Assembly (NCBI RefSeq): GCF_001299475.1
Contig: NZ_CYUJ01000002.1
Span: 434,001-498,000, forward strand
DNA from: Neofamilia massiliensis
GTDB lineage: Bacteria; Bacillota; Clostridia; Tissierellales; Peptoniphilaceae
Length of the DNA: 64,000 nucleotides
Reading direction: 5' to 3'
Below are positions 1-64,000 of the stretch, piece after piece. Within the stretch, counting starts at the first letter, position 1. Each line of letters begins with the position of its first letter. The notes beneath the pieces were generated by a model, which saw nothing but the letters and a program-made list of their open reading frames with translations, had not been told where the DNA came from and searched no databases. Position numbers and translations under genes: made by a program.

Positions 1-1
1 A

Positions 2-448
2 AGATTAGATTTTGCCTTAGATCCAAGACAAAAATACTATGTAATGAGAAGTATTTATAAAAACGGAGTAAATTATGTTCCAGTAGGCGGAGAAGTTGAA
101 AATATTAGATCTATTATTTCTAAGGAAGAAGCCGAAGCCCTAATTGATAAAATTAAGGACATAGAGCCAGAACCAATTTTAGACCTGGCAGTCAAACAAA
201 TGACTGAAGTATACGAAGAAAAATTAAATTCAGGCAATCCTGAAGATATTTTAGATTTACTTTTATCAATTGACAAGAAAAAAGAAATACTCTATGAAGA
301 AAAGAAAAAATTTGGAGCCATAGACGATTCTTATTTAAAAAAGGCCATAGATATGTTTTATGAAGAAACTGCTGCAGCCTTGGGTTTAAAAAAAGAAGCT
401 ATGGGAAAATATATAGAAGAAAGAACAGGCTTTACTCTAACTGTTTAG
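2..448 (+). CDS. CarD/CdnL-family transcription regulator, C-terminal part (5' end outside window)
   Basis: The reading frame is open to the left edge, so the gene starts outside the window. Translation upstream of the first in-window ATG (position 44) continues as LDPRQKYYVMRS and joins the rest, so 44 is not a true start. The visible part is a helical domain with the motif ISKEEAEALIDKI, typical of the C-terminal half of CarD/CdnL proteins after the RNA-polymerase-interacting Tudor-like domain. Members of this family bind the RNA polymerase beta subunit and stabilise open complexes at housekeeping promoters. A hairpin terminator follows directly, so this is the last gene of its unit. The family assignment is a recognition from sequence pattern; the diagnostic N-terminal domain is not visible. 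Confidence 0.72.
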   Translation, partial: RLDFALDPRQKYYVMRSIYKNGVNYVPVGGEVENIRSIISKEEAEALIDKIKDIEPEPILDLAVKQMTEVYEEKLNSGNPEDILDLLLSIDKKKEILYEEKKKFGAIDDSYLKKAIDMFYEETAAALGLKKEAMGKYIEERTGFTLTV

Positions 449-468
449 CCTAAACTTAAAGAAAAATT

Positions 469-507
469 AAGTTCGCACTTTGCATAGATAAAAGCTGCGA
501 ACTTTTT
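469..507 (+). terminator. Rho-independent terminator after the CarD-like gene
   Basis: A 9-bp perfect stem, AAGTTCGCA paired with TGCGAACTT (469-477 with 496-504), has an 18-nt loop and runs into a short T tract. I see no convincing promoter between it and murB, so some readthrough into murB is possible. Confidence 0.7.
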
Positions 508-536
508 AAAATATTAGAAAGTAAGAAGAGGACCAA

Positions 537-1451
537 ATGGAGAAAGAACAAATACTAAAAGACCTAGAAGATTTAAATATTGGAAAAATATTAATAGATG
601 AGCCTATGAAAAACCACACCACCTTTGAAGTAGGTGGACCTGCAGATATTTTTATCGAGCCAAAAGACGAAGAGGCTTTAATAAAACTAATGGCATACTT
701 GAGAAAAAAGTCTATTGATCATTTTATCCTAGGCCAAGGATCAAACCTTCTAGTAACAGACAAGGGCATTAGAGGAGTAGTTATAAAAATTCACGGCTGC
801 CTGACAGACTTATACTTAGAAGATGAGAGGACAATTTATTCAGGAGCAGGCATAACAGTTCCAAGGCTTGCTAAATTTGCCCAAGACAATACTCTAACAG
901 GACTTGAGAAAATTTCTGGAATTCCTGGAGATGTTGGCGGCGGAGTTTTTATGAACGCTGGAGCCTATGGCAGTGAATTTAAAGATGTAGTAAAAGAAGT
1001 AAAAGTTTTAACTACAGAAAATAAAGTTGAACTTATAAAAAACGAGGACATGGAATTTTCTTATAGACAGTCTTTAGTAAAGAAAAAAGGCTATATAGTT
1101 TTAGGGGCAAGTTTCTCCTTGGGAAAAGGTATCCAAGAAGAAATTGATGCCATGGTTTCTGACTATACTGCTAGACGTAGAAACAAACAACCATTAGAGT
1201 GGCCATCAGCTGGATCAACTTTTAAAAGACCAGAAGGCTATTATGCTGGAGCCTTAATAGAAGAAGCTGGCCTTAAGGGCCTAGTCCATAGGGGGGCCAT
1301 GGTTTCAGACAAACACTCAGGCTTTGTAATTAATCACGACCATGCAACTTATCAAGATATAATAGAATTAATTAAACTGATTCAACTTGAAGTCTACAAC
1401 AAAAGTGGAGTGAAGTTAGAAAGGGAAGTAAAGATTGTAGGAGAAAAGTAG
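537..1451 (+). CDS. murB: UDP-N-acetylenolpyruvoylglucosamine reductase
   Basis: MurB is a cytoplasmic FAD enzyme that uses NADPH to reduce UDP-GlcNAc-enolpyruvate to UDP-MurNAc, the second committed step of peptidoglycan precursor synthesis. At 304 aa the length is normal. The FAD-binding loop GQGSNLLVTDKGIRG lies near residues 66-80, the glycine-rich segment GIPGDVGGGVFMNAGAYG near 128-145, the YRQS motif near 180 and the Ser-containing GSTFKRP loop near 227. A terminal LEREVKIVG carries the usual catalytic glutamate. The start is supported by an AAGAAGAGG ribosome-binding site. It heads a murB-rapZ-glmR run with 4-9 bp gaps, which fits co-regulation of cell-wall precursor supply. Confidence 0.95.
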   Translation: MEKEQILKDLEDLNIGKILIDEPMKNHTTFEVGGPADIFIEPKDEEALIKLMAYLRKKSIDHFILGQGSNLLVTDKGIRGVVIKIHGCLTDLYLEDERTIYSGAGITVPRLAKFAQDNTLTGLEKISGIPGDVGGGVFMNAGAYGSEFKDVVKEVKVLTTENKVELIKNEDMEFSYRQSLVKKKGYIVLGASFSLGKGIQEEIDAMVSDYTARRRNKQPLEWPSAGSTFKRPEGYYAGALIEEAGLKGLVHRGAMVSDKHSGFVINHDHATYQDIIELIKLIQLEVYNKSGVKLEREVKIVGEK

Positions 1452-1460
1452 GGAGAGCTT

Positions 1461-2321
1461 ATGGAAAAAAATATTGAACTAATAGTAATAAGTGGCATAA
1501 GTGGAGCAGGTAAGTCAACTGCCTTAAGGGCTGTTGAAGACTTAGGATATTATTGTATGGACAATATTCCTCCTCAGCTTCTTACGACCTTTGTCCAGCT
1601 ATATGTCCAAACAAAATCAGCCCCATCAAAGGCGGCAGTTGTACTAGACATTAGGACCAGGGAATTTTTTGAGGACATATCCTTAGAACTTGAAAAATTA
1701 AAAAAACTGGGAGTTGACTACAAGTTAATATTTCTAGAAGCAGCAGACGAAACTGTTGTTAACAGGTACCAAGAAATGAGAAGGCCCCATCCTCTAGCAG
1801 CAGATGGAAATATTTTAGATGGTCTCAAAGAGGAAAGGAAAAAACTTCAAGCCATAAAAAAACTTGCTGACTATATAATAGACACATCGAGAATGAATAA
1901 CTATAAACTTAGGGCAGAGATAAATAATATCCTAGAGCTAGGTTCATCTCAAATGCAAGTTTCAATAGTTTCCTTTGGTTTTAAAAATGGAATCTTACTT
2001 GATGCAGACTATGTCTTTGACATAAGATTTATCCCTAATCCCTACTATATAAAAGAACTAAAACCACAATCAGGAAAAGACCCAGCAGTTAAGGACTATG
2101 TCTTTTCCTTTGACGATACAAAAATCTTTATGGACAAAATCGAAGACCTAATAAAATTTGTAGTTCCAAGATATATAAAAGAAGGACGTCTTCAATTAAC
2201 TGTAGGCATAGGCTGCACAGGTGGCAGACACAGGTCAGTTGCCTTAAGCGAAGAATTAAAAAATCGCCTAAAAGACGAAGACATAAAAGTAGTTGTAGAT
2301 CACAGAGACTTAGACAGGTGA
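1461..2321 (+). CDS. rapZ: RapZ/YvcJ family nucleotide-binding protein
   Basis: This is a P-loop ATP/GTP-binding protein of the YvcJ/RapZ family, 286 aa as usual. The Walker A motif GISGAGKST is near residues 13-21, and the signature GCTGGRHRSVALSEEL sits in the C-terminal domain. In enterobacteria RapZ adapts RNase E to the GlmZ sRNA and senses glucosamine-6-phosphate; in Firmicutes its role is less clear, though it is always linked to glmR/yvcK and whiA. It lies 9 bp after murB and 4 bp before glmR, so co-transcription is very likely. The RNase-adapter function should not be assumed here. Confidence 0.93.
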   Translation: MEKNIELIVISGISGAGKSTALRAVEDLGYYCMDNIPPQLLTTFVQLYVQTKSAPSKAAVVLDIRTREFFEDISLELEKLKKLGVDYKLIFLEAADETVVNRYQEMRRPHPLAADGNILDGLKEERKKLQAIKKLADYIIDTSRMNNYKLRAEINNILELGSSQMQVSIVSFGFKNGILLDADYVFDIRFIPNPYYIKELKPQSGKDPAVKDYVFSFDDTKIFMDKIEDLIKFVVPRYIKEGRLQLTVGIGCTGGRHRSVALSEELKNRLKDEDIKVVVDHRDLDR

Positions 2322-2325
2322 TTTT

Positions 2326-3303
2326 ATGAAAGACAAAAAAGTTGTAGTCATTGGAGGAGGAACTGGAAACTCAGTTCTCCTTGCTGGCTTAAAAAATTTC
2401 ACACAAAATATTACAGCCATAGTTACAGTTGCAGATGACGGCGGCGGATCTGGAGTTTTAAGGTCAGACTTAGGCATGCTACCTCCAGGAGATATTAGAG
2501 CCTGTCTTCTTGCTCTATCAAACACCCAAGAACAATTGGAAAAATTATTTAGATTTCGTTTTGTCAGTGGAAAACTTAAGGGTCAGTCTTTTGGAAATTT
2601 ATTTTTAGCAGCCATGAACGAAATTTATGGCGACTTTGGTCTTGCAGTTAAAGAGGCCTCAAAGGTTTTAAACATAACAGGCAAGGTCCTTCCAGTAACC
2701 CTTGATAAAATGGACTTAATAGCAGAACTTGAAAATGGCAAAAAGTTTTTAGGAGAATCTGCCATTCCAAAATTTGTAAAAAAAGAAAAGTCTCCAATTA
2801 AAAAACTTTCCCTAGAAAATTCTGATGTAAAAATTCTCGACTCTTGTATAGAAGCAGTAAGAGAAGCTGACTTAATTGTTTTAGGCCCTGGATCTTTATA
2901 TACTTCTGTAATTCCAAACCTACTTATAGGACAAATGGTTGAAGAAATTGTAAACTCAAAGGCTCAGACTGTTTATATTTGCAATGTAATGACCCAGGCT
3001 GGAGAGACAGATGATTATAGCGTTTCCGACCACGTAAGAGGACTTTTAAAACACTCAAGCGAAGATATACTAGACTACTGTTTTGTAAATGAGAAAATTA
3101 TTGATTACAAGTATTTAAAATCTTATGACATAGAAGAATCAGTTCAAGTCCTTCCAACAAAAGAAGACGAAAAGTTTTTAAAAGAAAAAAACATTAGGCT
3201 AATAAAAGGGGAATACATTGATGTCAAAGATGGTTATATAAGGTCAAACTCTTTAAAAATATGCAAGGACCTAGAGAAAATTTTAAAGACTCAAACAAAA
3301 TAA
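2326..3303 (+). CDS. glmR: GlmR/YvcK family gluconeogenesis and cell-wall carbon-flux factor
   Basis: This 325-aa protein is a CofD-like Rossmann protein. The nucleotide-binding start VVVIGGGTGNSVLLAGLK is at residues 5-22, followed by TVADDGGGSGVLR and the LGPGSLYTSVIPNLL segment. In Bacillus the family binds UDP-GlcNAc and stimulates GlmS, diverting carbon into amino sugars, and is needed on gluconeogenic substrates. Its place after murB and rapZ fits that role. The gene begins 4 bp after rapZ. No terminator follows, but a fresh promoter lies before the next gene. Confidence 0.93.
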   Translation: MKDKKVVVIGGGTGNSVLLAGLKNFTQNITAIVTVADDGGGSGVLRSDLGMLPPGDIRACLLALSNTQEQLEKLFRFRFVSGKLKGQSFGNLFLAAMNEIYGDFGLAVKEASKVLNITGKVLPVTLDKMDLIAELENGKKFLGESAIPKFVKKEKSPIKKLSLENSDVKILDSCIEAVREADLIVLGPGSLYTSVIPNLLIGQMVEEIVNSKAQTVYICNVMTQAGETDDYSVSDHVRGLLKHSSEDILDYCFVNEKIIDYKYLKSYDIEESVQVLPTKEDEKFLKEKNIRLIKGEYIDVKDGYIRSNSLKICKDLEKILKTQTK

Positions 3304-3321
3304 ATATAAGTGAGAAATCGC

Positions 3322-3350
3322 TTGCACAAGTTATTTAATAATGATAGAAT
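3322..3350 (+). promoter_or_regulatory. Sigma-A-type promoter for Nudix-whiA-HPr
   Basis: TTGCAC (3322-3327), a 17-bp spacer and TAGAAT (3345-3350). The -10 is preceded by TGa, making it an extended -10. It lies 33 bp upstream of the Nudix start. Confidence 0.7.
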
Positions 3351-3382
3351 AATAAGTAGTATGGACAAAATGGAGTGATATT

Positions 3383-3796
3383 ATGAGGGAAGTAAGCGCT
3401 GGAGGTGTTGTGTTTAATTCTGACAAGATATTATTACTTCGTAAACTCAATGGCGGCTGGGTTCTTCCCAAGGGGCATGTAAAAAAAGGTGAAACATATT
3501 ATGAAACTGCTCTAAGAGAAGTAAAAGAAGAAACAGGAATACAAGCAGACTTAGGTGTTTATATTGATAAAATTGACTACCAATATTACAACCTTAGAAG
3601 AAAACAAAAATCTACTAAGACTGTGCACTGGTTTACTATGTATTCTGAAGATACTAATCTCAAACCACTAAGAAAAGAAGGGTTTAACGAAGCAAAATAT
3701 GTTGACTTTGAACAAGCATTAAAAATTTTAATCCACGACAATGAAAAGATGATTATAAAAAAGGCGAAAAAAATAAAAGAGGAAAGTAAAAACTAA
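3383..3796 (+). CDS. Nudix hydrolase
   Basis: This 137-aa single-domain protein carries a complete Nudix box (GHVKKGETYYETALREVKEE, continuing TGI), matching GX5EX7REUXEEXGU, so it should hydrolyse a nucleoside-diphosphate-linked substrate with a divalent metal. The substrate cannot be read from sequence; mutT-like or diadenosine-polyphosphate hydrolases are both possible. In Bacillus subtilis a Nudix gene (yvcI) opens the yvcI-yvcJ-yvcK-yvcL-crh cluster. Here the Nudix gene sits inside the cluster, between glmR and whiA. The gap to whiA is 1 bp, so they are co-translated or at least co-transcribed. Confidence 0.9.
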   Translation: MREVSAGGVVFNSDKILLLRKLNGGWVLPKGHVKKGETYYETALREVKEETGIQADLGVYIDKIDYQYYNLRRKQKSTKTVHWFTMYSEDTNLKPLRKEGFNEAKYVDFEQALKILIHDNEKMIIKKAKKIKEESKN

Positions 3797-3797
3797 T

Positions 3798-4757
3798 ATG
3801 GGTTTTTCAAATGACGCAAAAAACGAAGGCGCTAGGGTTCACTTAGAATCTTCGAAACTCATATTAGCTGAACTTTCTGCCTTTGTAAGAACTTGTTGTG
3901 AGATAAAAATAAAATCAAAGAATATATCACTAGAATTTGTCACAGAAAATGCCTCAACAGCCAGGAGGATTTTCACCCATTTAAAAGGCTATTCAAACCA
4001 GCTTGAAGCCTATAGAAAAAAATCAACTAGCCTAGTAAAAAATGGCCAGTATATAATAGTAATGAATGACAAGTATGCCATTGATGATCTACTCCATGAC
4101 ACAAACTTTATTTATAACGGTCAGTATTTTAATAAGGGATCATATATAATGGCTGACAGGCTTAAGTCAGACAAAGAAGAAAGGGCCTACTTAAGGGGAG
4201 CCTTTTTAGGAGCAGGGTCAATTACAAATCCAGAAAAATCCTATCATTTGGAAATTGTTTGTAGGGAAGAAGACTTTGCTGAAGACTTAAAAAATCTTAT
4301 AAACAAAAGAGGTCTCAAGGCTAGAAGCTCAAAGAGAAAAAATTCTCATATAGTCTATATTAAAGAAGCAGAACAAATTTCAGACTTTATGGCCTTAATT
4401 GGTCTCAGTCAAAGTCTACTAAAATTTGAAAATATAAGAGTTTTAAAAGACTTAAGAAACAATGTCAACAGAGTTGTAAATTGTGAAACTGCAAATATAA
4501 ACAAACAAATTGAAGCTGCTCAAAAACAAATAGCAGATATAAATTATTTAAAAGAAATAGGAAAGTATCAAGGCCTTTCAGATGATATAAAAGAAATAGC
4601 ACAGATTAGGCTGGAAAACGAATACTATACTTTAAAAGAAATAGCAGAAAAAACTAAAGACCATTACACAAGGTCAGGAGTAAATTACAGATTAAAAAAA
4701 ATTAGTAAAATGGCAGAAAAACATAGGGGTGCAGAAGATGAAAGAGATGAAGGTTAA
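3798..4757 (+). CDS. whiA: WhiA family DNA-binding regulator
   Basis: At 319 aa the length is usual. WhiA joins an N-terminal LAGLIDADG-homing-endonuclease-like fold (here including YLRGAFLGAGSITNPEKSYH near residues 129-148) to a C-terminal helix-turn-helix (YTLKEIAEKTKDHYTRSGVN near 276-295). The nuclease residues are not expected to be active in this family. In actinomycetes it controls sporulation division genes; in Firmicutes it affects division and chromosome segregation. Synteny with rapZ and glmR is the standard arrangement. Its end overlaps the HPr gene by 20 bp. Confidence 0.94.
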   Translation: MGFSNDAKNEGARVHLESSKLILAELSAFVRTCCEIKIKSKNISLEFVTENASTARRIFTHLKGYSNQLEAYRKKSTSLVKNGQYIIVMNDKYAIDDLLHDTNFIYNGQYFNKGSYIMADRLKSDKEERAYLRGAFLGAGSITNPEKSYHLEIVCREEDFAEDLKNLINKRGLKARSSKRKNSHIVYIKEAEQISDFMALIGLSQSLLKFENIRVLKDLRNNVNRVVNCETANINKQIEAAQKQIADINYLKEIGKYQGLSDDIKEIAQIRLENEYYTLKEIAEKTKDHYTRSGVNYRLKKISKMAEKHRGAEDERDEG

Positions 4758-4995
4758 GTTAGTAAACGAAGAAGGCCTACATGGTAGGGCAGCAGCGAAC
4801 TTTGTAAAAGTAGCTGGAAAATTTGAATCTGAGGTAAAACTAGTTTCTGATGGCATATCAGTAAATGGCAAGAGCATAATAGGAATAATGTCCCTAGGTG
4901 CATTTTGTGGAGAAGAACTTACAATAAAAACTGACGGACCTGATGAGAATGTAGCCCTAAGAACTTTAGTTGATTTAATAAATCAAAAGCTATAA
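4738..4995 (+). CDS. ptsH: HPr-family phosphocarrier protein
   Basis: This small HPr-fold protein is 85 aa from the ATG at 4738. A GTG at 4729 is in frame, but 4738 is preferred for two reasons: an AGGGG element lies about 8 nt upstream, and this start puts the active-site histidine exactly at residue 15 (EGLHGRAA) and the regulatory serine exactly at residue 46 (GKSIIGIMSLG). Both phosphorylation sites are therefore present: His15 for PEP/EI phosphotransfer and Ser46 for HPr kinase. The usual Pro18 after Arg17 is Ala. In Bacillus this locus holds crh, an HPr paralogue lacking His15, so the protein here is a full HPr in the crh position. A terminator follows. Confidence 0.9.
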   Translation: MKEMKVKLVNEEGLHGRAAANFVKVAGKFESEVKLVSDGISVNGKSIIGIMSLGAFCGEELTIKTDGPDENVALRTLVDLINQKL

Positions 4996-5016
4996 AAATA
5001 AAATAAAAAGAATCGC

Positions 5017-5054
5017 AAAGCTATGCTTAAATTTATCTAAGTATAGCTTTTTTT
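5017..5054 (+). terminator. Rho-independent terminator after HPr
   Basis: A 13-bp stem AAAGCTATGCTTA / TAAGTATAGCTTT (one G-U pair), an 8-nt loop and a T7 tract. Confidence 0.88.
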
Positions 5055-5081
5055 GTGAGTAAATTTTTTCTTTTAAACTAA

Positions 5082-5110
5082 TTGACTAACAAATATTCAT
5101 GTGATACAAT
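5082..5110 (+). promoter_or_regulatory. Strong promoter of rpoB-rpoC
   Basis: TTGACT (5082-5087), a 17-bp spacer and TACAAT (5105-5110) with a TGa extension. The predicted 5' untranslated region is about 97 nt. I could not identify a ribosomal-protein binding structure in it. Confidence 0.8.
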
Positions 5111-5213
5111 AAATCATTGAATAATATAATTTAAATTGGGGTCTTATGCTCTATTTATATTATAGAAGGTAGTTATTGATATAGACGTTCAAGTGAGAGG
5201 TGAGGTTTTTTAC

Positions 5214-8200
5214 ATGACAAATCCTGTAAATTATGGCAAAAGAGTTAGGGTTTCTTATTCGAGAATTAAAGAAGTTATAGATCCACCTAACTTAATTGAA
5301 GTTCAAACAAACTCTTTTAAGTGGTTTTTAAATGAAGGCTTAAAAGAAGTGCTCCAAGATGTTTCTCCTATAGAAGACTATACTGGAGATTTGGTTATGG
5401 AGTTTGTCGAGCATAAAATAGGTGAAGACAAAAAGTACACAGAAGAGGAAGCTAAAGACCATGATGCCAATTATTCTGCCCCTCTAACTGTTAAGGTAAG
5501 GTTACACAATAAGTCCACCATGGAAATTAAGGAACAGGAAGTATTTATGGGCGACATGCCTATGATGACTGAAACAGGTACCTTTATTATTAACGGCGCA
5601 GAGAGAGTTGTTGTTAACCAGCTAGTTAGATCACCTGGTGTATACTACAAATTAGAAAGAGACAAAACAGGTAAGCCTCTTTATTCTTCTACTTTAATTC
5701 CAAACAGAGGAGCTTGGATTGAGTTCGAATCTGACTCAAAGGACATAGTCTATACTAGAATAGATAGGAACAGAAAAATTCCTATGACAATTTTAGTAAG
5801 GGCCCTAGGAGTTGAAACCAAGTCAGAAATTCTAGATACCTTTGGCGAAAGTGAAGAACTTTTAGCTACTCTAGAAAAGGACTTGACCCAAAATAGAGAA
5901 GAAGCTATTATTGAAATTTATAAAAAGTTAAGACCTGGAGAACCTCCTACTTTAGACTCAGCCACATCTTTATTTAACAATATGTTCTTTGAACATAAGA
6001 GATATGACCTAGCAAATGTAGGTAGGTATAAATTTAATAAAAAATTAGCCCTTGCTTCTAGAATTAAAGGCTTTGTAGCAGCAGATAATATAGTTGACAG
6101 AGAAACTGGAGAAATTATTGTTACAAAAGGCTCAGAAATTACAGAAGAAATTGCTAAAGAAATAGAATATGCAGGTATTAACCTAGTTACTATTTTAAAC
6201 AAAGACGAAGAAGCAGTTAAAGTTTTAGGTAACAACTTTGTAGATGTTGAAGCCTTTGACATTGACCTTAGTAAATACGGCTTGAAAGACAAGGTATATT
6301 ATCCTTTAATGAAAGAACTTTTAGAAAACTTTGAAGGAGAAGACCTTGATTTTGAGATTGAACAAAATATAAAAAATCTTAGTCCAAAACACGTTCTTAG
6401 AGATGATATTTTAGCATCAGTTTCTTATGAACTTGGACTATTTAAAGGCATTGGTCTAATTGACGACATTGACCACTTAGGTAACAGAAGAATTAGATCA
6501 GTTGGAGAGCTTTTACAAAACCAATATAGGATAGGTTTTTCTAGAATGGAAAGAGCCATTAGAGAAAAAATGACTATCCAAGATATGGAATCTAACACTC
6601 CTCAATCTTTAATTAACATTAGACCTTTAACTGCAGCAGTTAAGGAGTTCTTTGGTTCTTCACAATTATCTCAATTTATGGACCAAACAAACCCTTTATC
6701 TGAACTAACTCACAAGAGAAGAATGTCAGCCTTAGGACCTGGTGGTCTAAGTAGAGACAGGGCTGGAATGGAAGTTAGAGACGTTCACAACTCCCACTAT
6801 GGAAGAATGTGTCCAATTGAAACTCCTGAAGGACCTAATATCGGTCTTATAACATCTCTTGCAACTTATGCGAGAATTAACGACTTTGGTTTTATTGAAG
6901 CGCCTTTTAGAAAGGTAGTAAAACCAGATGGCAAGGTTACAGATGAAATTGACTATATAACAGCAGATATTGAAGACAAACACATTATTGCTCAATCAAA
7001 TGAACCTCTTGATGAAAACGGATATTTTATTAACGAAAGAGTTGTGGCTAGAGGTATTAACGGGGTAGTTGACGTATATGACGTAAAAGATATAGACTAC
7101 ATGGACGTATCGCCTAGACAAATTGTTTCAGTTGGTACTGCCATGATTCCTTTCTTGGAAAATGACGACGCCAACCGTGCCCTAATGGGTGCAAACATGC
7201 AGCGTCAAGCTGTTCCTCTATGCTTTACTGAAGCTCCAATTATTGGAACTGGTATTGAATACAAGGCAGCCAAAGACTCTGGTGTTGTAATTGTAAATAA
7301 GGAAGATGGAGTTGTTTCAAAAATCTGTGCTGACTACATTGAAGTTAAGGCAGATTCATATGGCTCTATTCACAAGTATAAATTAAAGAAATTTAGAAGG
7401 GCCAATGCTGGTACAACTATTAACCAAAGACCTATTGTCCACTTGGGAGACAAGGTTGAAGCAGGCCAAGTTATAGCAGACGGACCTTCAACTGATCAAG
7501 GAGAAATGGCTCTAGGTAGAAATATTAGAATTGCCTTTATGAACTGGGAAGGTTATAACTACGAAGACGCTATGTTAATTTCTGAAGACCTAGTTATAGA
7601 AGATAAACTAACATCAGTGCACATAGAAGAATATGAATCTGAAGCCAGAGAGACAAAACTTGGCTCAGAAGAAATTTCTAGAGACATTCCTAATGTTGGG
7701 GAAGACATGCTTAAAGACCTTGATGAAAGAGGCGTAATTAGAATTGGTGCTGAAGTTAGGTCAGGCGACATCCTTGTTGGTAAGGTTACTCCTAAGGGAG
7801 AAACAGAACTTTCACCTGAAGAAAGACTTTTAAGGGCGATTTTTGGTGAAAAGGCCAGAGAAGTTAGGGACACATCTCTAAGAGTTCCTCACGGAGAAGC
7901 GGGAATTGTTATAGACGTAAAGACCTTTACTAGAGAAAATGGCGATGAACTAAATCCTGGCGTAAATGAAATGGTTAGGGTTTATGTTGCAACTAAGAGA
8001 AAAATTTCTGTTGGTGACAAGATGTGTGGTCGTCACGGTAACAAGGGGGTAATTTCTAGAATATTGCCTAGAGAAGACATGCCTTATTTACCAGATGGAA
8101 CTCCAGTAGAAATTGTTCTTAACCCACTAGGGGTACCATCTAGAATGAACCTAGGCCAAGTACTAGAAGTTCATTTAGGTCTAGCAGCAAAAAAACTAGG

Positions 8201-8897
8201 CTGGCATGTAGCTACATCTGTATTTGATGGAGCCAACGAATACGATATTGCCGAGGCCTTAAAAGAAGCAGGCTATTCTGAAGATGGAAAAATCCAACTA
8301 AGAGACGGTAGAAGTGGAGAAAAATTTGACCATCCAGTAACTGTTGGTTATATGTATATGCTAAAACTTCACCACTTAGTAGACGAAAAAATTCACGCTA
8401 GGTCAACTGGACCATACTCCCTAGTAACCCAACAACCTCTAGGAGGCAAGGCTCAATTTGGTGGCCAAAGGTTTGGGGAAATGGAAGTTTGGGCCCTAGA
8501 AGCCTATGGCGCATCTCATACTCTACAAGAAATGCTAACTATAAAGTCAGACGATATTGTAGGTAGAGTTAAGACCTATGAGGCTATAGTAAAGGGAGAA
8601 AACATACCAGAACCTGGTATACCAGAATCATTTAAGGTTTTAATAAAGGAATTACAATCACTTGCCCTTGACGTAAAAGTTCTAGACCTTGACAACAACG
8701 AAATGAACTTAGACGACGATATAGATGACGAATTAAGTAAAATTGATTCAAGCTCAGACAAGTACGAAGACGATGAAGCCGATTTGGCCCAAGACAAAAA
8801 TGTAATTTCAGGTATTAGAAAAATTGGAGAAGATGAGATCCCAGAAGGGTTTAACTTTTCTGACGATGAAGATGACGACGAAGACGACGAAGATTAA
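5214..8897 (+). CDS. rpoB: DNA-directed RNA polymerase subunit beta
   Basis: This is RNA polymerase beta, 1227 aa from the ATG at 5214. The in-frame GTG at 5193 is less likely, because GAGAGGTGAGG (5195-5205) is well placed as a Shine-Dalgarno only for 5214, and the protein then begins [20 protein letters not shown] as expected. Recognisable segments include the rifampicin-binding region ([20 protein letters not shown], then [10 protein letters not shown]), the [13 protein letters not shown] loop, and the C-terminal [20 protein letters not shown] with SDDIVGR. The C-terminus carries a long acidic tail ending in an almost pure run of Asp and Glu. It is co-transcribed with rpoC. Confidence 0.98.
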
Positions 8898-8945
8898 TAT
8901 TTCTTTTAGATAGACAAGAAATGTTTTATGAAGGGAGCGACTCTT

Positions 8946-11900
8946 TTGGAAAATAAAGATGTAATAAATTCTATAGAGATTGGATTAGCATCATCAGATA
9001 AAATAAGACAATGGTCTTATGGAGAAGTAAAAAAACCAGAAACCATTAATTATAGAACATTAAAACCTGAAAAAGAAGGTCTTTTTTGCGAAAAAATATT
9101 TGGACCAGTTAAAGACTGGGAATGTAATTGTGGCAAGTATAAGAGAGTAAGATACAAGGGAGTAGTCTGTGAAAAATGTGGCGTTGAAGTCACCAAGGCC
9201 AAGGTTCGTAGAGAGAGAATGGGCCATATAGAACTAGCTACACCAGTATCTCATATTTGGTATTTCAAGGGAATCCCATCTAGAATGGGCCTTCTACTTG
9301 ATATGAGTCCAAAGGAACTTGAGAGAGTCTTATACTATGCATCTTATGTAGTAACAGAAATCCACGAAGATGGCACAGGTCTTTTTGACAAGCAACTTCT
9401 TGGAGAAATGGAATATAGAGAATTAAAGGCTGAATTTGGCGACAAATTTGAAGCAATGATGGGCGCCGAAGCTATTAAGTATCTACTAGAAAAAGTAGAC
9501 CTTGATAAAGAATCTAAAGAGCTAAGGGCAGAACTTGAAGATGCTAGAGGCCAAAAAAAGAGAAGAATTTCTAGAAGACTAGAAATAATCGAAGCCTTTT
9601 TAAACTCAAACAACAGACCTGAATGGATGATTTTAGATGTTCTACCAGTAATACCACCAGATTTAAGACCAATGGTCCAACTAGATGGTGGCAGGTTTGC
9701 AACATCAGACTTAAACGACCTTTATAGAAGGGTAATAAATAGAAACAACAGACTTAAAAAATTATTAGATATAGGAGCACCTGATATCATTGTTAGAAAT
9801 GAAAAGAGGATGCTTCAAGAAGCAGTCGATGCTTTAATTGACAATGGTAGACGTGGAAGACCTGTAACAGGAGCAGGAAATAGACCATTAAAATCACTTT
9901 CTGAAATGCTTAAGGGTAAGCAAGGTAGGTTTAGACAAAATCTACTAGGAAAGAGGGTTGACTATTCTGGCCGTTCAGTAATTGTAGTAGGACCAGAATT
10001 AAAATTTCACCAATGCGGTCTACCAAAGACTATGGCCCTAGAATTATTTAAACCATATGTAATGAAAGAGCTAGTAGAAGACGGCTTTGTTCACAATATA
10101 AAATCTGCCAAGAGAATGGTAGAAAGACAAAATCCACAAGTTTGGGACATTCTAGACAAGGTTATAAAAGACCATCCAGTTTTACTAAACAGGGCACCGA
10201 CCCTACACAGACTTGGTATCCAAGCCTTTGAACCAGTTTTAGTAGAAGGCAAGGCCATTAAACTTCACCCACTTGCATGTACTGCCTACAACGCAGACTT
10301 TGACGGGGACCAAATGGCTGTCCACTTGCCACTATCTGCTGAAGCCCAAGCTGAAGCCAGACTTTTAATGCTTTCAACTAACAACGTTTTAGGCCTAAAA
10401 GACGGTAAGCCAATTGTAACCCCTACCCAAGACATGGTACTTGGAATGTACTATTTAACTATGGAAGCCAAAGAGCCAGTTAAGGGAGACGGCATGGTTT
10501 TCTCAGACATGGCAGAGCTTCTACAAGCCTACAACACAGGCAGTGTTCACATTCACGCCCATGTTAAACTAAGAATAAGAGACGAAGAAGGCAAATCTGT
10601 TATAATTCCAGGAACAATTGGAAGATTTATTATCAACCAATATATTAAACAAGACCTAGGTTTTGTAGACAGGGAAGTAGACAAGTACGGCCTAGAAATA
10701 AACAGGGTTATAAACAAGTCTCTCCTTGGAAAAATTATAGAAAAAACTTATGAAAACCATGGCAACATGGAAACAGTAGAATTTGTTGATACTGTTAAAT
10801 CCATGGGTTATAAGTATTCAACCAAGGGAGCAATCACTATTTCTTTTGGAGACATTCACGTTCCAGAAGAAAAACAAGCTATGATTGACCAAGCTGAAAA
10901 AGAAGTAGACAAATATGAAAAAGCCTATAGAAGAGGACTTATTTCAGACGAAGAAAGATATGAAAAAGTAATTGAAATTTGGTCTAAGGTAACTGACGAA
11001 CTTACTGACAAGGTAATGACTACCTTTGACTATGATAACTCAATCTTTATCATGGCAGACTCAGGAGCCAGAGGTTCTAAGAACCAAATTTCTCAGCTAG
11101 CAGGAATGCGTGGACTTATGGCCTCACCTACAGGAAGAATTATTGAAGTACCAATTACTTCTAACTTCCGTGAAGGGCTATCAGTACTAGAATTCTTCAT
11201 GTCAACTCACGGATCTAGAAAGGGACTTGCAGATACAGCCCTAAGAACAGCTGACTCAGGATATTTAACTAGAAGGCTAGTAGACGTATCTCAAGAAGTT
11301 ATTATAAAAGAAGAAGACTGTGGAACTGAAGAATATTCTGTATTAAAAGCCTTTGTAGATGGCAAGGAATTAATCGAGTCCCTAGAAGACAGAATTACAG
11401 GAAGATATACCCACGAAGAAATTGTCCATCCAGAGACAGGTAAGGTCTTAATTGGCAAAAACGAAATGATAACAGCAACAATTGCAGGAAAAATTGTAGA
11501 CGCTGGCATCAAAGAAGTAAAAGTAAGAACAGTCTTTAACTGTAAGACCAAAGGCGGAATTTGTTCTCACTGCTATGGCATGAACCTAGCAAATGGATCA
11601 AAGGTTGGCCTAGGAGAAGCTGTAGGAATTATAGCAGCCCAATCAATTGGTGAACCAGGAACCCAGCTTACAATGAGAACATTCCATACAGGTGGTGTAG
11701 CATCAGCATCAGACATTACCCAAGGTCTTCCAAGGGTTGAAGAGTTATTTGAAGCTAGAAAACCAAAGGGACTTGCTATTATTTCTGAAATAGATGGTAC
11801 AGTAAAAATTGAAAGTGAAAATAGAAAAAAAGAAGTAGTAATAACTGCTGACGATGGCCAACAAGAAAGATATAATATCGTCTATGGAGCTATTGTAAAA

Positions 11901-12524
11901 GTAAAAGATGGCGACAAGGTAGAAGCAGGAGACGAACTTACAAGTGGTTCAGTATATCCTCAAGACTTACTTCGCATAAAGGGAACCAAGGGAGTCCAAG
12001 ACTATATTCTAAAAGAAGTACAAAGAGTTTACAGACTTCAAGGGGTAGACATTGACGACAAACACATTGAAGTTATAGTTCGCCAAATGTTAGCCAACAT
12101 AAAAGTTGAAGAAGCAGGAGGAACCAACCTACTTCCAGGATCCTTCGTAAAACTAGAAGCCTTTAACGAAGCTAACGAAATAGCTAAAGAAGAAGGCCTA
12201 GAAGAAGCCAAAGGAAGCCCAGCCCTAATGGGTATAACCAAGGCATCCCTAGAAACTGATTCCTTCCTATCAGCAGCATCCTTCCAAGAAACCACAAAAG
12301 TTTTAACAGATGCATCAATAAAAGGAAAATCAGACGCCCTAGTTGGCCTAAAAGAAAATGTAATTATTGGCCAATTAATACCAGCAGGAAGTGGACTAAG
12401 AAAATATAAGAGCTTAGACATTTACGACAAAGAAACAGGCGAAAGCTTGTCACAACTAAATCTTAAAATTCAAGAAGAATTAGAAGCGGTTGAAGGAGAA
12501 GAGGAAACTCCAGTAGAAAATTAA
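8946..12524 (+). CDS. rpoC: DNA-directed RNA polymerase subunit beta prime
   Basis: This is RNA polymerase beta', about 1192 aa. I prefer the TTG at 8946 to the ATG at 8928: AAGGGAG at 8931-8937 is spaced correctly for the TTG and lies inside the coding sequence if the ATG is used, and the product then begins MLENKD, like other Firmicutes RpoC proteins. The N-terminal zinc finger ([20 protein letters not shown]), the catalytic [12 protein letters not shown] loop with three metal-binding aspartates and the second zinc site ([13 protein letters not shown]) are all present. A terminator lies 14 bp past the stop. Confidence 0.98.
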
Positions 12525-12538
12525 AAACAAAATTTTAA

Positions 12539-12575
12539 AACAAATCCAGGAAAAATCACCTGGGTTTGTTTTTTT
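12539..12575 (+). terminator. Rho-independent terminator of rpoBC
   Basis: AACAAATCCAGG pairs with CCTGGGTTTGTT (one G-U pair) around an 8-nt loop, followed by T7. Confidence 0.9.
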
Positions 12576-12651
12576 ATTTGGCCCTTTATAAATATAAGGA
12601 CGACCAATCATAGAAACAAGCTGCTTAGCTATTCTATAAACTTAGTAAATG

Positions 12652-12660
12652 TGATATAAT
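12652..12660 (+). promoter_or_regulatory. Extended -10 promoter of the recJ operon
   Basis: TGaTATAAT at 12652-12660, 45 bp before the recJ start. No good -35 hexamer lies at the usual distance. Confidence 0.65.
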
Positions 12661-12705
12661 TTTATAATGACAAATTATTTTTAGGAAAAAATTGGTGGTA
12701 AAAAA

Positions 12706-14460
12706 TTGGAAAAATGGTTAATTAAATCTGCTAATTCTAATATAGCATCTTTAGGACAAAGTCCAAATGAAAAAATTTTATACAGGATAATTGCCAATAG
12801 AGGTATTGAAAACGAAGCTGACCTTGAAGAGTTTTTAAATCCTTCTTTGACTAGGCTTAATGATCCATCTCTAATGAAGGATTTAGAATTAGGGATTGAT
12901 ATTCTTTTACATGCCATTGACCAAGAAAAGAAAATTAGAATTATTGGCGACTATGATGTAGATGGGATTATGTCTACTTATATTTTATATAAGTTTATTT
13001 CCAAGGAAAACCCAAAGACTGACTATCATCTTCCTCACAGGATAGAAGATGGCTACGGCATTAATGCTTCTATGGTAGATAAGGCGAGCGCAGATGGGGT
13101 AGACTTAATTATAACCTGTGATAATGGAGTTTCTGCCTTTGACGCTCTGGAAAGAGCCAGAGAAAAAAACATAGAGACCATTGTTTTAGACCACCACGAA
13201 CCAAAAATTGAAAATGGAATTCAAGTTCTTCCACCAGCTACAGCCTTAATTAATCCAAAACAAGAAGCTTGTCCCTATCCTTTTAAGGGCCTTTGCGGGG
13301 CGGCTATAAGTTACAAGTTTATAGAGTACCTGGCAGGAGTTTTAGGCTACGAAGAAGGAGAAGTTGTTAGAGATTATTTAGAATATGCTGCCATTGCTAC
13401 AGTTTGTGACGTTATGGACCTTGTTGGAGAAAATAGAATTATTGTAGCTAATGGCTTAAAACTTTTAAACAATACCACTAATATTGGTCTAAAGTGTTTA
13501 ATTAAAGCTTCTGGCCTTGAAGAAAAAACCTTAGAACCCTATCACTTAGGCTTTATTATCGGCCCACTTTTTAATGCTTCTGGCAGATTAGATTCTGCTA
13601 CAATTGGCCTAGACTTACTTTTGGCAGAAAATTTAAATGATGCTATTGAATTAGCTAGGCGCCTGCAAGAATTAAATCAAGAGAGAACAAAACTTACCCA
13701 AGAGGCTCTTGAACTTTTTATTAGAGATATTGAAAGTAATAAATATTATGAAAACGACATTATCGTCTCCTATCTGGCTGGAGTCCACCAATCTATTGCT
13801 GGCATTGTAGCTGGAAGAATTAAAGAAAAATACAACAAGCCGACAATTATTTTAACTGACGGCGATGACAATATTATTAAAGGCTCAGCCAGGTCTATAG
13901 ATGAATACCATATTACAGATGGTATTGCTAGAGAAAAAGACCTCCTCCTATCCTTTGGCGGCCACAAGTTGGCGGCAGGTCTATCTTTAAAAAAGAAAGA
14001 TCTTGAAGAATTTAGAAAGAGAATTAACGACCATTCTACTTTAAAGGAAGAAGATTTTTATAGGAAGGTTATGATAGACCTAGGTCTACCTCTTTCTTTT
14101 ATAAACTTCGATCTTATTAACTTGTTAGATAAAATTGGTCCCTATGGCAATGAAAACCCAAGGCCGATTTTTGGTGGCAAGGATTTGAGCCTAGGAAATT
14201 TTAAAATCCTTGGAAAAAATAAAAATGTTTTAAAGATGACAGTTAAAGAGGGAGATACTTCCCTTGATGGCATTATGTTTACAAGGCTAGATGAATTTGA
14301 AAGCGCCTTAGAAGAAAAGGGCTACTCTCTAGCCAGACTTTTAGTAAATGGAGCTGACGTAAAGGCAGACATTGTCTACTCAGCTAATATAAATGAATGG
14401 GGGTCTAACAAGACTCTCCAGTTGCAAATAAAAAATTTTAGAATTAAGGCAGGTGAGTAA
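12706..14460 (+). CDS. recJ: Single-stranded-DNA-specific exonuclease RecJ
   Basis: RecJ is a 5'-3' single-strand DNA exonuclease of the DHH phosphoesterase family, used in recombination and repair. The product is 584 aa, near the length of the E. coli protein and lacking the extra C-terminal domain of Bacillus RecJ. Motif I (GDYDVDGIMSTY), the DHH motif (VLDHHEPK), LFNASGRLDSA and GGHKLAAGLS are all visible. The TTG start at 12706 has GGTGG upstream. It opens a six-gene operon; rel begins 3 bp after its stop. Confidence 0.95.
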   Translation: MEKWLIKSANSNIASLGQSPNEKILYRIIANRGIENEADLEEFLNPSLTRLNDPSLMKDLELGIDILLHAIDQEKKIRIIGDYDVDGIMSTYILYKFISKENPKTDYHLPHRIEDGYGINASMVDKASADGVDLIITCDNGVSAFDALERAREKNIETIVLDHHEPKIENGIQVLPPATALINPKQEACPYPFKGLCGAAISYKFIEYLAGVLGYEEGEVVRDYLEYAAIATVCDVMDLVGENRIIVANGLKLLNNTTNIGLKCLIKASGLEEKTLEPYHLGFIIGPLFNASGRLDSATIGLDLLLAENLNDAIELARRLQELNQERTKLTQEALELFIRDIESNKYYENDIIVSYLAGVHQSIAGIVAGRIKEKYNKPTIILTDGDDNIIKGSARSIDEYHITDGIAREKDLLLSFGGHKLAAGLSLKKKDLEEFRKRINDHSTLKEEDFYRKVMIDLGLPLSFINFDLINLLDKIGPYGNENPRPIFGGKDLSLGNFKILGKNKNVLKMTVKEGDTSLDGIMFTRLDEFESALEEKGYSLARLLVNGADVKADIVYSANINEWGSNKTLQLQIKNFRIKAGE

Positions 14461-14463
14461 TAT

Positions 14464-16686
14464 ATGACTACTGAAAATAATATCGCTATAAGTGAAGACC
14501 AAGAAGTCTTAAAAGAAAATCTTAGAAAAGACCTTGTTGAGAAAATTTTAGCTAACAATCCTGAGGCAAATATTGACGTGATTTTACAGGCCTTTGACCT
14601 GGCTTTTAAAATGCATTTAGGCCAAAAGAGAAATTCAGGGGAAGATTATATTATCCACCCCTTTAATGTTGCCTTAATCTTATCTGACCTTAGAATGGAT
14701 TCTTCAACTATAGTTGCAGGACTTTTGCATGACGTTGTAGAAGATACGCCTTGTACCCTGGAAGAAATAGAAGAACTCTTTGGCAAAGATGTTGCCCACA
14801 TTGTAGACGGAGTAACTAAGTTAACTAAGATCAACTACAACACCAAAGAAGAAAAACAAGCAGAAAATATTAGAAAAATGGTCCTAGCTATGGCCAATGA
14901 CATTAGGGTAATTATTGTAAAACTTGCTGACAGGCTGCACAATATGAGAACCCTAGAGTATATGACAGAGGCGAAAAAAATTGAAAAGGCTAGGGAAGTA
15001 ATTGAAATCTACGCCCCTTTAGCAAACAGGCTGGGGATTTCAAAATTAAAATGGGAACTTGAAGATTTGGCCCTTCGCTACTTAGACCCATCTGGTTACT
15101 ATGAACTAGCAGACATGGTCTCTAAGAGGAGAAGCGAAAGAGAAAAGGAAATCGAAGAGTTTATTAAAAAAATTGCTGAAAATTTAAAGGCAGTTAATAT
15201 TAAGGCAGAAATTTATGGCAGGCCAAAAAGCCTTTATTCAATTTATAAAAAAATGCACATGCAAGGCAAGTCCTTTGAAGAAATTTATGACCTATCAGCA
15301 GTGAGAATTATGGTTGATGACCTTAAAGACTGTTACGGAGCCTTAGGTGTTGTTCACAACTTATTTAAACCAATTCCAGGCAGGTTTAAAGACTATATTG
15401 CCATGCCTAAGTCAAATATGTACCAGTCCTTACACACTACAGTAATTGATGACAAGGGCGAAACCTTTGAAGTGCAAATCAGAACTTATGAAATGCACGA
15501 AATAGCAGAATACGGTATTGCCGCCCATTGGAAGTACAAAGAAGCTGGCGGCTCAGTTGTAAATGATACTGAAAAAGACAACCTAGTTTGGGTTCGTCAA
15601 ATGTTAGAATGGCAGCAAGAACAATCTGACCCAGAAGAGTTTATGGAAGGCCTAAAGGTAGACTTTTTTACAGACGAGGTCTTTGTCTTTACTCCAAGGG
15701 GAGATGTCTTTGCCCTAGCAGAAGGCTCAACTCCAATTGACTTTGCCTATATGATCCACACCCAAGTCGGTCACAATTGTGTTGGTGCAAAAGTCAATGG
15801 AAAAATTGTGCCCCTAGACTTTAAGTTAAAAAATGGAAATATAGTAGAAATAATTACAGACAAGTCTTCAGGACCATCTTTAGACTGGATAAAAATCGTA
15901 AAGTCTTCCAAGGCCAAAAACAAAATCAGACAGTATTTAAAGGCCAAGGACAAGGATAGGAATACAGTTATTGGTAGAGAAATGCTTGAAGAAGAAATTA
16001 GGCGAGCAGGTATAGCTGCCAAAGACCTAATGACTGATGACTTTTTAAGTGGAGTCGTTCGCAAGTATAAGACCAAGACCATAGAAGACCTTTATTCTTC
16101 AATTGGCTTTGGAAATCTATCAGTTAGACAAGTTGCAGGAAAACTTGTAGATGCCTATCGCAAGGAAAAAGAAAAGCATCTTTCTGATGATGAAGTTTTA
16201 AAACTAAATGAAGCCAAGAAGCCAGCGAAAAAGAGAAATGGTGGAGTTGGAGTTATTGTCCAAGGGTCTCACGACCTTAAAGTCAGAATGGCCAGGTGTT
16301 GTAATCCAGTTCCTGGAGATTCAATAGTAGGCTTTGTAACTAGAGGCAGGGGTATTACCATTCACAGGGCAGACTGTTTAAATATTGCCAACAACCTAGA
16401 CTCAGAAAGAATGTTACAGGCTGAGTGGGACTACGAAGACCAGGGCTATTACAATGCAGAAATTGCCATTAAGGCCTTGGGAAAAACTGGCCTTCTTGCA
16501 GATGTAACTAACAGGGTGGCAGATTCTGGATTAATGATAAATGCCATTGAAGCAAAGACTTCTAAGGACAAGATCACAACTATAAATATGATTTTAGAAA
16601 TTCACGACATAGATGAACTTCACAGGCTAATGGAAAGACTAAGAAATATAGACAGCGTAATAGAAGTATTTAGAGTTATAGGCTAA
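14464..16686 (+). CDS. rel: Bifunctional (p)ppGpp synthetase/hydrolase, Rel
   Basis: This long Rel/SpoT homologue has 740 aa. Its HD hydrolase domain is intact (LHDVVEDTPCT near residue 80). The synthetase domain follows (GRPKSLYSIYKKM, then YDLSAVRIMV and YIAMPKSNMYQSLHTTV). A TGS domain (VFVFTPRGDVFALAEGSTPI) begins near 400, with a conserved Cys-rich patch (RMARCCNPVPGD) near 614 and a C-terminal ACT domain. Such proteins both make and degrade the alarmone on ribosomes during amino-acid starvation. The recJ-rel-dtd order is common in Firmicutes. Confidence 0.96.
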   Translation: MTTENNIAISEDQEVLKENLRKDLVEKILANNPEANIDVILQAFDLAFKMHLGQKRNSGEDYIIHPFNVALILSDLRMDSSTIVAGLLHDVVEDTPCTLEEIEELFGKDVAHIVDGVTKLTKINYNTKEEKQAENIRKMVLAMANDIRVIIVKLADRLHNMRTLEYMTEAKKIEKAREVIEIYAPLANRLGISKLKWELEDLALRYLDPSGYYELADMVSKRRSEREKEIEEFIKKIAENLKAVNIKAEIYGRPKSLYSIYKKMHMQGKSFEEIYDLSAVRIMVDDLKDCYGALGVVHNLFKPIPGRFKDYIAMPKSNMYQSLHTTVIDDKGETFEVQIRTYEMHEIAEYGIAAHWKYKEAGGSVVNDTEKDNLVWVRQMLEWQQEQSDPEEFMEGLKVDFFTDEVFVFTPRGDVFALAEGSTPIDFAYMIHTQVGHNCVGAKVNGKIVPLDFKLKNGNIVEIITDKSSGPSLDWIKIVKSSKAKNKIRQYLKAKDKDRNTVIGREMLEEEIRRAGIAAKDLMTDDFLSGVVRKYKTKTIEDLYSSIGFGNLSVRQVAGKLVDAYRKEKEKHLSDDEVLKLNEAKKPAKKRNGGVGVIVQGSHDLKVRMARCCNPVPGDSIVGFVTRGRGITIHRADCLNIANNLDSERMLQAEWDYEDQGYYNAEIAIKALGKTGLLADVTNRVADSGLMINAIEAKTSKDKITTINMILEIHDIDELHRLMERLRNIDSVIEVFRVIG

Positions 16687-16695
16687 GGAGAACAA

Positions 16696-17145
16696 ATGAG
16701 AGCAGTAGTACAAAAAGTATCAAGGGCCAAAGTTTCAGTTGACGGACAAACCATTGGCCAAATTGAAAAGGGGTTTTTAGTCCTTCTTGGAGTTTACAAG
16801 GAAGACACAGACAAAGACTTAGACTATATTTATAAAAAAGTTACAGGCCTAAGGGTCTTTGAAGATGAAAATGACCAAATGAATTTAGCCTTAAATGATG
16901 TAGGTGGAGAGCTTTTAGTGGTCTCTCAGTTTACCCTATATGGCGATGCTAGAAAGGGCAGGCGTCCATCTTTTACAGATGCAGCCAAAGGCGACCTGGC
17001 AAAATCTCTCTACGAAGACTTTATTACAAGGGCAAAAGCTGACGGCTTTAACTGTAAGTCTGGTGAGTTTGGTGCCCATATGGAAGTTGAACTTGTAAAT
17101 GACGGACCAGTGACAATACTTTTAGACTCTTTTAAAAACTTTTAG
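16696..17145 (+). CDS. dtd: D-aminoacyl-tRNA deacylase
   Basis: This 149-aa Dtd protein hydrolyses D-aminoacyl-tRNAs and so proofreads chirality in translation. The two signature motifs SQFTLYGDARKG (near residue 78) and NDGPVT (near 137) are complete. An AAGGAG site precedes the ATG. It lies 9 bp after rel, its usual neighbour in Bacillus and Clostridia. Confidence 0.96.
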   Translation: MRAVVQKVSRAKVSVDGQTIGQIEKGFLVLLGVYKEDTDKDLDYIYKKVTGLRVFEDENDQMNLALNDVGGELLVVSQFTLYGDARKGRRPSFTDAAKGDLAKSLYEDFITRAKADGFNCKSGEFGAHMEVELVNDGPVTILLDSFKNF

Positions 17146-17153
17146 GAGGACTT

Positions 17154-17774
17154 ATGGAATTTAAAAAATTAGAACTTGGCTTTGGTCAAATGAACTCCTA
17201 TATACTTTGGGATGAAAAAACAAAAGAAGGGGCAATAATTGACCCAGGCTACGATTTTTATTTAATAGAAAAGGCCTTGGAAGAAGAAAACATTGTTCCA
17301 AAATTTATTTTATTAACCCACAGCCATGGCGACCATATTGGAGCCATAAAAGAATTAAAAGACAAGTATAAAGATTTAAAAGTCTATGTCCACAAGGATG
17401 AAGAACAAATGATTATGGACCCAGTTTTAAATCTTTCTAGGCTAACTCAAATGGAGCCAGTAAGCGTTAAAGCTGACGAGACCTTTGAAGATGGAAAAGT
17501 TTTTACCTTAGGAGACATAGAAATTAAGGCCATTCATACGCCAGGCCATTCTCCAGGAGGAACTTGTTATCTAGTGGGAAATACTTTATTTTCAGGAGAT
17601 ACTCTTTTTAAACTTTCAGTTGGCAGGTCAGATTTTTATTTAGGCGACCAAGACCAGCTTATAAATTCTATTAAGACTAAACTTCTAACTTTAGATGATG
17701 ACATAGTAGTTTATCCAGGTCACGGACCAGAAACTACAATTGGTCAAGAAAGAGAAAGGAATCCGTTTCTTTAA
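17154..17774 (+). CDS. MBL-fold metallo-hydrolase (glyoxalase II-like)
   Basis: This 206-aa metallo-beta-lactamase-fold hydrolase has the metal motif LLTHSHGDHIGAI (HxHxDH), later HTPGHSPGG and FSGDTLF, and a final YPGHGPETT. These are the ligands of the GloB/YqgX-like subgroup, which acts on thioesters such as S-lactoylglutathione analogues, but the substrate is not known for Firmicutes members. It is in the dtd operon (AGGAGG site), and its stop is followed directly by the ATG of the next gene. Confidence 0.9.
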   Translation: MEFKKLELGFGQMNSYILWDEKTKEGAIIDPGYDFYLIEKALEEENIVPKFILLTHSHGDHIGAIKELKDKYKDLKVYVHKDEEQMIMDPVLNLSRLTQMEPVSVKADETFEDGKVFTLGDIEIKAIHTPGHSPGGTCYLVGNTLFSGDTLFKLSVGRSDFYLGDQDQLINSIKTKLLTLDDDIVVYPGHGPETTIGQERERNPFL

Positions 17775-19124
17775 ATGATAGACTTTATAAAGATTGCCTA
17801 CAACAAGGAATATCTTGAACTGGCTGAGGCCTTTGTTCCTGGTATTTCAAAAGATGAGGAAGAGGTTTTTATTGAAAGGGCTGGAGACTATTTAAAACTA
17901 AAGACTCCAACCTTTGAAGACCAAGTAAATCTAGATTCTTATTTTTCTTACGAAAAGACCAATATAAAAAGAGGAATCTATAAACTTTTTAAAAAATATA
18001 CAAATAGAGACTTAGCATGGGGGATTTTAGTTGGAGTAAATCCCCTTAAACTTGTAAAAAAACTTTTAGATTCTTATGCTAAAGACCAAGTAGAAAAAAT
18101 TTTAGCAGAAGGATATTTTTTAGATCGTGATAAAATTGACCTGGCCTTTGAAATAATAAAAAAGCAAGAGCCCTTTGTAAAAGACTTAAGAGATCAGGCC
18201 CATATTTATATAGACATCCCCTTTTGTCCATCAAAGTGCAGCTACTGCGCCTATCCAACTTATTTAATGGAGCCAGAAAAAATTAAATTATATACAGCAA
18301 GTCTCATTAAAGAGATAGAGACATTTTTTTCTCAGACTCAAATGGACTTTGCCACAGTTTATATAGGTGGAGGAACACCATCAGCCTTAGGATCAGAAAA
18401 CTTAGATAGGCTAATTAAGATTTTGAGAAAATATGTGAGAAACATTAAAGAATTTACTGTAGAAATAGGAAGACCAGATACCTTTGACAAAGACCTACTG
18501 TTAATGCTAAAAGAAAACAAGGTAGACAGAATTTCGATAAATCCTCAGTCGATGAACGATAAGACTTTAGAAAGAATTGGCCGAAAGCATTCTGCCTTAG
18601 ATATTGAAAAGAGTTTTAAGCTAGCAAGGGACCTTGGCTTTTATAATATTAATATGGATTTAATTATCGGTCTGCCAGGAGAAGGGGCTTTAGACTTTGA
18701 AAGATCTTTAAATAAAGTTTTAGATCTTGGAGCAGATTCAATTTCCATCCACTCTTTGGCTTTAAAAAAATCTTCTAGGCTAAGTCAAAGAGGCTATGAA
18801 AATGATAGAGACTTAGACTTTGAAAAAGTTAGAAATACTTTAATGAAGACTTCCGTTTATGAGCCTTATTATCTTTACAGGCAAAAGCATATTTATTTAA
18901 ATTTAGAAAACATTGGCTACTCAAGGATTGGCAAAGAGTGCCTTTATAACATTGCCATGATGGAAGACCTAGGGCCAGTTATAGGCTTTGGCCTTGGGGC
19001 AACTAGTAAGTTAATTTTAGACAAAAAAATAAAAAGACACATGAATCCTAGAACCTTAAAAGACTATCTAGCAGGTTCGAAAGAAAGTGCATTAAATAAA
19101 ATAAAATTTTTAGGGAGTGAGTAG
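17775..19124 (+). CDS. hemZ: HemZ-like radical SAM protein (coproporphyrinogen dehydrogenase family)
   Basis: This 449-aa radical SAM protein has the 4Fe-4S/SAM motif CPSKCSYCAY near residue 151, the Gly-rich VYIGGGTPSAL segment, and RISINPQSMNDKTLERIGR, as in HemN/HemZ proteins. Residues 1-140 form an extra N-terminal domain, as in HemZ. The family is named for oxygen-independent coproporphyrinogen III oxidase, but many relatives have other roles such as HemW. No other protoporphyrin-pathway gene is in this window, so the heme role is uncertain. It abuts both neighbours with no gap, suggesting translational coupling. Confidence 0.8.
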   Translation: MIDFIKIAYNKEYLELAEAFVPGISKDEEEVFIERAGDYLKLKTPTFEDQVNLDSYFSYEKTNIKRGIYKLFKKYTNRDLAWGILVGVNPLKLVKKLLDSYAKDQVEKILAEGYFLDRDKIDLAFEIIKKQEPFVKDLRDQAHIYIDIPFCPSKCSYCAYPTYLMEPEKIKLYTASLIKEIETFFSQTQMDFATVYIGGGTPSALGSENLDRLIKILRKYVRNIKEFTVEIGRPDTFDKDLLLMLKENKVDRISINPQSMNDKTLERIGRKHSALDIEKSFKLARDLGFYNINMDLIIGLPGEGALDFERSLNKVLDLGADSISIHSLALKKSSRLSQRGYENDRDLDFEKVRNTLMKTSVYEPYYLYRQKHIYLNLENIGYSRIGKECLYNIAMMEDLGPVIGFGLGATSKLILDKKIKRHMNPRTLKDYLAGSKESALNKIKFLGSE

Positions 19125-20654
19125 ATGAAAGCTAAAGATCTTTTAAAAGACATTGAAATTTTAGAAATTAGAGGATCCTTTAATGAAGACCAAGAAATAA
19201 CTGACGTGTGCTTCCATTCTAACAAGGTTAAAGATGGGGCGATTTTTGTCGCCATTAAAGGTCATGAAACAGACGGCCACAAGTATATTAATGACGCAAT
19301 AAAAAGGGGAGCTGCTATAATTTTTGTAGAAGACTTTCAAGATGTTGACACCTGCCAAATAAAAGTTGCCAACGGTCGAATAGCCCTAGCTGACCTTTCA
19401 GATAACTTTTTTGACCATCCATCGACAAAGTTAAATGTAATTGGTATAACTGCCACCAATGGTAAGACCACAACTTCCTTTATGGTAGAAAAAATCTTTC
19501 AAGAAGCTGGAATAAAAACTGGAGTTTCAGGAACAGTTGACGTTAGATATGGAGACGTAAGCATTCCATCAATTTTAACAACGCCAGAATCAAGAGACCT
19601 CCAAGAGCATACAAAAAATATGGTCGACCTTGGTATTAGCGATTTAATTATGGAAGTTTCTTCCCACGCCCAAGAAATGTACAGGGTCAAGAACATGGAC
19701 TATGACATTGTAACCTTTAACAATCTTTCCAGAGAACACATTGACCAACACGGGTCCTTTGAAAACTATGCAAAGATCAAGTCAAGACTTATAAGAAACG
19801 CCAAAGAAGACGCCTATGTAATTTTAAACTTTGACGAAGATTATATTAAAAAACTTGCAAATGAAACTAAGGGCAAGGTCTTGTCATATTCTTTTAAAAA
19901 TAAGGACCAAGACTTTGGTATTGACAACTTAGACTTTTCTACAGGCTATCCAAGGTATGACTTTGTAATTAACAGGGATATAGAAGAATTGAAATTAAAA
20001 AAGGGAAGCTTTCCAGTTGACTTAGGCATTGCTGGTTATTCATCTGTAATGAATTCAGTGGCAGCAATAATTATCTCCCTAGTTAGGGGCATAGATATTC
20101 CTACAATCCAAAAGGCCTTGAGAGACTTTAACGGAGTTGAGAGAAGGTTCCAAGTTATTTATGACGAAGACTTTATGATCATTGACGACCACTATGCAAA
20201 TGCCAGAAATATTAATGTAACCATGGAAACAATTTCTATGATGGCCTATAAAAACTTCCACATCTTCTACGCCATTAGAGGCAACAGGGGAGTAAACTTA
20301 AATAGAGAATCAGCAGAAGAATCAGCCAAGTGGCTAAAGAAATTAGGAGTAAATGAAATTTATTCAACTTCATCAGCTGAAACTGTAACTTGGAAGGACG
20401 AGGTTTCAAAAGAAGAAAAAGAAGTCTTTGATGAAGTTATGAAAGAAAATGGAATTAAAGTTATTCACTTTGATAGACTTGACGATGCTTGCTACCACGT
20501 TTTAGAAACAGTAGAGAAAGGCGACCTCTTATTACTAGCAGGCTGTCAAGGCATGGACCCAGCTGGCAGAATAGTATTAGAAAAGCTTACAGAAAATGTT
20601 GATCCAAAGAAAAAAGAAGAACTAATGAAAGTTTTAGATGGCAGGGCCTTTTAA
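19125..20654 (+). CDS. MurE-like Mur ligase with a divergent C-terminal domain
   Basis: This 509-aa Mur-ligase-fold protein ends the recJ operon. The ATP-binding loop GITATNGKTTTSF (near residue 108), EVSSHAQE, the NNLSREHIDQHG segment and the carbamylated-lysine region YAKIKSRL are conserved as in MurE, which adds the third amino acid to UDP-MurNAc-L-Ala-D-Glu. The C-terminal domain is unusual: the normal DYAHTPD motif is replaced by DDHYANARN, GCGGDRD by AIRGNRG, the DNPR amino-acid specificity motif by SAET, and GKGHE by GCQGMD. It could be the cell's MurE with unusual specificity or a paralogue acting on another substrate. A strong terminator follows. Confidence 0.72.
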   Translation: MKAKDLLKDIEILEIRGSFNEDQEITDVCFHSNKVKDGAIFVAIKGHETDGHKYINDAIKRGAAIIFVEDFQDVDTCQIKVANGRIALADLSDNFFDHPSTKLNVIGITATNGKTTTSFMVEKIFQEAGIKTGVSGTVDVRYGDVSIPSILTTPESRDLQEHTKNMVDLGISDLIMEVSSHAQEMYRVKNMDYDIVTFNNLSREHIDQHGSFENYAKIKSRLIRNAKEDAYVILNFDEDYIKKLANETKGKVLSYSFKNKDQDFGIDNLDFSTGYPRYDFVINRDIEELKLKKGSFPVDLGIAGYSSVMNSVAAIIISLVRGIDIPTIQKALRDFNGVERRFQVIYDEDFMIIDDHYANARNINVTMETISMMAYKNFHIFYAIRGNRGVNLNRESAEESAKWLKKLGVNEIYSTSSAETVTWKDEVSKEEKEVFDEVMKENGIKVIHFDRLDDACYHVLETVEKGDLLLLAGCQGMDPAGRIVLEKLTENVDPKKKEELMKVLDGRAF

Positions 20655-20666
20655 GAAAAATTTTTT

Positions 20667-20699
20667 AAAGAGTACTGAGATTTTTAGTACTCTTTTTAT
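20667..20699 (+). terminator. Rho-independent terminator of the recJ operon
   Basis: A perfect 10-bp stem AAAGAGTACT / AGTACTCTTT, a 9-nt loop and a T-rich tail. Confidence 0.92.
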
Positions 20700-20711
20700 T
20701 TTTCCTAAGAG

Positions 20712-20740
20712 TTGACAAAAAAATTTACTTATTATAAAAT
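20712..20740 (+). promoter_or_regulatory. Promoter of the T-box/aspS unit
   Basis: Consensus TTGACA at 20712-20717, a 17-bp spacer and TAAAAT at 20735-20740. TATAAA at 20733 with a 15-bp spacer is an alternative -10. Confidence 0.75.
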
Positions 20741-20746
20741 TACTTT

Positions 20747-20944
20747 AATTGGCGATGAAGAGAAAGAGTAGCTGAGAAGTTTTTTATAGAGAGCAAATGG
20801 CTGGTGGAAATTTGTAAAAGACCTTGGTGAAGACATCTTGGAGCAAAAGGTTTGAAACCGCCTAAGGTTTTATAAGCTGGGATATTTTTATCCAATTAGG
20901 GTGGCACCGCGATTTATTCGTCCCTTAGAGAGGACGATTTTTTT
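20747..20944 (+). promoter_or_regulatory. T-box leader (tRNA-Asp-sensing riboswitch) of aspS
   Basis: The leader contains the near-invariant T-box sequence AGGGTGGCACCGCG (20898-20911), whose TGG pairs with the tRNA acceptor end. It also has the stem I elements AGAGAG and GGCTGGTGGAAA (distal loop), and a putative specifier loop with GAC (20832-20834), an Asp codon, matching the aspS gene downstream. The transcription attenuator is clear: TCGTCC ctta-gaga GGACGA followed by T7 (20918-20944). Uncharged tRNA-Asp should stabilise the antiterminator and switch aspS on. The specifier position is read by eye from the leader and the gene identity. Confidence 0.92.
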
Positions 20945-20972
20945 ATGGAATAAAATAGTTAGGAGGACTAAG

Positions 20973-22760
20973 ATGATAGAGAAAATGGGTGGCCTAAGAA
21001 GAAGTCACTATGCTGGAGAGTTAAGAGAAAAAAATATTGGAGATGAAGTTACACTAATGGGCTGGGTCCAAAGGGCCAGGTCCTTTGGTTCAATAGTATT
21101 TGTAGATATTAGAGATATTTCTGGCATTAGCCAAATAGTTTTTGATGAAGATTCTGGAGATGAAGTTTTAAAAAAGGCAGAAAAACTTCGTTCAGAATTT
21201 GTAATTGCAGTTAAGGGAAAAGTAAGAGAGAGGTCTTCAATAAACGAAGAAATTCCAACAGGAAAAATTGAAATTCTAGCAAGTGATCTAAAGATTTTAG
21301 ACACAGCAGAAGTTCCACCGATTTATGTTAAAGATGGGGACAATGTTTCTGAAACGATGAGACTAAAGTACAGGACTCTTGATTTAAGAAAACCTGAAAT
21401 TCAAAAAAATCTTCTACTTAGGGCCAAAACCTACAAGGCCTTTAGAGATTATTTAGCAGGTCATAGGTTTGTTGAAGTTGAAACACCAGTTCTTGGTAAG
21501 CCAACTCCAGAAGGAGCTAGGGACTACTTAGTTCCATCAAGAGTTAATCCAGGAAAGTTTTACGCCCTACCACAATCACCACAATTATTTAAGCAAATGC
21601 TTATGGTTTCTGGTTATGACAGGTACTTCCAAATTGCCAAGTGCTTTAGAGACGAAGACCTAAGGGCCAACCGCCAACCAGAATTTACCCAAGTGGATAT
21701 TGAAATGTCATTTGTAGATGTTGAAGATGTTCTTTCTATGAACGAAGGTCTAATGCAATATGTCTTTAAAGAAGTAAAGGGCATTGACCTTGAAATTCCA
21801 TTTAAGAGACTATCCTATAACGAAGCCATGGAGAGATATGGAGTAGACAAACCAGATACAAGATTCGGCTTTGAACTTGTAGATCTTTCAGATATTTTAA
21901 AAGATTCAGCCTTTAAAGTATTTTCTGGAGCAATTAGTTCAGGTGGATCAGTTAGGGCCATAAATATAAATGGTCAGGCAGAAGAATTTTCTAGAAAGGA
22001 CATAGACAAGTTAGAAGCCTTTGTAAAAACTTATGGAGCAAAGGGCCTAGCTTGGATGAAGTTAAAGGCAGATGTAGAAATCCAATCTCCAGTTGCTAAG
22101 TTTTTAGGAGAAGATGAAATCAAATCCATAATAGAAAAAATGGACGCCAAAGAAAATGACCTTATTTTATTTGTTGCAGATAAAAATTCAGTTGTCTTTG
22201 ACTCTTTAGGAAATCTTAGAAATCATATAGCTGACAAACTTGGCCTAAGAGATCACGATACTTATGATATTCTTTGGTTAACTGACTTCCCATTATTTGA
22301 ATATGACGAAGAAGAAAATAGATATGTAGCCAAACACCATCCATTTACTTCACCAAAAGACGAAGACTTAGATATGTTAGAATCTGAGCCAGACAAGGTT
22401 AGGGCAAAAGCCTATGACATTGTTATAAATGGAGATGAAATGGGCGGAGGATCAATTAGAATTTCAAATTCAGATTTACAAAAGAGAATGTTTAATGCCC
22501 TTGGCATAGATGAAAAGGCCCAAGAAGACAAGTTTGGCTTCTTGTTAGAATCATTTAAGTACGGAACTCCTCCTCACGGCGGAATTGCCTACGGCCTAGA
22601 TAGATTAGTCATGTTATTTGCGGGTACAAATAATATAAGAGATGTAATTGCCTTCCCTAAGACTCAGTCAGCAACTGACTTGTTAACAGGGGCGCCAATT
22701 AGTCTTGACAACAAACAATTAGAAGAAGTTCACATTGAAGTCCTTAGAAGGGAGGATTAA
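20973..22760 (+). CDS. aspS: Aspartyl-tRNA synthetase
   Basis: This class II synthetase is 595 aa from the ATG at 20973, which has a textbook AGGAGG at 20961-20966. A longer in-frame GTG at 20901 is false because it lies inside the T-box element. It has the N-terminal OB anticodon-binding domain, class II motif 2 (FRDEDLRANRQPEFTQVDIE), the bacterial-type GAD insertion domain, and motif 3 (GGIAYGLDRLVMLFAG). Whether it also charges tRNA-Asn depends on the presence of AsnRS and GatCAB elsewhere. Its stop overlaps the next start (TAATG). Confidence 0.97.
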   Translation: MIEKMGGLRRSHYAGELREKNIGDEVTLMGWVQRARSFGSIVFVDIRDISGISQIVFDEDSGDEVLKKAEKLRSEFVIAVKGKVRERSSINEEIPTGKIEILASDLKILDTAEVPPIYVKDGDNVSETMRLKYRTLDLRKPEIQKNLLLRAKTYKAFRDYLAGHRFVEVETPVLGKPTPEGARDYLVPSRVNPGKFYALPQSPQLFKQMLMVSGYDRYFQIAKCFRDEDLRANRQPEFTQVDIEMSFVDVEDVLSMNEGLMQYVFKEVKGIDLEIPFKRLSYNEAMERYGVDKPDTRFGFELVDLSDILKDSAFKVFSGAISSGGSVRAININGQAEEFSRKDIDKLEAFVKTYGAKGLAWMKLKADVEIQSPVAKFLGEDEIKSIIEKMDAKENDLILFVADKNSVVFDSLGNLRNHIADKLGLRDHDTYDILWLTDFPLFEYDEEENRYVAKHHPFTSPKDEDLDMLESEPDKVRAKAYDIVINGDEMGGGSIRISNSDLQKRMFNALGIDEKAQEDKFGFLLESFKYGTPPHGGIAYGLDRLVMLFAGTNNIRDVIAFPKTQSATDLLTGAPISLDNKQLEEVHIEVLRRED

Positions 22761-23182
22761 TGGAAAGAGTAGGAAGAGTTGTAACAGTAAATGACGGCAT
22801 AGCAGAGTTAGAAGTGAGAAAAGTTTCATCTTGTGGAAGTAGTTGTGCCTCATGTTCTGCAGCCTGCCAACAACCGCCACAAGTTATTAAGGTTATTGAC
22901 AACTTACAAGTAAAGCCAGGAGATTTTGTAGAAGTTCAAGCAGACTCATCTAGGGTTTTAAAATTTATGTTAGTCCTTTATGGAATTCCACTTTTGTTTT
23001 TAATAGTAGGATTTTCCCTAGGCCATTCATACTTTTTAAAAGCCCAAGCTGACAACTACGAACTTCTAGCCCTTTTAGTTGGCCTTGTATCAATGGCTGT
23101 TGGAGGCTTTATTGTTAGACTTATAGATAAAAAATCTAAGGTAAGATCAGAAAATATAAATTTTATGGTAAAAAAACTGTAA
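22760..23182 (+). CDS. RseC/MucC-family membrane protein (SoxR-reducing-system-like)
   Basis: This 140-aa protein has four N-terminal cysteines spaced C-x3-C-x2-C-x3-C (C25, C29, C32, C36), a beta-rich N-terminal region, and two membrane segments (about residues 68-90 and 100-120). That is the RseC/MucC layout. In enterobacteria RseC works with Rsx/Rnf electron-transfer complexes to reduce SoxR; in anaerobic Firmicutes it usually accompanies rnf genes. Here it is fused in translation to aspS (overlap TAATG) and no rnf gene is near. By inference the cysteines bind a metal or Fe-S centre at the membrane. Confidence 0.82.
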   Translation: MERVGRVVTVNDGIAELEVRKVSSCGSSCASCSAACQQPPQVIKVIDNLQVKPGDFVEVQADSSRVLKFMLVLYGIPLLFLIVGFSLGHSYFLKAQADNYELLALLVGLVSMAVGGFIVRLIDKKSKVRSENINFMVKKL

Positions 23183-23188
23183 AAAATT

Positions 23189-23226
23189 AGCGCTGGTAGA
23201 AAATATCTACTGGCGCTTTATTTTTA
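23189..23226. terminator. Bidirectional terminator between rseC-like and ThrE genes
   Basis: AGCGC-tg-GTAGA pairs with TCTAC-tg-GCGCT with a 2-by-2 internal mismatch and a 5-nt loop. T-rich sequence follows on the plus strand, and an A run before it gives a U tract on the minus strand. The stop codon of the minus-strand gene lies within the hairpin. Confidence 0.8.
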
Positions 23227-23656
23227 TCCTATAAATTCTATTTAAAATATTTACTAGATTAGTCGCTATAAAAATTCCCGTTGCCAAAGATATGGCCATT
23301 AGAATTGTTTCAACTCCCTTAGCAGATGCCTTGTCCAAGTCTTGGGTGATAAAATAATACATAGTATAATAAATTCCAGTTCCAGGAACTAGGGGAATTA
23401 GTGAAGGCAAATAAATTGTAATAGCAGGGATTCTTTTAATTATTGCAAAAATTCCTGCAAAGAGGCCGATAAAAAGGCCGGCAATCATTGAAGCAAAAAC
23501 TGTTTGTCCAGTTATAAAAACTAAGTACTTATAAATAATCCAACCAAAGCCTCCAATTGTTGCATTAAGAATATAAACTCTCTTTGGGGCCTGGAGCAAA
23601 ACATTAAAGGCCAGGGTGGCAAAAAAAGAATAAATAAAATGTAGTATATAAATCAC
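23207..23656 (-). CDS. ThrE-type exporter, YjjB-like C-terminal subunit (DUF3815)
   Basis: This 149-aa hydrophobic protein has about four membrane segments and a conserved LVPGTGIYYTMYYFI stretch typical of YjjB/DUF3815, the second half of threonine/serine (or succinate) exporters of the ThrE superfamily. It should act with the adjacent YjjP-like subunit as a split exporter in the cytoplasmic membrane. The substrate cannot be inferred. The gene starts 13 bp after the upstream partner, with an AAGGAG site. Confidence 0.82.
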   Translation of the reverse strand: MIYILHFIYSFFATLAFNVLLQAPKRVYILNATIGGFGWIIYKYLVFITGQTVFASMIAGLFIGLFAGIFAIIKRIPAITIYLPSLIPLVPGTGIYYTMYYFITQDLDKASAKGVETILMAISLATGIFIATNLVNILNRIYRIKIKRQ

Positions 23657-23669
23657 TTGCTTCTCCTTT

Positions 23670-24443
23670 TTATAAATAAAGGGCTAAAACCATACCAGCC
23701 CCAAAAGCCAAACCAACTGCAATAAAAATTGCTTGGGCTATGGACATGAGACCTGTCATAGTATCTCCACTTAAAATATCTCTAATGGCGTTGGTTATTG
23801 CCATACCTGGAACATAGGGCATCAAACAGCCGATAACAATCATATCTAAGTCCTTGGCTAGGCCAAGTTTAACAAAGGCTACAGCTAGACCTGCTGTCAT
23901 AATGCCAGCTAATAATTGAACCATAAATTCTGGCACGTGAAACTTAGGAGCTTTATTTACAACAAAAAATCCTAAGAAACCTACAAAAAATGCAGGGATA
24001 AAATCAATAATAGGCCCTCCAAATAAAATTGTAAAAAAGGCACCAACAAAACCAGTACAAAGACCTAAAAACCATTTAGGAAAATCTTTAGTCTTATCTA
24101 TTTTAGTAACCTCTTTATAGGCTTGGTCTAGAGACATTTCCTTGTTAACAAAATTTCTAGAAAAGCTGTTTATCATATCTATAACTTCTAACTTTGTGGA
24201 AGGAGATTTTTCTCTGGCCACTTGGGTGTAGGGAATACCTTCAAAAACCAAGGTAACAGAAACAGAAGTCTTCATACAAAGGACCTCAACTCCATCTAAA
24301 TTTGAAAAAGATGAACACATTCTTTCAATTGTATCTTCAACTCTAAAAACTTCGCCGCCAGATTGGAGAATAAGTCTTCCAACCTTTATTGTAACGTGAA
24401 GGAGTTTATAAATTTCGTCAACGCTTTTAATCTCTCTACTCAT
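23670..24443 (-). CDS. ThrE-type exporter, YjjP-like N-terminal subunit (DUF1212)
   Basis: This is a 257-aa membrane protein from the ATG at 24443 (minus strand). Longer in-frame starts exist to 24512, but an AAGGAGAT site sits just before this ATG and the product then begins MSREIKSVDEIYKLLHV. The N-terminal soluble part (about 1-115) contains GEVFRVEDTIERM and a conserved Thr/Ser-rich region, followed by five membrane segments. This is the YjjP/DUF1212 half of ThrE exporters. It is transcribed divergently from the DUF512 gene. Confidence 0.82.
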   Translation of the reverse strand: MSREIKSVDEIYKLLHVTIKVGRLILQSGGEVFRVEDTIERMCSSFSNLDGVEVLCMKTSVSVTLVFEGIPYTQVAREKSPSTKLEVIDMINSFSRNFVNKEMSLDQAYKEVTKIDKTKDFPKWFLGLCTGFVGAFFTILFGGPIIDFIPAFFVGFLGFFVVNKAPKFHVPEFMVQLLAGIMTAGLAVAFVKLGLAKDLDMIVIGCLMPYVPGMAITNAIRDILSGDTMTGLMSIAQAIFIAVGLAFGAGMVLALYL

Positions 24444-24551
24444 ATTTATCTCCTTGTAAATCATATCAAAATATCTTAGCTTTAGCAAACCTAAGTTTTT
24501 TAAAATAAACACAAAAAACTCATAGGCTTAAGTGAATACTTCTAGCTTTTC

Positions 24552-24560
24552 TGCTATAAT
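24552..24560 (+). promoter_or_regulatory. Extended -10 promoter giving a probably leaderless transcript
   Basis: TGcTATAAT at 24552-24560. The ATG of the next gene is at 24567, exactly where transcription should begin, and there is no Shine-Dalgarno sequence in between. Confidence 0.6.
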
Positions 24561-24566
24561 AATCTT

Positions 24567-25892
24567 ATGGAGATATGTTTAAATAAAGATATAAATACAG
24601 TTGTTGAAGTTTTAGAAAATTCAATAGCTGAAGAATTAGAAATTCAAGTTGGAGATGAGATTTTATCAATTAACGGTCAGAAAATAAAAGACATAATTGA
24701 TTATAAATATTTAATTTCTGATGAGTATATAGACTTAGAAATAAAAAAAACAAATGGAGATCTTGTAGTCTATGAAATAGAAAAAGACTATGACGAAGAC
24801 CTAGGTCTCGTTTTTTCAAATCCATTAATTGATGAAGCCAAATCTTGTTCAAACAATTGCATATTTTGTTTTATAAACCAATTGCCTAAAAATATGAGAG
24901 AGACCTTGTATTTTAAAGATGACGACTCTAGGCTTTCTTTTTTGCAGGGAAATTTTATAACACTTACTAATATGTCAGAAGAAGAAATTCAAAGGATAAT
25001 TGATCTTCGAATTTCTCCAATAAATGTTTCAGTTCACACCACAAACCCTGAACTGAGAAAGCAAATGTTAAGAAATATAAATGCAGGAAAAATTTTAGAT
25101 ATTTTACAGGCCTTTGACCAGGCTCATTTAGAAATCAACTGCCAAATTGTAGTAATTCCTGACATTAACGACAAGGAAGAGCTAGAAAAAACTCTAAGAG
25201 ACTTGTACAATTTAAAAAACTCTGTTCATTCAGTAGCCATAGTTCCAGTTGGCCTAACAGGTCACAGGGAGGGACTTCCAAAACTAAAGGGATATGACAA
25301 GGACTTGGCCATAGAAATTATTGACCAAGTTGAAGATTTACAAGGAGAATTTTTAAAAGACTCTGGCAGCCGCTTTGCCTTTTTGGCAGATGAGTTTTAT
25401 ATTTTAGCTGATAGAGATCTACCAGCAGATGAGGCCTATGAAGGCTATCCACAAATTGAAAATGGAGTTGGCCTAGTTAGAAACTTTTCTGAAGAAGTAA
25501 ACCTAGCTCTTAGAGACTTAGAAGTTTCTTATAAGGAAGCTGAGATGACTTTTGTAACAGGAACCTTGGCCAAGGATTTTATGGAAGACATTAGAAAGAG
25601 AATTTTAAAAAAGTTTCCTAAGTATAAAATTAACGTCAAGGCTATAGAAAATGACTTTTTTGGCAGGTCAATTACTGTAGCAGGTCTTGTTACTGGTGGA
25701 GACATTATAAAACAAGTTGCAGATGTAGATGCCTATAAAAATATTTTAATCCCATCAGTTATGTTAAGGGCCCAGTCAGATTATTTCTTAGACGATGTCA
25801 CCCTTGACCAACTAGAAAATGCCTTAGATAGAAGGGTTTTAGTAACTGAGGTTGATGGAGAAAAATTTATTAAATTACTAGCGGAGGTATAA
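24567..25892 (+). CDS. DUF512-family PDZ/radical-SAM-type Fe-S protein
   Basis: This 441-aa protein has three parts: an N-terminal PDZ-like domain (ENSIAEELEIQVGDEILSIN), an Fe-S motif CSNNCIFCFINQLP (C-x3-C-x2-C) with the family signature DDDSRLSFLQGNFITLTN near residues 114-131, and a C-terminal DUF512 domain that includes ILIPSVMLRAQSDYFLDDVT. The reaction is unknown. The gene is nearly always placed just upstream of der in Clostridia, and here it overlaps der by one base (TAATG), which suggests a link to ribosome assembly or membrane biogenesis. Only one start is possible near the PDZ domain, which makes the leaderless reading of the promoter credible. Confidence 0.88.
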   Translation: MEICLNKDINTVVEVLENSIAEELEIQVGDEILSINGQKIKDIIDYKYLISDEYIDLEIKKTNGDLVVYEIEKDYDEDLGLVFSNPLIDEAKSCSNNCIFCFINQLPKNMRETLYFKDDDSRLSFLQGNFITLTNMSEEEIQRIIDLRISPINVSVHTTNPELRKQMLRNINAGKILDILQAFDQAHLEINCQIVVIPDINDKEELEKTLRDLYNLKNSVHSVAIVPVGLTGHREGLPKLKGYDKDLAIEIIDQVEDLQGEFLKDSGSRFAFLADEFYILADRDLPADEAYEGYPQIENGVGLVRNFSEEVNLALRDLEVSYKEAEMTFVTGTLAKDFMEDIRKRILKKFPKYKINVKAIENDFFGRSITVAGLVTGGDIIKQVADVDAYKNILIPSVMLRAQSDYFLDDVTLDQLENALDRRVLVTEVDGEKFIKLLAEV

Positions 25893-27214
25893 TGAAAACA
25901 GTATGTATAGTAGGCAGACCTAATGTAGGCAAGTCTACCTTATTTAATAAAATTGTTGGCGCAAGAATTGCCATAACTGAAAATGTGCCTGGCATCACTA
26001 GAGACAGAATTTATTCTGACGCCAACTGGCTAGGTAAGGACTTTACAATGATAGACACAGGAGGCCTAGACCCAAGAGACGATGACGAGTTTATGGAAAA
26101 CATCAAGGCCCAAGTTGACATAGCCATTGATAATGCCCAAGTAATTATATTTTTAGTTGACGGTCTTGTTGGCCTTACCCAAGCAGATATAGAAATTGGA
26201 AAAATGCTCTTTAGGTCGAAGAAAAAAGTAATTTTAGCTGTAAACAAGGCTGACACCAAGGGAGTTTTAGAAACAGAATACGACTACTATGAACTAGGTT
26301 TTGGTCATCCCTTTATGGTTTCAGCAGAAAATTCTATTGGCCTAGGAGACTTACTTGACCAGGTGATAGAAGATTTAGAAGCTCTTCCAGAAGAGGAAGA
26401 ATACGAAGACGACAGAATTAAAGTTGCCTTTATTGGCAGACCAAACGTAGGCAAGTCTTCAACTATAAATAAATTAATTGGAGAAAATAGGTCAATAGTT
26501 ACTAACATTCCTGGCACAACTAGGGACTCAATTGACTCAAAGTTAGACAAAGACGACAACAAGTTTTTATTTATAGACACAGCAGGCCTTAGAAAGAAAA
26601 ATAAGATCTACGAAAACGTTGAAAGATATTCTGTAGTTAGGACCCTGGCCTCAATTGACAGAGCAGATGTTTGTGTTGGAGTAATTGACGCTTCAGTTGG
26701 AGTTACAGAACAAGATTCAAAAATAATTGGCTATGCCCACGACCAAGGCAAGTCCATAATAATTGCAGTTAACAAGTGGGACCTAGTTGAAAAAGACAAT
26801 AGGACTGCTAGAAAATTTGAAGAAGAAATTAGGGCAGAACTTCCATTTTGCCTTTACGCTCCAATAATATTTATTTCAGCTGAGACAGGCCAAAGACTAG
26901 ACAATCTATTAAATTTAATTGTTGGAGTAAATGAAAATTACAATATGAGAATCCAAACTGGAGTCTTAAATGACATTATAAACAAGGCAGTTTTAATGAA
27001 CCAACCAAGGGCGGACAAGGGTAGACAGGGAAAAATCTACTACGGCGCCCAAGTTTCAGTAAGGCCACCAACTTTTGTAATTTTTGTAAATGACAAAGAA
27101 TTAATTCACTTTTCCTATGTAAGATATTTGGAAAATGAAATTAGAAAGAACTTTGGCTTTGAAGGAACACCTATTCACCTTATTGTTAGAAATAGAAATG
27201 AAAAGGACATCTAA
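25892..27214 (+). CDS. der: Ribosome-associated GTPase Der (EngA)
   Basis: Der has two tandem G domains and a C-terminal KH-like domain and is essential for 50S subunit maturation. At 440 aa it is typical. The first G domain shows GRPNVGKST, DTGG and NKAD; the second shows GRPNVGKSS, DTAG and NKWD. The C-terminal segment with RPPTFVIFVNDKELIHFSYV is the KH-like domain. It is coupled to the DUF512 gene upstream and plsY 2 bp downstream. Confidence 0.97.
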   Translation: MKTVCIVGRPNVGKSTLFNKIVGARIAITENVPGITRDRIYSDANWLGKDFTMIDTGGLDPRDDDEFMENIKAQVDIAIDNAQVIIFLVDGLVGLTQADIEIGKMLFRSKKKVILAVNKADTKGVLETEYDYYELGFGHPFMVSAENSIGLGDLLDQVIEDLEALPEEEEYEDDRIKVAFIGRPNVGKSSTINKLIGENRSIVTNIPGTTRDSIDSKLDKDDNKFLFIDTAGLRKKNKIYENVERYSVVRTLASIDRADVCVGVIDASVGVTEQDSKIIGYAHDQGKSIIIAVNKWDLVEKDNRTARKFEEEIRAELPFCLYAPIIFISAETGQRLDNLLNLIVGVNENYNMRIQTGVLNDIINKAVLMNQPRADKGRQGKIYYGAQVSVRPPTFVIFVNDKELIHFSYVRYLENEIRKNFGFEGTPIHLIVRNRNEKDI

Positions 27215-27216
27215 TA

Positions 27217-27807
27217 ATGTTTGAGAAAATAATTCTTTTGGTCCATTCTTATCTGTTAGGATCAATTTCGCCAGCCTATCTACTGGCCAAGTATAAATTT
27301 GGTTTTGATATTAGAACAAAAGGATCTGGCAACCCAGGAACAACTAATGCCTTTAGGACCATGGGCAAAAAAGCAGCCCTCCTAACCTTAGTCTTAGATG
27401 TTTCTAAGGGAATCTTTGGAGCCTTTCTTGGCAGCAAGTTTGTTGGGGAAGACTTTGGAGCCTATACAGGACTAATGGCAGTTTTAGGTCACAACTTTCC
27501 AATATTTTTAAATTTTAAAGGTGGCAAGGGAGTGGCAACATCAATGGGTATGGTTGGATTTTTATCTTTAAAGACCCTAGGCCTTTGTGTAGGTCCTGGC
27601 CTTATAGTTCTTTGCTTAAGCAAAATTGTATCTCTGGCTTCAATAACTGGCTTTATAACTTTATTAATAAGTTCACTGTATGAAGGTTTTACTAAGAGCT
27701 TTGGACCAAAGACTGTAGTCTTTATATTTATTTCCCTACTAAATATTTATAGACACAGGGCTAATATTGATAGAATTCTTAAGGGAAAAGAGAAAAAAAT
27801 TATTTAA
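27217..27807 (+). CDS. plsY: Glycerol-3-phosphate acyltransferase PlsY
   Basis: This 196-aa integral membrane acyltransferase moves an acyl group from acyl-phosphate to glycerol-3-phosphate, the first step of phospholipid synthesis. The three signature loops are present: GSxSPAYLLAKY near the start, GSGNPGTTNAFRTMGKKAA, and GHNFPIFLNFKGGKGVATSMG (split across residues 90-110). It is followed by gpsA, which makes its glycerol-3-phosphate substrate. Confidence 0.95.
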   Translation: MFEKIILLVHSYLLGSISPAYLLAKYKFGFDIRTKGSGNPGTTNAFRTMGKKAALLTLVLDVSKGIFGAFLGSKFVGEDFGAYTGLMAVLGHNFPIFLNFKGGKGVATSMGMVGFLSLKTLGLCVGPGLIVLCLSKIVSLASITGFITLLISSLYEGFTKSFGPKTVVFIFISLLNIYRHRANIDRILKGKEKKII

Positions 27808-27819
27808 AAGGAGACTTAA

Positions 27820-28827
27820 ATGAGAGTTGGAGTAATTGGAGGCGGCAGCTGGGGAACAGCCTTAGCTAGAGAATTAGCCAATAAAAATATTGACACTAAA
27901 ATTTATATTAGAAACAAAGACCAGTATGAGACAATGAAAGAGTATCATATTAATAAGAGATACCTAGCAGATGTTATCCTACCAGAATCTTTAAAACTTA
28001 CAAATGACTTAGATGAATGTATTTTAGACAAGGACTTTTTAATTTTAGCTGTACCTACTAGCTCTGTTAGGTCATTAATGGAAAATCTTTCAGGAAAAAT
28101 TTCCAAGGACGTAATTTTAGTAAATGTTGCCAAGGGCATAGAAGTAAAGACCCTAAAGAGAATTTCTGAAATTGTAAGTGAGTTTTTCCCAGAAAATAAA
28201 TTTGTAGCTCTTTCTGGACCAACCCATGCAGAAGAGGTTGCCATAGATTTTCCATCTACAATTGTAGCTGCATCAGAAAACCTAGAAGCTGCAGAAAAAA
28301 CTCAAAATTTATTTATGTCAGATACTTTAAGGGTCTACACCAACGACGACCTTTTAGGAGTTGAACTTGCAGGAGCCTTGAAAAATATAATTGCCCTAGC
28401 TAATGGAATCTTAGTTGGCCTAGGTTATGGTGATAACTCAAGGGCAGCTTTAATGACTAGGGGGCTAGCAGAAATAACTAGACTAGGCAAGGCCATGGGA
28501 GCCCAAGAGGCAACCTTCTTAGGCCTAACTGGTGTTGGAGATTTAATAGTTACCTGTACTTCAGAACATTCAAGAAATAGAACTTGTGGAAAATATATTG
28601 GCCAAGGCATGAAAGTTGAAGAAGCCATAGAAAAAGTTGGCATGGTTGTTGAAGGCATAAAGACTACTGCTTCAACTGTTGAACTTGCAAAAAAATACAA
28701 GGTTGACATGCCAATAGCCACAGCCCTTTATGAAGTAATTTATGAAGGAGCAGACGTAAAAGATATAGTAACTAGACTTATGTCTAGGTCAAAAAAACAC
28801 GAAATAGACGGATATTTTAGGGGATAG
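27820..28827 (+). CDS. gpsA: Glycerol-3-phosphate dehydrogenase [NAD(P)+]
   Basis: GpsA reduces dihydroxyacetone phosphate to sn-glycerol-3-phosphate for lipid synthesis. The 335-aa product shows the dinucleotide-binding GGGSWGTALARELA at its start, ALSGPTHAEEVA, the active-site lysine region GALKNIIALANG and GLGYGDNSRAAL. An AAGGAG site precedes the ATG. Adjacent plsY uses its product. Confidence 0.97.
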   Translation: MRVGVIGGGSWGTALARELANKNIDTKIYIRNKDQYETMKEYHINKRYLADVILPESLKLTNDLDECILDKDFLILAVPTSSVRSLMENLSGKISKDVILVNVAKGIEVKTLKRISEIVSEFFPENKFVALSGPTHAEEVAIDFPSTIVAASENLEAAEKTQNLFMSDTLRVYTNDDLLGVELAGALKNIIALANGILVGLGYGDNSRAALMTRGLAEITRLGKAMGAQEATFLGLTGVGDLIVTCTSEHSRNRTCGKYIGQGMKVEEAIEKVGMVVEGIKTTASTVELAKKYKVDMPIATALYEVIYEGADVKDIVTRLMSRSKKHEIDGYFRG

Positions 28828-28833
28828 ATTTTT

Positions 28834-30102
28834 TTGGAAAAAGAAAAAAGAAAAAGAGCCTATAAGTTAAAAAGGCTAAGACTACTTTTAATACCACTGG
28901 CCCTTGTAATAATTTTTTCTATCTTTACTAACAGAAAGACGGCAAAAAATATTGCAACTAACCTGCCAATAAAAACTGAATACTTAGACAAGGTTGACAG
29001 CAAGGGCTATTTGATTTTAAAAGAAAAAGTCTACACCTCCCAAGGTGATGGAGTTGTTGACTACAATGTTAGAGATGGCGAAAGGGTTCCCAAAGACTAC
29101 ATTGTCGCAAATTTAAATTTAATGAGCGATTCAGAAGACTTAAAAAAAGAACTTTTAAAGGTCCAATCTGCCATTGAATATAAAAACCAAAGTCTCAACC
29201 CATCGACTTCAAGCTTTGTAATAACAGACAAGGAAATAAATCTTATAAACTCTATTCAAGACTCTCTAGTAAGGGACAATATGCAAGAAACCCTTTTGGC
29301 CATTGAAACCTTAGAGCTAAACACCAAGAAGAATGTAGATATTTCAGAAATTTCAGACTTGATTAATCTTTCTAACCAAGAACTAGAGGACAGGAGAGAC
29401 GACCTTTCTAAAGAAATTTCCACCAACAACGTTGTCTACAAGGCAGAAGATGCTGGAATAATTTCCTACAAGGTTGACGGACTAGAAGAAGTTTATAATG
29501 AAGAAAATATAGAAAAGATTGACTACCAGCTAATAATGGACAACCAAAAGTCTGCAAGCCTGGGTCAAAGAAATTCTGTAAAAATGGGAGACCCACTTTA
29601 TAAAATTATAGACAACTTCACCTACGCCATGGCCATTCCAGTTGAAGATGAAAAAGTTCTAAAGACCTACAGCAAGGACAAGGCAGTTGACCTTTTAATA
29701 AATTCCAAAATTTCCTTAAAGGGAAGAGTTTCTAGAGTAAACAGGACCAGTGAATCCAAGGGAGTTTTAATTGTGTCCTTAAACGACAAACTTTCTGAAC
29801 TTGGTTATGACAGAGTATTAAATGTTTCTCTTATAGAATCTAGGTCAGATTGTTTTGTTATACCAACTAAGGCTATAGTAGAAGTAGACAACCAAACAGG
29901 AGTTTATATTTTAGAACTCAACGGCCTAGTAAAATTTAGACCGATAGAAATCCTAAGACAAAATGAAATTGATACCACTATTAGTATAGGAGACGAAAAA
30001 GGCTATATTAAAAACAAAAAAGGCGAAGATCTAAGAACACTTTCAGCCTTTGAGGAAGTAATAATAGAACCTGAAAACATAGAAGAAGGGGAAATACTAT
30101 GA
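28834..30102 (+). CDS. HlyD-like membrane-fusion (adaptor) protein
   Basis: This 422-aa protein has a short basic N-terminus, one membrane segment (about residues 17-36), a lipoyl/barrel-sandwich-like half (GDGVVDYNVRDGERVPKD), a helical region (about 100-190) and a second half with a beta-barrel-like end. This matches HlyD-type adaptors of Gram-positive bacteria. No ABC or RND partner is nearby. The gene sits in front of the ylmE-sepF cell-division cluster, a position common in Clostridia, so it may serve envelope assembly rather than drug export. It starts with TTG at 28834 after AGGGGAT. Its end overlaps ylmE by 4 bp. Confidence 0.75.
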   Translation: MEKEKRKRAYKLKRLRLLLIPLALVIIFSIFTNRKTAKNIATNLPIKTEYLDKVDSKGYLILKEKVYTSQGDGVVDYNVRDGERVPKDYIVANLNLMSDSEDLKKELLKVQSAIEYKNQSLNPSTSSFVITDKEINLINSIQDSLVRDNMQETLLAIETLELNTKKNVDISEISDLINLSNQELEDRRDDLSKEISTNNVVYKAEDAGIISYKVDGLEEVYNEENIEKIDYQLIMDNQKSASLGQRNSVKMGDPLYKIIDNFTYAMAIPVEDEKVLKTYSKDKAVDLLINSKISLKGRVSRVNRTSESKGVLIVSLNDKLSELGYDRVLNVSLIESRSDCFVIPTKAIVEVDNQTGVYILELNGLVKFRPIEILRQNEIDTTISIGDEKGYIKNKKGEDLRTLSAFEEVIIEPENIEEGEIL

Positions 30103-30785
30103 TAGATGTTAAGAAAAATTTAGACGATATTGTAAAGAGAATTGAAGAAGCAAAAAAACGTGCTGGCAGAACTGATGAAGTTCATTTATTAGCAGTAAGC
30201 AAGACAATTGCCTACGACCTTATTGACGACTCAATTGAATGGGGAGTAAGGGACATTGGAGAAAATAAAGTCCAAGACCTACTTAAGAGAATGGACCACT
30301 ATGGAGATAAATTAAACTATCACTTTATAGGCGGCCTTCAAAGAAATAAAGTAAAAGACATAGTTGGAAGAGTAAAATTAATTCACTCTGTTGACTCCCT
30401 AAGACTAGCTAAAGAAATTGACAAGAGGGCAAAAAATGCTGAAGTAATTCAAGACTGCCTCCTTCAAGTTAATGTCTCTAAAGAAGAAAGTAAATCAGGT
30501 GTATATCTTGAAGAATTAGAAGAATTCGTGTATAATGTTTTAAAACTAGACAATATTAAAATTAGAGGTTTTATGACTATGGCACCCTTTGATGCAAGCG
30601 AAGAAGATCTTAGAAAATACTTCGGATCACTAAGGGATGCCTTTAACAAATACAATAAAGAAATTCCAGGCCTAGACATGGACTACCTATCAATTGGCAT
30701 GACTCACGATTTTGAAATTGCCATTGAAGAAGGGGCAAATATAGTCAGGGTTGGATCAGGAATTTATGGAGAAAGAAACTATTAG
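30099..30785 (+). CDS. ylmE: YggS/YlmE family PLP-binding protein
   Basis: This 228-aa pyridoxal-phosphate-binding protein has a fold-type III alanine-racemase-like barrel. The PLP lysine lies in LLAVSKTI, and the terminal phosphate-binding motif is RVGSGIYGER. Family members do not catalyse racemisation but buffer PLP and influence amino-acid pools. The start ATGA overlaps the preceding stop. It begins the ylmE-sepF-ylmH division-linked series. Confidence 0.94.
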   Translation: MIDVKKNLDDIVKRIEEAKKRAGRTDEVHLLAVSKTIAYDLIDDSIEWGVRDIGENKVQDLLKRMDHYGDKLNYHFIGGLQRNKVKDIVGRVKLIHSVDSLRLAKEIDKRAKNAEVIQDCLLQVNVSKEESKSGVYLEELEEFVYNVLKLDNIKIRGFMTMAPFDASEEDLRKYFGSLRDAFNKYNKEIPGLDMDYLSIGMTHDFEIAIEEGANIVRVGSGIYGERNY

Positions 30786-30793
30786 GAGGAAGT

Positions 30794-31255
30794 ATGGAAA
30801 AGATTAAAAACTTTTTTGGACTAGGTGACGAATTTGAAGAAGGAGAAGACCTTTACGAAGCTGAACCAACACCAGTAAATGAAATTGAAGAAGACACTAC
30901 ATCTTCATACCAAGCTAGCGAAAGACAAACTTCAAGATCAAAGTCAAAGGCTGCTTTAAACCTACACTCAAGTGGCAACATTCAAATGAAAATTTGTATT
31001 CATGAGCCACTAAGTTATGACGAAGCACCATTAATTGTTGACGACCTAAGACTTAGAAAGGCAGTTGTTCTTAACTTTGAACAATTAGACATTAACGTAA
31101 AGAGACAAATCTTTGACTTTGTAAACGGAGCCCTTTATGCCCTAGATGGAAAAATCCAAAAAGTAAACAGGGACATCTTTATTTTAGCCCCATCAAACAT
31201 TGAAATTGATGGCCTTAAGGCTGAATTACAAGAAAAGGGAGTATTTCCTTGGTAA
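30794..31255 (+). CDS. sepF: Cell-division protein SepF
   Basis: SepF is a 153-aa cytoplasmic FtsZ-binding protein that anchors the Z-ring to the membrane. The short N-terminal amphipathic segment (MEKIKNFFGLGDE) is the membrane-targeting part. It is followed by an acidic and Ser-rich linker and the dimerising domain (FDFVNGALYALDGKIQKVN and DIFILAPSNIEI). An AGGAGG site lies before the start. Confidence 0.95.
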   Translation: MEKIKNFFGLGDEFEEGEDLYEAEPTPVNEIEEDTTSSYQASERQTSRSKSKAALNLHSSGNIQMKICIHEPLSYDEAPLIVDDLRLRKAVVLNFEQLDINVKRQIFDFVNGALYALDGKIQKVNRDIFILAPSNIEIDGLKAELQEKGVFPW

Positions 31256-31258
31256 AAA

Positions 31259-32053
31259 ATGAAAATTAATAAAGAAGAGTACCTTCTCCACCTTAGAGAC
31301 CAAGAAGAAATAAAGGCCATGAGAAGGTTACTCGACCTTATTGAAATTACCATAAACCGACATTGTATTACTTATACAGATTTTTTTGAACCAAACTTAG
31401 TTGAAGCTTCAAAGTCAATACTAAATAGATTTGATGAAATTTCTTACTCAATTGACGGTGGCTTTGAAAATGCTGAAAGAAAAATAATAAGTATTTACAG
31501 TTGGTATTATTTTTATGAAGAAAAAGACCTACCCTTAAGAGCTTTAGAAATTAAGGGCAATATCGATAACTTAGACCATAGAGATGTTTTAGGAAGTCTA
31601 TTGGGCCTTGGAATTGTAAGAGAAAAAATTGGAGATATAGGATTTTTTCCAGATTCAATTAGGCTAGTAGCATCAACTGACATCTCAACTTTTATTTTAT
31701 ACAACTTAAATAAAATCAAACACGAAAATGTGACTATAAAAGAAATTCCCCTTGCTGATCTTGGTAATATAATAATAGAAGGCTATGAAAAGGAAGTTAT
31801 TTTATCTAGTCTTAGGCTGGACCAACTTGTAGCAGAAGCCTACAATCTCTCTAGGTCTGATGCTCAAAAATTAATTTCCTCAAGGCTAGTCAAGGTTAAC
31901 TTTTCTACAGAAGAAAAAGGCCACAAGACCTTAGAAGAAGGTGACCTTGTTTCTGTAAGGAGAAAGGGCAGGTTTAAAATAAAAGAGATAAATGGTTTTA
32001 CAAAAAAAGGAAGAATTAAAGCGAAATTTTTCTATCCAAGTAGGGATAGGTAG
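31259..32053 (+). CDS. ylmH: YlmH-type S4-domain RNA-binding protein
   Basis: This 264-aa protein has the YlmH N-terminal domain and a C-terminal S4 RNA-binding domain (LRLDQLVAEAYNLSRSDAQK near residues 181-200). Family members bind ribosomes and have been tied to rescue of stalled complexes and to division. It starts 3 bp after sepF with no clear Shine-Dalgarno of its own, suggesting translational coupling. In Bacillus ylmG lies between sepF and ylmH and divIVA follows; both are absent here. Confidence 0.9.
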   Translation: MKINKEEYLLHLRDQEEIKAMRRLLDLIEITINRHCITYTDFFEPNLVEASKSILNRFDEISYSIDGGFENAERKIISIYSWYYFYEEKDLPLRALEIKGNIDNLDHRDVLGSLLGLGIVREKIGDIGFFPDSIRLVASTDISTFILYNLNKIKHENVTIKEIPLADLGNIIIEGYEKEVILSSLRLDQLVAEAYNLSRSDAQKLISSRLVKVNFSTEEKGHKTLEEGDLVSVRRKGRFKIKEINGFTKKGRIKAKFFYPSRDR

Positions 32054-32070
32054 AAATAGATGAGGAAAAT

Positions 32071-32544
32071 ATGTTAGCAATAATTTTTATGCTTGTGTGC
32101 GTTTTTTTAGACCAACTTACTAAGTACATTGTTCTCACATCTTTAAAGGGAAGACCTCCTGTAATTATAATTGACAACTTTCTTTCCCTTATCTACGTAG
32201 AAAACAGGGGAGCAGCCTTTGGAATTTTACAAGGCAAGAAAATATTTTTTGTAATTATTACTGTAATTTCTATAGCAATTGTTTCATATATTTTAATTTT
32301 TAATTACAAAAAACTTTCTAAGACTATGATTATTTCCCTAGGAGCAATTTTAGGAGGAACTATTGGAAACTTTATAGACAGACTGCGCCTAGGTTATGTA
32401 GTAGACTTTGTATCAATGAGATTTTTTGATAGATATGACTTTGCAGTTTTTAATCTTGCAGATTCTTTTATAGTTTGTGGCGCTCTTGTACTTATGATTT
32501 ATATTTTATTTTTTGAAGGAAAATCTAATGGACTACAAAATTAA
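32071..32544 (+). CDS. lspA: Lipoprotein signal peptidase (signal peptidase II)
   Basis: LspA is a four-helix membrane aspartic protease that cleaves prolipoproteins before the lipid-modified cysteine. The 157-aa product shows DQLTKYIV, ENRGAAFGIL, the first catalytic Asp in GNFIDRLRLGYVVDF and the second in FNLADSFIVCG. Lipoprotein substrates include the BMP protein at the right end of this window. The last 17 bp overlap rluD. Confidence 0.96.
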   Translation: MLAIIFMLVCVFLDQLTKYIVLTSLKGRPPVIIIDNFLSLIYVENRGAAFGILQGKKIFFVIITVISIAIVSYILIFNYKKLSKTMIISLGAILGGTIGNFIDRLRLGYVVDFVSMRFFDRYDFAVFNLADSFIVCGALVLMIYILFFEGKSNGLQN

Positions 32545-33436
32545 AGTAGAAAATTCAGGAGAGCGAATAGACAAGTACCTAGCAAAGAATCTTGAACTTT
32601 CCAGGTCTACAATTAAAAAGCTGATAGATGAAAATGAGGTTTTTGTAAATGGACAGGCGGTTAAGTCAAGCTATAAGGTTTCTATAGATGATTTAATCGT
32701 CTTTACTTATATAGAAGAAAAAATAAATTTAGTCCCAAAGAAAATGGATCTGGATATTATTTACGAAGACGAAGATATCCTAGTAGTAAATAAAAGTAAG
32801 AATACCATAGTCCATCCAGCATCAAATGACCAAGACGACACTTTAGTTAATGGACTAATTTACAAGTATCCAGAATTAAAAACACTTGACCCCATAAGGC
32901 CAGGAATAGTCCACAGGTTAGACAAGGATACAAGTGGGGCCTTGGTAGTCGCAAAAAACAAAGACGCTTACGAAAAATTAGTTGACCAGTTTACAAAGAG
33001 ACAGGTAATTAGAAAATACTACGCCATCGTCCACGGCAGACTAGAAAATAAGATTGAAATAAATAAAAAAATTGGCCGCAATGAAAAAGATAGAATTAAA
33101 ATGGCAGTAAATGAAAAAAATGGTAAAGAAGCCATTTCTCTAGTTGCACCAGTAAAGGTCTTTGGTGATTACACTTTAGTAGAAGTAGAACTAAAAACAG
33201 GTAGGACCCACCAAATTAGAGTCCACATGGCATCAATTAATCACCCAGTTGTCGGCGACTTAGTTTATGGCAGAGAAAATAAATTTGCAATAAAAACTCA
33301 ACTTTTACACGCCTACTGTCTAGAGTTTTCTCATCCAAAAACAGGAGAGCAAATAAAAATTACAACAGACCTGCCAGATGACTTTAAAGATTTTATAAAG
33401 AGGATTGAAGATGAAGAAAATATTAAGCCAAGATGA
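32528..33436 (+). CDS. RluD-family RNA pseudouridine synthase
   Basis: This pseudouridine synthase has 302 aa from the ATG at 32528; an in-frame TTG at 32513 is less likely because GAAGGA at 32515-32520 serves 32528. It has an N-terminal S4 domain (SGERIDKYLAKNLELSRSTI) and the catalytic motif HRLDKDTSGALVVAKN with the essential Asp, followed by the RTHQIRVHMA motif. It is orthologous in position to ylyB in lspA-ylyB-pyrR. The exact rRNA uridines modified cannot be told from sequence. Confidence 0.93.
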   Translation: MDYKIKVENSGERIDKYLAKNLELSRSTIKKLIDENEVFVNGQAVKSSYKVSIDDLIVFTYIEEKINLVPKKMDLDIIYEDEDILVVNKSKNTIVHPASNDQDDTLVNGLIYKYPELKTLDPIRPGIVHRLDKDTSGALVVAKNKDAYEKLVDQFTKRQVIRKYYAIVHGRLENKIEINKKIGRNEKDRIKMAVNEKNGKEAISLVAPVKVFGDYTLVEVELKTGRTHQIRVHMASINHPVVGDLVYGRENKFAIKTQLLHAYCLEFSHPKTGEQIKITTDLPDDFKDFIKRIEDEENIKPR

Positions 33437-33929
33437 AATGAGAAGGGCCATATCCAGAATTTCCCACGAGATTTTAGAGAGAAATGAAGATTATGAAAGC
33501 ATAGTTTTTTTAGGCCTAGTAACTAGAGGTTTTGAACTCGCAGAAAGATTGCAAAAGAAAATTTTTGAAATTGAAAAGATTTCTATACCAGTTTATCAGC
33601 TAGACATTTCCAACTACAGGGACGACTTGAAAAAGTTAGACCAAAGACTGGAAAATATTAAACTTCCAGACGTAGACGTAGATGAAAAAAATGTAATTAT
33701 AGTTGACGATGTAATTTTTACAGGCAGAACTACAAGGGCAGCCTTAGACGCAATAGTAGAACTAGGCAGGCCATCAAGGGTTCAATTAGTTGCCTTAGTT
33801 GACAGAGGCCACAGAGAGTTTCCAATTCGTCCAGACTATATAGGAAAAAATATTCCAACTTCCAAAGACGAAAAAGTAATTTTAAGACTAGAAGAAGTAG
33901 ATGGAATAGACGAGGTATTAATAGATTAA
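33411..33929 (+). CDS. pyrR: PyrR bifunctional regulator / uracil phosphoribosyltransferase
   Basis: PyrR binds UMP and pyrimidine-operon leader RNA, and has uracil phosphoribosyltransferase activity. The product is 172 aa from the ATG at 33411, with AAAGAGG upstream; the TTG at 33405 is less likely. The PRPP motif VIIVDDVIFTGRTTRAA is intact, and the LVDRGHREFPIRPDYIGKNI end is characteristic. No pyrimidine genes or PyrR-binding leader were seen in this window, so it must act elsewhere. It overlaps rluD by 26 bp and closes the long operon. Confidence 0.95.
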   Translation: MKKILSQDEMRRAISRISHEILERNEDYESIVFLGLVTRGFELAERLQKKIFEIEKISIPVYQLDISNYRDDLKKLDQRLENIKLPDVDVDEKNVIIVDDVIFTGRTTRAALDAIVELGRPSRVQLVALVDRGHREFPIRPDYIGKNIPTSKDEKVILRLEEVDGIDEVLID

Positions 33930-33980
33930 AAAAGACGGGAGTCACTAAGCAAAAAAGCTTAAGGACAACCCGCCTTTTTT
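33930..33980. terminator. Bidirectional terminator between pyrR and the siroheme-synthase-like gene
   Basis: The hairpin is built from CGGG/CCCG (33936-33939 with 33969-33972), GTC/GAC and AAGC/GCTT around an A6 loop. It has A runs on the left and T6 on the right, so it can act on both strands of these convergent genes. Confidence 0.75.
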
Positions 33981-33984
33981 ATAT

Positions 33985-34758
33985 TTATTTTTCTTCTTCT
34001 TTAACTTCTTCAGTGCTTATAGTTTCAGATTCACTTTCTTTTTCTAGCTCATCGCTATTTGTAATAGGTTCAAAGAAACTATCTTCAGTGTCTTTATTTT
34101 TTTCTTCTAAAATTTCTTTGCCGTCATTTATAAACTCTTCAACAATATCTGGATTAGTTTTATTTAAAGTATCTAGGTACTTTTTAATTACAGCTACATT
34201 GGACTTTGATAATTTTTCAATTTCTTCTCCAATGTTTGGATGGTTTCTTAAAACTAAAATTGTCTTTATAGAATTAAGTAGAGAAAGCTTTTCAACATCA
34301 TATTTAAACAAAACATTTTCTATGTCTGTGGCAATTTGTTTTTGGACTGGCTCACTAAGGCCTTCTGATAAAATTGAAACACTTAGGCCGCCATTTTCAA
34401 TAGTTTCATTAAATTTAAAAGTGGATTCACCAATGTTATCGGCCCTATAAAATTCTATTTGAGATCTCTTTGCTCTGTCAGCTAAGGCCTGGTTAAGTTT
34501 TGAATCGCCAGTTGCAATTACACAGTAGTCATAGCCAAAGAAAACAAAGTCTTCAGTTAGAATTCTTCCTTTAAGTAAAAGTCTTTCAGGATACTTATCT
34601 TTTAATGCTAATAATTCTTCGCTAAAATCATCAGAGATACAATAAATTTTAAACTGAGAATTTAGAAGAATATTTATTTTTGATGTAGCAAGACTACCGC
34701 CGCCTAAAACTAAAACAGTTTTATCCTTGCTGTCAATGCTAATTGGAAAATATTTCAT
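33985..34758 (-). CDS. Precorrin-2 dehydrogenase / siroheme-synthase N-domain-like protein
   Basis: This is a 257-aa protein from the ATG at 34758 on the minus strand, chosen because GGAGTG lies about 7 nt before it. The N-terminus FPISIDSKDKTVLVLGGGSL is the NAD-binding Rossmann start of CysG(N)/Met8/SirC. The ATGDSKLN, VSILSEGLSEPVQKQIA and FNETIENGGLSVSI motifs follow. The family oxidises precorrin-2 to sirohydrochlorin, and some members also chelate iron. The C-terminal 40 residues are an extra, highly acidic tail. No tetrapyrrole genes are adjacent and the gene stands alone, so its role is open. Confidence 0.78.
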   Translation of the reverse strand: MKYFPISIDSKDKTVLVLGGGSLATSKINILLNSQFKIYCISDDFSEELLALKDKYPERLLLKGRILTEDFVFFGYDYCVIATGDSKLNQALADRAKRSQIEFYRADNIGESTFKFNETIENGGLSVSILSEGLSEPVQKQIATDIENVLFKYDVEKLSLLNSIKTILVLRNHPNIGEEIEKLSKSNVAVIKKYLDTLNKTNPDIVEEFINDGKEILEEKNKDTEDSFFEPITNSDELEKESESETISTEEVKEEEK

Positions 34759-34944
34759 GTTATTACACTCCATTTTTCAAAAAATATCTATATAAAGGGC
34801 CTATATTTACCCGTATTATAATTATTATACCTTAAGCAGGCTAATTTTCAATAGTTTTAGCTAAAACAGCGAGAATTTACACTTAAGTTTGACAAAAATT
34901 TTATAAAATTGAAACTTTTTTGTAATTAATACACAAATTCAATA

Positions 34945-34953
34945 TGGTATAAT
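34945..34953 (+). promoter_or_regulatory. Extended -10 promoter of the SLH protein gene
   Basis: TGgTATAAT at 34945-34953, 28 bp before the start codon. No clear -35 is at the right distance. A consensus TTGACA at 34889-34894 is too far upstream to pair with this -10. Confidence 0.6.
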
Positions 34954-34980
34954 TCTTTTAAAGATTTAAGGAGGATTATT

Positions 34981-37077
34981 ATGTTAAAAAATAAAAAGAT
35001 AATTGCCTTACTCCTATGCCTGGTAATTTTATCCCAAGGGGCAAGTGTAATGGCAGCAAGTTTTACTGATGTAAAAAAATCAGGAGACTCAGCATGGGCC
35101 TATGAATACATTATGGACCTAGCTGACAAGAAAATCATAAACGGCTATCCAGATGGATCTTATAAACCAAAAGGAAATGTTTCTATCCTTGAAACTATTT
35201 CTCTATTATATGGTCTAATGAACCCAAGCCAAAGCGAAGTAAACGATGCTTTAGTAAAACACAAAGACTATATTAAAGATACACTTACTGACGTAAACTG
35301 GGGCCAAGAAAGAGTAGCCTATGCCTTAGAAAAAGGTGTAGTAACAAAGACTGACCTAAACGATGCTCAAAAAGCTGGCATGTTAAAAAACGGCACAAAA
35401 ATTAATGCATCAAGATTTTCAGTTTCTATTATGACAGCAAGAGCCTTAGGTCTTGAAGAAAAAACTTCTTATAATTTAACTTATAAGGACCTAGACAAAA
35501 TTTCCAACTCAAGAGGTTTAATTGCAGCTTTAATAGACACAGGTGTTCTTCATAAGGACGGAATCGAAGGCTATTTTAGACCAAGTGAAAATATAACTAG
35601 GGCCCAAATGGCAAAGATGATTAGCGTTGCTTATGATTGGAAGGCTAAAAACGACAAGAACTTAGAAACAAAAACTGAATCTGGTAAAGTTGTAGAAGTT
35701 TTAGACTTTGATGATTATAAGAGCTTAGTTTATACAAAGGAATACGCTAATGCAAACACATCTGCCAAGGTAGACAAGAATACAAAAATCACAGACAAAG
35801 ACGGCAAGACAGTAGAATATAAGAACTTAAACAACTACAAGGGAGCTAAAGCTACAATAACTTTTACTGGCAGCCACCCAGACAAAAAAGCTACAGAAGT
35901 TAAATTTACTTCAGATGCTTCTTATGCTGATGGAGTATTCACTTTTGTATCATTTAGAACTGATGGTAAGAAAAACTATATTAAACTAAAAGACTCTAAG
36001 GGCAATGCCTTAGATGAAGTTCAAATTTTATATGACTATGCAAAAGATGGAAACGACCAAATAAAATTAAATTCACTATCAGCTGGAACAGAACTTGATA
36101 TAGAATTTGTTGCAGGAGTTGTAAGTGAAGCCAAACTTCACAGAGGAAAAACTGGTGAATATAAGATAGAAAGTATTTCTGGCAACACTATTAGACTTGT
36201 AAAAAATACTAAGTATGGTGTTTCTACAGTAGAAAGTTACAGAATCGATAATTCAACTACAATAAAAAGAGCAGACGGAGTAAAGTTCTATCAATCAGAC
36301 CTAAAGGCAGGACAAACTATTGATATTACAAAAAGATACAATAGCTCAAGTGACATTATTGATACTATTGTAGTTTATACAGATAATTACTATAATGCTC
36401 AATATACCTATGATGGAAGCCAAGGTAATAGAATTTATGTATATGATTACTATGCAAAAAAATATACAAATTTCCAAATGGCATCATCATTTACCTTTAA
36501 TGGAAAAAGATACTCTTCACTAAGCAATATTAGGCTATATAAAGATGATAAAATCAACCTAAGATTTAATCGTTCAAATGAAGTAGAAGAAATTACAACA
36601 GCTAGTTACTCCTATAATAATAGAGTAAAAGCAAATTTAAAGAACAGCTCAACAGACAGTGTTACACTAACAGCAACTAATTACAGAGACCAAATTATAT
36701 GGGCAAACTCAAATGTAGACTTTTATATAAACGATAGAAGAGTTGCAGATTTTAGAGAAGTTCAAAACATATTGACTTTCAATAGATCAAGAGATGTTGA
36801 AGCAACTTATGTAAATGGAGAAGTAGTAGCAGTTTATATTACTACAGATTATTATAATTACAACTATAATAATAGAGGCCTAGTTACAAATATCGAGAAT
36901 AGGACTGAATATTATGGATCTAGATATCAAAATGTAACTATTAAAACTTATAATGGTTATCAAACTATTAGAATTAATTACTATGACAATCTTTACGATA
37001 AACTAAGTGTAAACGATGATGTATATGTAAGCTTCAATGACTATGGAGAAATTTCATCTATTGAAAGAATAAGATAA
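34981..37077 (+). CDS. SLH-domain surface protein with Tyr/Asn-rich C-terminal region
   Basis: This secreted protein has 698 aa. Residues 1-27 form a signal peptide (basic start, hydrophobic core, ASVMA before the cut). Three S-layer-homology repeats follow: FTDVKKSGDSAWAYEYIMDL near residue 29, a weaker WGQERVAYALEKGVV copy near 103, and a YFRPSENITRAQMAKMISVA copy near 198. These bind pyruvylated wall polysaccharide. Residues 230-698 are beta-rich, increasingly rich in Tyr and Asn, and contain repeated short segments about metal-free beta strands such as YRIDNSTTIKRADG and FYINDRRVADFREV. I do not recognise an enzyme domain. It has its own promoter, GGAGG site and terminator. Confidence 0.88.
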   Translation: MLKNKKIIALLLCLVILSQGASVMAASFTDVKKSGDSAWAYEYIMDLADKKIINGYPDGSYKPKGNVSILETISLLYGLMNPSQSEVNDALVKHKDYIKDTLTDVNWGQERVAYALEKGVVTKTDLNDAQKAGMLKNGTKINASRFSVSIMTARALGLEEKTSYNLTYKDLDKISNSRGLIAALIDTGVLHKDGIEGYFRPSENITRAQMAKMISVAYDWKAKNDKNLETKTESGKVVEVLDFDDYKSLVYTKEYANANTSAKVDKNTKITDKDGKTVEYKNLNNYKGAKATITFTGSHPDKKATEVKFTSDASYADGVFTFVSFRTDGKKNYIKLKDSKGNALDEVQILYDYAKDGNDQIKLNSLSAGTELDIEFVAGVVSEAKLHRGKTGEYKIESISGNTIRLVKNTKYGVSTVESYRIDNSTTIKRADGVKFYQSDLKAGQTIDITKRYNSSSDIIDTIVVYTDNYYNAQYTYDGSQGNRIYVYDYYAKKYTNFQMASSFTFNGKRYSSLSNIRLYKDDKINLRFNRSNEVEEITTASYSYNNRVKANLKNSSTDSVTLTATNYRDQIIWANSNVDFYINDRRVADFREVQNILTFNRSRDVEATYVNGEVVAVYITTDYYNYNYNNRGLVTNIENRTEYYGSRYQNVTIKTYNGYQTIRINYYDNLYDKLSVNDDVYVSFNDYGEISSIERIR

Positions 37078-37101
37078 TAAAAAAATAATTAAACTCCGAA
37101 G

Positions 37102-37129
37102 AAAGCCAGCTTTTATAGCTGGTTTTTTT
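37102..37129 (+). terminator. Rho-independent terminator of the SLH gene
   Basis: AAGCCAGCT pairs with AGCTGGTTT around a 5-nt loop, followed by a T7 tract. Confidence 0.85.
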
Positions 37130-37198
37130 CTACATATAAATAATTCCAATAAAATAATCTAAAGAAAAGCAAGAAGTAAATAAATGCCTTGGTCTTTA

Positions 37199-37207
37199 TG
37201 ATATAAT
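37199..37207 (+). promoter_or_regulatory. Extended -10 promoter of dnaE-pfkA-pyk
   Basis: TGaTATAAT at 37199-37207, 19 bp before the dnaE ATG. An AAAGGGG ribosome-binding site lies between, so the leader is very short. No strong -35 is visible. Confidence 0.65.
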
Positions 37208-37226
37208 ATTTTAGAAAGGGGTTTTT

Positions 37227-40200
37227 ATGGAAAATTTTGTACACTTGCATGTTCACTCTGAATATTCGCTCTTAGATGGGTCTACTAGAATAAAAGATTT
37301 AGTAACTAGAACTAAAGACCTAGGCATGAATGCAGTTGCCTTAACTGACCACGGGTCTATGTATGGAATTATTCAATTTTATAAGGCTGCCCACGAGGCG
37401 GGAATAAATCCTATTTTAGGTTCAGAAGTTTATGTTACAGATAAGGAAATGACAGACAAGTCACCAACAAATAGAAAATACTACCACCTGGTATTGCTTG
37501 CAGAAAACAACGAAGGCTACGAAAACTTAATGAAGATTGTATCTCTTGGTTATTCTGAAGGTTACTACTATAGGCCAAGGGTTGATTATGATGTCCTAAA
37601 AAAATATTCTAAGGGTCTAATAGCAACATCAGCCTGCCTTTCTGGCGAAGTCCAAGACTATCTACTTAAAGGCGACTATCAAATGGCCAGAACCAAGGCC
37701 ATCTTTTATGAAGATATTTTTGGAAAAAATAATTTCTTTTTAGAACTTCAAGACCACGGCATGGAAGAACAAAAAATTATAAACAAGGGACTTTTAGAAC
37801 TTTCAAAAGACACTGGCATTGACTTAATTGCTGCCAACGACTCCCACTATTTAAAGAAAGAAGATTCCATTGCCCATGACGTTCTCCTTTGTATCCAAAC
37901 TGGAAAAACTGTCAACGACGAAAATAGAATGAGATTTCCATCTAATGAATTTTATTTAAAGTCGCCAGAAGAAATGTACGAACTTTTTTCCTATGTACCA
38001 GAAGCCCTAGCTAACACTCAAAAAATTGCAGACAGGTGTAAGGTTGAACTTGAATTTCACAAGACCAAACTTCCACACTTTGAAAGCCCAAGTGGCTACA
38101 CCAACGAAGAGTATTTAAAAAAATTAATTGAAGACGGCCTAGTAAAGAGATATGGCCTAATTAATAAAGAAATAGAAGAAAGATATAATTACGAATTTTC
38201 TACTATTAAGAACATGGGTTTTATTGACTACTTTTTAATTGTCTGGGACTTTGTAAGATTTGCAAAATCCCAAGGGATTCCCGTAGGGCCTGGTAGAGGT
38301 TCAGCAGCAGGATCAATAATTTCCTACGCCTTAGAAATAACAAATATAGATCCACTTGGGCATAAGCTTCTCTTTGAAAGATTTTTAAATCCAGAGAGAA
38401 TTTCTATGCCTGATATAGATATAGACTTTTGCTATGAAAGAAGGGAAGAAGTAATTGACTATGTCAACAACAAGTATGGCCACGACAAGGTTGCCCAAAT
38501 TGTAACCTTTGGTACTATGGCAGCTAGAGGATCAATTAGAGACGTCGGCAGGGCCTTAGACATCCCCTATGGCAAGTGCGACACTATAGCGAAGATGGTT
38601 CCTTCTGCACTTAATATGACCTTAGACAAGGCCTTGGAAATTTCAAAGGATTTAAAAGAAGCCTACGACAAAGATTATGAAGTTAAAAGACTTATTGATA
38701 TTTCAAGGGCAGTTGAAGGCTTGGCCAGACACACGTCAACTCACGCAGCAGGAGTTTTAATTACAGGCTCAGAGGTAACTGACTATGTGCCTCTAACTAG
38801 AAATGACCAAATCCTCTGCACCCAATACAATATGATTGAGTTAGAAGAACTTGGGCTTTTGAAAATGGACTTTTTAGGTCTAAGAACTTTAACAGTTATT
38901 AACGACGCCTTAGAGGCAATAAAAAGAGACAAGGGCATAGACATTGACATAAACAACATTGACTATGAAGATCCAGAAGTTTTAAAACTTTTTGGAACAG
39001 CAGAGACCATTGGAATTTTTCAATTTGAGTCTCCAGGTATGAGAAGGTTCTTAAAGGACTTAAAGGCAGACGTATTTGAAGACTTAGTTGCTGCCAACTC
39101 CCTTTTCAGACCAGGACCAATGGACCAGATTCCTCAGTTTGTCGAATCAAAACACGACCACTCAAAAATTTCCTACTTGCATCCAAAACTTGAACCGATT
39201 TTAAAGCCGACCTACGGTTGTATAGTCTACCAAGAACAGGTTATGGAAATTGTTAGAAGAATTGGTGGCTACTCCTTTGGCCGAGCAGATTTAGTTCGCC
39301 GTGCCATGTCAAAAAAGAAAATGGCAGAAATGGAAAGGGAGAGAAGGGTCTTTATCCACGGAGAAGTTGACGAAGATGGAAATGTTTTAATAGCAGGTGC
39401 CGTTAGAAATGGAGTTGACGAAGAGACAGCAAACAAGATTTATGACTTGATGATCACCTTTGCTAACTACGCCTTTAACAAGTCTCACTCAGTTTCTTAT
39501 GCAGTAGTTGCCTTCCAAACTGCTTATCTGAAAAGATATTATCCAGCAGAGTATATGGCAGCTTTAATTTCTTCTATAGTTTCAAACACTCCTCAAGTTG
39601 TTCTTTACCTAGAAGAGTGTAAGAGGCTGGGTATAGAAGTTTTAAGACCTGATGTAAATTATTCTTACAAAAAATTCTCTGTTGAAAATGAATCGATTCG
39701 CTTTGGACTTTTGGCTATAAAGGGAATTGGGTCAGCAGTAATTGATTCATTAGTTGGAGCAAGACAAGCTGGCGGACCTTTTACAGATCTAAAGGACTTT
39801 ATTGTTAGAGTCTCAGACCAAAAAGCCAACACCTTAAACAAAAGAGCTCTTGAAGGTTTTATAAGGTCAGGGGCAATGGACTCAATAATTCCATCTAGGG
39901 CCAAGGCTCTAAGTGTCTACGAAGATATTTTGTCCTCCCATGTCCAAGAGCAAAAAAGAAACCTTTCAGGACAATTTAATCTATTTAGTGGGGGTATAAG
40001 TGATAATGTAGAAGATTACAAGGTTGTCTATCCAAATGTAAAAGAATTTACAAAAAAAGAACTTTATGAAATGGAAAAGGAGACAACTGGCATTTATATT
40101 ACAGGCCATCCACTTGAAGAATATATGGACCAGATTAAAAAAATTAATATCTATTCAATAGCAGACCTAAAGGCCAAGGAAACAGAAGAAGACGATCTTT

Positions 40201-40697
40201 ATTTTGATGGCAAGATAGTAAAACTTGCTGGCATGATTATAAATGTAAAAAAGATGCTAACTAAGAAAAACGACCTAATGGCCTTTGTAAATTTAGAAGA
40301 TATGTATGACAATCTTGAGTGTGTAGTATTTCCAAAGACCTATGACCAGTATTCAAAGTATTTAGAAGAAGGTAGGGTTGTGACTATGGTAGGAAGAATT
40401 CAAACTTCAGAATCTGATGATCCCAAACTTCTAGTAGAAAAAATTTCTAGTCTTGAAGATGAGACTTTTAAGAAAAAACTTTTTATTAGGCTAGACAGCC
40501 AGGAAAACACTTATGCTATTAAGGATGTCATAAAAGTTTTAACAAAATATCCTGGCGATACAGATACGATTTTCTATTTTAATAAGGAAAGAAGATCAAT
40601 GGCCTACAAGGATTTGCAAATAGACGAAAAAAATATTTCACTTATAACTAGCGAACTTTTAAAAATTGTAAGTGAAAAAGATATTATATTAAAGTAG
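37227..40697 (+). CDS. dnaE: DNA polymerase III subunit alpha (DnaE)
   Basis: This is a 1156-aa C-family polymerase. The N-terminal PHP domain (HLHVHSEYSLLDG, ALTDHGSMYG) is followed by the palm with catalytic aspartates in PDIDIDF (near residue 395) and LKMDFLGLRTL (near 545), the GRGSAAGSIISYAL motif near 360, FRPGPMDQIPQF, and a C-terminal OB-fold region near 1010-1050. It lacks the exonuclease insertion of PolC. In Gram-positive bacteria DnaE usually assists PolC. It heads the operon with the two glycolytic genes, an old and conserved pairing in Clostridia. Confidence 0.97.
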   Translation: MENFVHLHVHSEYSLLDGSTRIKDLVTRTKDLGMNAVALTDHGSMYGIIQFYKAAHEAGINPILGSEVYVTDKEMTDKSPTNRKYYHLVLLAENNEGYENLMKIVSLGYSEGYYYRPRVDYDVLKKYSKGLIATSACLSGEVQDYLLKGDYQMARTKAIFYEDIFGKNNFFLELQDHGMEEQKIINKGLLELSKDTGIDLIAANDSHYLKKEDSIAHDVLLCIQTGKTVNDENRMRFPSNEFYLKSPEEMYELFSYVPEALANTQKIADRCKVELEFHKTKLPHFESPSGYTNEEYLKKLIEDGLVKRYGLINKEIEERYNYEFSTIKNMGFIDYFLIVWDFVRFAKSQGIPVGPGRGSAAGSIISYALEITNIDPLGHKLLFERFLNPERISMPDIDIDFCYERREEVIDYVNNKYGHDKVAQIVTFGTMAARGSIRDVGRALDIPYGKCDTIAKMVPSALNMTLDKALEISKDLKEAYDKDYEVKRLIDISRAVEGLARHTSTHAAGVLITGSEVTDYVPLTRNDQILCTQYNMIELEELGLLKMDFLGLRTLTVINDALEAIKRDKGIDIDINNIDYEDPEVLKLFGTAETIGIFQFESPGMRRFLKDLKADVFEDLVAANSLFRPGPMDQIPQFVESKHDHSKISYLHPKLEPILKPTYGCIVYQEQVMEIVRRIGGYSFGRADLVRRAMSKKKMAEMERERRVFIHGEVDEDGNVLIAGAVRNGVDEETANKIYDLMITFANYAFNKSHSVSYAVVAFQTAYLKRYYPAEYMAALISSIVSNTPQVVLYLEECKRLGIEVLRPDVNYSYKKFSVENESIRFGLLAIKGIGSAVIDSLVGARQAGGPFTDLKDFIVRVSDQKANTLNKRALEGFIRSGAMDSIIPSRAKALSVYEDILSSHVQEQKRNLSGQFNLFSGGISDNVEDYKVVYPNVKEFTKKELYEMEKETTGIYITGHPLEEYMDQIKKINIYSIADLKAKETEEDDLYFDGKIVKLAGMIINVKKMLTKKNDLMAFVNLEDMYDNLECVVFPKTYDQYSKYLEEGRVVTMVGRIQTSESDDPKLLVEKISSLEDETFKKKLFIRLDSQENTYAIKDVIKVLTKYPGDTDTIFYFNKERRSMAYKDLQIDEKNISLITSELLKIVSEKDIILK

Positions 40698-40708
40698 GAG
40701 GTGCCCAT

Positions 40709-41665
40709 TTGAAAATAGCATTACTAACAAGTGGCGGCGACTCTCCTGGTATGAACCCTGCAATAAGGGCCATAGTAAGGACAGCTGCCTTTAATAAAAT
40801 AAAAATTTATGGAGTAAGATCAGGCTACAAGGGGCTAATAAAAGGAGACCTAGTTGAACTTAATGTAAACTCAGTTGGAGATATTATCCAAAGAGGAGGA
40901 ACTATGTTAGGAACAGCTAGAAGCCCAGAATTTGAAACAGATGAAGGAATAGAAAAAGCTCTAAACGTTTTAAATGTCTATAACATTGACGGCCTAATTG
41001 TTTTAGGCGGAGATGGAACTTTTATGGGAGCAGAAAAACTATCTAAAGCTGGCATAAAAACAGTTTGTATTCCTTGTACAATTGACAATGACCTAGCCTA
41101 TACAGACTACACCATTGGTTTTTGGACAGCAATTGAAACTGTAACAGAAGCCATAGGAAAACTTAGAGACACATCATCATCTCACGGCAGAGCCAATGTT
41201 ATAGAAGTTATGGGTAGAAACTCTGGACAACTTGCCCTTTATTCAGCGCTGGCTGGTGGTGGCGAATCTATAATTGTCCCAGAAGAAGACGTAGACATAG
41301 ATGCCATTTGTAAAAAGGCCTTAAGAGGACGAATGAGAGGCAAGAAACACAATTTAATTATTGTAGCAGAAGGAGCAGGCAAGGCCTTTGATATAGCAGA
41401 CCAGATTATAGATAAAACTGGCATCGACACCAAGGTAACAGTTTTAGGACACGTTCAAAGAGGCGGCTCTCCTTGTGCAGTTGATAGGATTTTAGGATCT
41501 CTTATGGGCAGGCATGCAGTTGAACTTTTAATGGCAGGAAATACTTCTATAGCCATTGGAGTCAAAGAAAATAAAATTATCGACTTAAACATAAGCCAGG
41601 CCCTTGAAGAAAAGAGAGACTTTAACTACAGCATTTACGACACAATAAATATTTTATCAATATAG
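40709..41665 (+). CDS. pfkA: ATP-dependent 6-phosphofructokinase
   Basis: PfkA phosphorylates fructose-6-phosphate, the committing step of glycolysis. The 318-aa product has GGDSPGMNPAIRAIVR, GGDGTFMGAEKL, the catalytic TIDNDLAYTDYTIGF and QRGGSPCAVDRI. The glycine-aspartate pair in GGDGT favours ATP over pyrophosphate as donor. Start is TTG at 40709 with AGGAGG. It is 11 bp after dnaE and 8 bp before pyk. Confidence 0.96.
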   Translation: MKIALLTSGGDSPGMNPAIRAIVRTAAFNKIKIYGVRSGYKGLIKGDLVELNVNSVGDIIQRGGTMLGTARSPEFETDEGIEKALNVLNVYNIDGLIVLGGDGTFMGAEKLSKAGIKTVCIPCTIDNDLAYTDYTIGFWTAIETVTEAIGKLRDTSSSHGRANVIEVMGRNSGQLALYSALAGGGESIIVPEEDVDIDAICKKALRGRMRGKKHNLIIVAEGAGKAFDIADQIIDKTGIDTKVTVLGHVQRGGSPCAVDRILGSLMGRHAVELLMAGNTSIAIGVKENKIIDLNISQALEEKRDFNYSIYDTINILSI

Positions 41666-41673
41666 GGGGAAAT

Positions 41674-43434
41674 ATGTTAAAGAAAACCAAGGTTGTATGT
41701 ACCATTGGACCAGCATCTGAATCAGAAGAGATGCTAGAAAAATTAATGCTAGCAGGCATGAACGTAGCTAGATTAAACTTTTCCCATGGAACTCATCCAG
41801 AACATCAAGTAAGAATAGATAGAATTAGAAAAGTAGCTGACAAACTAGGCCTTTCAATAGCTATTATGCTAGATACAAAGGGACCAGAAATAAGGCTGGG
41901 AGATTTTAAAGACGGACAAATTGAAGTTGAAATAGGAGATACCTTTACCCTTACAACAAGGGACATTCTTGGAGACAAGACTATTGTTTCAGTTTCCCAC
42001 CAGGGTCTAGCATCTGATGTAAAAGTTGGCGACTTAATTTTAATTGACGACGGCCTAATTGAACTTGAAGTAAGAGAAATAAAAGACGGAACTGATATAA
42101 TTTGCCGAGTAAATAACTCAGGACAAATGTCTAACCACAAAGGAGTCAATGTTCCAAATGTAAAAATTTCTCTGCCAGCAATTACAGAAAAAGATAGAGA
42201 AGATATTTTATTTGGTATAGAAAACCAAGTTGACTTTTTGGCGGCGTCTTTTGTTAGGAAAAAAGAAGACGTCTTTGAAATAAGAAGAATTCTAGAAGAC
42301 AACCACGGCGAATATATACAAATAATTCCAAAAATTGAAAACCAAGAAGGAATTGACAACATAGATGAAATACTTTTAGCTTCAGATGGCCTAATGGTTG
42401 CTAGAGGAGATTTAGGAGTAGAAGTTCCACCTCAAGAAATTCCTCTAGTTCAAAAGATGCTAATAAAAAAATGCTATCTTGCAGGTAAACCTGTAATCAC
42501 TGCAACTCAAATGCTTGACTCTATGATTAGAAACCCAAGACCGACAAGGGCAGAAGTAACAGACGTTGCCAATGCAATTATAGATGGAACTTCAGCTATT
42601 ATGCTTTCAGGTGAAACTGCAGCAGGCAAGTACCCAGAAGAAGCTGTAAAGATGATGACCTCAATTGCTAGAAGAGTTGAAGAATCCCTAGACTATGACC
42701 TTATGTTAAATGAAAGTGTGTCTCTTTTAGAAAACACAACTACTAACTCAATTTCAAAATCAGCCTGTGTAGTTGCCAGAGACTTAGAGGCAGCAGCAAT
42801 TGTTGCAGCAACAACATCAGGAGCAACTGCAAGAGCCCTTTCAAAGTACAGGCCAAAGACAAAAATCCTAGCAGTAACTCCTTCTGAAAAAACTGTAAGA
42901 AAAATGGCCTTGTCTTGGGGAGTAGAACCACTTTTAATTCCAGACTTTACATCAACTGATGATTTAGTAAACGAGTCATTAGATCTTTTAGTCCAAGCAG
43001 GTATGCTAGAAGAAGGCGACCTAACAGTTGTAACAGCAGGAGTTCCTGTTGGCCTATCAGGATCAACAAATCTACTAAAGGTAAAAACAATAGCAACTTT
43101 AATTCTTTCAGGCCTTGGCCTAGGCAAGAGAAGTGGAGTTGGTAAAGTTGTTGTTGCAAACACAGAAGAAGAACTTCTTGCTAAATTTAAACAAGGAGAC
43201 ATAATTGTCTGCCAGTCAACTGACAAGGACATGGTTAAGTTTATAGAAGACGCCTCAGCCTTAATAGTTGAAGAAGGTGGTTACACATCTCACGCAGCCA
43301 TAGTTGGCCTTCATCTTAATATTCCAACAATTATTGGAGCAAAAGGAGCAACCACAACTCTTAAAGACGGCGATATAGTAACTGTTGATACAGAAGCAGG
43401 CAGTGTCTACAAGGGCAGAGCAAAAGTAAAATAA
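41674..43434 (+). CDS. pyk: Pyruvate kinase with C-terminal PEP-utilising domain
   Basis: Pyk makes ATP and pyruvate from PEP. The 586-aa product is longer than the 470-aa E. coli type. It has KTKVVCTIGPAS, LNFSHGTHPEH, MLDTKGPEIRLG, VARGDLGVEVP and the allosteric C-domain. After residue 475 comes an extra domain with EEGGYTSHAAIVGLHLN and PTIIGAKGATTTLKDGD, the swivelling PEP-utiliser fold seen in PpsA and PtsI and in Bacillus-type Pyk. The histidine in TSHAA is kept. A terminator follows. Confidence 0.97.
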   Translation: MLKKTKVVCTIGPASESEEMLEKLMLAGMNVARLNFSHGTHPEHQVRIDRIRKVADKLGLSIAIMLDTKGPEIRLGDFKDGQIEVEIGDTFTLTTRDILGDKTIVSVSHQGLASDVKVGDLILIDDGLIELEVREIKDGTDIICRVNNSGQMSNHKGVNVPNVKISLPAITEKDREDILFGIENQVDFLAASFVRKKEDVFEIRRILEDNHGEYIQIIPKIENQEGIDNIDEILLASDGLMVARGDLGVEVPPQEIPLVQKMLIKKCYLAGKPVITATQMLDSMIRNPRPTRAEVTDVANAIIDGTSAIMLSGETAAGKYPEEAVKMMTSIARRVEESLDYDLMLNESVSLLENTTTNSISKSACVVARDLEAAAIVAATTSGATARALSKYRPKTKILAVTPSEKTVRKMALSWGVEPLLIPDFTSTDDLVNESLDLLVQAGMLEEGDLTVVTAGVPVGLSGSTNLLKVKTIATLILSGLGLGKRSGVGKVVVANTEEELLAKFKQGDIIVCQSTDKDMVKFIEDASALIVEEGGYTSHAAIVGLHLNIPTIIGAKGATTTLKDGDIVTVDTEAGSVYKGRAKVK

Positions 43435-43441
43435 GAACATT

Positions 43442-43473
43442 AAGTAGTCTAGAAGACCTAGGCTACTTTTTTT
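43442..43473 (+). terminator. Rho-independent terminator of dnaE-pfkA-pyk
   Basis: AAGTAG-t-CTAG pairs with CTAG-g-CTACTT around a 5-nt loop, followed by T7. Its 3' arm and T tract (TAGGCTACTTTTTTT) are repeated exactly in the terminator after the YitT gene. Confidence 0.92.
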
Positions 43474-43540
43474 ATGAAAATTTTTTAAAGTCAAGTTGGT
43501 GAAAAGTATAAAAAATCTAAAGTAGAATTTCTTAAAGACC

Positions 43541-43569
43541 TTGCAAATTTTAAAATAAAAAGCTATAAT
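43541..43569 (+). promoter_or_regulatory. Promoter of the YitT leader
   Basis: TTGCAA (43541-43546), a 17-bp spacer and TATAAT (43564-43569). It predicts a start near 43576 and therefore a leader of about 280 nt. Confidence 0.75.
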
Positions 43570-43575
43570 ATGAAC

Positions 43576-43843
43576 AGTTGATTTAAGTATTTTACGGTGG
43601 TTACCGAAATTTTCAGGTAGTTTTTATCTGATGCTAAAGTTTACGACTGTAGAGCCTTTTATCTGCCTGATGTGGGAGATAAAAAAGCTAAAAAGTGACT
43701 ATTACGCTCAGAGTTTTTACAAGAAAAAATCAGCAAATAAAAAAGCATCAACACCACGAGATTGCAAGAGTACGAAGGCTATCCTTACGACCGACAGCAG
43801 TCTTTTTTGTTGGTCGGATACCTTCTGATATTGCAAAATATTA
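43576..43843 (+). ncRNA. Long structured 5' leader of the YitT-family gene, class unknown
   Basis: About 280 nt separate the promoter from the YitT ATG, with no credible gene. Pairings seen by eye: a small hairpin CGGT-ggtt-ACCG (43595-43606); CAGGTAG (43614-43620) with CTGCCTG (43663-43669); AGCCTTTTATCT (43653-43664) with AGATAAAAAAGCT (43677-43689), mutually exclusive with the previous pairing; and a long hairpin at 43775-43826 built of GAAGG/CCTTC, TATCC/GGATA and GACCGAC/GTTGGTC, with T6 in its loop. Alternative pairings and a long hairpin before AGGAGG are what a riboswitch or attenuator would show. I could not match it to T-box, lysine, SAM, TPP, guanidine, c-di-AMP, fluoride, Mg or Mn classes. 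Confidence 0.55.
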
Positions 43844-43856
43844 AGGAGGTGTAAAA

Positions 43857-44498
43857 ATGCTAAATCAAAAGCTGACTTGGTTTAAATTAACAAGAGCAGG
43901 ACTAATTAATATTATCTTAGGGTCTATGATTATGGCTTTTACAGTTGTAAATATCCATATCCCATCTCAAATTACAGAAGGTGGAATCCTAGGCCTGGCC
44001 TTACTTGCTTATAAGACCTTTGGCATTAACCCATCTATCCTAAGTCCAATAATGGATATTATCTGTATTATTATTGGCATAAATATTTTTGGAAAGATAT
44101 TTTTAAGAAGGACCATGGTTGCTTCTTTATTGTTTGCATTTTCCTATAAAATATTTGCTCTTATGGGCCCAATTCTTCCTAACCTTTATAGCTATCCACT
44201 TTTGGCAGCTGTAGTTGGAGGAATCGGAATTGGACTTGGCTGCGGCCTTGTAGTATCCCAAGGAGGAGCATCAGGTGGAGATGACGCCTTGGCCCTTGTT
44301 ATTTCAAACAAGGCTAAGATAAATATTTCTTATGCCTACTTATTAATGGACGTAATTGTCTTATTAATGTCTTTAACTTATATTCCCTTTGGCAGATTAA
44401 TTTTCTCTCTAATAACTACAACAGTTTCATCTGTTTTAGTAGGACAATTTGAGATTAAAGTTTCTAGCCCAGTGGAAGAAACAAATCTTACAATTTAA
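43857..44498 (+). CDS. YitT-family (DUF161) membrane protein
   Basis: This 213-aa integral membrane protein has about six hydrophobic segments. The pattern IHIPSQITEGGILGLALLAY, then GLGCGLVVSQGGASGGDDAL, is the DUF161/YitT signature with its GG-rich reentrant-like motifs. Transport substrate and role are unknown for the family. It lacks the C-terminal DUF2179 domain found in full-length YitT proteins (about 280 aa). An AAGGAGG site precedes the ATG. The gene forms its own cassette with leader, promoter and terminator. Confidence 0.82.
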   Translation: MLNQKLTWFKLTRAGLINIILGSMIMAFTVVNIHIPSQITEGGILGLALLAYKTFGINPSILSPIMDIICIIIGINIFGKIFLRRTMVASLLFAFSYKIFALMGPILPNLYSYPLLAAVVGGIGIGLGCGLVVSQGGASGGDDALALVISNKAKINISYAYLLMDVIVLLMSLTYIPFGRLIFSLITTTVSSVLVGQFEIKVSSPVEETNLTI

Positions 44499-44545
44499 TT
44501 TTTGTATTTTTAAATCGCAAGATTTCCAAGTTTATACATGAAAAG

Positions 44546-44568
44546 AAGTAGCTTAGGCTACTTTTTTT
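44546..44568 (+). terminator. Rho-independent terminator of the YitT gene
   Basis: AAGTAGC-ttag-GCTACTT, then T7. The 3' arm repeats that of the pyk terminator. Confidence 0.9.
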
Positions 44569-44604
44569 AATTAAGTGGAAGAGCTAATACCTTCTACTTA
44601 TTTT

Positions 44605-44637
44605 ATCGGCCTAGGATTTTTCTTAAGCCGATTTTTT
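44605..44637 (+). terminator. Second hairpin terminator downstream of YitT
   Basis: ATCGGC pairs with GCCGAT, with further partial pairing CTAGGA/TCTTAA around a T-rich loop, then T6. It insulates the two-component system from upstream transcription. Confidence 0.75.
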
Positions 44638-44663
44638 AATTATAAATCTTGGTATTATAAATA

Positions 44664-44672
44664 TGCTATAAT
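44664..44672 (+). promoter_or_regulatory. Extended -10 promoter of the two-component system
   Basis: TGcTATAAT at 44664-44672, about 84 nt of leader before the TTG start. The -35 region is poor. Confidence 0.55.
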
Positions 44673-44762
44673 ATTAGAGTAGAATTTAAAATATGATTTT
44701 CAGAGATAATTTATTTATACATAAAGTATTCATAGGATTTTAATATTTTTTGGAGTATAGAA

Positions 44763-45422
44763 TTGAAAATACTAATGATTGAAGATGACAGCACAATTGC
44801 TTTTGCTGTTAAAACTTACTTAAACAAACATAATATTGAAACTATTATTTATAACAATCTTTCTCAGGCAGAAAATCTTAATTTTAATGACTTTGATTTG
44901 ATTCTTCTTGATGCCAATCTTCCTGATGGGTCAGGCTTTAATTTTTTGAAGTGGCTGAGGGGATTTTCTGACCTTCCTGTAATAATGCTTACTGTAAAAG
45001 ATGAAGATGAGTATGTTATAATAGGTCTTTCCCAAGGAGCAGATGATTATATTACAAAACCTTTTTCTCTTCCTGTTCTAAAGGCGAGAATAGACAATGT
45101 ATTTAGTAGAAAAATAAAAAAGGTTGATGAACTGACTTTTGAAAATTTATCTTTAGATCTCATTTCAAAACAAGCTTCAATAGATGGAATAGATCTAGAC
45201 CTTAACTTAAAAGAGTTTGCTATATTGGAAATGCTCTTAGAAAATCAAGATGTAAATCTACTAAGGGAACGAATTTTAGATTATGTATGGGTTTATGATT
45301 TTTATGAAGTTAATGACAATACCCTAACTGTTACCATAAAGAGACTCAGATCTAAACTTGGAGATTATGGTAATCATATAAAAACAATAAGAGGAATAGG
45401 ATATAGGTGGGACAATGAATAA
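44763..45422 (+). CDS. OmpR-family response regulator
   Basis: This 219-aa regulator has an N-terminal receiver domain with the phospho-acceptor Asp50 in DLILLDANLPDGSGF, the acidic pair near residues 8-9, and the conserved Lys in DDYITKPFSLP. A C-terminal winged helix follows (TLTVTIKRLRSKLGDYGN, GIGYRW). It starts with TTG at 44763 after GGAG. It overlaps the kinase gene by 8 bp. Context places it with an ABC transporter in a likely antimicrobial-peptide or envelope-stress module. Asp codons are mainly GAT, unlike core genes in this window. Confidence 0.92.
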   Translation: MKILMIEDDSTIAFAVKTYLNKHNIETIIYNNLSQAENLNFNDFDLILLDANLPDGSGFNFLKWLRGFSDLPVIMLTVKDEDEYVIIGLSQGADDYITKPFSLPVLKARIDNVFSRKIKKVDELTFENLSLDLISKQASIDGIDLDLNLKEFAILEMLLENQDVNLLRERILDYVWVYDFYEVNDNTLTVTIKRLRSKLGDYGNHIKTIRGIGYRWDNE

Positions 45423-46392
45423 AAGCAAAAATATTTTATTTGCCTTAATTTTAAATGTAGTAATGTCTTTGTTTGTAATTTATCTTAATTCAAGATTTGA
45501 TATCCTAACACTTATTGGCTTTATAGTTATAAATATAATTCTATTTATAGTTATTTCAAAAATTGAAAAGAAAAAAGAAAAAGCTCTTGAGGATAAGATC
45601 AACAATATATTTAACCTACTACATTCACTTGATATAAACTCTGATAATTACGAAATTATTGACGATGAATTTGGCAAACTCAGAGATGAGATTATTAAAA
45701 TTATTATAGAAAACAAGAGAATAGCTGAAAATGCTGAAAAAAATAAAGAAATTCTAAGGGAATATACGGAAGATATTGCCCATCAAATAAAAACTCCATT
45801 AACCGGATCTCTATTATTACTTGACTTATTAGAAGATGAAAATGACAACTTTTCCGAAGAATATATAGAAAGACTTAGAGATAATTTACTTAGACTCCAC
45901 AACTTATCTGATATTTTATTAAAACTTGCCGCCCTTGATTCTGGCACAGTAGAAATGGCAAAAGATAGTATATCGGCTAGAGAGTTAATTGAAGATATCA
46001 TACGAAACCTAAAAGATTATTTTATCAATGATAATATTGAAATTCTTCTTTATGGAGATGATTTTGATCTTATATGCGATAAGAAATGGACTTATGAAGC
46101 AGCATTTAATGTGATGAAAAATGGTCTAGAAGCAACAGAAGATAGACATATAGAAATTCATCTTAAAGAAACAAATCTATATAAAAGTATTTTTGTGGAA
46201 GATTTTTCTAAAGGTTTGGATCGTAAAATGTTAGAAAAAGTTTTTAAACGTTTTTATAAGCTGGATCCAAATTCAAAAGGCTATGGTATTGGACTTCCTA
46301 TGGCAAAATCTGTTATGGAAAGACAAAATGGAGAGCTTTTATATCATAAGGGGAAGAAATCAAATTCCTTTGAACTGAGATTTTATAACTGA
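45415..46392 (+). CDS. Sensor histidine kinase, intramembrane-sensing type
   Basis: This 325-aa kinase has two N-terminal membrane helices (about residues 8-27 and 30-48) joined by only a few residues, so it has no extracellular sensor domain. That is the layout of BceS-like kinases that rely on a partner transporter to sense peptides. The phospho-acceptor is His123 in DIAHQIKTPL. The N box is NVMKNGLEATED, and the G box KGYGIGLPMAKSVMERQNGE is intact. A terminator-like hairpin separates it from the ABC genes, which have their own promoter region. Confidence 0.9.
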   Translation: MNKSKNILFALILNVVMSLFVIYLNSRFDILTLIGFIVINIILFIVISKIEKKKEKALEDKINNIFNLLHSLDINSDNYEIIDDEFGKLRDEIIKIIIENKRIAENAEKNKEILREYTEDIAHQIKTPLTGSLLLLDLLEDENDNFSEEYIERLRDNLLRLHNLSDILLKLAALDSGTVEMAKDSISARELIEDIIRNLKDYFINDNIEILLYGDDFDLICDKKWTYEAAFNVMKNGLEATEDRHIEIHLKETNLYKSIFVEDFSKGLDRKMLEKVFKRFYKLDPNSKGYGIGLPMAKSVMERQNGELLYHKGKKSNSFELRFYN

Positions 46393-46401
46393 TTTAATTA
46401 T

Positions 46402-46431
46402 GGCTGTGTAAATAAAGCACAGTCATTTTTT
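46402..46431 (+). terminator. Hairpin terminator after the histidine kinase
   Basis: GGCTGTG pairs with CACAGTC (one G-U pair) around a loop of about 9 nt, then T7. Confidence 0.75.
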
Positions 46432-46434
46432 TCT

Positions 46435-46470
46435 AGTCACTTTCCAGTCACTTAAGCCTAGTATTATATA
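46435..46470 (+). promoter_or_regulatory. Putative response-regulator operator and promoter of the ABC transporter
   Basis: The sequence AGTCACTT occurs twice as a direct repeat, at 46435-46442 and 46446-46453, exactly 11 bp (one helical turn) apart. It lies over the -35 zone of a -10-like TATTATATA (46462-46470). OmpR/PhoB-family regulators bind such tandem half-sites. The adjacent regulator at 44763 is the obvious candidate. AAGGAGG and the ATG follow. Confidence 0.6.
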
Positions 46471-46492
46471 GACAAGTTAAGGAGGATGCAAT

Positions 46493-47182
46493 ATGAATAT
46501 TGTAAAAACAGTAGATTTAACAAAAACTTACAATAGTGGAGTAGAAGTACACGCTCTATCAAATGTGAATTTTGAACTAGAAAAAGGAGATCTTGTCGCC
46601 ATTATTGGAGATAGCGGGTCAGGAAAGTCTACCTTGCTTCATCTATTAGCAGGAGTTGATAAACCAACAAATGGGGATATTTTTATTCAAGATAAAAATA
46701 TTACCAAGTTTAACAAAGATGAGATGACAGTATTTCGCAGAAGAAATATTGGCGTTGTTTATCAATTTTTTAATTTGATTCCAAACATCAACGTTCGAAA
46801 AAATATTTTACTTCCTCTTTTGTTAGACAATAAAAAGGCAGATGAGGAATATTTAAAGGAAATTTTATCAATACTAGGAATAGAAGGAAAACTCGATAGG
46901 TATCCAAAGCAGTTATCAGGTGGAGAGCAACAAAGGGTGGCTATTGCTAGAAGTCTTATTACAAGACCTGCCATTATCCTAGCAGATGAGCCTACAGGAA
47001 ATCTTGATAGGAAAAACTCAGAAGAAATCACAGGACTTTTCAGACTTGTAAATAAAAGATTAAATTCTACAATTATGATAATAACTCATGATGAAAAAGT
47101 AGCAAATTCTTGTGACAAGGTTTATAGAATGGTAGATGGTAGGTTAAATTTCTTAGGAGATGAAACTTATGAAAATTATTAA
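46493..47182 (+). CDS. ABC transporter ATP-binding protein (MacB/Bce type)
   Basis: This 229-aa ATPase has Walker A GDSGSGKST, the signature LSGGEQQRVAIARSL, Walker B IILADEPTGNLD and the H-loop ITHDEK. It is the subgroup that pairs with FtsX-type permeases in peptide-resistance or lipoprotein-handling transporters. Of its 16 aspartates I count 14 GAT and 2 GAC, against a GAC majority in nearby core genes such as ylmE. The gene overlaps the permease start region. Confidence 0.94.
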   Translation: MNIVKTVDLTKTYNSGVEVHALSNVNFELEKGDLVAIIGDSGSGKSTLLHLLAGVDKPTNGDIFIQDKNITKFNKDEMTVFRRRNIGVVYQFFNLIPNINVRKNILLPLLLDNKKADEEYLKEILSILGIEGKLDRYPKQLSGGEQQRVAIARSLITRPAIILADEPTGNLDRKNSEEITGLFRLVNKRLNSTIMIITHDEKVANSCDKVYRMVDGRLNFLGDETYENY

Positions 47183-49655
47183 TGACCTAGCTGATGGAGC
47201 TGTAAAAAATAATAAGAAAGACAGTTTTGCCATTAAAATTTCCATACTTTTGGCAGTTATGCTACTAGGAACTGTTATTTTTATTTTCAATTTATTGAGT
47301 ACTGACCAGTACAATTACGTCAAAAAAAATGTTGGAGACTACCATGTGTCAATTAGTGAAATTGACGAGAAACTTTATGATAAATTAATAAATGATGAGG
47401 ATATAGAAAAGATTTCTTTTAATAAAATCATAGAGACAGATTTAAATGCAACTATCTATGAATTTGGAGATCCTACTGGTCTTATAGGTTTTGATATTAA
47501 AGAGGGAAGAAAACCTAATAATTCAAACGAGATTTTAGTTCCAGAGAAATTTTTAATAAAAAGTAAAGAATACGATTTGGGTTCTGAAATAACTGTTCGT
47601 GATAAAACTTATAAAGTAGTTGGAATTTATGATGATTATTCTAAATCATTTGAAGATTCTATGCTTATAGGTTTGACTGAGAGTGATGATAAAAAAGTCT
47701 TGTTTGAAAAAAATGGTGGAATAAAAGCCCAGATTTGGTATAAAAATATAAGGGATACTTATACAAAAACTAGGGAAATTTTATCAGAAATGAATATTGA
47801 TGAAAACCATGCCTTAGACATTGGTAGAGTATTTTATAATAAAGATATCTTAGAATATAAAATGGTCTATCCAAAAGGAATCATTCCACCAAAAAGTGTT
47901 GTTAATTCAGCTTTAGAAAAATATGGAGCAGCTTTCTTACTTTGCCTACTCTTTGCCTTTATCATTTATGGTGCTTTTAATGTATGGAACAATAGAGATT
48001 TAAGGGAAATTTCTCTTTTAAAAACTACTGGAATGACAGATAAGCAGGTCAAAAAAATGATTAGAAAGAAAGCATTTAAACTTTCCACCTTACCAATAGC
48101 CTTGGGAACAATTCTATCTTTGGCATTTGCAAATCTTCTCTTATACTTGATGTGGCTTAATAATTCAATATCATATAAAAATATGTCTCAGATATTAGGA
48201 GAAAGTTTAAAATCACCAGACTTTTATTTCGTTTATCCAAACCCTATTTCTATAATAATGATTATATTATTGTCAATCCTAACAGTTTATTTATCTGCGA
48301 TAATTCCTGCTAGAAAAAGTGCAAAAATAAAAATTATAGAAGGTTTAAATGGGATTACAGAAAAAAATATTAAATTAGGAAAATCAAAAATAAATGGACC
48401 TATAGAAAAGACTTTAGCAAAAGATTATTATAGGTCTTATCGTTCAACCTATAGAATTATTGTAATTTCCATGGCACTTTCTGCCTTTGTACTGACTGCA
48501 GTCTTAGTTAGCCAATCATATAGAGCTTTGAATAAAGAATATAACTCATATAAGAGTCCTTACAATTTTAATTCAAGTATTTACACTGATAAGAATTTAG
48601 ATGAAAACTTACTAGCTGATTTAGAAAAAGTTGATGGAATAAAAGAGCTTCACCTATATCAAAGAAATAACACTAAGTTTTACCTTGACGATAATAAAGA
48701 CTTTATTTCTAAAGACTTAAAAAATTCTCTTGATAGTGGGAAAATAGCAAAAGATAGACTATATGCTAGTATATATGCTTTAACAGATGAAGATTTTGAA
48801 AAGCTTTTAAAAGAAAATAACATCTCTCATGCATCTTACTTATTGCTTAATAAGATAAGAAAAGATAATAAAACTCCGTATGCTTTTAGTGAGTATATAA
48901 AAATTTCTGATAAGGGATTTGGAGATGTTACTTTAAAATATAATGCAGATGGTAAGTCCATGCCTATAAAAATAGATTCAAGTATTGATGAAATGCCTTA
49001 TAATCTAGAAGCTTATAATGACAATCAAATATCTATCTTTACAAGTGAAAGTACTATGAAAAAATTTATTGATGAATATGGAATAGATGAAGGCGACCCA
49101 GTCTATTATTACTTTGTAAAAATTAAAGCTGATAATAATAAAGAAAAAGTATTTGAAGATGCAGAAAAAGTTATTTCAAATTATGTTCCAAAATCTGACC
49201 ATGGCACTTCTACAGAAATTATTAGAGCAGCCATGGATAAAGAACAAATAAGGAATGAAAGACTTTTAAACCTAGCTATCCAAATCATTCTTATAACAAT
49301 CGCTCTTTCCAACGCCTATAATAGTTTTAAAGGAAACCTTAGAGCAAGATTCAATGATTTTAAACTCCTATCAACTACAGGTATGACAGAAAATCAAATG
49401 AAAAAGATGGTCTTCGGAGAGGGGAAAATATTGTTTAAAAATATTTTCTTAGCCTATATCTTTATGTTCATTATTGGAATTGCACTTAGAGCCTATAGGA
49501 GTAACTATGAATTAGCATTTGCAATAAAAGGTCTGATAACAAATATGAATTATATCCCTCTAATAGTAGTATTTATATTTATAATTGCAGGTGTCTTACT
49601 TGCAATAAAAAGTGGTTTTAAAACAATAAATGAAAATTCAGACAAGTCTTATTAA
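47169..49655 (+). CDS. FtsX-family ABC transporter permease
   Basis: This large permease has 828 aa from the ATG at 47169; AGGAG at 47155-47159 suits it, while the ATG at 47160 is too close. It has two repeated halves, each one membrane helix, a big extracellular domain and three more helices: helices near residues 23-42, 255-275, 305-330 and 360-380, then 430-450 and a C-terminal cluster from 705 to 815. Conserved LLKTTGMTDKQVKKM and LLSTTGMTENQMKKM in the two halves show the duplication. With eight helices it is closer to YvrN/Vex-like permeases than to ten-helix BceB. Its substrate may be an antimicrobial peptide, by inference from the kinase. A terminator follows. Confidence 0.9.
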   Translation: MKIINDLADGAVKNNKKDSFAIKISILLAVMLLGTVIFIFNLLSTDQYNYVKKNVGDYHVSISEIDEKLYDKLINDEDIEKISFNKIIETDLNATIYEFGDPTGLIGFDIKEGRKPNNSNEILVPEKFLIKSKEYDLGSEITVRDKTYKVVGIYDDYSKSFEDSMLIGLTESDDKKVLFEKNGGIKAQIWYKNIRDTYTKTREILSEMNIDENHALDIGRVFYNKDILEYKMVYPKGIIPPKSVVNSALEKYGAAFLLCLLFAFIIYGAFNVWNNRDLREISLLKTTGMTDKQVKKMIRKKAFKLSTLPIALGTILSLAFANLLLYLMWLNNSISYKNMSQILGESLKSPDFYFVYPNPISIIMIILLSILTVYLSAIIPARKSAKIKIIEGLNGITEKNIKLGKSKINGPIEKTLAKDYYRSYRSTYRIIVISMALSAFVLTAVLVSQSYRALNKEYNSYKSPYNFNSSIYTDKNLDENLLADLEKVDGIKELHLYQRNNTKFYLDDNKDFISKDLKNSLDSGKIAKDRLYASIYALTDEDFEKLLKENNISHASYLLLNKIRKDNKTPYAFSEYIKISDKGFGDVTLKYNADGKSMPIKIDSSIDEMPYNLEAYNDNQISIFTSESTMKKFIDEYGIDEGDPVYYYFVKIKADNNKEKVFEDAEKVISNYVPKSDHGTSTEIIRAAMDKEQIRNERLLNLAIQIILITIALSNAYNSFKGNLRARFNDFKLLSTTGMTENQMKKMVFGEGKILFKNIFLAYIFMFIIGIALRAYRSNYELAFAIKGLITNMNYIPLIVVFIFIIAGVLLAIKSGFKTINENSDKSY

Positions 49656-49670
49656 AACATATAAAATTTT

Positions 49671-49702
49671 TAGCTATGGGTATTTTGCTCATAGCTTTTT
49701 TA
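49671..49702 (+). terminator. Rho-independent terminator of the ABC transporter operon
   Basis: AGCTATGgg pairs with ctCATAGCT around a 7-nt loop, then T6. Confidence 0.88.
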
Positions 49703-49730
49703 TATCTAACTTTATAAAAAAATAATTAGT

Positions 49731-49759
49731 TTGACAATAAAAATCTAGTCTTATAAACT
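49731..49759 (+). promoter_or_regulatory. Promoter of HAD-GH25-TtcA unit
   Basis: Consensus TTGACA at 49731-49736 with a -10-like TATAAACT at 49752-49759; the spacer is 15 to 17 bp depending on the register. Confidence 0.6.
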
Positions 49760-49788
49760 ATAAGAAGAGAAGAATATATGGAGGTCTA

Positions 49789-50445
49789 ATGAAGGTTTTT
49801 ATTTTTGACATGGATGGAACTTTTATCTATTCTATGGACTATTGGAATACTTTAATGGAAAATTATTTAAAGACTCTTGGCATAAAGGCGCCTAAGGGAC
49901 TTGGCAAGGAGCTTTTAAATATGACTTTAAAAGATGGAATTGTATATACTAAGGAAAAGTTTTCTCTAAGCAAAAGTCCAGATGAAATTCTCACTGACCT
50001 AAAGGCCTTAATGGCTTATAATTATAAAAACACCTTTGAAATTGATCCAAAGATTATTGAGATTTTTCAAAGGATAAGAAATAAAGGAGACAAGGTTGTC
50101 TTAGCTACTGCTACCCAAAGAGACCTAGTTGATGTTGTCTTAGACAGATTTTCCCTGCATCCTCATTTTGACTTACAATGTGTTTCAGATGAAGTTGATT
50201 TTCACAAGGACGACCCTAGGTATTTTTTATCAATTGCCGACTACTTTGGAGTTGAACCTGAGGACTGCTATGTAGTTGAAGATGCCCTCTATGCTATAAA
50301 AACTGCATCAGCTTTGGGCATGAAGACCCTGGGAGTTTTGGCCCAGGCAACCAAGGATCACATTGATGAAATTAAAGGGCTAACAGACCTTAGTGTTGAT
50401 ACAGTTGGACAACTAGAAGATTATTTTACAGACCATGGCTATTAA
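49789..50445 (+). CDS. HAD-superfamily phosphatase (beta-phosphoglucomutase-like)
   Basis: This 218-aa HAD hydrolase has motif I FDMDGTFIYSM (nucleophile Asp and DxDGT), motif II VLATATQRD, the conserved Lys region, and motif IV VVEDALYAIKTASALGMKT. The helical cap between motifs I and II puts it with phosphoglycolate phosphatase / beta-phosphoglucomutase relatives. The substrate cannot be predicted. An GGAGG site precedes the ATG. It overlaps the muramidase gene by 11 bp. Confidence 0.9.
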   Translation: MKVFIFDMDGTFIYSMDYWNTLMENYLKTLGIKAPKGLGKELLNMTLKDGIVYTKEKFSLSKSPDEILTDLKALMAYNYKNTFEIDPKIIEIFQRIRNKGDKVVLATATQRDLVDVVLDRFSLHPHFDLQCVSDEVDFHKDDPRYFLSIADYFGVEPEDCYVVEDALYAIKTASALGMKTLGVLAQATKDHIDEIKGLTDLSVDTVGQLEDYFTDHGY

Positions 50446-51223
50446 GAAAAAGAAAAAGAGGACAAAGAAAAATAAAACTTTTAAAAGGAGAAGGTGGACT
50501 TTTGTCATCTTCTTAGTTTTAATTTTATTTTTTATTTTCACCCTCTTATCTAAAAATGAAAAAATTGAAGAAGAAGTTGAAAAACTTACCTTCGTTAGGG
50601 GAGTTGATATTTCTCGCTACCAAGGTGATGTAGATTTTTCTGCCCTTTATGACCAGTCTATTCGCTTTGCCTTTATTAAGGCCACAGAAGGTAAGGACCA
50701 CCAAGATGAAAACTTTTTTATAAACTGGGACAAGGCCAGAGAGTCTAAGATGAAAATTTCTGCCTACCACTTTTATACCTTTTCAGTAAGTGGTGACGAC
50801 CAGGCTGATAATTTTATTTCCCACGTTGACTTAGAAGATGACGATATGGGTCCAGTTATAGACCTTGAATTTTATGGGTCTTATATCAACAAACCCCTGT
50901 CCAAAGAAGAAGTTGATCCAGACTTAAGAAGACTAGTTGACAGGCTCTATGAAGCCTATGAAAAAAAAGTTATTATTTATTGTAACAAGTATGTTTATGA
51001 AAAATATCTTTTTGAAGGTTATGACGACGTCGATATTTGGTACAGGTCTATATCAAAGGACTATCCAAGACTTCCCAAGGGGAGAAAGTGGACCTTTTGG
51101 CAATACGAAGATGAGGGCAAGCTTGAGGGCTATGGAGGGCCAGGAGCTAGCGAGTTTATAGATTTAAATTATTTTCATGGAGACATGAAAGAATTGGAGG
51201 AATATGGAAGAAGTAATAATTGA
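50435..51223 (+). CDS. Membrane-anchored GH25 muramidase-like protein
   Basis: This 262-aa protein has a very basic cytoplasmic start (residues 1-20), one membrane helix (21-38) with no signal-peptidase site, and an outside glycoside hydrolase family 25 domain. GVDISRYQGDVDFSAL carries the first catalytic-site Asp (D58), and FAFIKATEGKDHQD, PVIDLEFYG and the terminal FWQYEDEG/EFIDLNYFHG segments follow the GH25 pattern. It should cut the MurNAc-GlcNAc bond in peptidoglycan. As a host chromosomal, tethered protein it probably remodels the cell's own wall and is not a phage lysin. Confidence 0.88.
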   Translation: MAIKKKKKRTKKNKTFKRRRWTFVIFLVLILFFIFTLLSKNEKIEEEVEKLTFVRGVDISRYQGDVDFSALYDQSIRFAFIKATEGKDHQDENFFINWDKARESKMKISAYHFYTFSVSGDDQADNFISHVDLEDDDMGPVIDLEFYGSYINKPLSKEEVDPDLRRLVDRLYEAYEKKVIIYCNKYVYEKYLFEGYDDVDIWYRSISKDYPRLPKGRKWTFWQYEDEGKLEGYGGPGASEFIDLNYFHGDMKELEEYGRSNN

Positions 51224-52094
51224 TGGAGTTGTAAAAGGATCTCTATCTGATTCAAATTTTGTTTTAGATGAGGACAAAAAGAGAAAGTCCTTGGAGACAA
51301 TTGAAAGATCAATAGTAAAGTCTTATAGAAAGCACATTTGGATAAAGTTTGTAAAGGCAATAAAAGAATACGACATGATCCAAGAAGGAGACAAAATTGC
51401 TGTGGCAATATCAGGGGGAAAAGATTCCCTGCTTTTAGCAAAACTCTTTCAAGAACTTCACAAGCATTCAATCTTTGATTTTGAAGTTGAATACATTGCC
51501 ATGGACCCAGGCTACAATGATTCAGTTAGGGCTCATCTAGAAGATATCTTAGACTATTTAAAAATTCCAGCAAAAATTTATAAGTCAGATGTCTTTGAAG
51601 TTGCCGACCATTTAGACAGAGAAAAACCATGTTATATGTGCGCCAGAATGAGAAGGGGAAATCTCTACGCCAAGGCCCAAAGTCTAGGCTGCAATAAGCT
51701 AGCCCTAGGCCACCACTATGATGACGTAATTGAAACGATTTTATTAAATGTCCTTTGTTCAGCCAACTACAAGACTATGATGCCAAAGCTTAAGGCGAAA
51801 AATTTTGACAATATGGAATTAATTAGGCCCCTTTATTTTGTGGAAGAAAAATCAATTATTAGATTTATAGAAAACTCTGGCATTCAAGCCCTAAATTGTT
51901 CTTGTAGGATTGCTGAAAAGAAAGATGGCAAGAGGGCAGAAATAAAAGAATTAATCAAGGACCTTGAAGGATCTTTTTATAATGTTAGAAATTCAATTTT
52001 TATGTCAGCAGAAAATGTAGACATGGGTGCGATTTTAGGCTGGAAGGAAGATGGAGAGAAGAAAAGCTTTTTAGAATCTTACGACGAAGAATAA
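51204..52094 (+). CDS. TtcA-like tRNA 2-thiocytidine synthetase
   Basis: This 296-aa PP-loop ATPase has the loop AISGGKDSLLLAKL near residue 69, a CxxC pair in CYMCARMRRGNLY, GHHYDDVIETILLNVL, and a third Cys site LNCSCRI. This is the TtcA/TtuA arrangement, with an oxygen-sensitive Fe-S cluster used to thiolate tRNA cytidine 32 or a related base. The exact tRNA position is uncertain in Firmicutes. It overlaps the muramidase gene by 20 bp, with a GGAGG site inside that gene. Confidence 0.85.
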   Translation: MEEVIIDGVVKGSLSDSNFVLDEDKKRKSLETIERSIVKSYRKHIWIKFVKAIKEYDMIQEGDKIAVAISGGKDSLLLAKLFQELHKHSIFDFEVEYIAMDPGYNDSVRAHLEDILDYLKIPAKIYKSDVFEVADHLDREKPCYMCARMRRGNLYAKAQSLGCNKLALGHHYDDVIETILLNVLCSANYKTMMPKLKAKNFDNMELIRPLYFVEEKSIIRFIENSGIQALNCSCRIAEKKDGKRAEIKELIKDLEGSFYNVRNSIFMSAENVDMGAILGWKEDGEKKSFLESYDEE

Positions 52095-52115
52095 TAAGAA
52101 AAAATTAATATTTTA

Positions 52116-52144
52116 TTTACTTATTTTCTTTAATAGGTTAAAAT
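52116..52144 (+). promoter_or_regulatory. Possible promoter of the flavodiiron gene
   Basis: TTTACT (52116-52121), a 17-bp spacer and TAAAAT (52139-52144). The hexamers are only moderate matches. Confidence 0.4.
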
Positions 52145-52178
52145 ATAAGTAGGAAGAAAAATAATTTAGGAGGAAGAA

Positions 52179-53426
52179 ATGGAATATTTATCAGTAGAAA
52201 TTGACAAAAATTGGCACTACATTGGTGTAAACGATAGAGATACTAGACTTTTTGAAAATATGTGGCCACTTGAAAATGGGGTTTCATATAATTCATATTT
52301 ATATACTGGCGAAAAAACTGCCCTACTAGACACTGTTAAAATTAACAAGTCAGGTCTTTTTGTAGAAAAATTAGAAGCTGCCTTAAAGGGCAGACCAATT
52401 GATTATTTAATTGTCCACCACATGGAACCAGACCACTCTGGATCTATTACAAGTGTTTTAGACCTTTATCCAGACATTAAATTAGTTGGTAACAAAAAGA
52501 CTAGAGAATTTTTAGAAAACTACTACCAACTTGAAGGCTATAATGGATTTTCTTATGAAAAAAACTTTGTTGAAGTTGGAGATGGAGACAAATTAAGCCT
52601 TGGAGATACAGAACTTACATTTTATCTAACTCCAATGGTCCACTGGCCAGAATCAATGGTATCCTTTGAAGAATCAACAGGCAGATTATTTTCTCAAGAC
52701 GCCTTTGGTGCCTTTGGATCTTTGTCAGGAGCAATCTTTGACGACGAAATCAACTGGGAATTTTATTTAGACGACACTATTAGATACTATACAAACATTA
52801 TCGGCAAGTTTTCAACCCTAGTTAAAAACGCCCTTAAAAAATTATCTCCTCTAGATATAAAAATGATTTGCCCAGTTCACGGACCAGTTTGGAGAACAAA
52901 CCCATCTAGAATTTTTGACCTTTATCAAAAACTTTCTGACCAAAAAACTGAAGAAGGTGTAGCTATAATTTATGGATCAATGTATGGCAATACAGAAAAA
53001 ATGGCTGAAACAATAGCTAGGACCTTAGCCGTTAGAGGAATAAAAAATGTTAGAATTTTCGACGTTTCTAAAACCCACCTATCTTATTTATTAGCCGATA
53101 TGTGGAGGTATGAAGGCCTAGTTTTAGGATCATGTACCTACAACAACGCCTTGTTCCCACCAATGGAAAACCTAGTTAGAACTTTAGTCAACCAAAAAAT
53201 GAAAAACCACACTTTAGGAGTATTTGGTTCTTATAGCTGGGGAGGCGGAGCCCTTAAAGAGCTTCAAGAATTTGCTAATAAATCTGGTTATGATTTAGTT
53301 GAAAGCACAGTTGAAGTAAAGGGAACTCCAAACAAAGAAGACTTTGAAAAAGGCGTTGCCCTTGGGAATGAAATGGCAGATAAGATCATTGCAAAAAGAT
53401 CCCAAGACTACTATGTAGAATTTTAA
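52179..53426 (+). CDS. Flavodiiron protein (FprA-type A flavoprotein)
   Basis: This 415-aa protein has an N-terminal metallo-beta-lactamase-like diiron domain (HHMEPDHSGSI, HWPESMVSF, the ligand Asp in FSQDAFGAFG, and CPVHGPVWR) and a C-terminal flavodoxin domain (IIYGSMYGNTEKMAETIAR near residue 264). Such proteins reduce O2 to water, or NO to N2O, protecting anaerobes; electrons come from rubredoxin or F420. The HxE...D pattern is intact, so it should be active. It has its own AGGAGG site. Its terminator appears split by the IS element. Confidence 0.94.
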   Translation: MEYLSVEIDKNWHYIGVNDRDTRLFENMWPLENGVSYNSYLYTGEKTALLDTVKINKSGLFVEKLEAALKGRPIDYLIVHHMEPDHSGSITSVLDLYPDIKLVGNKKTREFLENYYQLEGYNGFSYEKNFVEVGDGDKLSLGDTELTFYLTPMVHWPESMVSFEESTGRLFSQDAFGAFGSLSGAIFDDEINWEFYLDDTIRYYTNIIGKFSTLVKNALKKLSPLDIKMICPVHGPVWRTNPSRIFDLYQKLSDQKTEEGVAIIYGSMYGNTEKMAETIARTLAVRGIKNVRIFDVSKTHLSYLLADMWRYEGLVLGSCTYNNALFPPMENLVRTLVNQKMKNHTLGVFGSYSWGGGALKELQEFANKSGYDLVESTVEVKGTPNKEDFEKGVALGNEMADKIIAKRSQDYYVEF

Positions 53427-53435
53427 ATTAAAAAC

Positions 53436-53450
53436 AAAGAGGACTTACTA
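53436..53450 (+). terminator. Left arm of the flavodiiron gene's terminator, split by the IS
   Basis: AAAGAGGACTTACTA lies just 9 bp after the flavodiiron stop. Its complement, TAGTAGGTCCTTTTTTTT, is on the far side of the IS at 55141-55158 (one G-U pair). Rejoined without the IS they make a 10-bp stem with a small loop and a T8 tract, an ordinary terminator. Confidence 0.6.
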
Positions 53451-53454
53451 AAAG

Positions 53455-53479
53455 TGAACTGATGTTTATAAAGTAGACA
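53455..53479 (+). repeat. IS3-family left inverted repeat
   Basis: Begins TGAACTGATG and ends AAAGTAGACA; 20 of 25 bases match the inverse of 55111-55135. Confidence 0.8.
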
Positions 53480-53501
53480 CATAATTAAATTAATTTTATC
53501 T

Positions 53502-54356
53502 TTAGGATGCTTGATTTCTATATTCTAGTGGACTCATGCATCCTAAGCCTTTTTGTAGTCTCACTTCGTTATAAAATTTAATGTATTGTTCTATCTTTTC
53601 CTTCAATTCTTCTAAACTTTCGAATTTCTTGTCATGAAACATTTCTGATTTTAATGTTCCGAAGAAGCTTTCCATTGGTCCATTGTCTATACATTTGCCT
53701 ACTCTTGACATGCTTTGTGTCATTCCTGCTTCTTCTAGTTTTCTTTTAATTGTTTTGTTTGTGTATTGAAATCCTCTGTCACTGTGGAATAGTGGTTTTG
53801 CGTCTGGGTTACTCTCAATTGCTCTGTCAAACATTTTAAATACTAATTTATTGTTGTTTCTATATGATATCTCGTATTCTACTATGCTGTTGTCATATAG
53901 ATCTTTTATCGCACTTAGATATAGCTTTCTGTTTTCTCCTGGAATCTTAAATTCTGTTACGTCTGTTAGCCACTTTTCGTTTGGCCTTGTTGCTGTAAAG
54001 TTTCTTGCTAGTATGTTTTCTCCGGTGTATTCTGGCATTATGGTTTTTCTGTTTACTTTTTTTCTTTTGACTCTTGATGATACGCCTAATACTTTCATTA
54101 GTCTATAAATGTAGCTTTCTGAAAAGTTTGTGCTGTTAAATTTATTTATATACATGGCCATATTTCTATAGCCTAGTATTCCATCAAATGTCAAATGATA
54201 TTCTGATATTAACATACATAGCAACAGGTCCTGGTTTTCTTTTTCTGGTGTTATTCTTTTTTTGTTTTTGTAGTAGCTACTTCTTGATATGTTTAGTACT
54301 TCGCATATTAATTTTACTGGATATCCTTTTTCTCTATAGTAGTATACTATTTGATT
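53502..54356 (-). pseudogene. IS3-family transposase OrfB (DDE integrase domain), truncated frame
   Basis: This is the catalytic half of the transposase. The rve core is intact: first Asp in WLTDVTEF, second in FHSDRGFQYTNK and the Glu in GPMESFFGTLKSE. The open frame has no ATG at its head; a TTG at 54224 gives 240 aa, but the homologous sequence runs on upstream (REKGYPVKLICEVLNISRSS, RITPEKEN) to 54356. There a TAA (54357-54359) interrupts the frame that a -1 slip from orfA would enter at A10 (54407-54416). An active copy would have a sense codon there, so expression as an OrfAB fusion is blocked. Confidence 0.85.
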
Positions 54357-54370
54357 TTATTCTGGCTGTT

Positions 54371-55066
54371 CTAGTTTTGTGACAGGATTTTCTTTTCCAA
54401 TTCTTCTTTTTTTTTTAGTATTTCTATTTCTAATTCTCGTCTTTTTCTTAGGGCTCTTTCTTCGTCTAGTTCTAACTTTAGTCTTTCTGTTTCTGTTAGA
54501 TTTTGTTTTTTTATCTTAGTCTTAGTTTTTCTTCCACGTTTCTTGTATTTTAGAGCTTCTTTACCATTTTCTAGATAGTTTTTTGTCCATTTATATATGT
54601 TTGCATATGGAATTTCATATTTTCCTGAAGCTTTTTTGTAGTTCATATTATTTTTTATTGTCCACTCTACAATTTCTATTCTTTCTTCATATGTGGTCTT
54701 TCTAGTTTTCATGGTATTGGTAGCTCATTTGGTATAGTCTTTTAATTCTCTTCTCTTATACTATTTGTTTACCCATCTAACTATGGTGCTGTGGTTTAGA
54801 TTGTATTTTGCAGATAAGTCTGCATATGAAGATTCTCCACTTACATATTCTTCTACTACTTTGTGTTTGAATTCTTTTGTGTAGACCTGTTTATGATCTG
54901 GCTTTTTAAAGGCTTCTTCCCCATGCTCTTTGTATCTAAAGCACCATCTTCTAATTGTTGATTTTGCTGCAGATAATTTTCTTGCTAAGCTATCATATGA
55001 CTCTCTGCCTTCTTCATAATCTTTACAAGCTTTAATTTTTGTTTCTAAATCATATTGTTTGTTCAT
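54371..55066 (-). pseudogene. IS3-family OrfA with two nonsense codons
   Basis: Two pieces lie in the same frame. The first (55066-54764) starts MNKQYDLETKIKACKDYEEG and holds two helix-turn-helix units. The second (54724-54371) continues with RKTTYEERIEIVEWTIKN, a basic linker and a Leu-rich coiled coil (LKLELDEERALRKRRELEIE). Between them the frame reads TAG at 54761-54763 and TGA at 54725-54727, and the peptide between (YKRRELKDYTK) matches what an unbroken OrfA should have. Without those two stops the protein would be about 231 aa. It is therefore a pseudogene by point mutation. Confidence 0.86.
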
Positions 55067-55110
55067 CGATATACCTCCAAAGTATCTAGCGTATTTTTAA
55101 TTAATTACGC

Positions 55111-55135
55111 TGTCTACTTTGGACATATCGGTTCA
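55111..55135 (-). repeat. IS3-family right inverted repeat
   Basis: On the minus strand it begins TGAACCGATATG and ends AAAGTAGACA, matching the left repeat. Confidence 0.8.
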
Positions 55136-55138
55136 AAA

Positions 55139-55158
55139 TTTAGTAGGTCCTTTTTTTT
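55139..55158 (+). terminator. Right arm and T tract of the split terminator
   Basis: TTTAGTAGGTCC followed by T8. It is the complement of 53441-53450 across the IS, and the T tract marks it as the 3' side of the flavodiiron gene's original terminator. Confidence 0.6.
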
Positions 55159-55363
55159 AAGTGCTTTGATAACTTTACAAACTATTAGATTTAAATTATA
55201 GGGACCTTGCTTTAGATTTAATCATTTTAATATTCAAAAAAAATATTTTTCACTAAAAAAAGTTTCACAATGCTTTAGTTTTTAACTTATTAATTTTTTA
55301 ATTATGAAAATCTTGTAAAATTACAATTATACTAAAGAAAGACCAGGGAATTTCATAATTTTG
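55159..55363. other. AT-rich intergenic region without a recognisable gene
   Basis: About 205 bp of very AT-rich sequence between the IS and the activase promoter. I see only homopolymer runs (A8, T6) and no open frame with a ribosome-binding site. Confidence 0.6.
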
Positions 55364-55372
55364 TGATATAAT
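55364..55372 (+). promoter_or_regulatory. Extended -10 promoter of the activase-like gene
   Basis: TGaTATAAT at 55364-55372, predicted leader of about 55 nt. No good -35. Confidence 0.6.
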
Positions 55373-55433
55373 TTATCTGAATTGTTACTTATAAAAAATT
55401 AGAATTATTATAAATCTATTAGATAGGAGAAAC

Positions 55434-58400
55434 ATGAAACTTCATACAGGTTTAGATATTGGTTCAACTACTTGTAAAATTGTAGTTATGGACCAAGATG
55501 AAAAAATTTTATACTCAAAATACCAAAGACATTTTTCCGATGTTAGACAGACAGTTGAAGAAATGTTAGAAGAGTGTGTAGAAATTTTTAAAGACGACTT
55601 AACAACTATAAATATTACAGGTTCAGGTGGCCTTATTATCCACAAACTTTTGGACCTGCCTTTTGTTCAAGAAGTTGTAGCTTCAACTAAGGCTATTAAA
55701 ACTAAAATTTCACAAACAGATGTGGTCATTGAACTTGGAGGCGAGGATTCTAAAATTATTTATCTAAAGGGATCAGTTGAACAGAGAATGAATTCAATTT
55801 GTGCAGGAGGAACTGGAGCCTTTATAGACCAAATGGCATCACTTCTTGAAACTGATGCAGCTGGTCTTAATGCCTATGCAGAAAATTTTGAAAAGACTTA
55901 TCCAATTGCTTCCAGGTGCGGAGTTTTTGCAAAAACTGATATCCAAGCTTTGATCAACCAAGGGGCCAGCAAGGAAGACATTTCTGTTTCTGTCTTCCAA
56001 TCTGTTGTCAATCAAACAATTTCAAACCTGGCTTGTGGCAGACCAATTAGAGGCAAGGTTGCCTTTTTAGGAGGTCCACTTCACTTTCTACCTGAACTTA
56101 GAAAGAGATTTGCTCTAACTTTAAATTTAAAAGACGACGAAGTTATTGTGCCAGAAAATCCCCAACTTTTTGTAGCCCTTGGGGCAGCTTTACTTTCAAA
56201 AGACGGGGACTATGTTTCCTTTAAAGACCTTTATGAAAAAATTAAAAATAACGAAGACAAGGATCTTACAACTACTAATTTTTTAAGACCACTTTTTGAA
56301 TCTCAAGAAGAATTAGATGACTTTAGAAAGAGACATGAAAGTCACAGGGTTAAAGACTTAAATCTAGCTGGCTACAAGGGCCCGCTTTACCTAGGCATTG
56401 ACGCAGGATCAACTACTTCAAAGTTAGTTCTCTTAGATGAAGACAACAACATAAGATATTCATTTTATGGCAACAACAAGGGCAAACCCCTAGAAGTAAT
56501 TACTGAACAATTAAAAATTATTTACGATAAATTAGAAAACGGAGCCTATATAGCCTCATCAGGTATAACAGGCTATGGAGAAGAATTTATAAAGACAGCT
56601 TTAAATGTTGACCATGGCGAAGTTGAAACTATTGCCCACTTAAAGGCTGCCATGTACTACAATCCAAAAGTAGACTTTATAGTTGACATTGGCGGCCAAG
56701 ACATGAAGGCCATGAAAATTGAAGACGAAGTTATTTCTTCAATTCTATTAAACGAAGCTTGTTCTTCTGGATGCGGGTCCTTCTTAGAGACCTTTGCAAA
56801 TTCTATTGGCCTAAGTGTAAGTGAATTTACCAACCAAGCTTTACTTGCAAAAAATCCAGTTGACCTAGGGTCTAGGTGTACAGTTTTTATGAACTCAATG
56901 GTCAAACAAGCCCAAAAAGAAGGGGCAGAAGTTGGAGATATTGCAGCAGGCCTAGCTTATTCAATTATAAAAAATGCCATTCAAAAGGTTATAAAAATTA
57001 GAGATCCAGAAAGTCTAGGAGAAAATATTGTAGTCCAAGGGGGAACCTTTTACGGCGACGCAATTCTTCGTGCCTTTGAATTAATTACTGGCAAGGAAGT
57101 TATTAGACCGAGAATTGCTGGTCTAATGGGAGCCTTTGGTATGGGACTTATAGCCAAGGAAAAAGCTCCAGAAAAAACAAATTTACTTTCTAAAGGCGAC
57201 TTAGAAGATTTTTCTTATAAGACTAAAAACGCAACCTGCCACCAATGTACTAATTATTGCAGGCTGACTATAAATACTTTTTCCAACGGCCAAAGATATA
57301 TTACAGGCAACAGGTGTGAAAGGGGAGCAGGAATTACTAAGTCTAAGGAAAACACCCTACCTAACCTCTATGAATATAAATACAAGAGGGTCTTTGATTA
57401 CGACTCCTTAGATCCAGAAAAGGCGCCAAGAGGAAAAGTTGGCCTACTTCGAGTTTTAAATATGTACGAAAACTATCCTTTCTGGCATACCTTCTTTAGC
57501 TCCTTAGGTTATTCAGTTGTTTTATCACCAAGGTCATCTAGGGAAATTTATGAAAAGGGAATCGAGTCAATTACATCTGAAACTGCCTGCTATCCAGCAA
57601 AAATTAGCCACGGCCACTTAGAAGCACTAATTGAAGAAGGAGTAGACTTTATTTTCTATCCTTCAGTATTCTACGAAGAAAAAGAATTTTCTAAGGCTGA
57701 CAACACTTTAAACTGTCCAGTTGTTGCTGGTTATTCAGAAGTTTTAAAAAACAATGTTGAAAGCCTGGCAGATAAGAATGTTAAATTTTTAAATCCCTTT
57801 ATTTCCTTTGATAATAGGAAAAAGTTAGAAAAGAGAATGGCTGAAATTTTCCCAGACATTCCAAAAAATGAAATTAAAAAAGCTGTTAGGGCAGCCTATG
57901 AAGAACAAGATAGGTATGGCGCTGACATTTTAGCAGAAGGTAGAAGAGCCTTAGAATATATAGAAAAAAATAATTTAAAAGCCATTGTCCTTTGTGGTAG
58001 ACCTTATCACATAGATCCAGAAATTAACCACGGCATTCCAGAACTTATTAATTCAATGGGCCTGGCTTTAATTTCTGAAGACGCCCTAGCAACTACAACT
58101 GAAATAGATGGCAGGCTCAGAGTCTTAGACCAATGGACCTATCACTCAAGACTTTATAGGGCAGCTCAATTTGTTGGCCAAAGAAAGGACCTAGAACTTG
58201 TTCAACTAAACTCCTTTGGCTGTGGAATTGACGCTATAACAACAGACCAAGTAAATGAAATTTTAAGAGGTTACAACAAGACCTATACAGTTATAAAAAT
58301 TGACGAAGTTTCAAACCTTGGCGCAGTAAAAATTAGACTTAGGTCCCTAATTGAAGCAACAGAAAGAAGAGAGTTAAAGGCTCCAAAGGCTATAGAAAAA

Positions 58401-59699
58401 TTTGATGAAGACCCACTAATCTTTACTAAAGAAATGGCCAAGTCTGGCTATACAATTTTAATGCCACAAATGGCTCCTCTTCACTTTGAATTAATAGAAG
58501 AGGCAATGAAGACCTCAGGTATGAAACTAGAAGTTTTAAAACCAACTAACTCACAGGTTGTAAACGAAGGCTTAAAATATGTAAACAACGACGCCTGTTA
58601 TCCATCAATGTTTGTTGTAGGCCAAATTGTTGACGCGTTAAAGTCAGGCAAGTATGACACAGACAAATTGGCAGTTTTAATGAGCCAAACAGGAGGAGCT
58701 TGTAGGGCATCAAACTATGTTGGCTTTATAAGAAAGGCCTTAAAGGAAGCAGGCTTTGGTCACGTTCCAGTAATTGCCTTGTCCTTCCAGGCCATAGAAT
58801 TTCATCCAGGTCTATTTGCAGACAGGTCTATTGTCAAGTCCTTTAGAAAAATGGCTCTGGCAACAGTCTATGGCGACCTTTTAATGAGACTTTCAAATAG
58901 GACCAGACCTTATGAAGTAGTTAAGGGAACAACAGACGCCTTAGACAAAAAGTGGATGGCTATCTTTAAGGATGAACTATCTTCCTATAAGAAAAAAGAC
59001 CACGAAAGACTTGTAAGAGAGTGTGTAGAAGATTATTCTAGTGTCCAAATAACAAATGAACTAAAGCCAAGGGTTGGAATAGTAGGAGAAATTTTAGTCA
59101 AGTACCTACCAGCAGCCAACAACAATGTCCAAAAACTTTTAGAAGAAGAAGGGGCAGAAGTTGTTGTCAACGACCTAATTGACTTTATTTACTACTGTAT
59201 GAAAAACGCCAGTATCAAACACCAAAGTCTATCAAAGGGATATTTAGGCTCTCTAGGATCAGAAATAGTTATTAACTACATTGAAGGTTTTAGAAAACCA
59301 ATAAGGAAAGCCCTAGAAGGCACAAGGTTTGGCCAGCTAGCAGACATTGAAGAGCTAATGGACTTTGCCCAAGAATTTGTCTCCTTAGGCAATCAATACG
59401 GCGAAGGCTGGCTACTAACTGGAGAAATGGTTGAGCTAATCCATCACGGAGCCAACAACATCGTCTGCGTTCAACCTTTTGGTTGTCTTCCTAACCACAT
59501 TACAGGCAAGGGAGTTATGAAGGCAATAAGAGAAACTTATACCAATGCAAATATTGTTGCCATTGACTATGACGCCTCAGCCTCTATGACCAACCAAGAA
59601 AATAGAATTAAACTTATGATGGCTAGAGCCAGAGACAATGTTGAGGCAGATAGGGCGTATTCAAATAAGTTAATGGAAGAAAGAACAGCTCAAGGATAA
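55434..59699 (+). CDS. Giant acyl-CoA-dehydratase-activase-related protein (BadF/BcrA ATPase x2, DUF2229 and D-component-like region)
   Basis: This 1421-aa cytoplasmic protein has tandem ASKHA ATPase domains: the first at residues 3-255 (GLDIGSTTCKIVV, CAGGTGAFIDQMA), the second at 318-585 (YLGIDAGSTTSKLVLLDEDN, IGGQDMKAMKI, NEACSSGCGSFLETFA). Each has a Cys for the Fe-S cluster that bridges activase subunits. A Cys cluster CHQCTNYC...NRCERG follows near 601-630, then a DUF2229-type region (668-870), and a C-terminal part with Cys motifs NNDACYPSMF, SQTGGACRASNY and QPFGCLPNH. The family is thought to drive low-potential electrons by ATP hydrolysis, as activators of 2-hydroxyacyl-CoA dehydratases do. 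Here activase and acceptor-like parts are fused, as in double-cubane cluster systems; the substrate is unknown. Confidence 0.9.
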   Translation: MKLHTGLDIGSTTCKIVVMDQDEKILYSKYQRHFSDVRQTVEEMLEECVEIFKDDLTTINITGSGGLIIHKLLDLPFVQEVVASTKAIKTKISQTDVVIELGGEDSKIIYLKGSVEQRMNSICAGGTGAFIDQMASLLETDAAGLNAYAENFEKTYPIASRCGVFAKTDIQALINQGASKEDISVSVFQSVVNQTISNLACGRPIRGKVAFLGGPLHFLPELRKRFALTLNLKDDEVIVPENPQLFVALGAALLSKDGDYVSFKDLYEKIKNNEDKDLTTTNFLRPLFESQEELDDFRKRHESHRVKDLNLAGYKGPLYLGIDAGSTTSKLVLLDEDNNIRYSFYGNNKGKPLEVITEQLKIIYDKLENGAYIASSGITGYGEEFIKTALNVDHGEVETIAHLKAAMYYNPKVDFIVDIGGQDMKAMKIEDEVISSILLNEACSSGCGSFLETFANSIGLSVSEFTNQALLAKNPVDLGSRCTVFMNSMVKQAQKEGAEVGDIAAGLAYSIIKNAIQKVIKIRDPESLGENIVVQGGTFYGDAILRAFELITGKEVIRPRIAGLMGAFGMGLIAKEKAPEKTNLLSKGDLEDFSYKTKNATCHQCTNYCRLTINTFSNGQRYITGNRCERGAGITKSKENTLPNLYEYKYKRVFDYDSLDPEKAPRGKVGLLRVLNMYENYPFWHTFFSSLGYSVVLSPRSSREIYEKGIESITSETACYPAKISHGHLEALIEEGVDFIFYPSVFYEEKEFSKADNTLNCPVVAGYSEVLKNNVESLADKNVKFLNPFISFDNRKKLEKRMAEIFPDIPKNEIKKAVRAAYEEQDRYGADILAEGRRALEYIEKNNLKAIVLCGRPYHIDPEINHGIPELINSMGLALISEDALATTTEIDGRLRVLDQWTYHSRLYRAAQFVGQRKDLELVQLNSFGCGIDAITTDQVNEILRGYNKTYTVIKIDEVSNLGAVKIRLRSLIEATERRELKAPKAIEKFDEDPLIFTKEMAKSGYTILMPQMAPLHFELIEEAMKTSGMKLEVLKPTNSQVVNEGLKYVNNDACYPSMFVVGQIVDALKSGKYDTDKLAVLMSQTGGACRASNYVGFIRKALKEAGFGHVPVIALSFQAIEFHPGLFADRSIVKSFRKMALATVYGDLLMRLSNRTRPYEVVKGTTDALDKKWMAIFKDELSSYKKKDHERLVRECVEDYSSVQITNELKPRVGIVGEILVKYLPAANNNVQKLLEEEGAEVVVNDLIDFIYYCMKNASIKHQSLSKGYLGSLGSEIVINYIEGFRKPIRKALEGTRFGQLADIEELMDFAQEFVSLGNQYGEGWLLTGEMVELIHHGANNIVCVQPFGCLPNHITGKGVMKAIRETYTNANIVAIDYDASASMTNQENRIKLMMARARDNVEADRAYSNKLMEERTAQG

Positions 59700-59705
59700 A
59701 AAAAT

Positions 59706-59737
59706 AAAAAGGCCTAAAGAAATTTATGGCCTTTTTA
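59706..59737 (+). terminator. Rho-independent terminator of the activase-like gene
   Basis: AAAAAGGCC pairs with GGCCTTTTT around a 13-nt loop, the A run and T run extending the stem. Confidence 0.88.
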
Positions 59738-59761
59738 TTATGACTTGTAAAGAAAATCGGG

Positions 59762-59767
59762 TATAAT
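59762..59767 (+). promoter_or_regulatory. -10 element upstream of the DUF4230 gene
   Basis: TATAAT at 59762-59767, with the weak -35-like TATGAC at 59739-59744 (17-bp spacer). Confidence 0.5.
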
Positions 59768-59804
59768 TATTAATATAAAATATTTGAGGAGAATGAAAGA
59801 TTTA

Positions 59805-60419
59805 ATGAAAAAATTAAAAAAGATTTTACTTACAATATTAATCTTAGCCCTTGTTCTAGGAGGAGCCTACCTGGGCTTTAAATATAAAAATGCCAAAGAC
59901 AAGGCGCCAACAATAACATCAACTAGCTTAAAGGAGAGTTTATTGTCAGTAGAAGAACTAACTACAACAAAATACTTTTACACAAGTATGGGCACGTACG
60001 AAAACCAATCCAACTTTTATGGAATAAAAATCCCTTTAACTTTGAAGAAATTTATTATTTCCTTTGAGGGAACAATTAGCGCAGGAGTAAACTTAGACGA
60101 GATGACCATTGAAGTCAAAGATAACAACATTTTAATAAGCCTGCCTGAAACAAAAATTTTGTCCCATGAAATTGACGAAAACTCTATAAAAATCTACGAT
60201 GAAAAGTCATCTATTTTTAATCCGCTAAAAGTTGAAGACTATTCAGCCTTTAGACAAGACCAAAAAGAAGAAAGAGAGGCTGAAGCCTTAAACAAGGGAC
60301 TTTTATCAAAAGCAGAAGAAAAGGCCAAGGATTCTATTAGAGAACTTTTACTTTTAATACCAGAAGTGGAAGAAAACTATCAAATCCAATTTGTAAAAAC
60401 CATAAAAACTGAAAATTAA
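59805..60419 (+). CDS. DUF4230-family membrane-anchored protein
   Basis: This protein has one N-terminal membrane helix (LTILILALVLGGAYLGF) and an extracellular domain matching DUF4230: ESLLSVEELTTTKYFYTSMG, then TLKKFIISFEGTISAGVNLD and a final NYQIQF. Function is unknown. From the ATG at 59805 it is 204 aa. AGGAG at 59787-59791 is 13 nt away, slightly long, and the ATG at 59793 is too close to it, so the start is not certain; a TTG at 59784 lacks a ribosome-binding site. It is a single gene after a terminator. An A/T-only hairpin (60429-60448) follows and may weakly terminate. Confidence 0.78.
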   Translation: MKKLKKILLTILILALVLGGAYLGFKYKNAKDKAPTITSTSLKESLLSVEELTTTKYFYTSMGTYENQSNFYGIKIPLTLKKFIISFEGTISAGVNLDEMTIEVKDNNILISLPETKILSHEIDENSIKIYDEKSSIFNPLKVEDYSAFRQDQKEEREAEALNKGLLSKAEEKAKDSIRELLLLIPEVEENYQIQFVKTIKTEN

Positions 60420-60506
60420 TAATTATGCTTTTTAGAAGAAGCTAAAAAATTTTATTTTAAAACTAAGAAGACTTAAAAATAACTTACTAAGACAAGGAGA
60501 AAAATT

Positions 60507-62015
60507 ATGTTTGACAAAGATGCAGTATATGAAGTGCTAACTTCTACAAAACTAACCTACGAACAAAAGGTTCTTAACCTTGCCCGCCAGGCAGAAAATG
60601 GCTTGGATGTCTTAAATATTTCAGACAAGATGCAAGAATACTTTGACAACGGGTCAATTAACGACCTTTTTGAAGGCCACGCACCTTATAGACCAAGGTA
60701 TATCTTACCTGATTATGATAAATTTATAAAAAACGGCTCAGAGTTTTTAGCTATTAAGCCGCCAAAAGACTTTGATGAATTACTTTTTGCCCTAATGACT
60801 CTTTACCACCACGTTCCATCTATAACTAGTTTTCCAGTTTATTTAGGAAATTTAGACTATATGATAGATCCATTTATTACAGATCTGACAGACGAAGAAG
60901 TTGTAAAAAAACTTACCTTATTCTTCAACTACCTAGACAGGACAATAACAGATTCATTTTGTCATGCAAACATTGGACCTAAGGCAACTAGGGCAGGCAG
61001 TCTTATCTTAGATGCAATTGCTCCACTAAATAACCCTGTACCAAACTTTACAATAAAATACGATCCAGAAATTACTGCAGATGACTTTATGAAAAAGGCA
61101 ATTTCTTGTTCACTAAAATGTTCAAATCCAGCAATTTGCAACCACCAAGTTAACACTGAGCCTTTTGACTTAGACTATGGCATTTCATCTTGCTATAATA
61201 TACTTCCAACTAGTGGTGGAGCCTATACTTTAACTAGGATCACTTTAACTAAGCTTGCTGAGCAGGCTAAGTCAGTAGGTGACTTTATGGATAATTTATT
61301 GCCAGAAGTCTTAGGACTAATAGCAGACTATATGAGTCAAAGAATAAAATTTATCGTAGAAAAGTCAGGATTTTTTGAATCTAACTTTTTAGTAAAAGAA
61401 GGCCTAATTAACAAGGACAGGTTCTTAGGCATGTTTGGAGTTACTGGCCTTGCTGAAGCTGTTAACACCTTATTAAAGGATAGGGACCTTCAATATGGCA
61501 GAGACAAGGAAGCAGATGACCTTGGAGTAGAAATTCTAAAGAGAGTTGAAGAAATCGTAAATGGCTTTGAAGCTCCATATTCAAAAGTTACTGGCGGAAA
61601 ATTCTTGCTTCATGCCCAAGTTGGCCTAGACTCAGACCTAGGTGTAACTTCAGGAGTTAGAATTCCAGTTGGAGACGAACCAGATTCTTTTATTGACCAC
61701 CTTAGACATTCATCTAGGTACCACAAGTTTTTTCCAGCTGGCGTAGGAGATATTTTCCCAATTGCTACAAATGTTGAAGCTAACACAGATTCACTTTTAG
61801 ATGTTGTTAAAGGCGCCTTCCAAACTGGTGTCCACTATATGAGTTTTTATGCGGCAGATACTGACCTAGTTAGGATTACAGGTTATTTAGTAAAACGCTC
61901 AGAAATGGAAAAATACAAACACGACCAGGCAGTTTTACAAAATACTACTCAATTAGGTGCTCCAAATTATGAAATCAACCATCTAAAAGACAGAAAAGTT
62001 AGAATGGCTGACTAG
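60507..62015 (+). CDS. yjjI: YjjI-family glycyl radical enzyme (DUF3029)
   Basis: This 502-aa protein is a glycyl radical enzyme of the short YjjI type, not a pyruvate formate-lyase or ribonucleotide reductase. The C-terminal glycyl motif is RITGYLVKR with Gly459 (codon 61881-61883). The likely catalytic Cys229 is in SSCYNILPTSGG. Extra cysteines cluster at ISCSLKCSNPAICNHQ (201-213). GDIFPIATNVEANTDSLLDV and GVTGLAEAVNTLL are typical. The reaction is not known for the family. AAGGAG precedes the ATG. The dedicated activase follows after one base, and cytidine deaminase and a nucleoside-type lipoprotein come next; in E. coli yjjI lies beside deoCABD, which suggests nucleoside or deoxyribose metabolism. 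Confidence 0.9.
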   Translation: MFDKDAVYEVLTSTKLTYEQKVLNLARQAENGLDVLNISDKMQEYFDNGSINDLFEGHAPYRPRYILPDYDKFIKNGSEFLAIKPPKDFDELLFALMTLYHHVPSITSFPVYLGNLDYMIDPFITDLTDEEVVKKLTLFFNYLDRTITDSFCHANIGPKATRAGSLILDAIAPLNNPVPNFTIKYDPEITADDFMKKAISCSLKCSNPAICNHQVNTEPFDLDYGISSCYNILPTSGGAYTLTRITLTKLAEQAKSVGDFMDNLLPEVLGLIADYMSQRIKFIVEKSGFFESNFLVKEGLINKDRFLGMFGVTGLAEAVNTLLKDRDLQYGRDKEADDLGVEILKRVEEIVNGFEAPYSKVTGGKFLLHAQVGLDSDLGVTSGVRIPVGDEPDSFIDHLRHSSRYHKFFPAGVGDIFPIATNVEANTDSLLDVVKGAFQTGVHYMSFYAADTDLVRITGYLVKRSEMEKYKHDQAVLQNTTQLGAPNYEINHLKDRKVRMAD

Positions 62016-62016
62016 A

Positions 62017-62862
62017 ATGGGAAGTAAACAAATACTAATAAATAAAATTATTCCCCTGTCGACAGTAGATGGACCAGGAGCTAGAACTTCTATTTATGTC
62101 CAAGGCTGTAATTTAAAATGTGGCTACTGTCACAACCCTGAGACTATAAATATGTGCATCCACTGTGGCAAGTGCATAGAAGTCTGCCCAGTTGGAGCTC
62201 TAAAACTTGTAGATAAAAAGGTAACTTGGAATGAAGATACTTGTATAGACTGCGACAAGTGTATAGAAACTTGTCCCTATCTTGCTTCACCAAAGACCAA
62301 GGCCTACAGTCCAGAAGATTTAATGGCTGAAGTTAGAAAGAACATGCCCTTTATTAGAGGCATTACTCTTTCAGGTGGAGAAGCCAGTTTATATCCAGAA
62401 TTTTTAAAAGACCTTTTTTCTCTGGCCCATGAAGAAAAGCTAACTTGCTTTTTAGACTACAATGGCAAGGTTGATCTTTCTAAACACCTAGACCTAATGG
62501 AATATGTAGACGGTGTTATGGTAGACGTCAAGGCCTGGGACGATGAGAAGTTTAAAAGATTAACTGGAGGGACTAGAGAAGTCCCACTGGTGGATACAAT
62601 AAAATATTTACTAGAGACAAAAAAACTTTACGAAATAAGAATTGTCCACCAAGAAGATTTTGTAGATACAGAAAATGCCTTGAGACAAATTAAAAGTTCC
62701 TTTCCGAAGAACTTTGCTGATATAAAAATTAAGTTAATTGCCTATAGGAACCACAATGGCAGACTTTTTATGAAAGATATACCATCTACAAAAGTAAAAG
62801 ATTTAAAAAAATTTGAAAGTTTAGCTAAAAATTTAGGCTACAAATATGTTATAATTAAATAA
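62017..62862 (+). CDS. yjjW: YjjW-type glycyl radical enzyme activase
   Basis: This 281-aa radical SAM protein installs the glycyl radical on its partner. The SAM-cluster motif is C31-x3-C35-x2-C38 (GCNLKCGYCHNP). Two ferredoxin-type clusters are inserted after it: C47/C50/C53/C57 and C76/C79/C82/C86. Further on are ITLSGGEASLYPEF and MVDVKAWDDEKFKRLTGG, standard in activases. It starts one base after the yjjI stop, so it is translationally coupled to its substrate. Confidence 0.93.
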   Translation: MGSKQILINKIIPLSTVDGPGARTSIYVQGCNLKCGYCHNPETINMCIHCGKCIEVCPVGALKLVDKKVTWNEDTCIDCDKCIETCPYLASPKTKAYSPEDLMAEVRKNMPFIRGITLSGGEASLYPEFLKDLFSLAHEEKLTCFLDYNGKVDLSKHLDLMEYVDGVMVDVKAWDDEKFKRLTGGTREVPLVDTIKYLLETKKLYEIRIVHQEDFVDTENALRQIKSSFPKNFADIKIKLIAYRNHNGRLFMKDIPSTKVKDLKKFESLAKNLGYKYVIIK

Positions 62863-62882
62863 ACTATAAGGAGGCAAAAAGA

Positions 62883-63323
62883 TTGTTAGATGTAAAAAGT
62901 GAAAGAGAATTAATGGCTAAAGCAATAAAGGCTAGTAAGAGTTCTTATTCACCCTATTCAAATTTTCAAGTAGGAGCAGCTATTCTTTGCTCAAGTGGAA
63001 AAATTTTTACAGGAACAAATGTAGAAAATGCCTCTTATGGTGGAGGAATTTGCGCTGAAAGATCAGCTGCAGTTACTGCTGTCTCCCAAGGAGAAAGAAA
63101 ATTTTTAGCAGTTGCTGTCTTTGGATCTTTTAAAGACGCAAGAGAAGATGGGTTACAATATGCTTTTCCATGTGGAATTTGCAGGCAGTTTTTAAGAGAG
63201 TTTGCGGCTAAGGATATGGTCGTCCTAGTTGGGACATCTGAAGATGACTATAAAAAGTTTTCTTTCTATGAAGAAATCCTACCACACTCCTTTGGCCCTG
63301 AAGATTTAAATATGGAAGCATAG
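62883..63323 (+). CDS. cdd: Cytidine deaminase
   Basis: This 146-aa zinc enzyme converts cytidine and deoxycytidine to (deoxy)uridine. The active site is complete: C57-A-E59 in GGGICAERSA and C97/C100 in FPCGICRQFL. The start is TTG at 62883 with AAGGAGG upstream. It lies 20 bp after yjjW. With the following lipoprotein it indicates nucleoside salvage or catabolism. Confidence 0.96.
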   Translation: MLDVKSERELMAKAIKASKSSYSPYSNFQVGAAILCSSGKIFTGTNVENASYGGGICAERSAAVTAVSQGERKFLAVAVFGSFKDAREDGLQYAFPCGICRQFLREFAAKDMVVLVGTSEDDYKKFSFYEEILPHSFGPEDLNMEA

Positions 63324-63357
63324 GTAATATAAAAAAACATTTATTATGGAGGATGTT

Positions 63358-64000
63358 ATGAAAAAATTTAGAGTGCTAGCCTTACTTATGGCATTAGTAA
63401 TGGTATTTGCCGTTGCTTGTAACAGTAAGCCAGCAGAAGAAAAGGCACCAGAAGAAGAAGGAGCTAAGGCTCCAGTAGAAGAAGCAGCAACAGAAGAAGG
63501 TGGAGAAACTCCAGCTGAAGCAGTAGAAGGAAAAGTTGCTATGGTAACAGATACTGGTGGAGTAAATGATGAATCATTTAACCAATCAGCATGGCAAGGA
63601 CTTCAAGCTCTTGAAAAAAGAGGAGCTGAAGTTTCTTATATCGAATCTCACAAGGATGCCGACTATGCACCAAACATTGAAGCTAAAGTAAATGAAGAAA
63701 ATGATTTAATTTGGGGAATTGGATATTTAATGAAAGGCGCTATTGAAGACGCAGCCCTTGACAATCCTGAACAAACTTTTGCCTTAGTTGATGACTTCTG
63801 GGAAGATGGAAAACTTCCTAACGCAGCAGGAGTAATGTTCCACTCAGAACAATCTTCATTCCTAGTTGGTTATATAGCTTCTTATATGACTGAAACTAAC
63901 AAGGTTGGCTTTATCCTAGGTATGGAAGGCCCTGTAATGGATACTTTTAAATATGGTTACTTTGCAGGTGTTAACTACGGTGCCAAAGAACAAGGTAAGG
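63358..64000 (+). CDS. BMP/PnrA-family lipoprotein, nucleoside-type substrate-binding protein (3' end outside window)
   Basis: The frame is open from the ATG at 63358 to the right edge (214 codons). It has a lipoprotein signal: basic start, hydrophobic stretch and lipobox FAVAC with Cys21, the substrate for Lgt and LspA. A low-complexity Glu/Ala/Pro linker (residues 24-56) follows, then the BMP domain: VAMVTDTGGVNDESFNQSAW, GLQALEKRGAEV, and GYIASYMTETNKVGFILGME. This family binds nucleosides or purine derivatives for ABC importers. The permeases and ATPase are expected beyond the window. AGGAGG-like GGAGG lies before the ATG. Confidence 0.9.
   Translation, partial: MKKFRVLALLMALVMVFAVACNSKPAEEKAPEEEGAKAPVEEAATEEGGETPAEAVEGKVAMVTDTGGVNDESFNQSAWQGLQALEKRGAEVSYIESHKDADYAPNIEAKVNEENDLIWGIGYLMKGAIEDAALDNPEQTFALVDDFWEDGKLPNAAGVMFHSEQSSFLVGYIASYMTETNKVGFILGMEGPVMDTFKYGYFAGVNYGAKEQGK

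Follow-up and report, generated by a model that had tools for sequence, protein, structure and literature searches.

A terminator-linked leader RNA upstream of a YitT gene in Peptoniphilaceae and Aerococcaceae, most likely an orphan riboswitch

In Neofamilia massiliensis, the leader that separates the YitT gene from the pyruvate kinase gene raises a simple question: does it form an RNA that regulates the gene and, if so, by what means? We analyzed it within a 64,000-nt stretch of the genome (the window, whose positions serve as coordinates). An initial annotation of this DNA had described an unclassified structured leader, possibly a riboswitch, transcribed from a TTGCAA-17-TATAAT promoter and placed before a YitT-type gene. 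The promoter is indeed present (Table 1), its -10 box ending 288 nt 5' of the ATG at 43857, and a consensus scan of the + strand from 43570 to 43857 detected no other promoter-like site. The downstream gene matches PF02588 (YitT_membrane) with an E value of 1.1e-31 and 110.3 bits, against a Pfam gathering cut-off of 24.3, and its product is closest to Peptoniphilus proteins (86% identity). Moreover, the leader folds better than 200 of 200 dinucleotide shuffles (z -3.54).

When 61 genomes (the genome itself and relatives) were searched at the DNA level, matching leaders appeared in nine further genomes at E below 1e-7, all nine directly 5' of a YitT homologue. With a covariance model built on these ten sequences (R1), we found the RNA in 42 of 130 Peptoniphilaceae genomes, one true copy per genome, under Infernal's stricter filters, which were used in all multi-genome searches and may lose weak copies; a second match in one genome (G002, E 0.0075) was judged a chance hit. 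Applied to the whole order (249 genomes), the same model returned the same 42 and none further, and from 398 genomes sampled across the phylum it recovered the genome under study and one match judged to be chance (G416, E 1.9e-4). A later model (R2) matched four of 291 genomes in a class sample, all four in the same family. Sampling the order to which Globicatella belongs gave 6 of 295 genomes, and its family, Aerococcaceae, gave 10 of 76, the six being included among the ten. Five phylum matches of a third model (R3; 348 genomes; G416, G588, G343, G326 and G387, E 9e-4 to 0.01) were likewise judged chance, and none of these loci carries the YitT sequence motif, CTGATGTG or CTCAGAG. Scanning named genomes for exact patterns yielded 44 contigs, 38 of them with the full RNA; in the others (L077, L082, L085, L091, L092 and L107) the model matched a fragment at most, and these were set aside as chance. 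The named carriers comprise Peptoniphilus, Anaerococcus, Aedoeadaptatus, Finegoldia magna, Murdochiella, Levyella and Urinicoccus and, unexpectedly, Globicatella and Eremococcus (Aerococcaceae, Lactobacillales). Finegoldia, Peptoniphilus and Anaerococcus are common human-associated anaerobic cocci. No match was found in plasmids or phages (blastn, E 0.01), nor in viral contigs (exact pattern).

In both families the RNA accompanies the same gene. YitT lies directly downstream in 41 of the 41 Peptoniphilaceae copies whose contig continues (leaving out L041, whose contig ends 45 nt past the RNA, and with the YitT of L058 and L065 assigned by protein search), and it is the next gene in 10 of 10 Aerococcaceae genomes. 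Conversely, a protein search (E<=1e-20) located this YitT in 51 of the 130 family genomes, 42 with the RNA and nine without, and in the 79 genomes lacking it no RNA was found (R1, stricter filters). G134, which is among the 42, additionally carries a partial YitT match that lacks the RNA; when this locus and the nine RNA-less loci were searched with the filters off, no RNA was detected, the best score being 12.9 bits. In a protein tree of 48 rows, the Aerococcaceae YitT proteins fall into two separate groups, as the starred branches force, and the RNA-less proteins appear in three places. These groupings suggest that the RNA-gene pair was probably transferred between Peptoniphilaceae and Aerococcaceae at least once, and that it probably underwent loss or replacement on more than one occasion. 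How many transfers there were is uncertain, because several end branches are long and the Globicatella-Eremococcus group carries a long-branch warning.

To what extent is the RNA structure itself conserved? In an alignment of 52 sequences (A9; 50 distinct, pairwise identity 0.46 to 1.0, median 0.70), 92.3% of cells are paired and compensatory changes occur in 27 of 38 pairs, figures to be read with A9 having been fitted, using R2, to a model of this very structure and with related rows being non-independent. Compensatory cells number 238, as compared to 79 from shuffling, none of 500 shuffles was as high by any measure, and the signal was lost when partners were slid by 1 to 3 columns. In the first, unfitted MAFFT alignment of the ten sequences, both-sided changes were seen in 11 of 34 predicted pairs, and the RNAalifold covariation term was only -0.07 kcal/mol. 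Thus the structured leader is borne out: homologous leaders covary, which was the test that the annotation had named, and the fold exceeds the shuffled controls. The annotation had further proposed a mutually exclusive switch in which CTGCCTG/CAGGTAG opposes TTTTATCT/AGATAAAA. The latter pairing is real (43657-43664/43677-43684) and overlaps most of the covarying P5 hairpin. The former (43663-43669/43614-43620) can be written, yet other pairing is conserved, and we dropped it because CAGGTAG is mostly the 3' strand of P2 and CTGCCTG lies in P5 and its loop.

Table 1. Features of the leader and its gene (window positions), with the regulators found beside RNA-less relatives (positions in the named loci)
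Feature	Position	Strand	Details
Sigma-70-type promoter TTGCAA-17-TATAAT	43541-43569	+	10/12 consensus matches
Conserved RNA core (aptamer-like domain)	43594-43758	+	Model R1 match, 154 bits; length ~165 nt
P1 5' strand	43596-43601	+	Pairs with 43753-43758; compensatory changes in 4/6 pairs; outermost pair a G-G mismatch in the window copy
P2 hairpin	43602-43619	+	43602-43607 with 43614-43619; compensatory changes in 6/6 pairs; loop length variable; inner two pairs mismatched in the window copy
U-rich conserved strand GUUUUUA	43620-43626	+	Alignments and consensus
P3 5' strand UCUGA	43627-43631	+	Pairs with UCAGA 43708-43712; 98.8% of cells paired; compensatory change in 1/5 pairs
P4 5' strand	43640-43644	+	Pairs with 43695-43699; compensatory changes in 5/5 pairs
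P5 hairpin	43654-43688	+	43654-43656 with 43686-43688, 43660-43664 with 43677-43681, 43666-43667 with 43674-43675; loop UGAUGU 43668-43673; compensatory changes in 10/10 pairs
P6 hairpin	43713-43730	+	43713-43718 with 43725-43730; compensatory change in 1/6 pairs
GCAUCA, likely pseudoknot strand	43745-43750	+	Pairs with P5 loop UGAUGU 43668-43673
P1 3' strand	43753-43758	+	
Intrinsic terminator	43758-43808	+	GAGAUUGC 43758-43765 with GCAGUCUU 43797-43804; interior CGAAGG/CCUUaCG 43773-43789; U-run 43803-43808
Post-terminator hairpin	43762-43836	+	43762-43778 with 43821-43836
Shine-Dalgarno AAGGAGG	43843-43849	+	
YitT family membrane protein, 213 aa, regulated gene	43857-44498	+	PF02588 match
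MerR regulators beside RNA-less YitT	L170 1754-2563; L171 6345-7145; L176 5771-6577; L178 3234-4040		

P3 and P6 are almost invariant, one P6 pair changing from U-A to C-G in 7 of the 50 distinct rows. Conservation reaches at least 97% at 46 positions, many of them in predicted single strands, and such invariant, putatively unpaired positions would be the usual mark of a binding pocket. Of note, in four Aerococcaceae loci (L123-L126) the U-rich strand is shortened to GGUUUAUC or GGGUUUAUC and the P6 hairpin is altered too, parallel changes hinting at a possible contact between the two.

The strand GCAUCA near the 3' end of the core has two possible partners. It can pair with the P5 loop, forming a 6-bp pseudoknot in which 99.7% of cells are paired, or with UGAUGC at 43629-43634, a rival helix in which 92.3% are. 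The rival helix served as the first P3 and as the basis of R1, and was replaced by UCUGA/UCAGA plus the pseudoknot. Its 5' strand is altered in L062, L067, L068, L069-L072 and L120-L122, loci in which GCAUCA (or ACAUCA) and the P5 loop remain complementary. One-sided variants of the pseudoknot also keep their pairing (UGAUGU/ACAUCA in Eremococcus, UGAUGC/GUAUCA in L129). Given its higher paired fraction and the variation in the rival's 5' strand, we prefer the pseudoknot, which is likely but not proven: no pseudoknot pair shows a both-sided change, and L129 suits both helices, the rival gaining a compensatory A-U pair there (columns 79-218). The L129 copy (1501-1658, 40 bits) is a decayed or highly divergent one, still positioned before YitT, in which a clear terminator is absent and both the pseudoknot and the rival helix can be paired.

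The core is promoter-proximal across the alignment, with a -10-like hexamer (at least 5/6) no more than 50 nt upstream of it in 49 of 52 sequences and 12-28 nt before it in 48, perfect TATAAT occurring in 24. Since shuffled controls reach 5/6 in 60% of cases (and a perfect -10 in 12%), the weight rests on the perfect boxes and on the constant distance. At its other end, starting at the foot of P1, we identified a Rho-independent terminator that the initial annotation had overlooked. A script detected the stem and U-run in 48 of 52 sequences, the exceptions being L041 (contig end), L043, L044 and L122 (interrupted U-run). The conserved form is present in 45 of 52, a count that leaves out L039 and L040 (another stem, with a probability near 0) and L129 (a weak stem). 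Its arms co-vary between lineages (AGAUUGC/GCAGUCU, AGAUUGC/GCAAUCU, AAGAUAG/CUAUCUU and AAAAGACG/CGUCUUUU).

The annotation had also noted a 17-bp interrupted hairpin with T6 in its loop just before the ribosome-binding site. This hairpin exists; its T6 (43803-43808) doubles as the terminator U-run, and hairpin and terminator are mutually exclusive, making these two, rather than CTGCCTG/CAGGTAG, the actual alternative structures. Downstream of the U-run, 39 of 48 sequences have a segment with more complementarity to the terminator interior than dinucleotide shuffles give at p<0.05, and 31 of them reach p<0.01; for the ribosome-binding region the corresponding numbers are 19 and 5. In these counts related rows are non-independent, and the start codon is misplaced for L123 and L124. 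The hairpin cannot decide termination, since its 3' arm is transcribed only once the U-run has been passed. It could remodel read-through transcripts, and in some species it may perhaps free the ribosome-binding site.

How, then, might the core communicate with the terminator? Partition-function folding of 48 sequences revealed no upstream antiterminator, and the only conserved competitor of the terminator that we found is the segment downstream of the U-run. The terminator folds at a probability of at least 0.89 in 46 of 48 sequences, whether the core is constrained or free, and any thermodynamic coupling is therefore invisible. A classical switch, by extension of P1 into the terminator arm, was rejected as well (p<=0.05 in only 1 of 52 sequences). 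P1 and the terminator abut, with few nucleotides between them, and so steric or stacking competition between the two is possible.

Nine relatives have this YitT without the RNA. In four of them (G010, G099, G122 and G123), a divergent MerR gene faces YitT, and the YitT promoters read TTGAC(A/C/T)-19-TAT(T/C)AT (spacing by eye), the 19-nt spacers (at L170, L171, L176 and L178) containing a dyad. Such a spacer is the long spacing typical of MerR-type promoters. Each of the four proteins has a MerR_1 match together with a match to a GyrI-like ligand-binding domain, which clears the Pfam cut-off in three cases and narrowly misses it in the fourth. The other five RNA-less YitT genes have no such adjoining MerR gene in the stretches that we viewed by eye. 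MerR proteins usually activate transcription on binding their effector, and the MerR/GyrI-like regulators thus hint at small-molecule induction.

The reading that we favor, and consider probable, is that the leader is a cis-acting regulatory RNA outside the classified families, most probably an orphan riboswitch class, and that it governs a single YitT gene by premature termination. The core would act as a sensor feeding the terminator: a small molecule or ion may bind the invariant single-stranded positions and stabilize P1 and the pseudoknot, which would in turn alter the frequency of termination, and the segment after the U-run could dismantle the terminator in read-through transcripts. As for the direction, ligand-induced read-through (an ON switch) seems little better than an even bet, and is favored because the terminator folds by default and some relatives use a MerR/GyrI-like regulator. 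The opposite arrangement, an OFF switch in which the ligand favors the terminator, as for an importer of that ligand, is a variant of the same explanation and less likely than not, its chances overlapping with those of that explanation. Ligand-repressed control is common logic among uptake genes, and terminator and folded core are compatible; against this, the terminator forms unaided by the core in 46 of 48 sequences, and the regulator type found in some RNA-less relatives belongs to a class that usually activates.

We regard as rather improbable that the leader binds a protein, or that it acts on RNA polymerase as a processive antiterminator of the EAR or put kind. EAR and put RNAs are processive antiterminators that act on RNA polymerase and serve long operons or phage genomes. 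The leader resembles them in being structured and lying 5' of a terminator, and its large single-stranded stretches are highly conserved; the lack of visible base-pairing competition between core and terminator is what a polymerase-acting RNA would show. It differs in serving a single short gene rather than a long operon, homology to EAR and put having been judged by Rfam scans alone. Moreover, its presence in two distant families, always with YitT, is as expected of a self-contained sensor, and at 33 of the 38 named RNA-bearing loci, inspected by eye from the first residues of the neighbors, no neighbor recurs throughout and no candidate RNA-binding gene recurs. Two upstream genes recur locally, one of 368 aa at five related loci (L079, L080, L081, L097 and L098) and one of 687-701 aa at three (L104, L112 and L116), which we read as lineage synteny.

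Could the RNA instead belong to a known riboswitch class, diverged so far that the Rfam models miss it? Some classes do vary widely. However, the window RNA matched no Rfam 15 family at the gathering threshold and nothing credible at E up to 10, and scans of 36 loci, covering 27 distinct copies including the window's own, found no Rfam family overlapping the RNA at that threshold (in 20 of these loci, none at E up to 0.5), in agreement with the earlier label of unclassified. With so conserved a core, a known consensus ought to be detected, and we consider this possibility very unlikely. Outside the RNA, L069 gave a subthreshold match in these scans, and a fluoride riboswitch was detected next to the RNA in both L123 and L124. 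The T-box model (RF00230) had no match at the YitT leader; a T-box leader lies elsewhere in the window (20746-20928, + strand, 118.5 bits). Attenuation of YitT by a translated leader peptide deserves hardly any credence: the annotation's statement that the leader holds no gene needs qualifying, as a 65-aa ORF crosses it (43631-43828), and an AUG lies inside the conserved CUGAUGUG, but neither of two candidate frames is conserved among 45 sequences, the distance from that AUG to the conserved CAGAG motif being in frame 0, 1 and 2 in 13, 10 and 22 of them and the ORF from that AUG spanning at most 10 codons in 26. The open-licence PMC literature held no paper pairing YitT with a riboswitch, no riboswitch candidate paired with Peptoniphilus and, among the matches listed, no description of this RNA.

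Taken together, these results define a new RNA family, predicted to have a probably pseudoknotted core and a terminator platform, linked to one YitT subfamily in all checked copies and spread over two bacterial orders; as such, the leader is more interesting than the initial annotation claimed. Transcription-terminating riboswitches of Firmicutes include the fluoride/crcB, yjdF and purine types. The leader is similar to these in its promoter-proximal core, which has several helices, bases that are invariant in single strands and a likely pseudoknot, in the terminator that directly follows, and in its control of a probable transporter gene; unlike them, it has a core that no Rfam model matches, and the only conserved terminator competitor found lies downstream rather than upstream of the U-run.

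Dedicated regulation of such a gene has a parallel in the DUF161 protein YczE, a YitT-related membrane protein without known function, which is predicted to be controlled by YczR (PMC4944035). As described there, YczR is a MocR-type (PLP-type) DNA regulator found mainly in Actinobacteria and Gammaproteobacteria, whereas the control described here would be exerted by an RNA in cis, or by a MerR/GyrI-like protein in some RNA-less relatives. Mutations in YitT have been listed, among many others, in mycoplasmas selected with macrolides or pristinamycin (PMC10240068, PMC13148045), a weak lead. No substrate of YitT was found, consistent with the annotation's remark that none is known and with Pfam, which labels the YitT_membrane family uncharacterised. 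The AlphaFold model (mean pLDDT 80.2) had no Foldseek match in the PDB at E<=0.001, and its best VIA-align hit, the ECF S-component 5edl (Z 5.0, rmsd 5.9, 128 aligned), had unrelated helical proteins within 1 of its score, so that neither comparison points to a structural relative.

A bolder version of the riboswitch reading, which we hold tentatively and at slightly less than even chances, is that the RNA represents a new class of riboswitch and that its ligand induces a YitT subfamily of exporters and is probably also their cargo. RNA and gene would form a mobile cassette that moved between anaerobic cocci and Aerococcaceae, and in some relatives the RNA would have been exchanged for a MerR/GyrI-type sensor. 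The GUUUUUA strand, AAACAAAAAA (an A-rich strand) and the pseudoknot would make up the pocket, which may contain U-A-U triples. Independently of this version, a self-contained RNA sensor of ~165 nt before one YitT subfamily provides an in vitro handle on the role of YitT, and the MerR/GyrI-like regulator of some RNA-less relatives is a protein sensor in its own right that perhaps responds to the same signal.

Several metal-related genes and fluoride riboswitches lie near these YitT genes, too few to name a ligand. In one genus, a P-type ATPase gene (E1-E2) is divergent from the RNA-less YitT (L172 3568-5550, L173 3521-5461 and L174 711-2627, - strand; assigned by Pfam on L172 and by similarity on L173 and L174), the proteins of L172 and L173 having His/Asp-rich N-termini. 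A ZIP-type metal transporter gene adjoins the MerR-linked YitT at L176 (4196-4972, Pfam) and L178 (1635-2411, by similarity), and a gene that looks similar by eye is convergent to an RNA-linked YitT at L108 (5632-6408). Lastly, in two Aerococcaceae genomes a fluoride riboswitch (L123 1794-1876 and L124 1795-1879, + strand) precedes a probable cation/proton antiporter gene, so named from our own reading of the sequence, in a unit divergent from the RNA-YitT unit.
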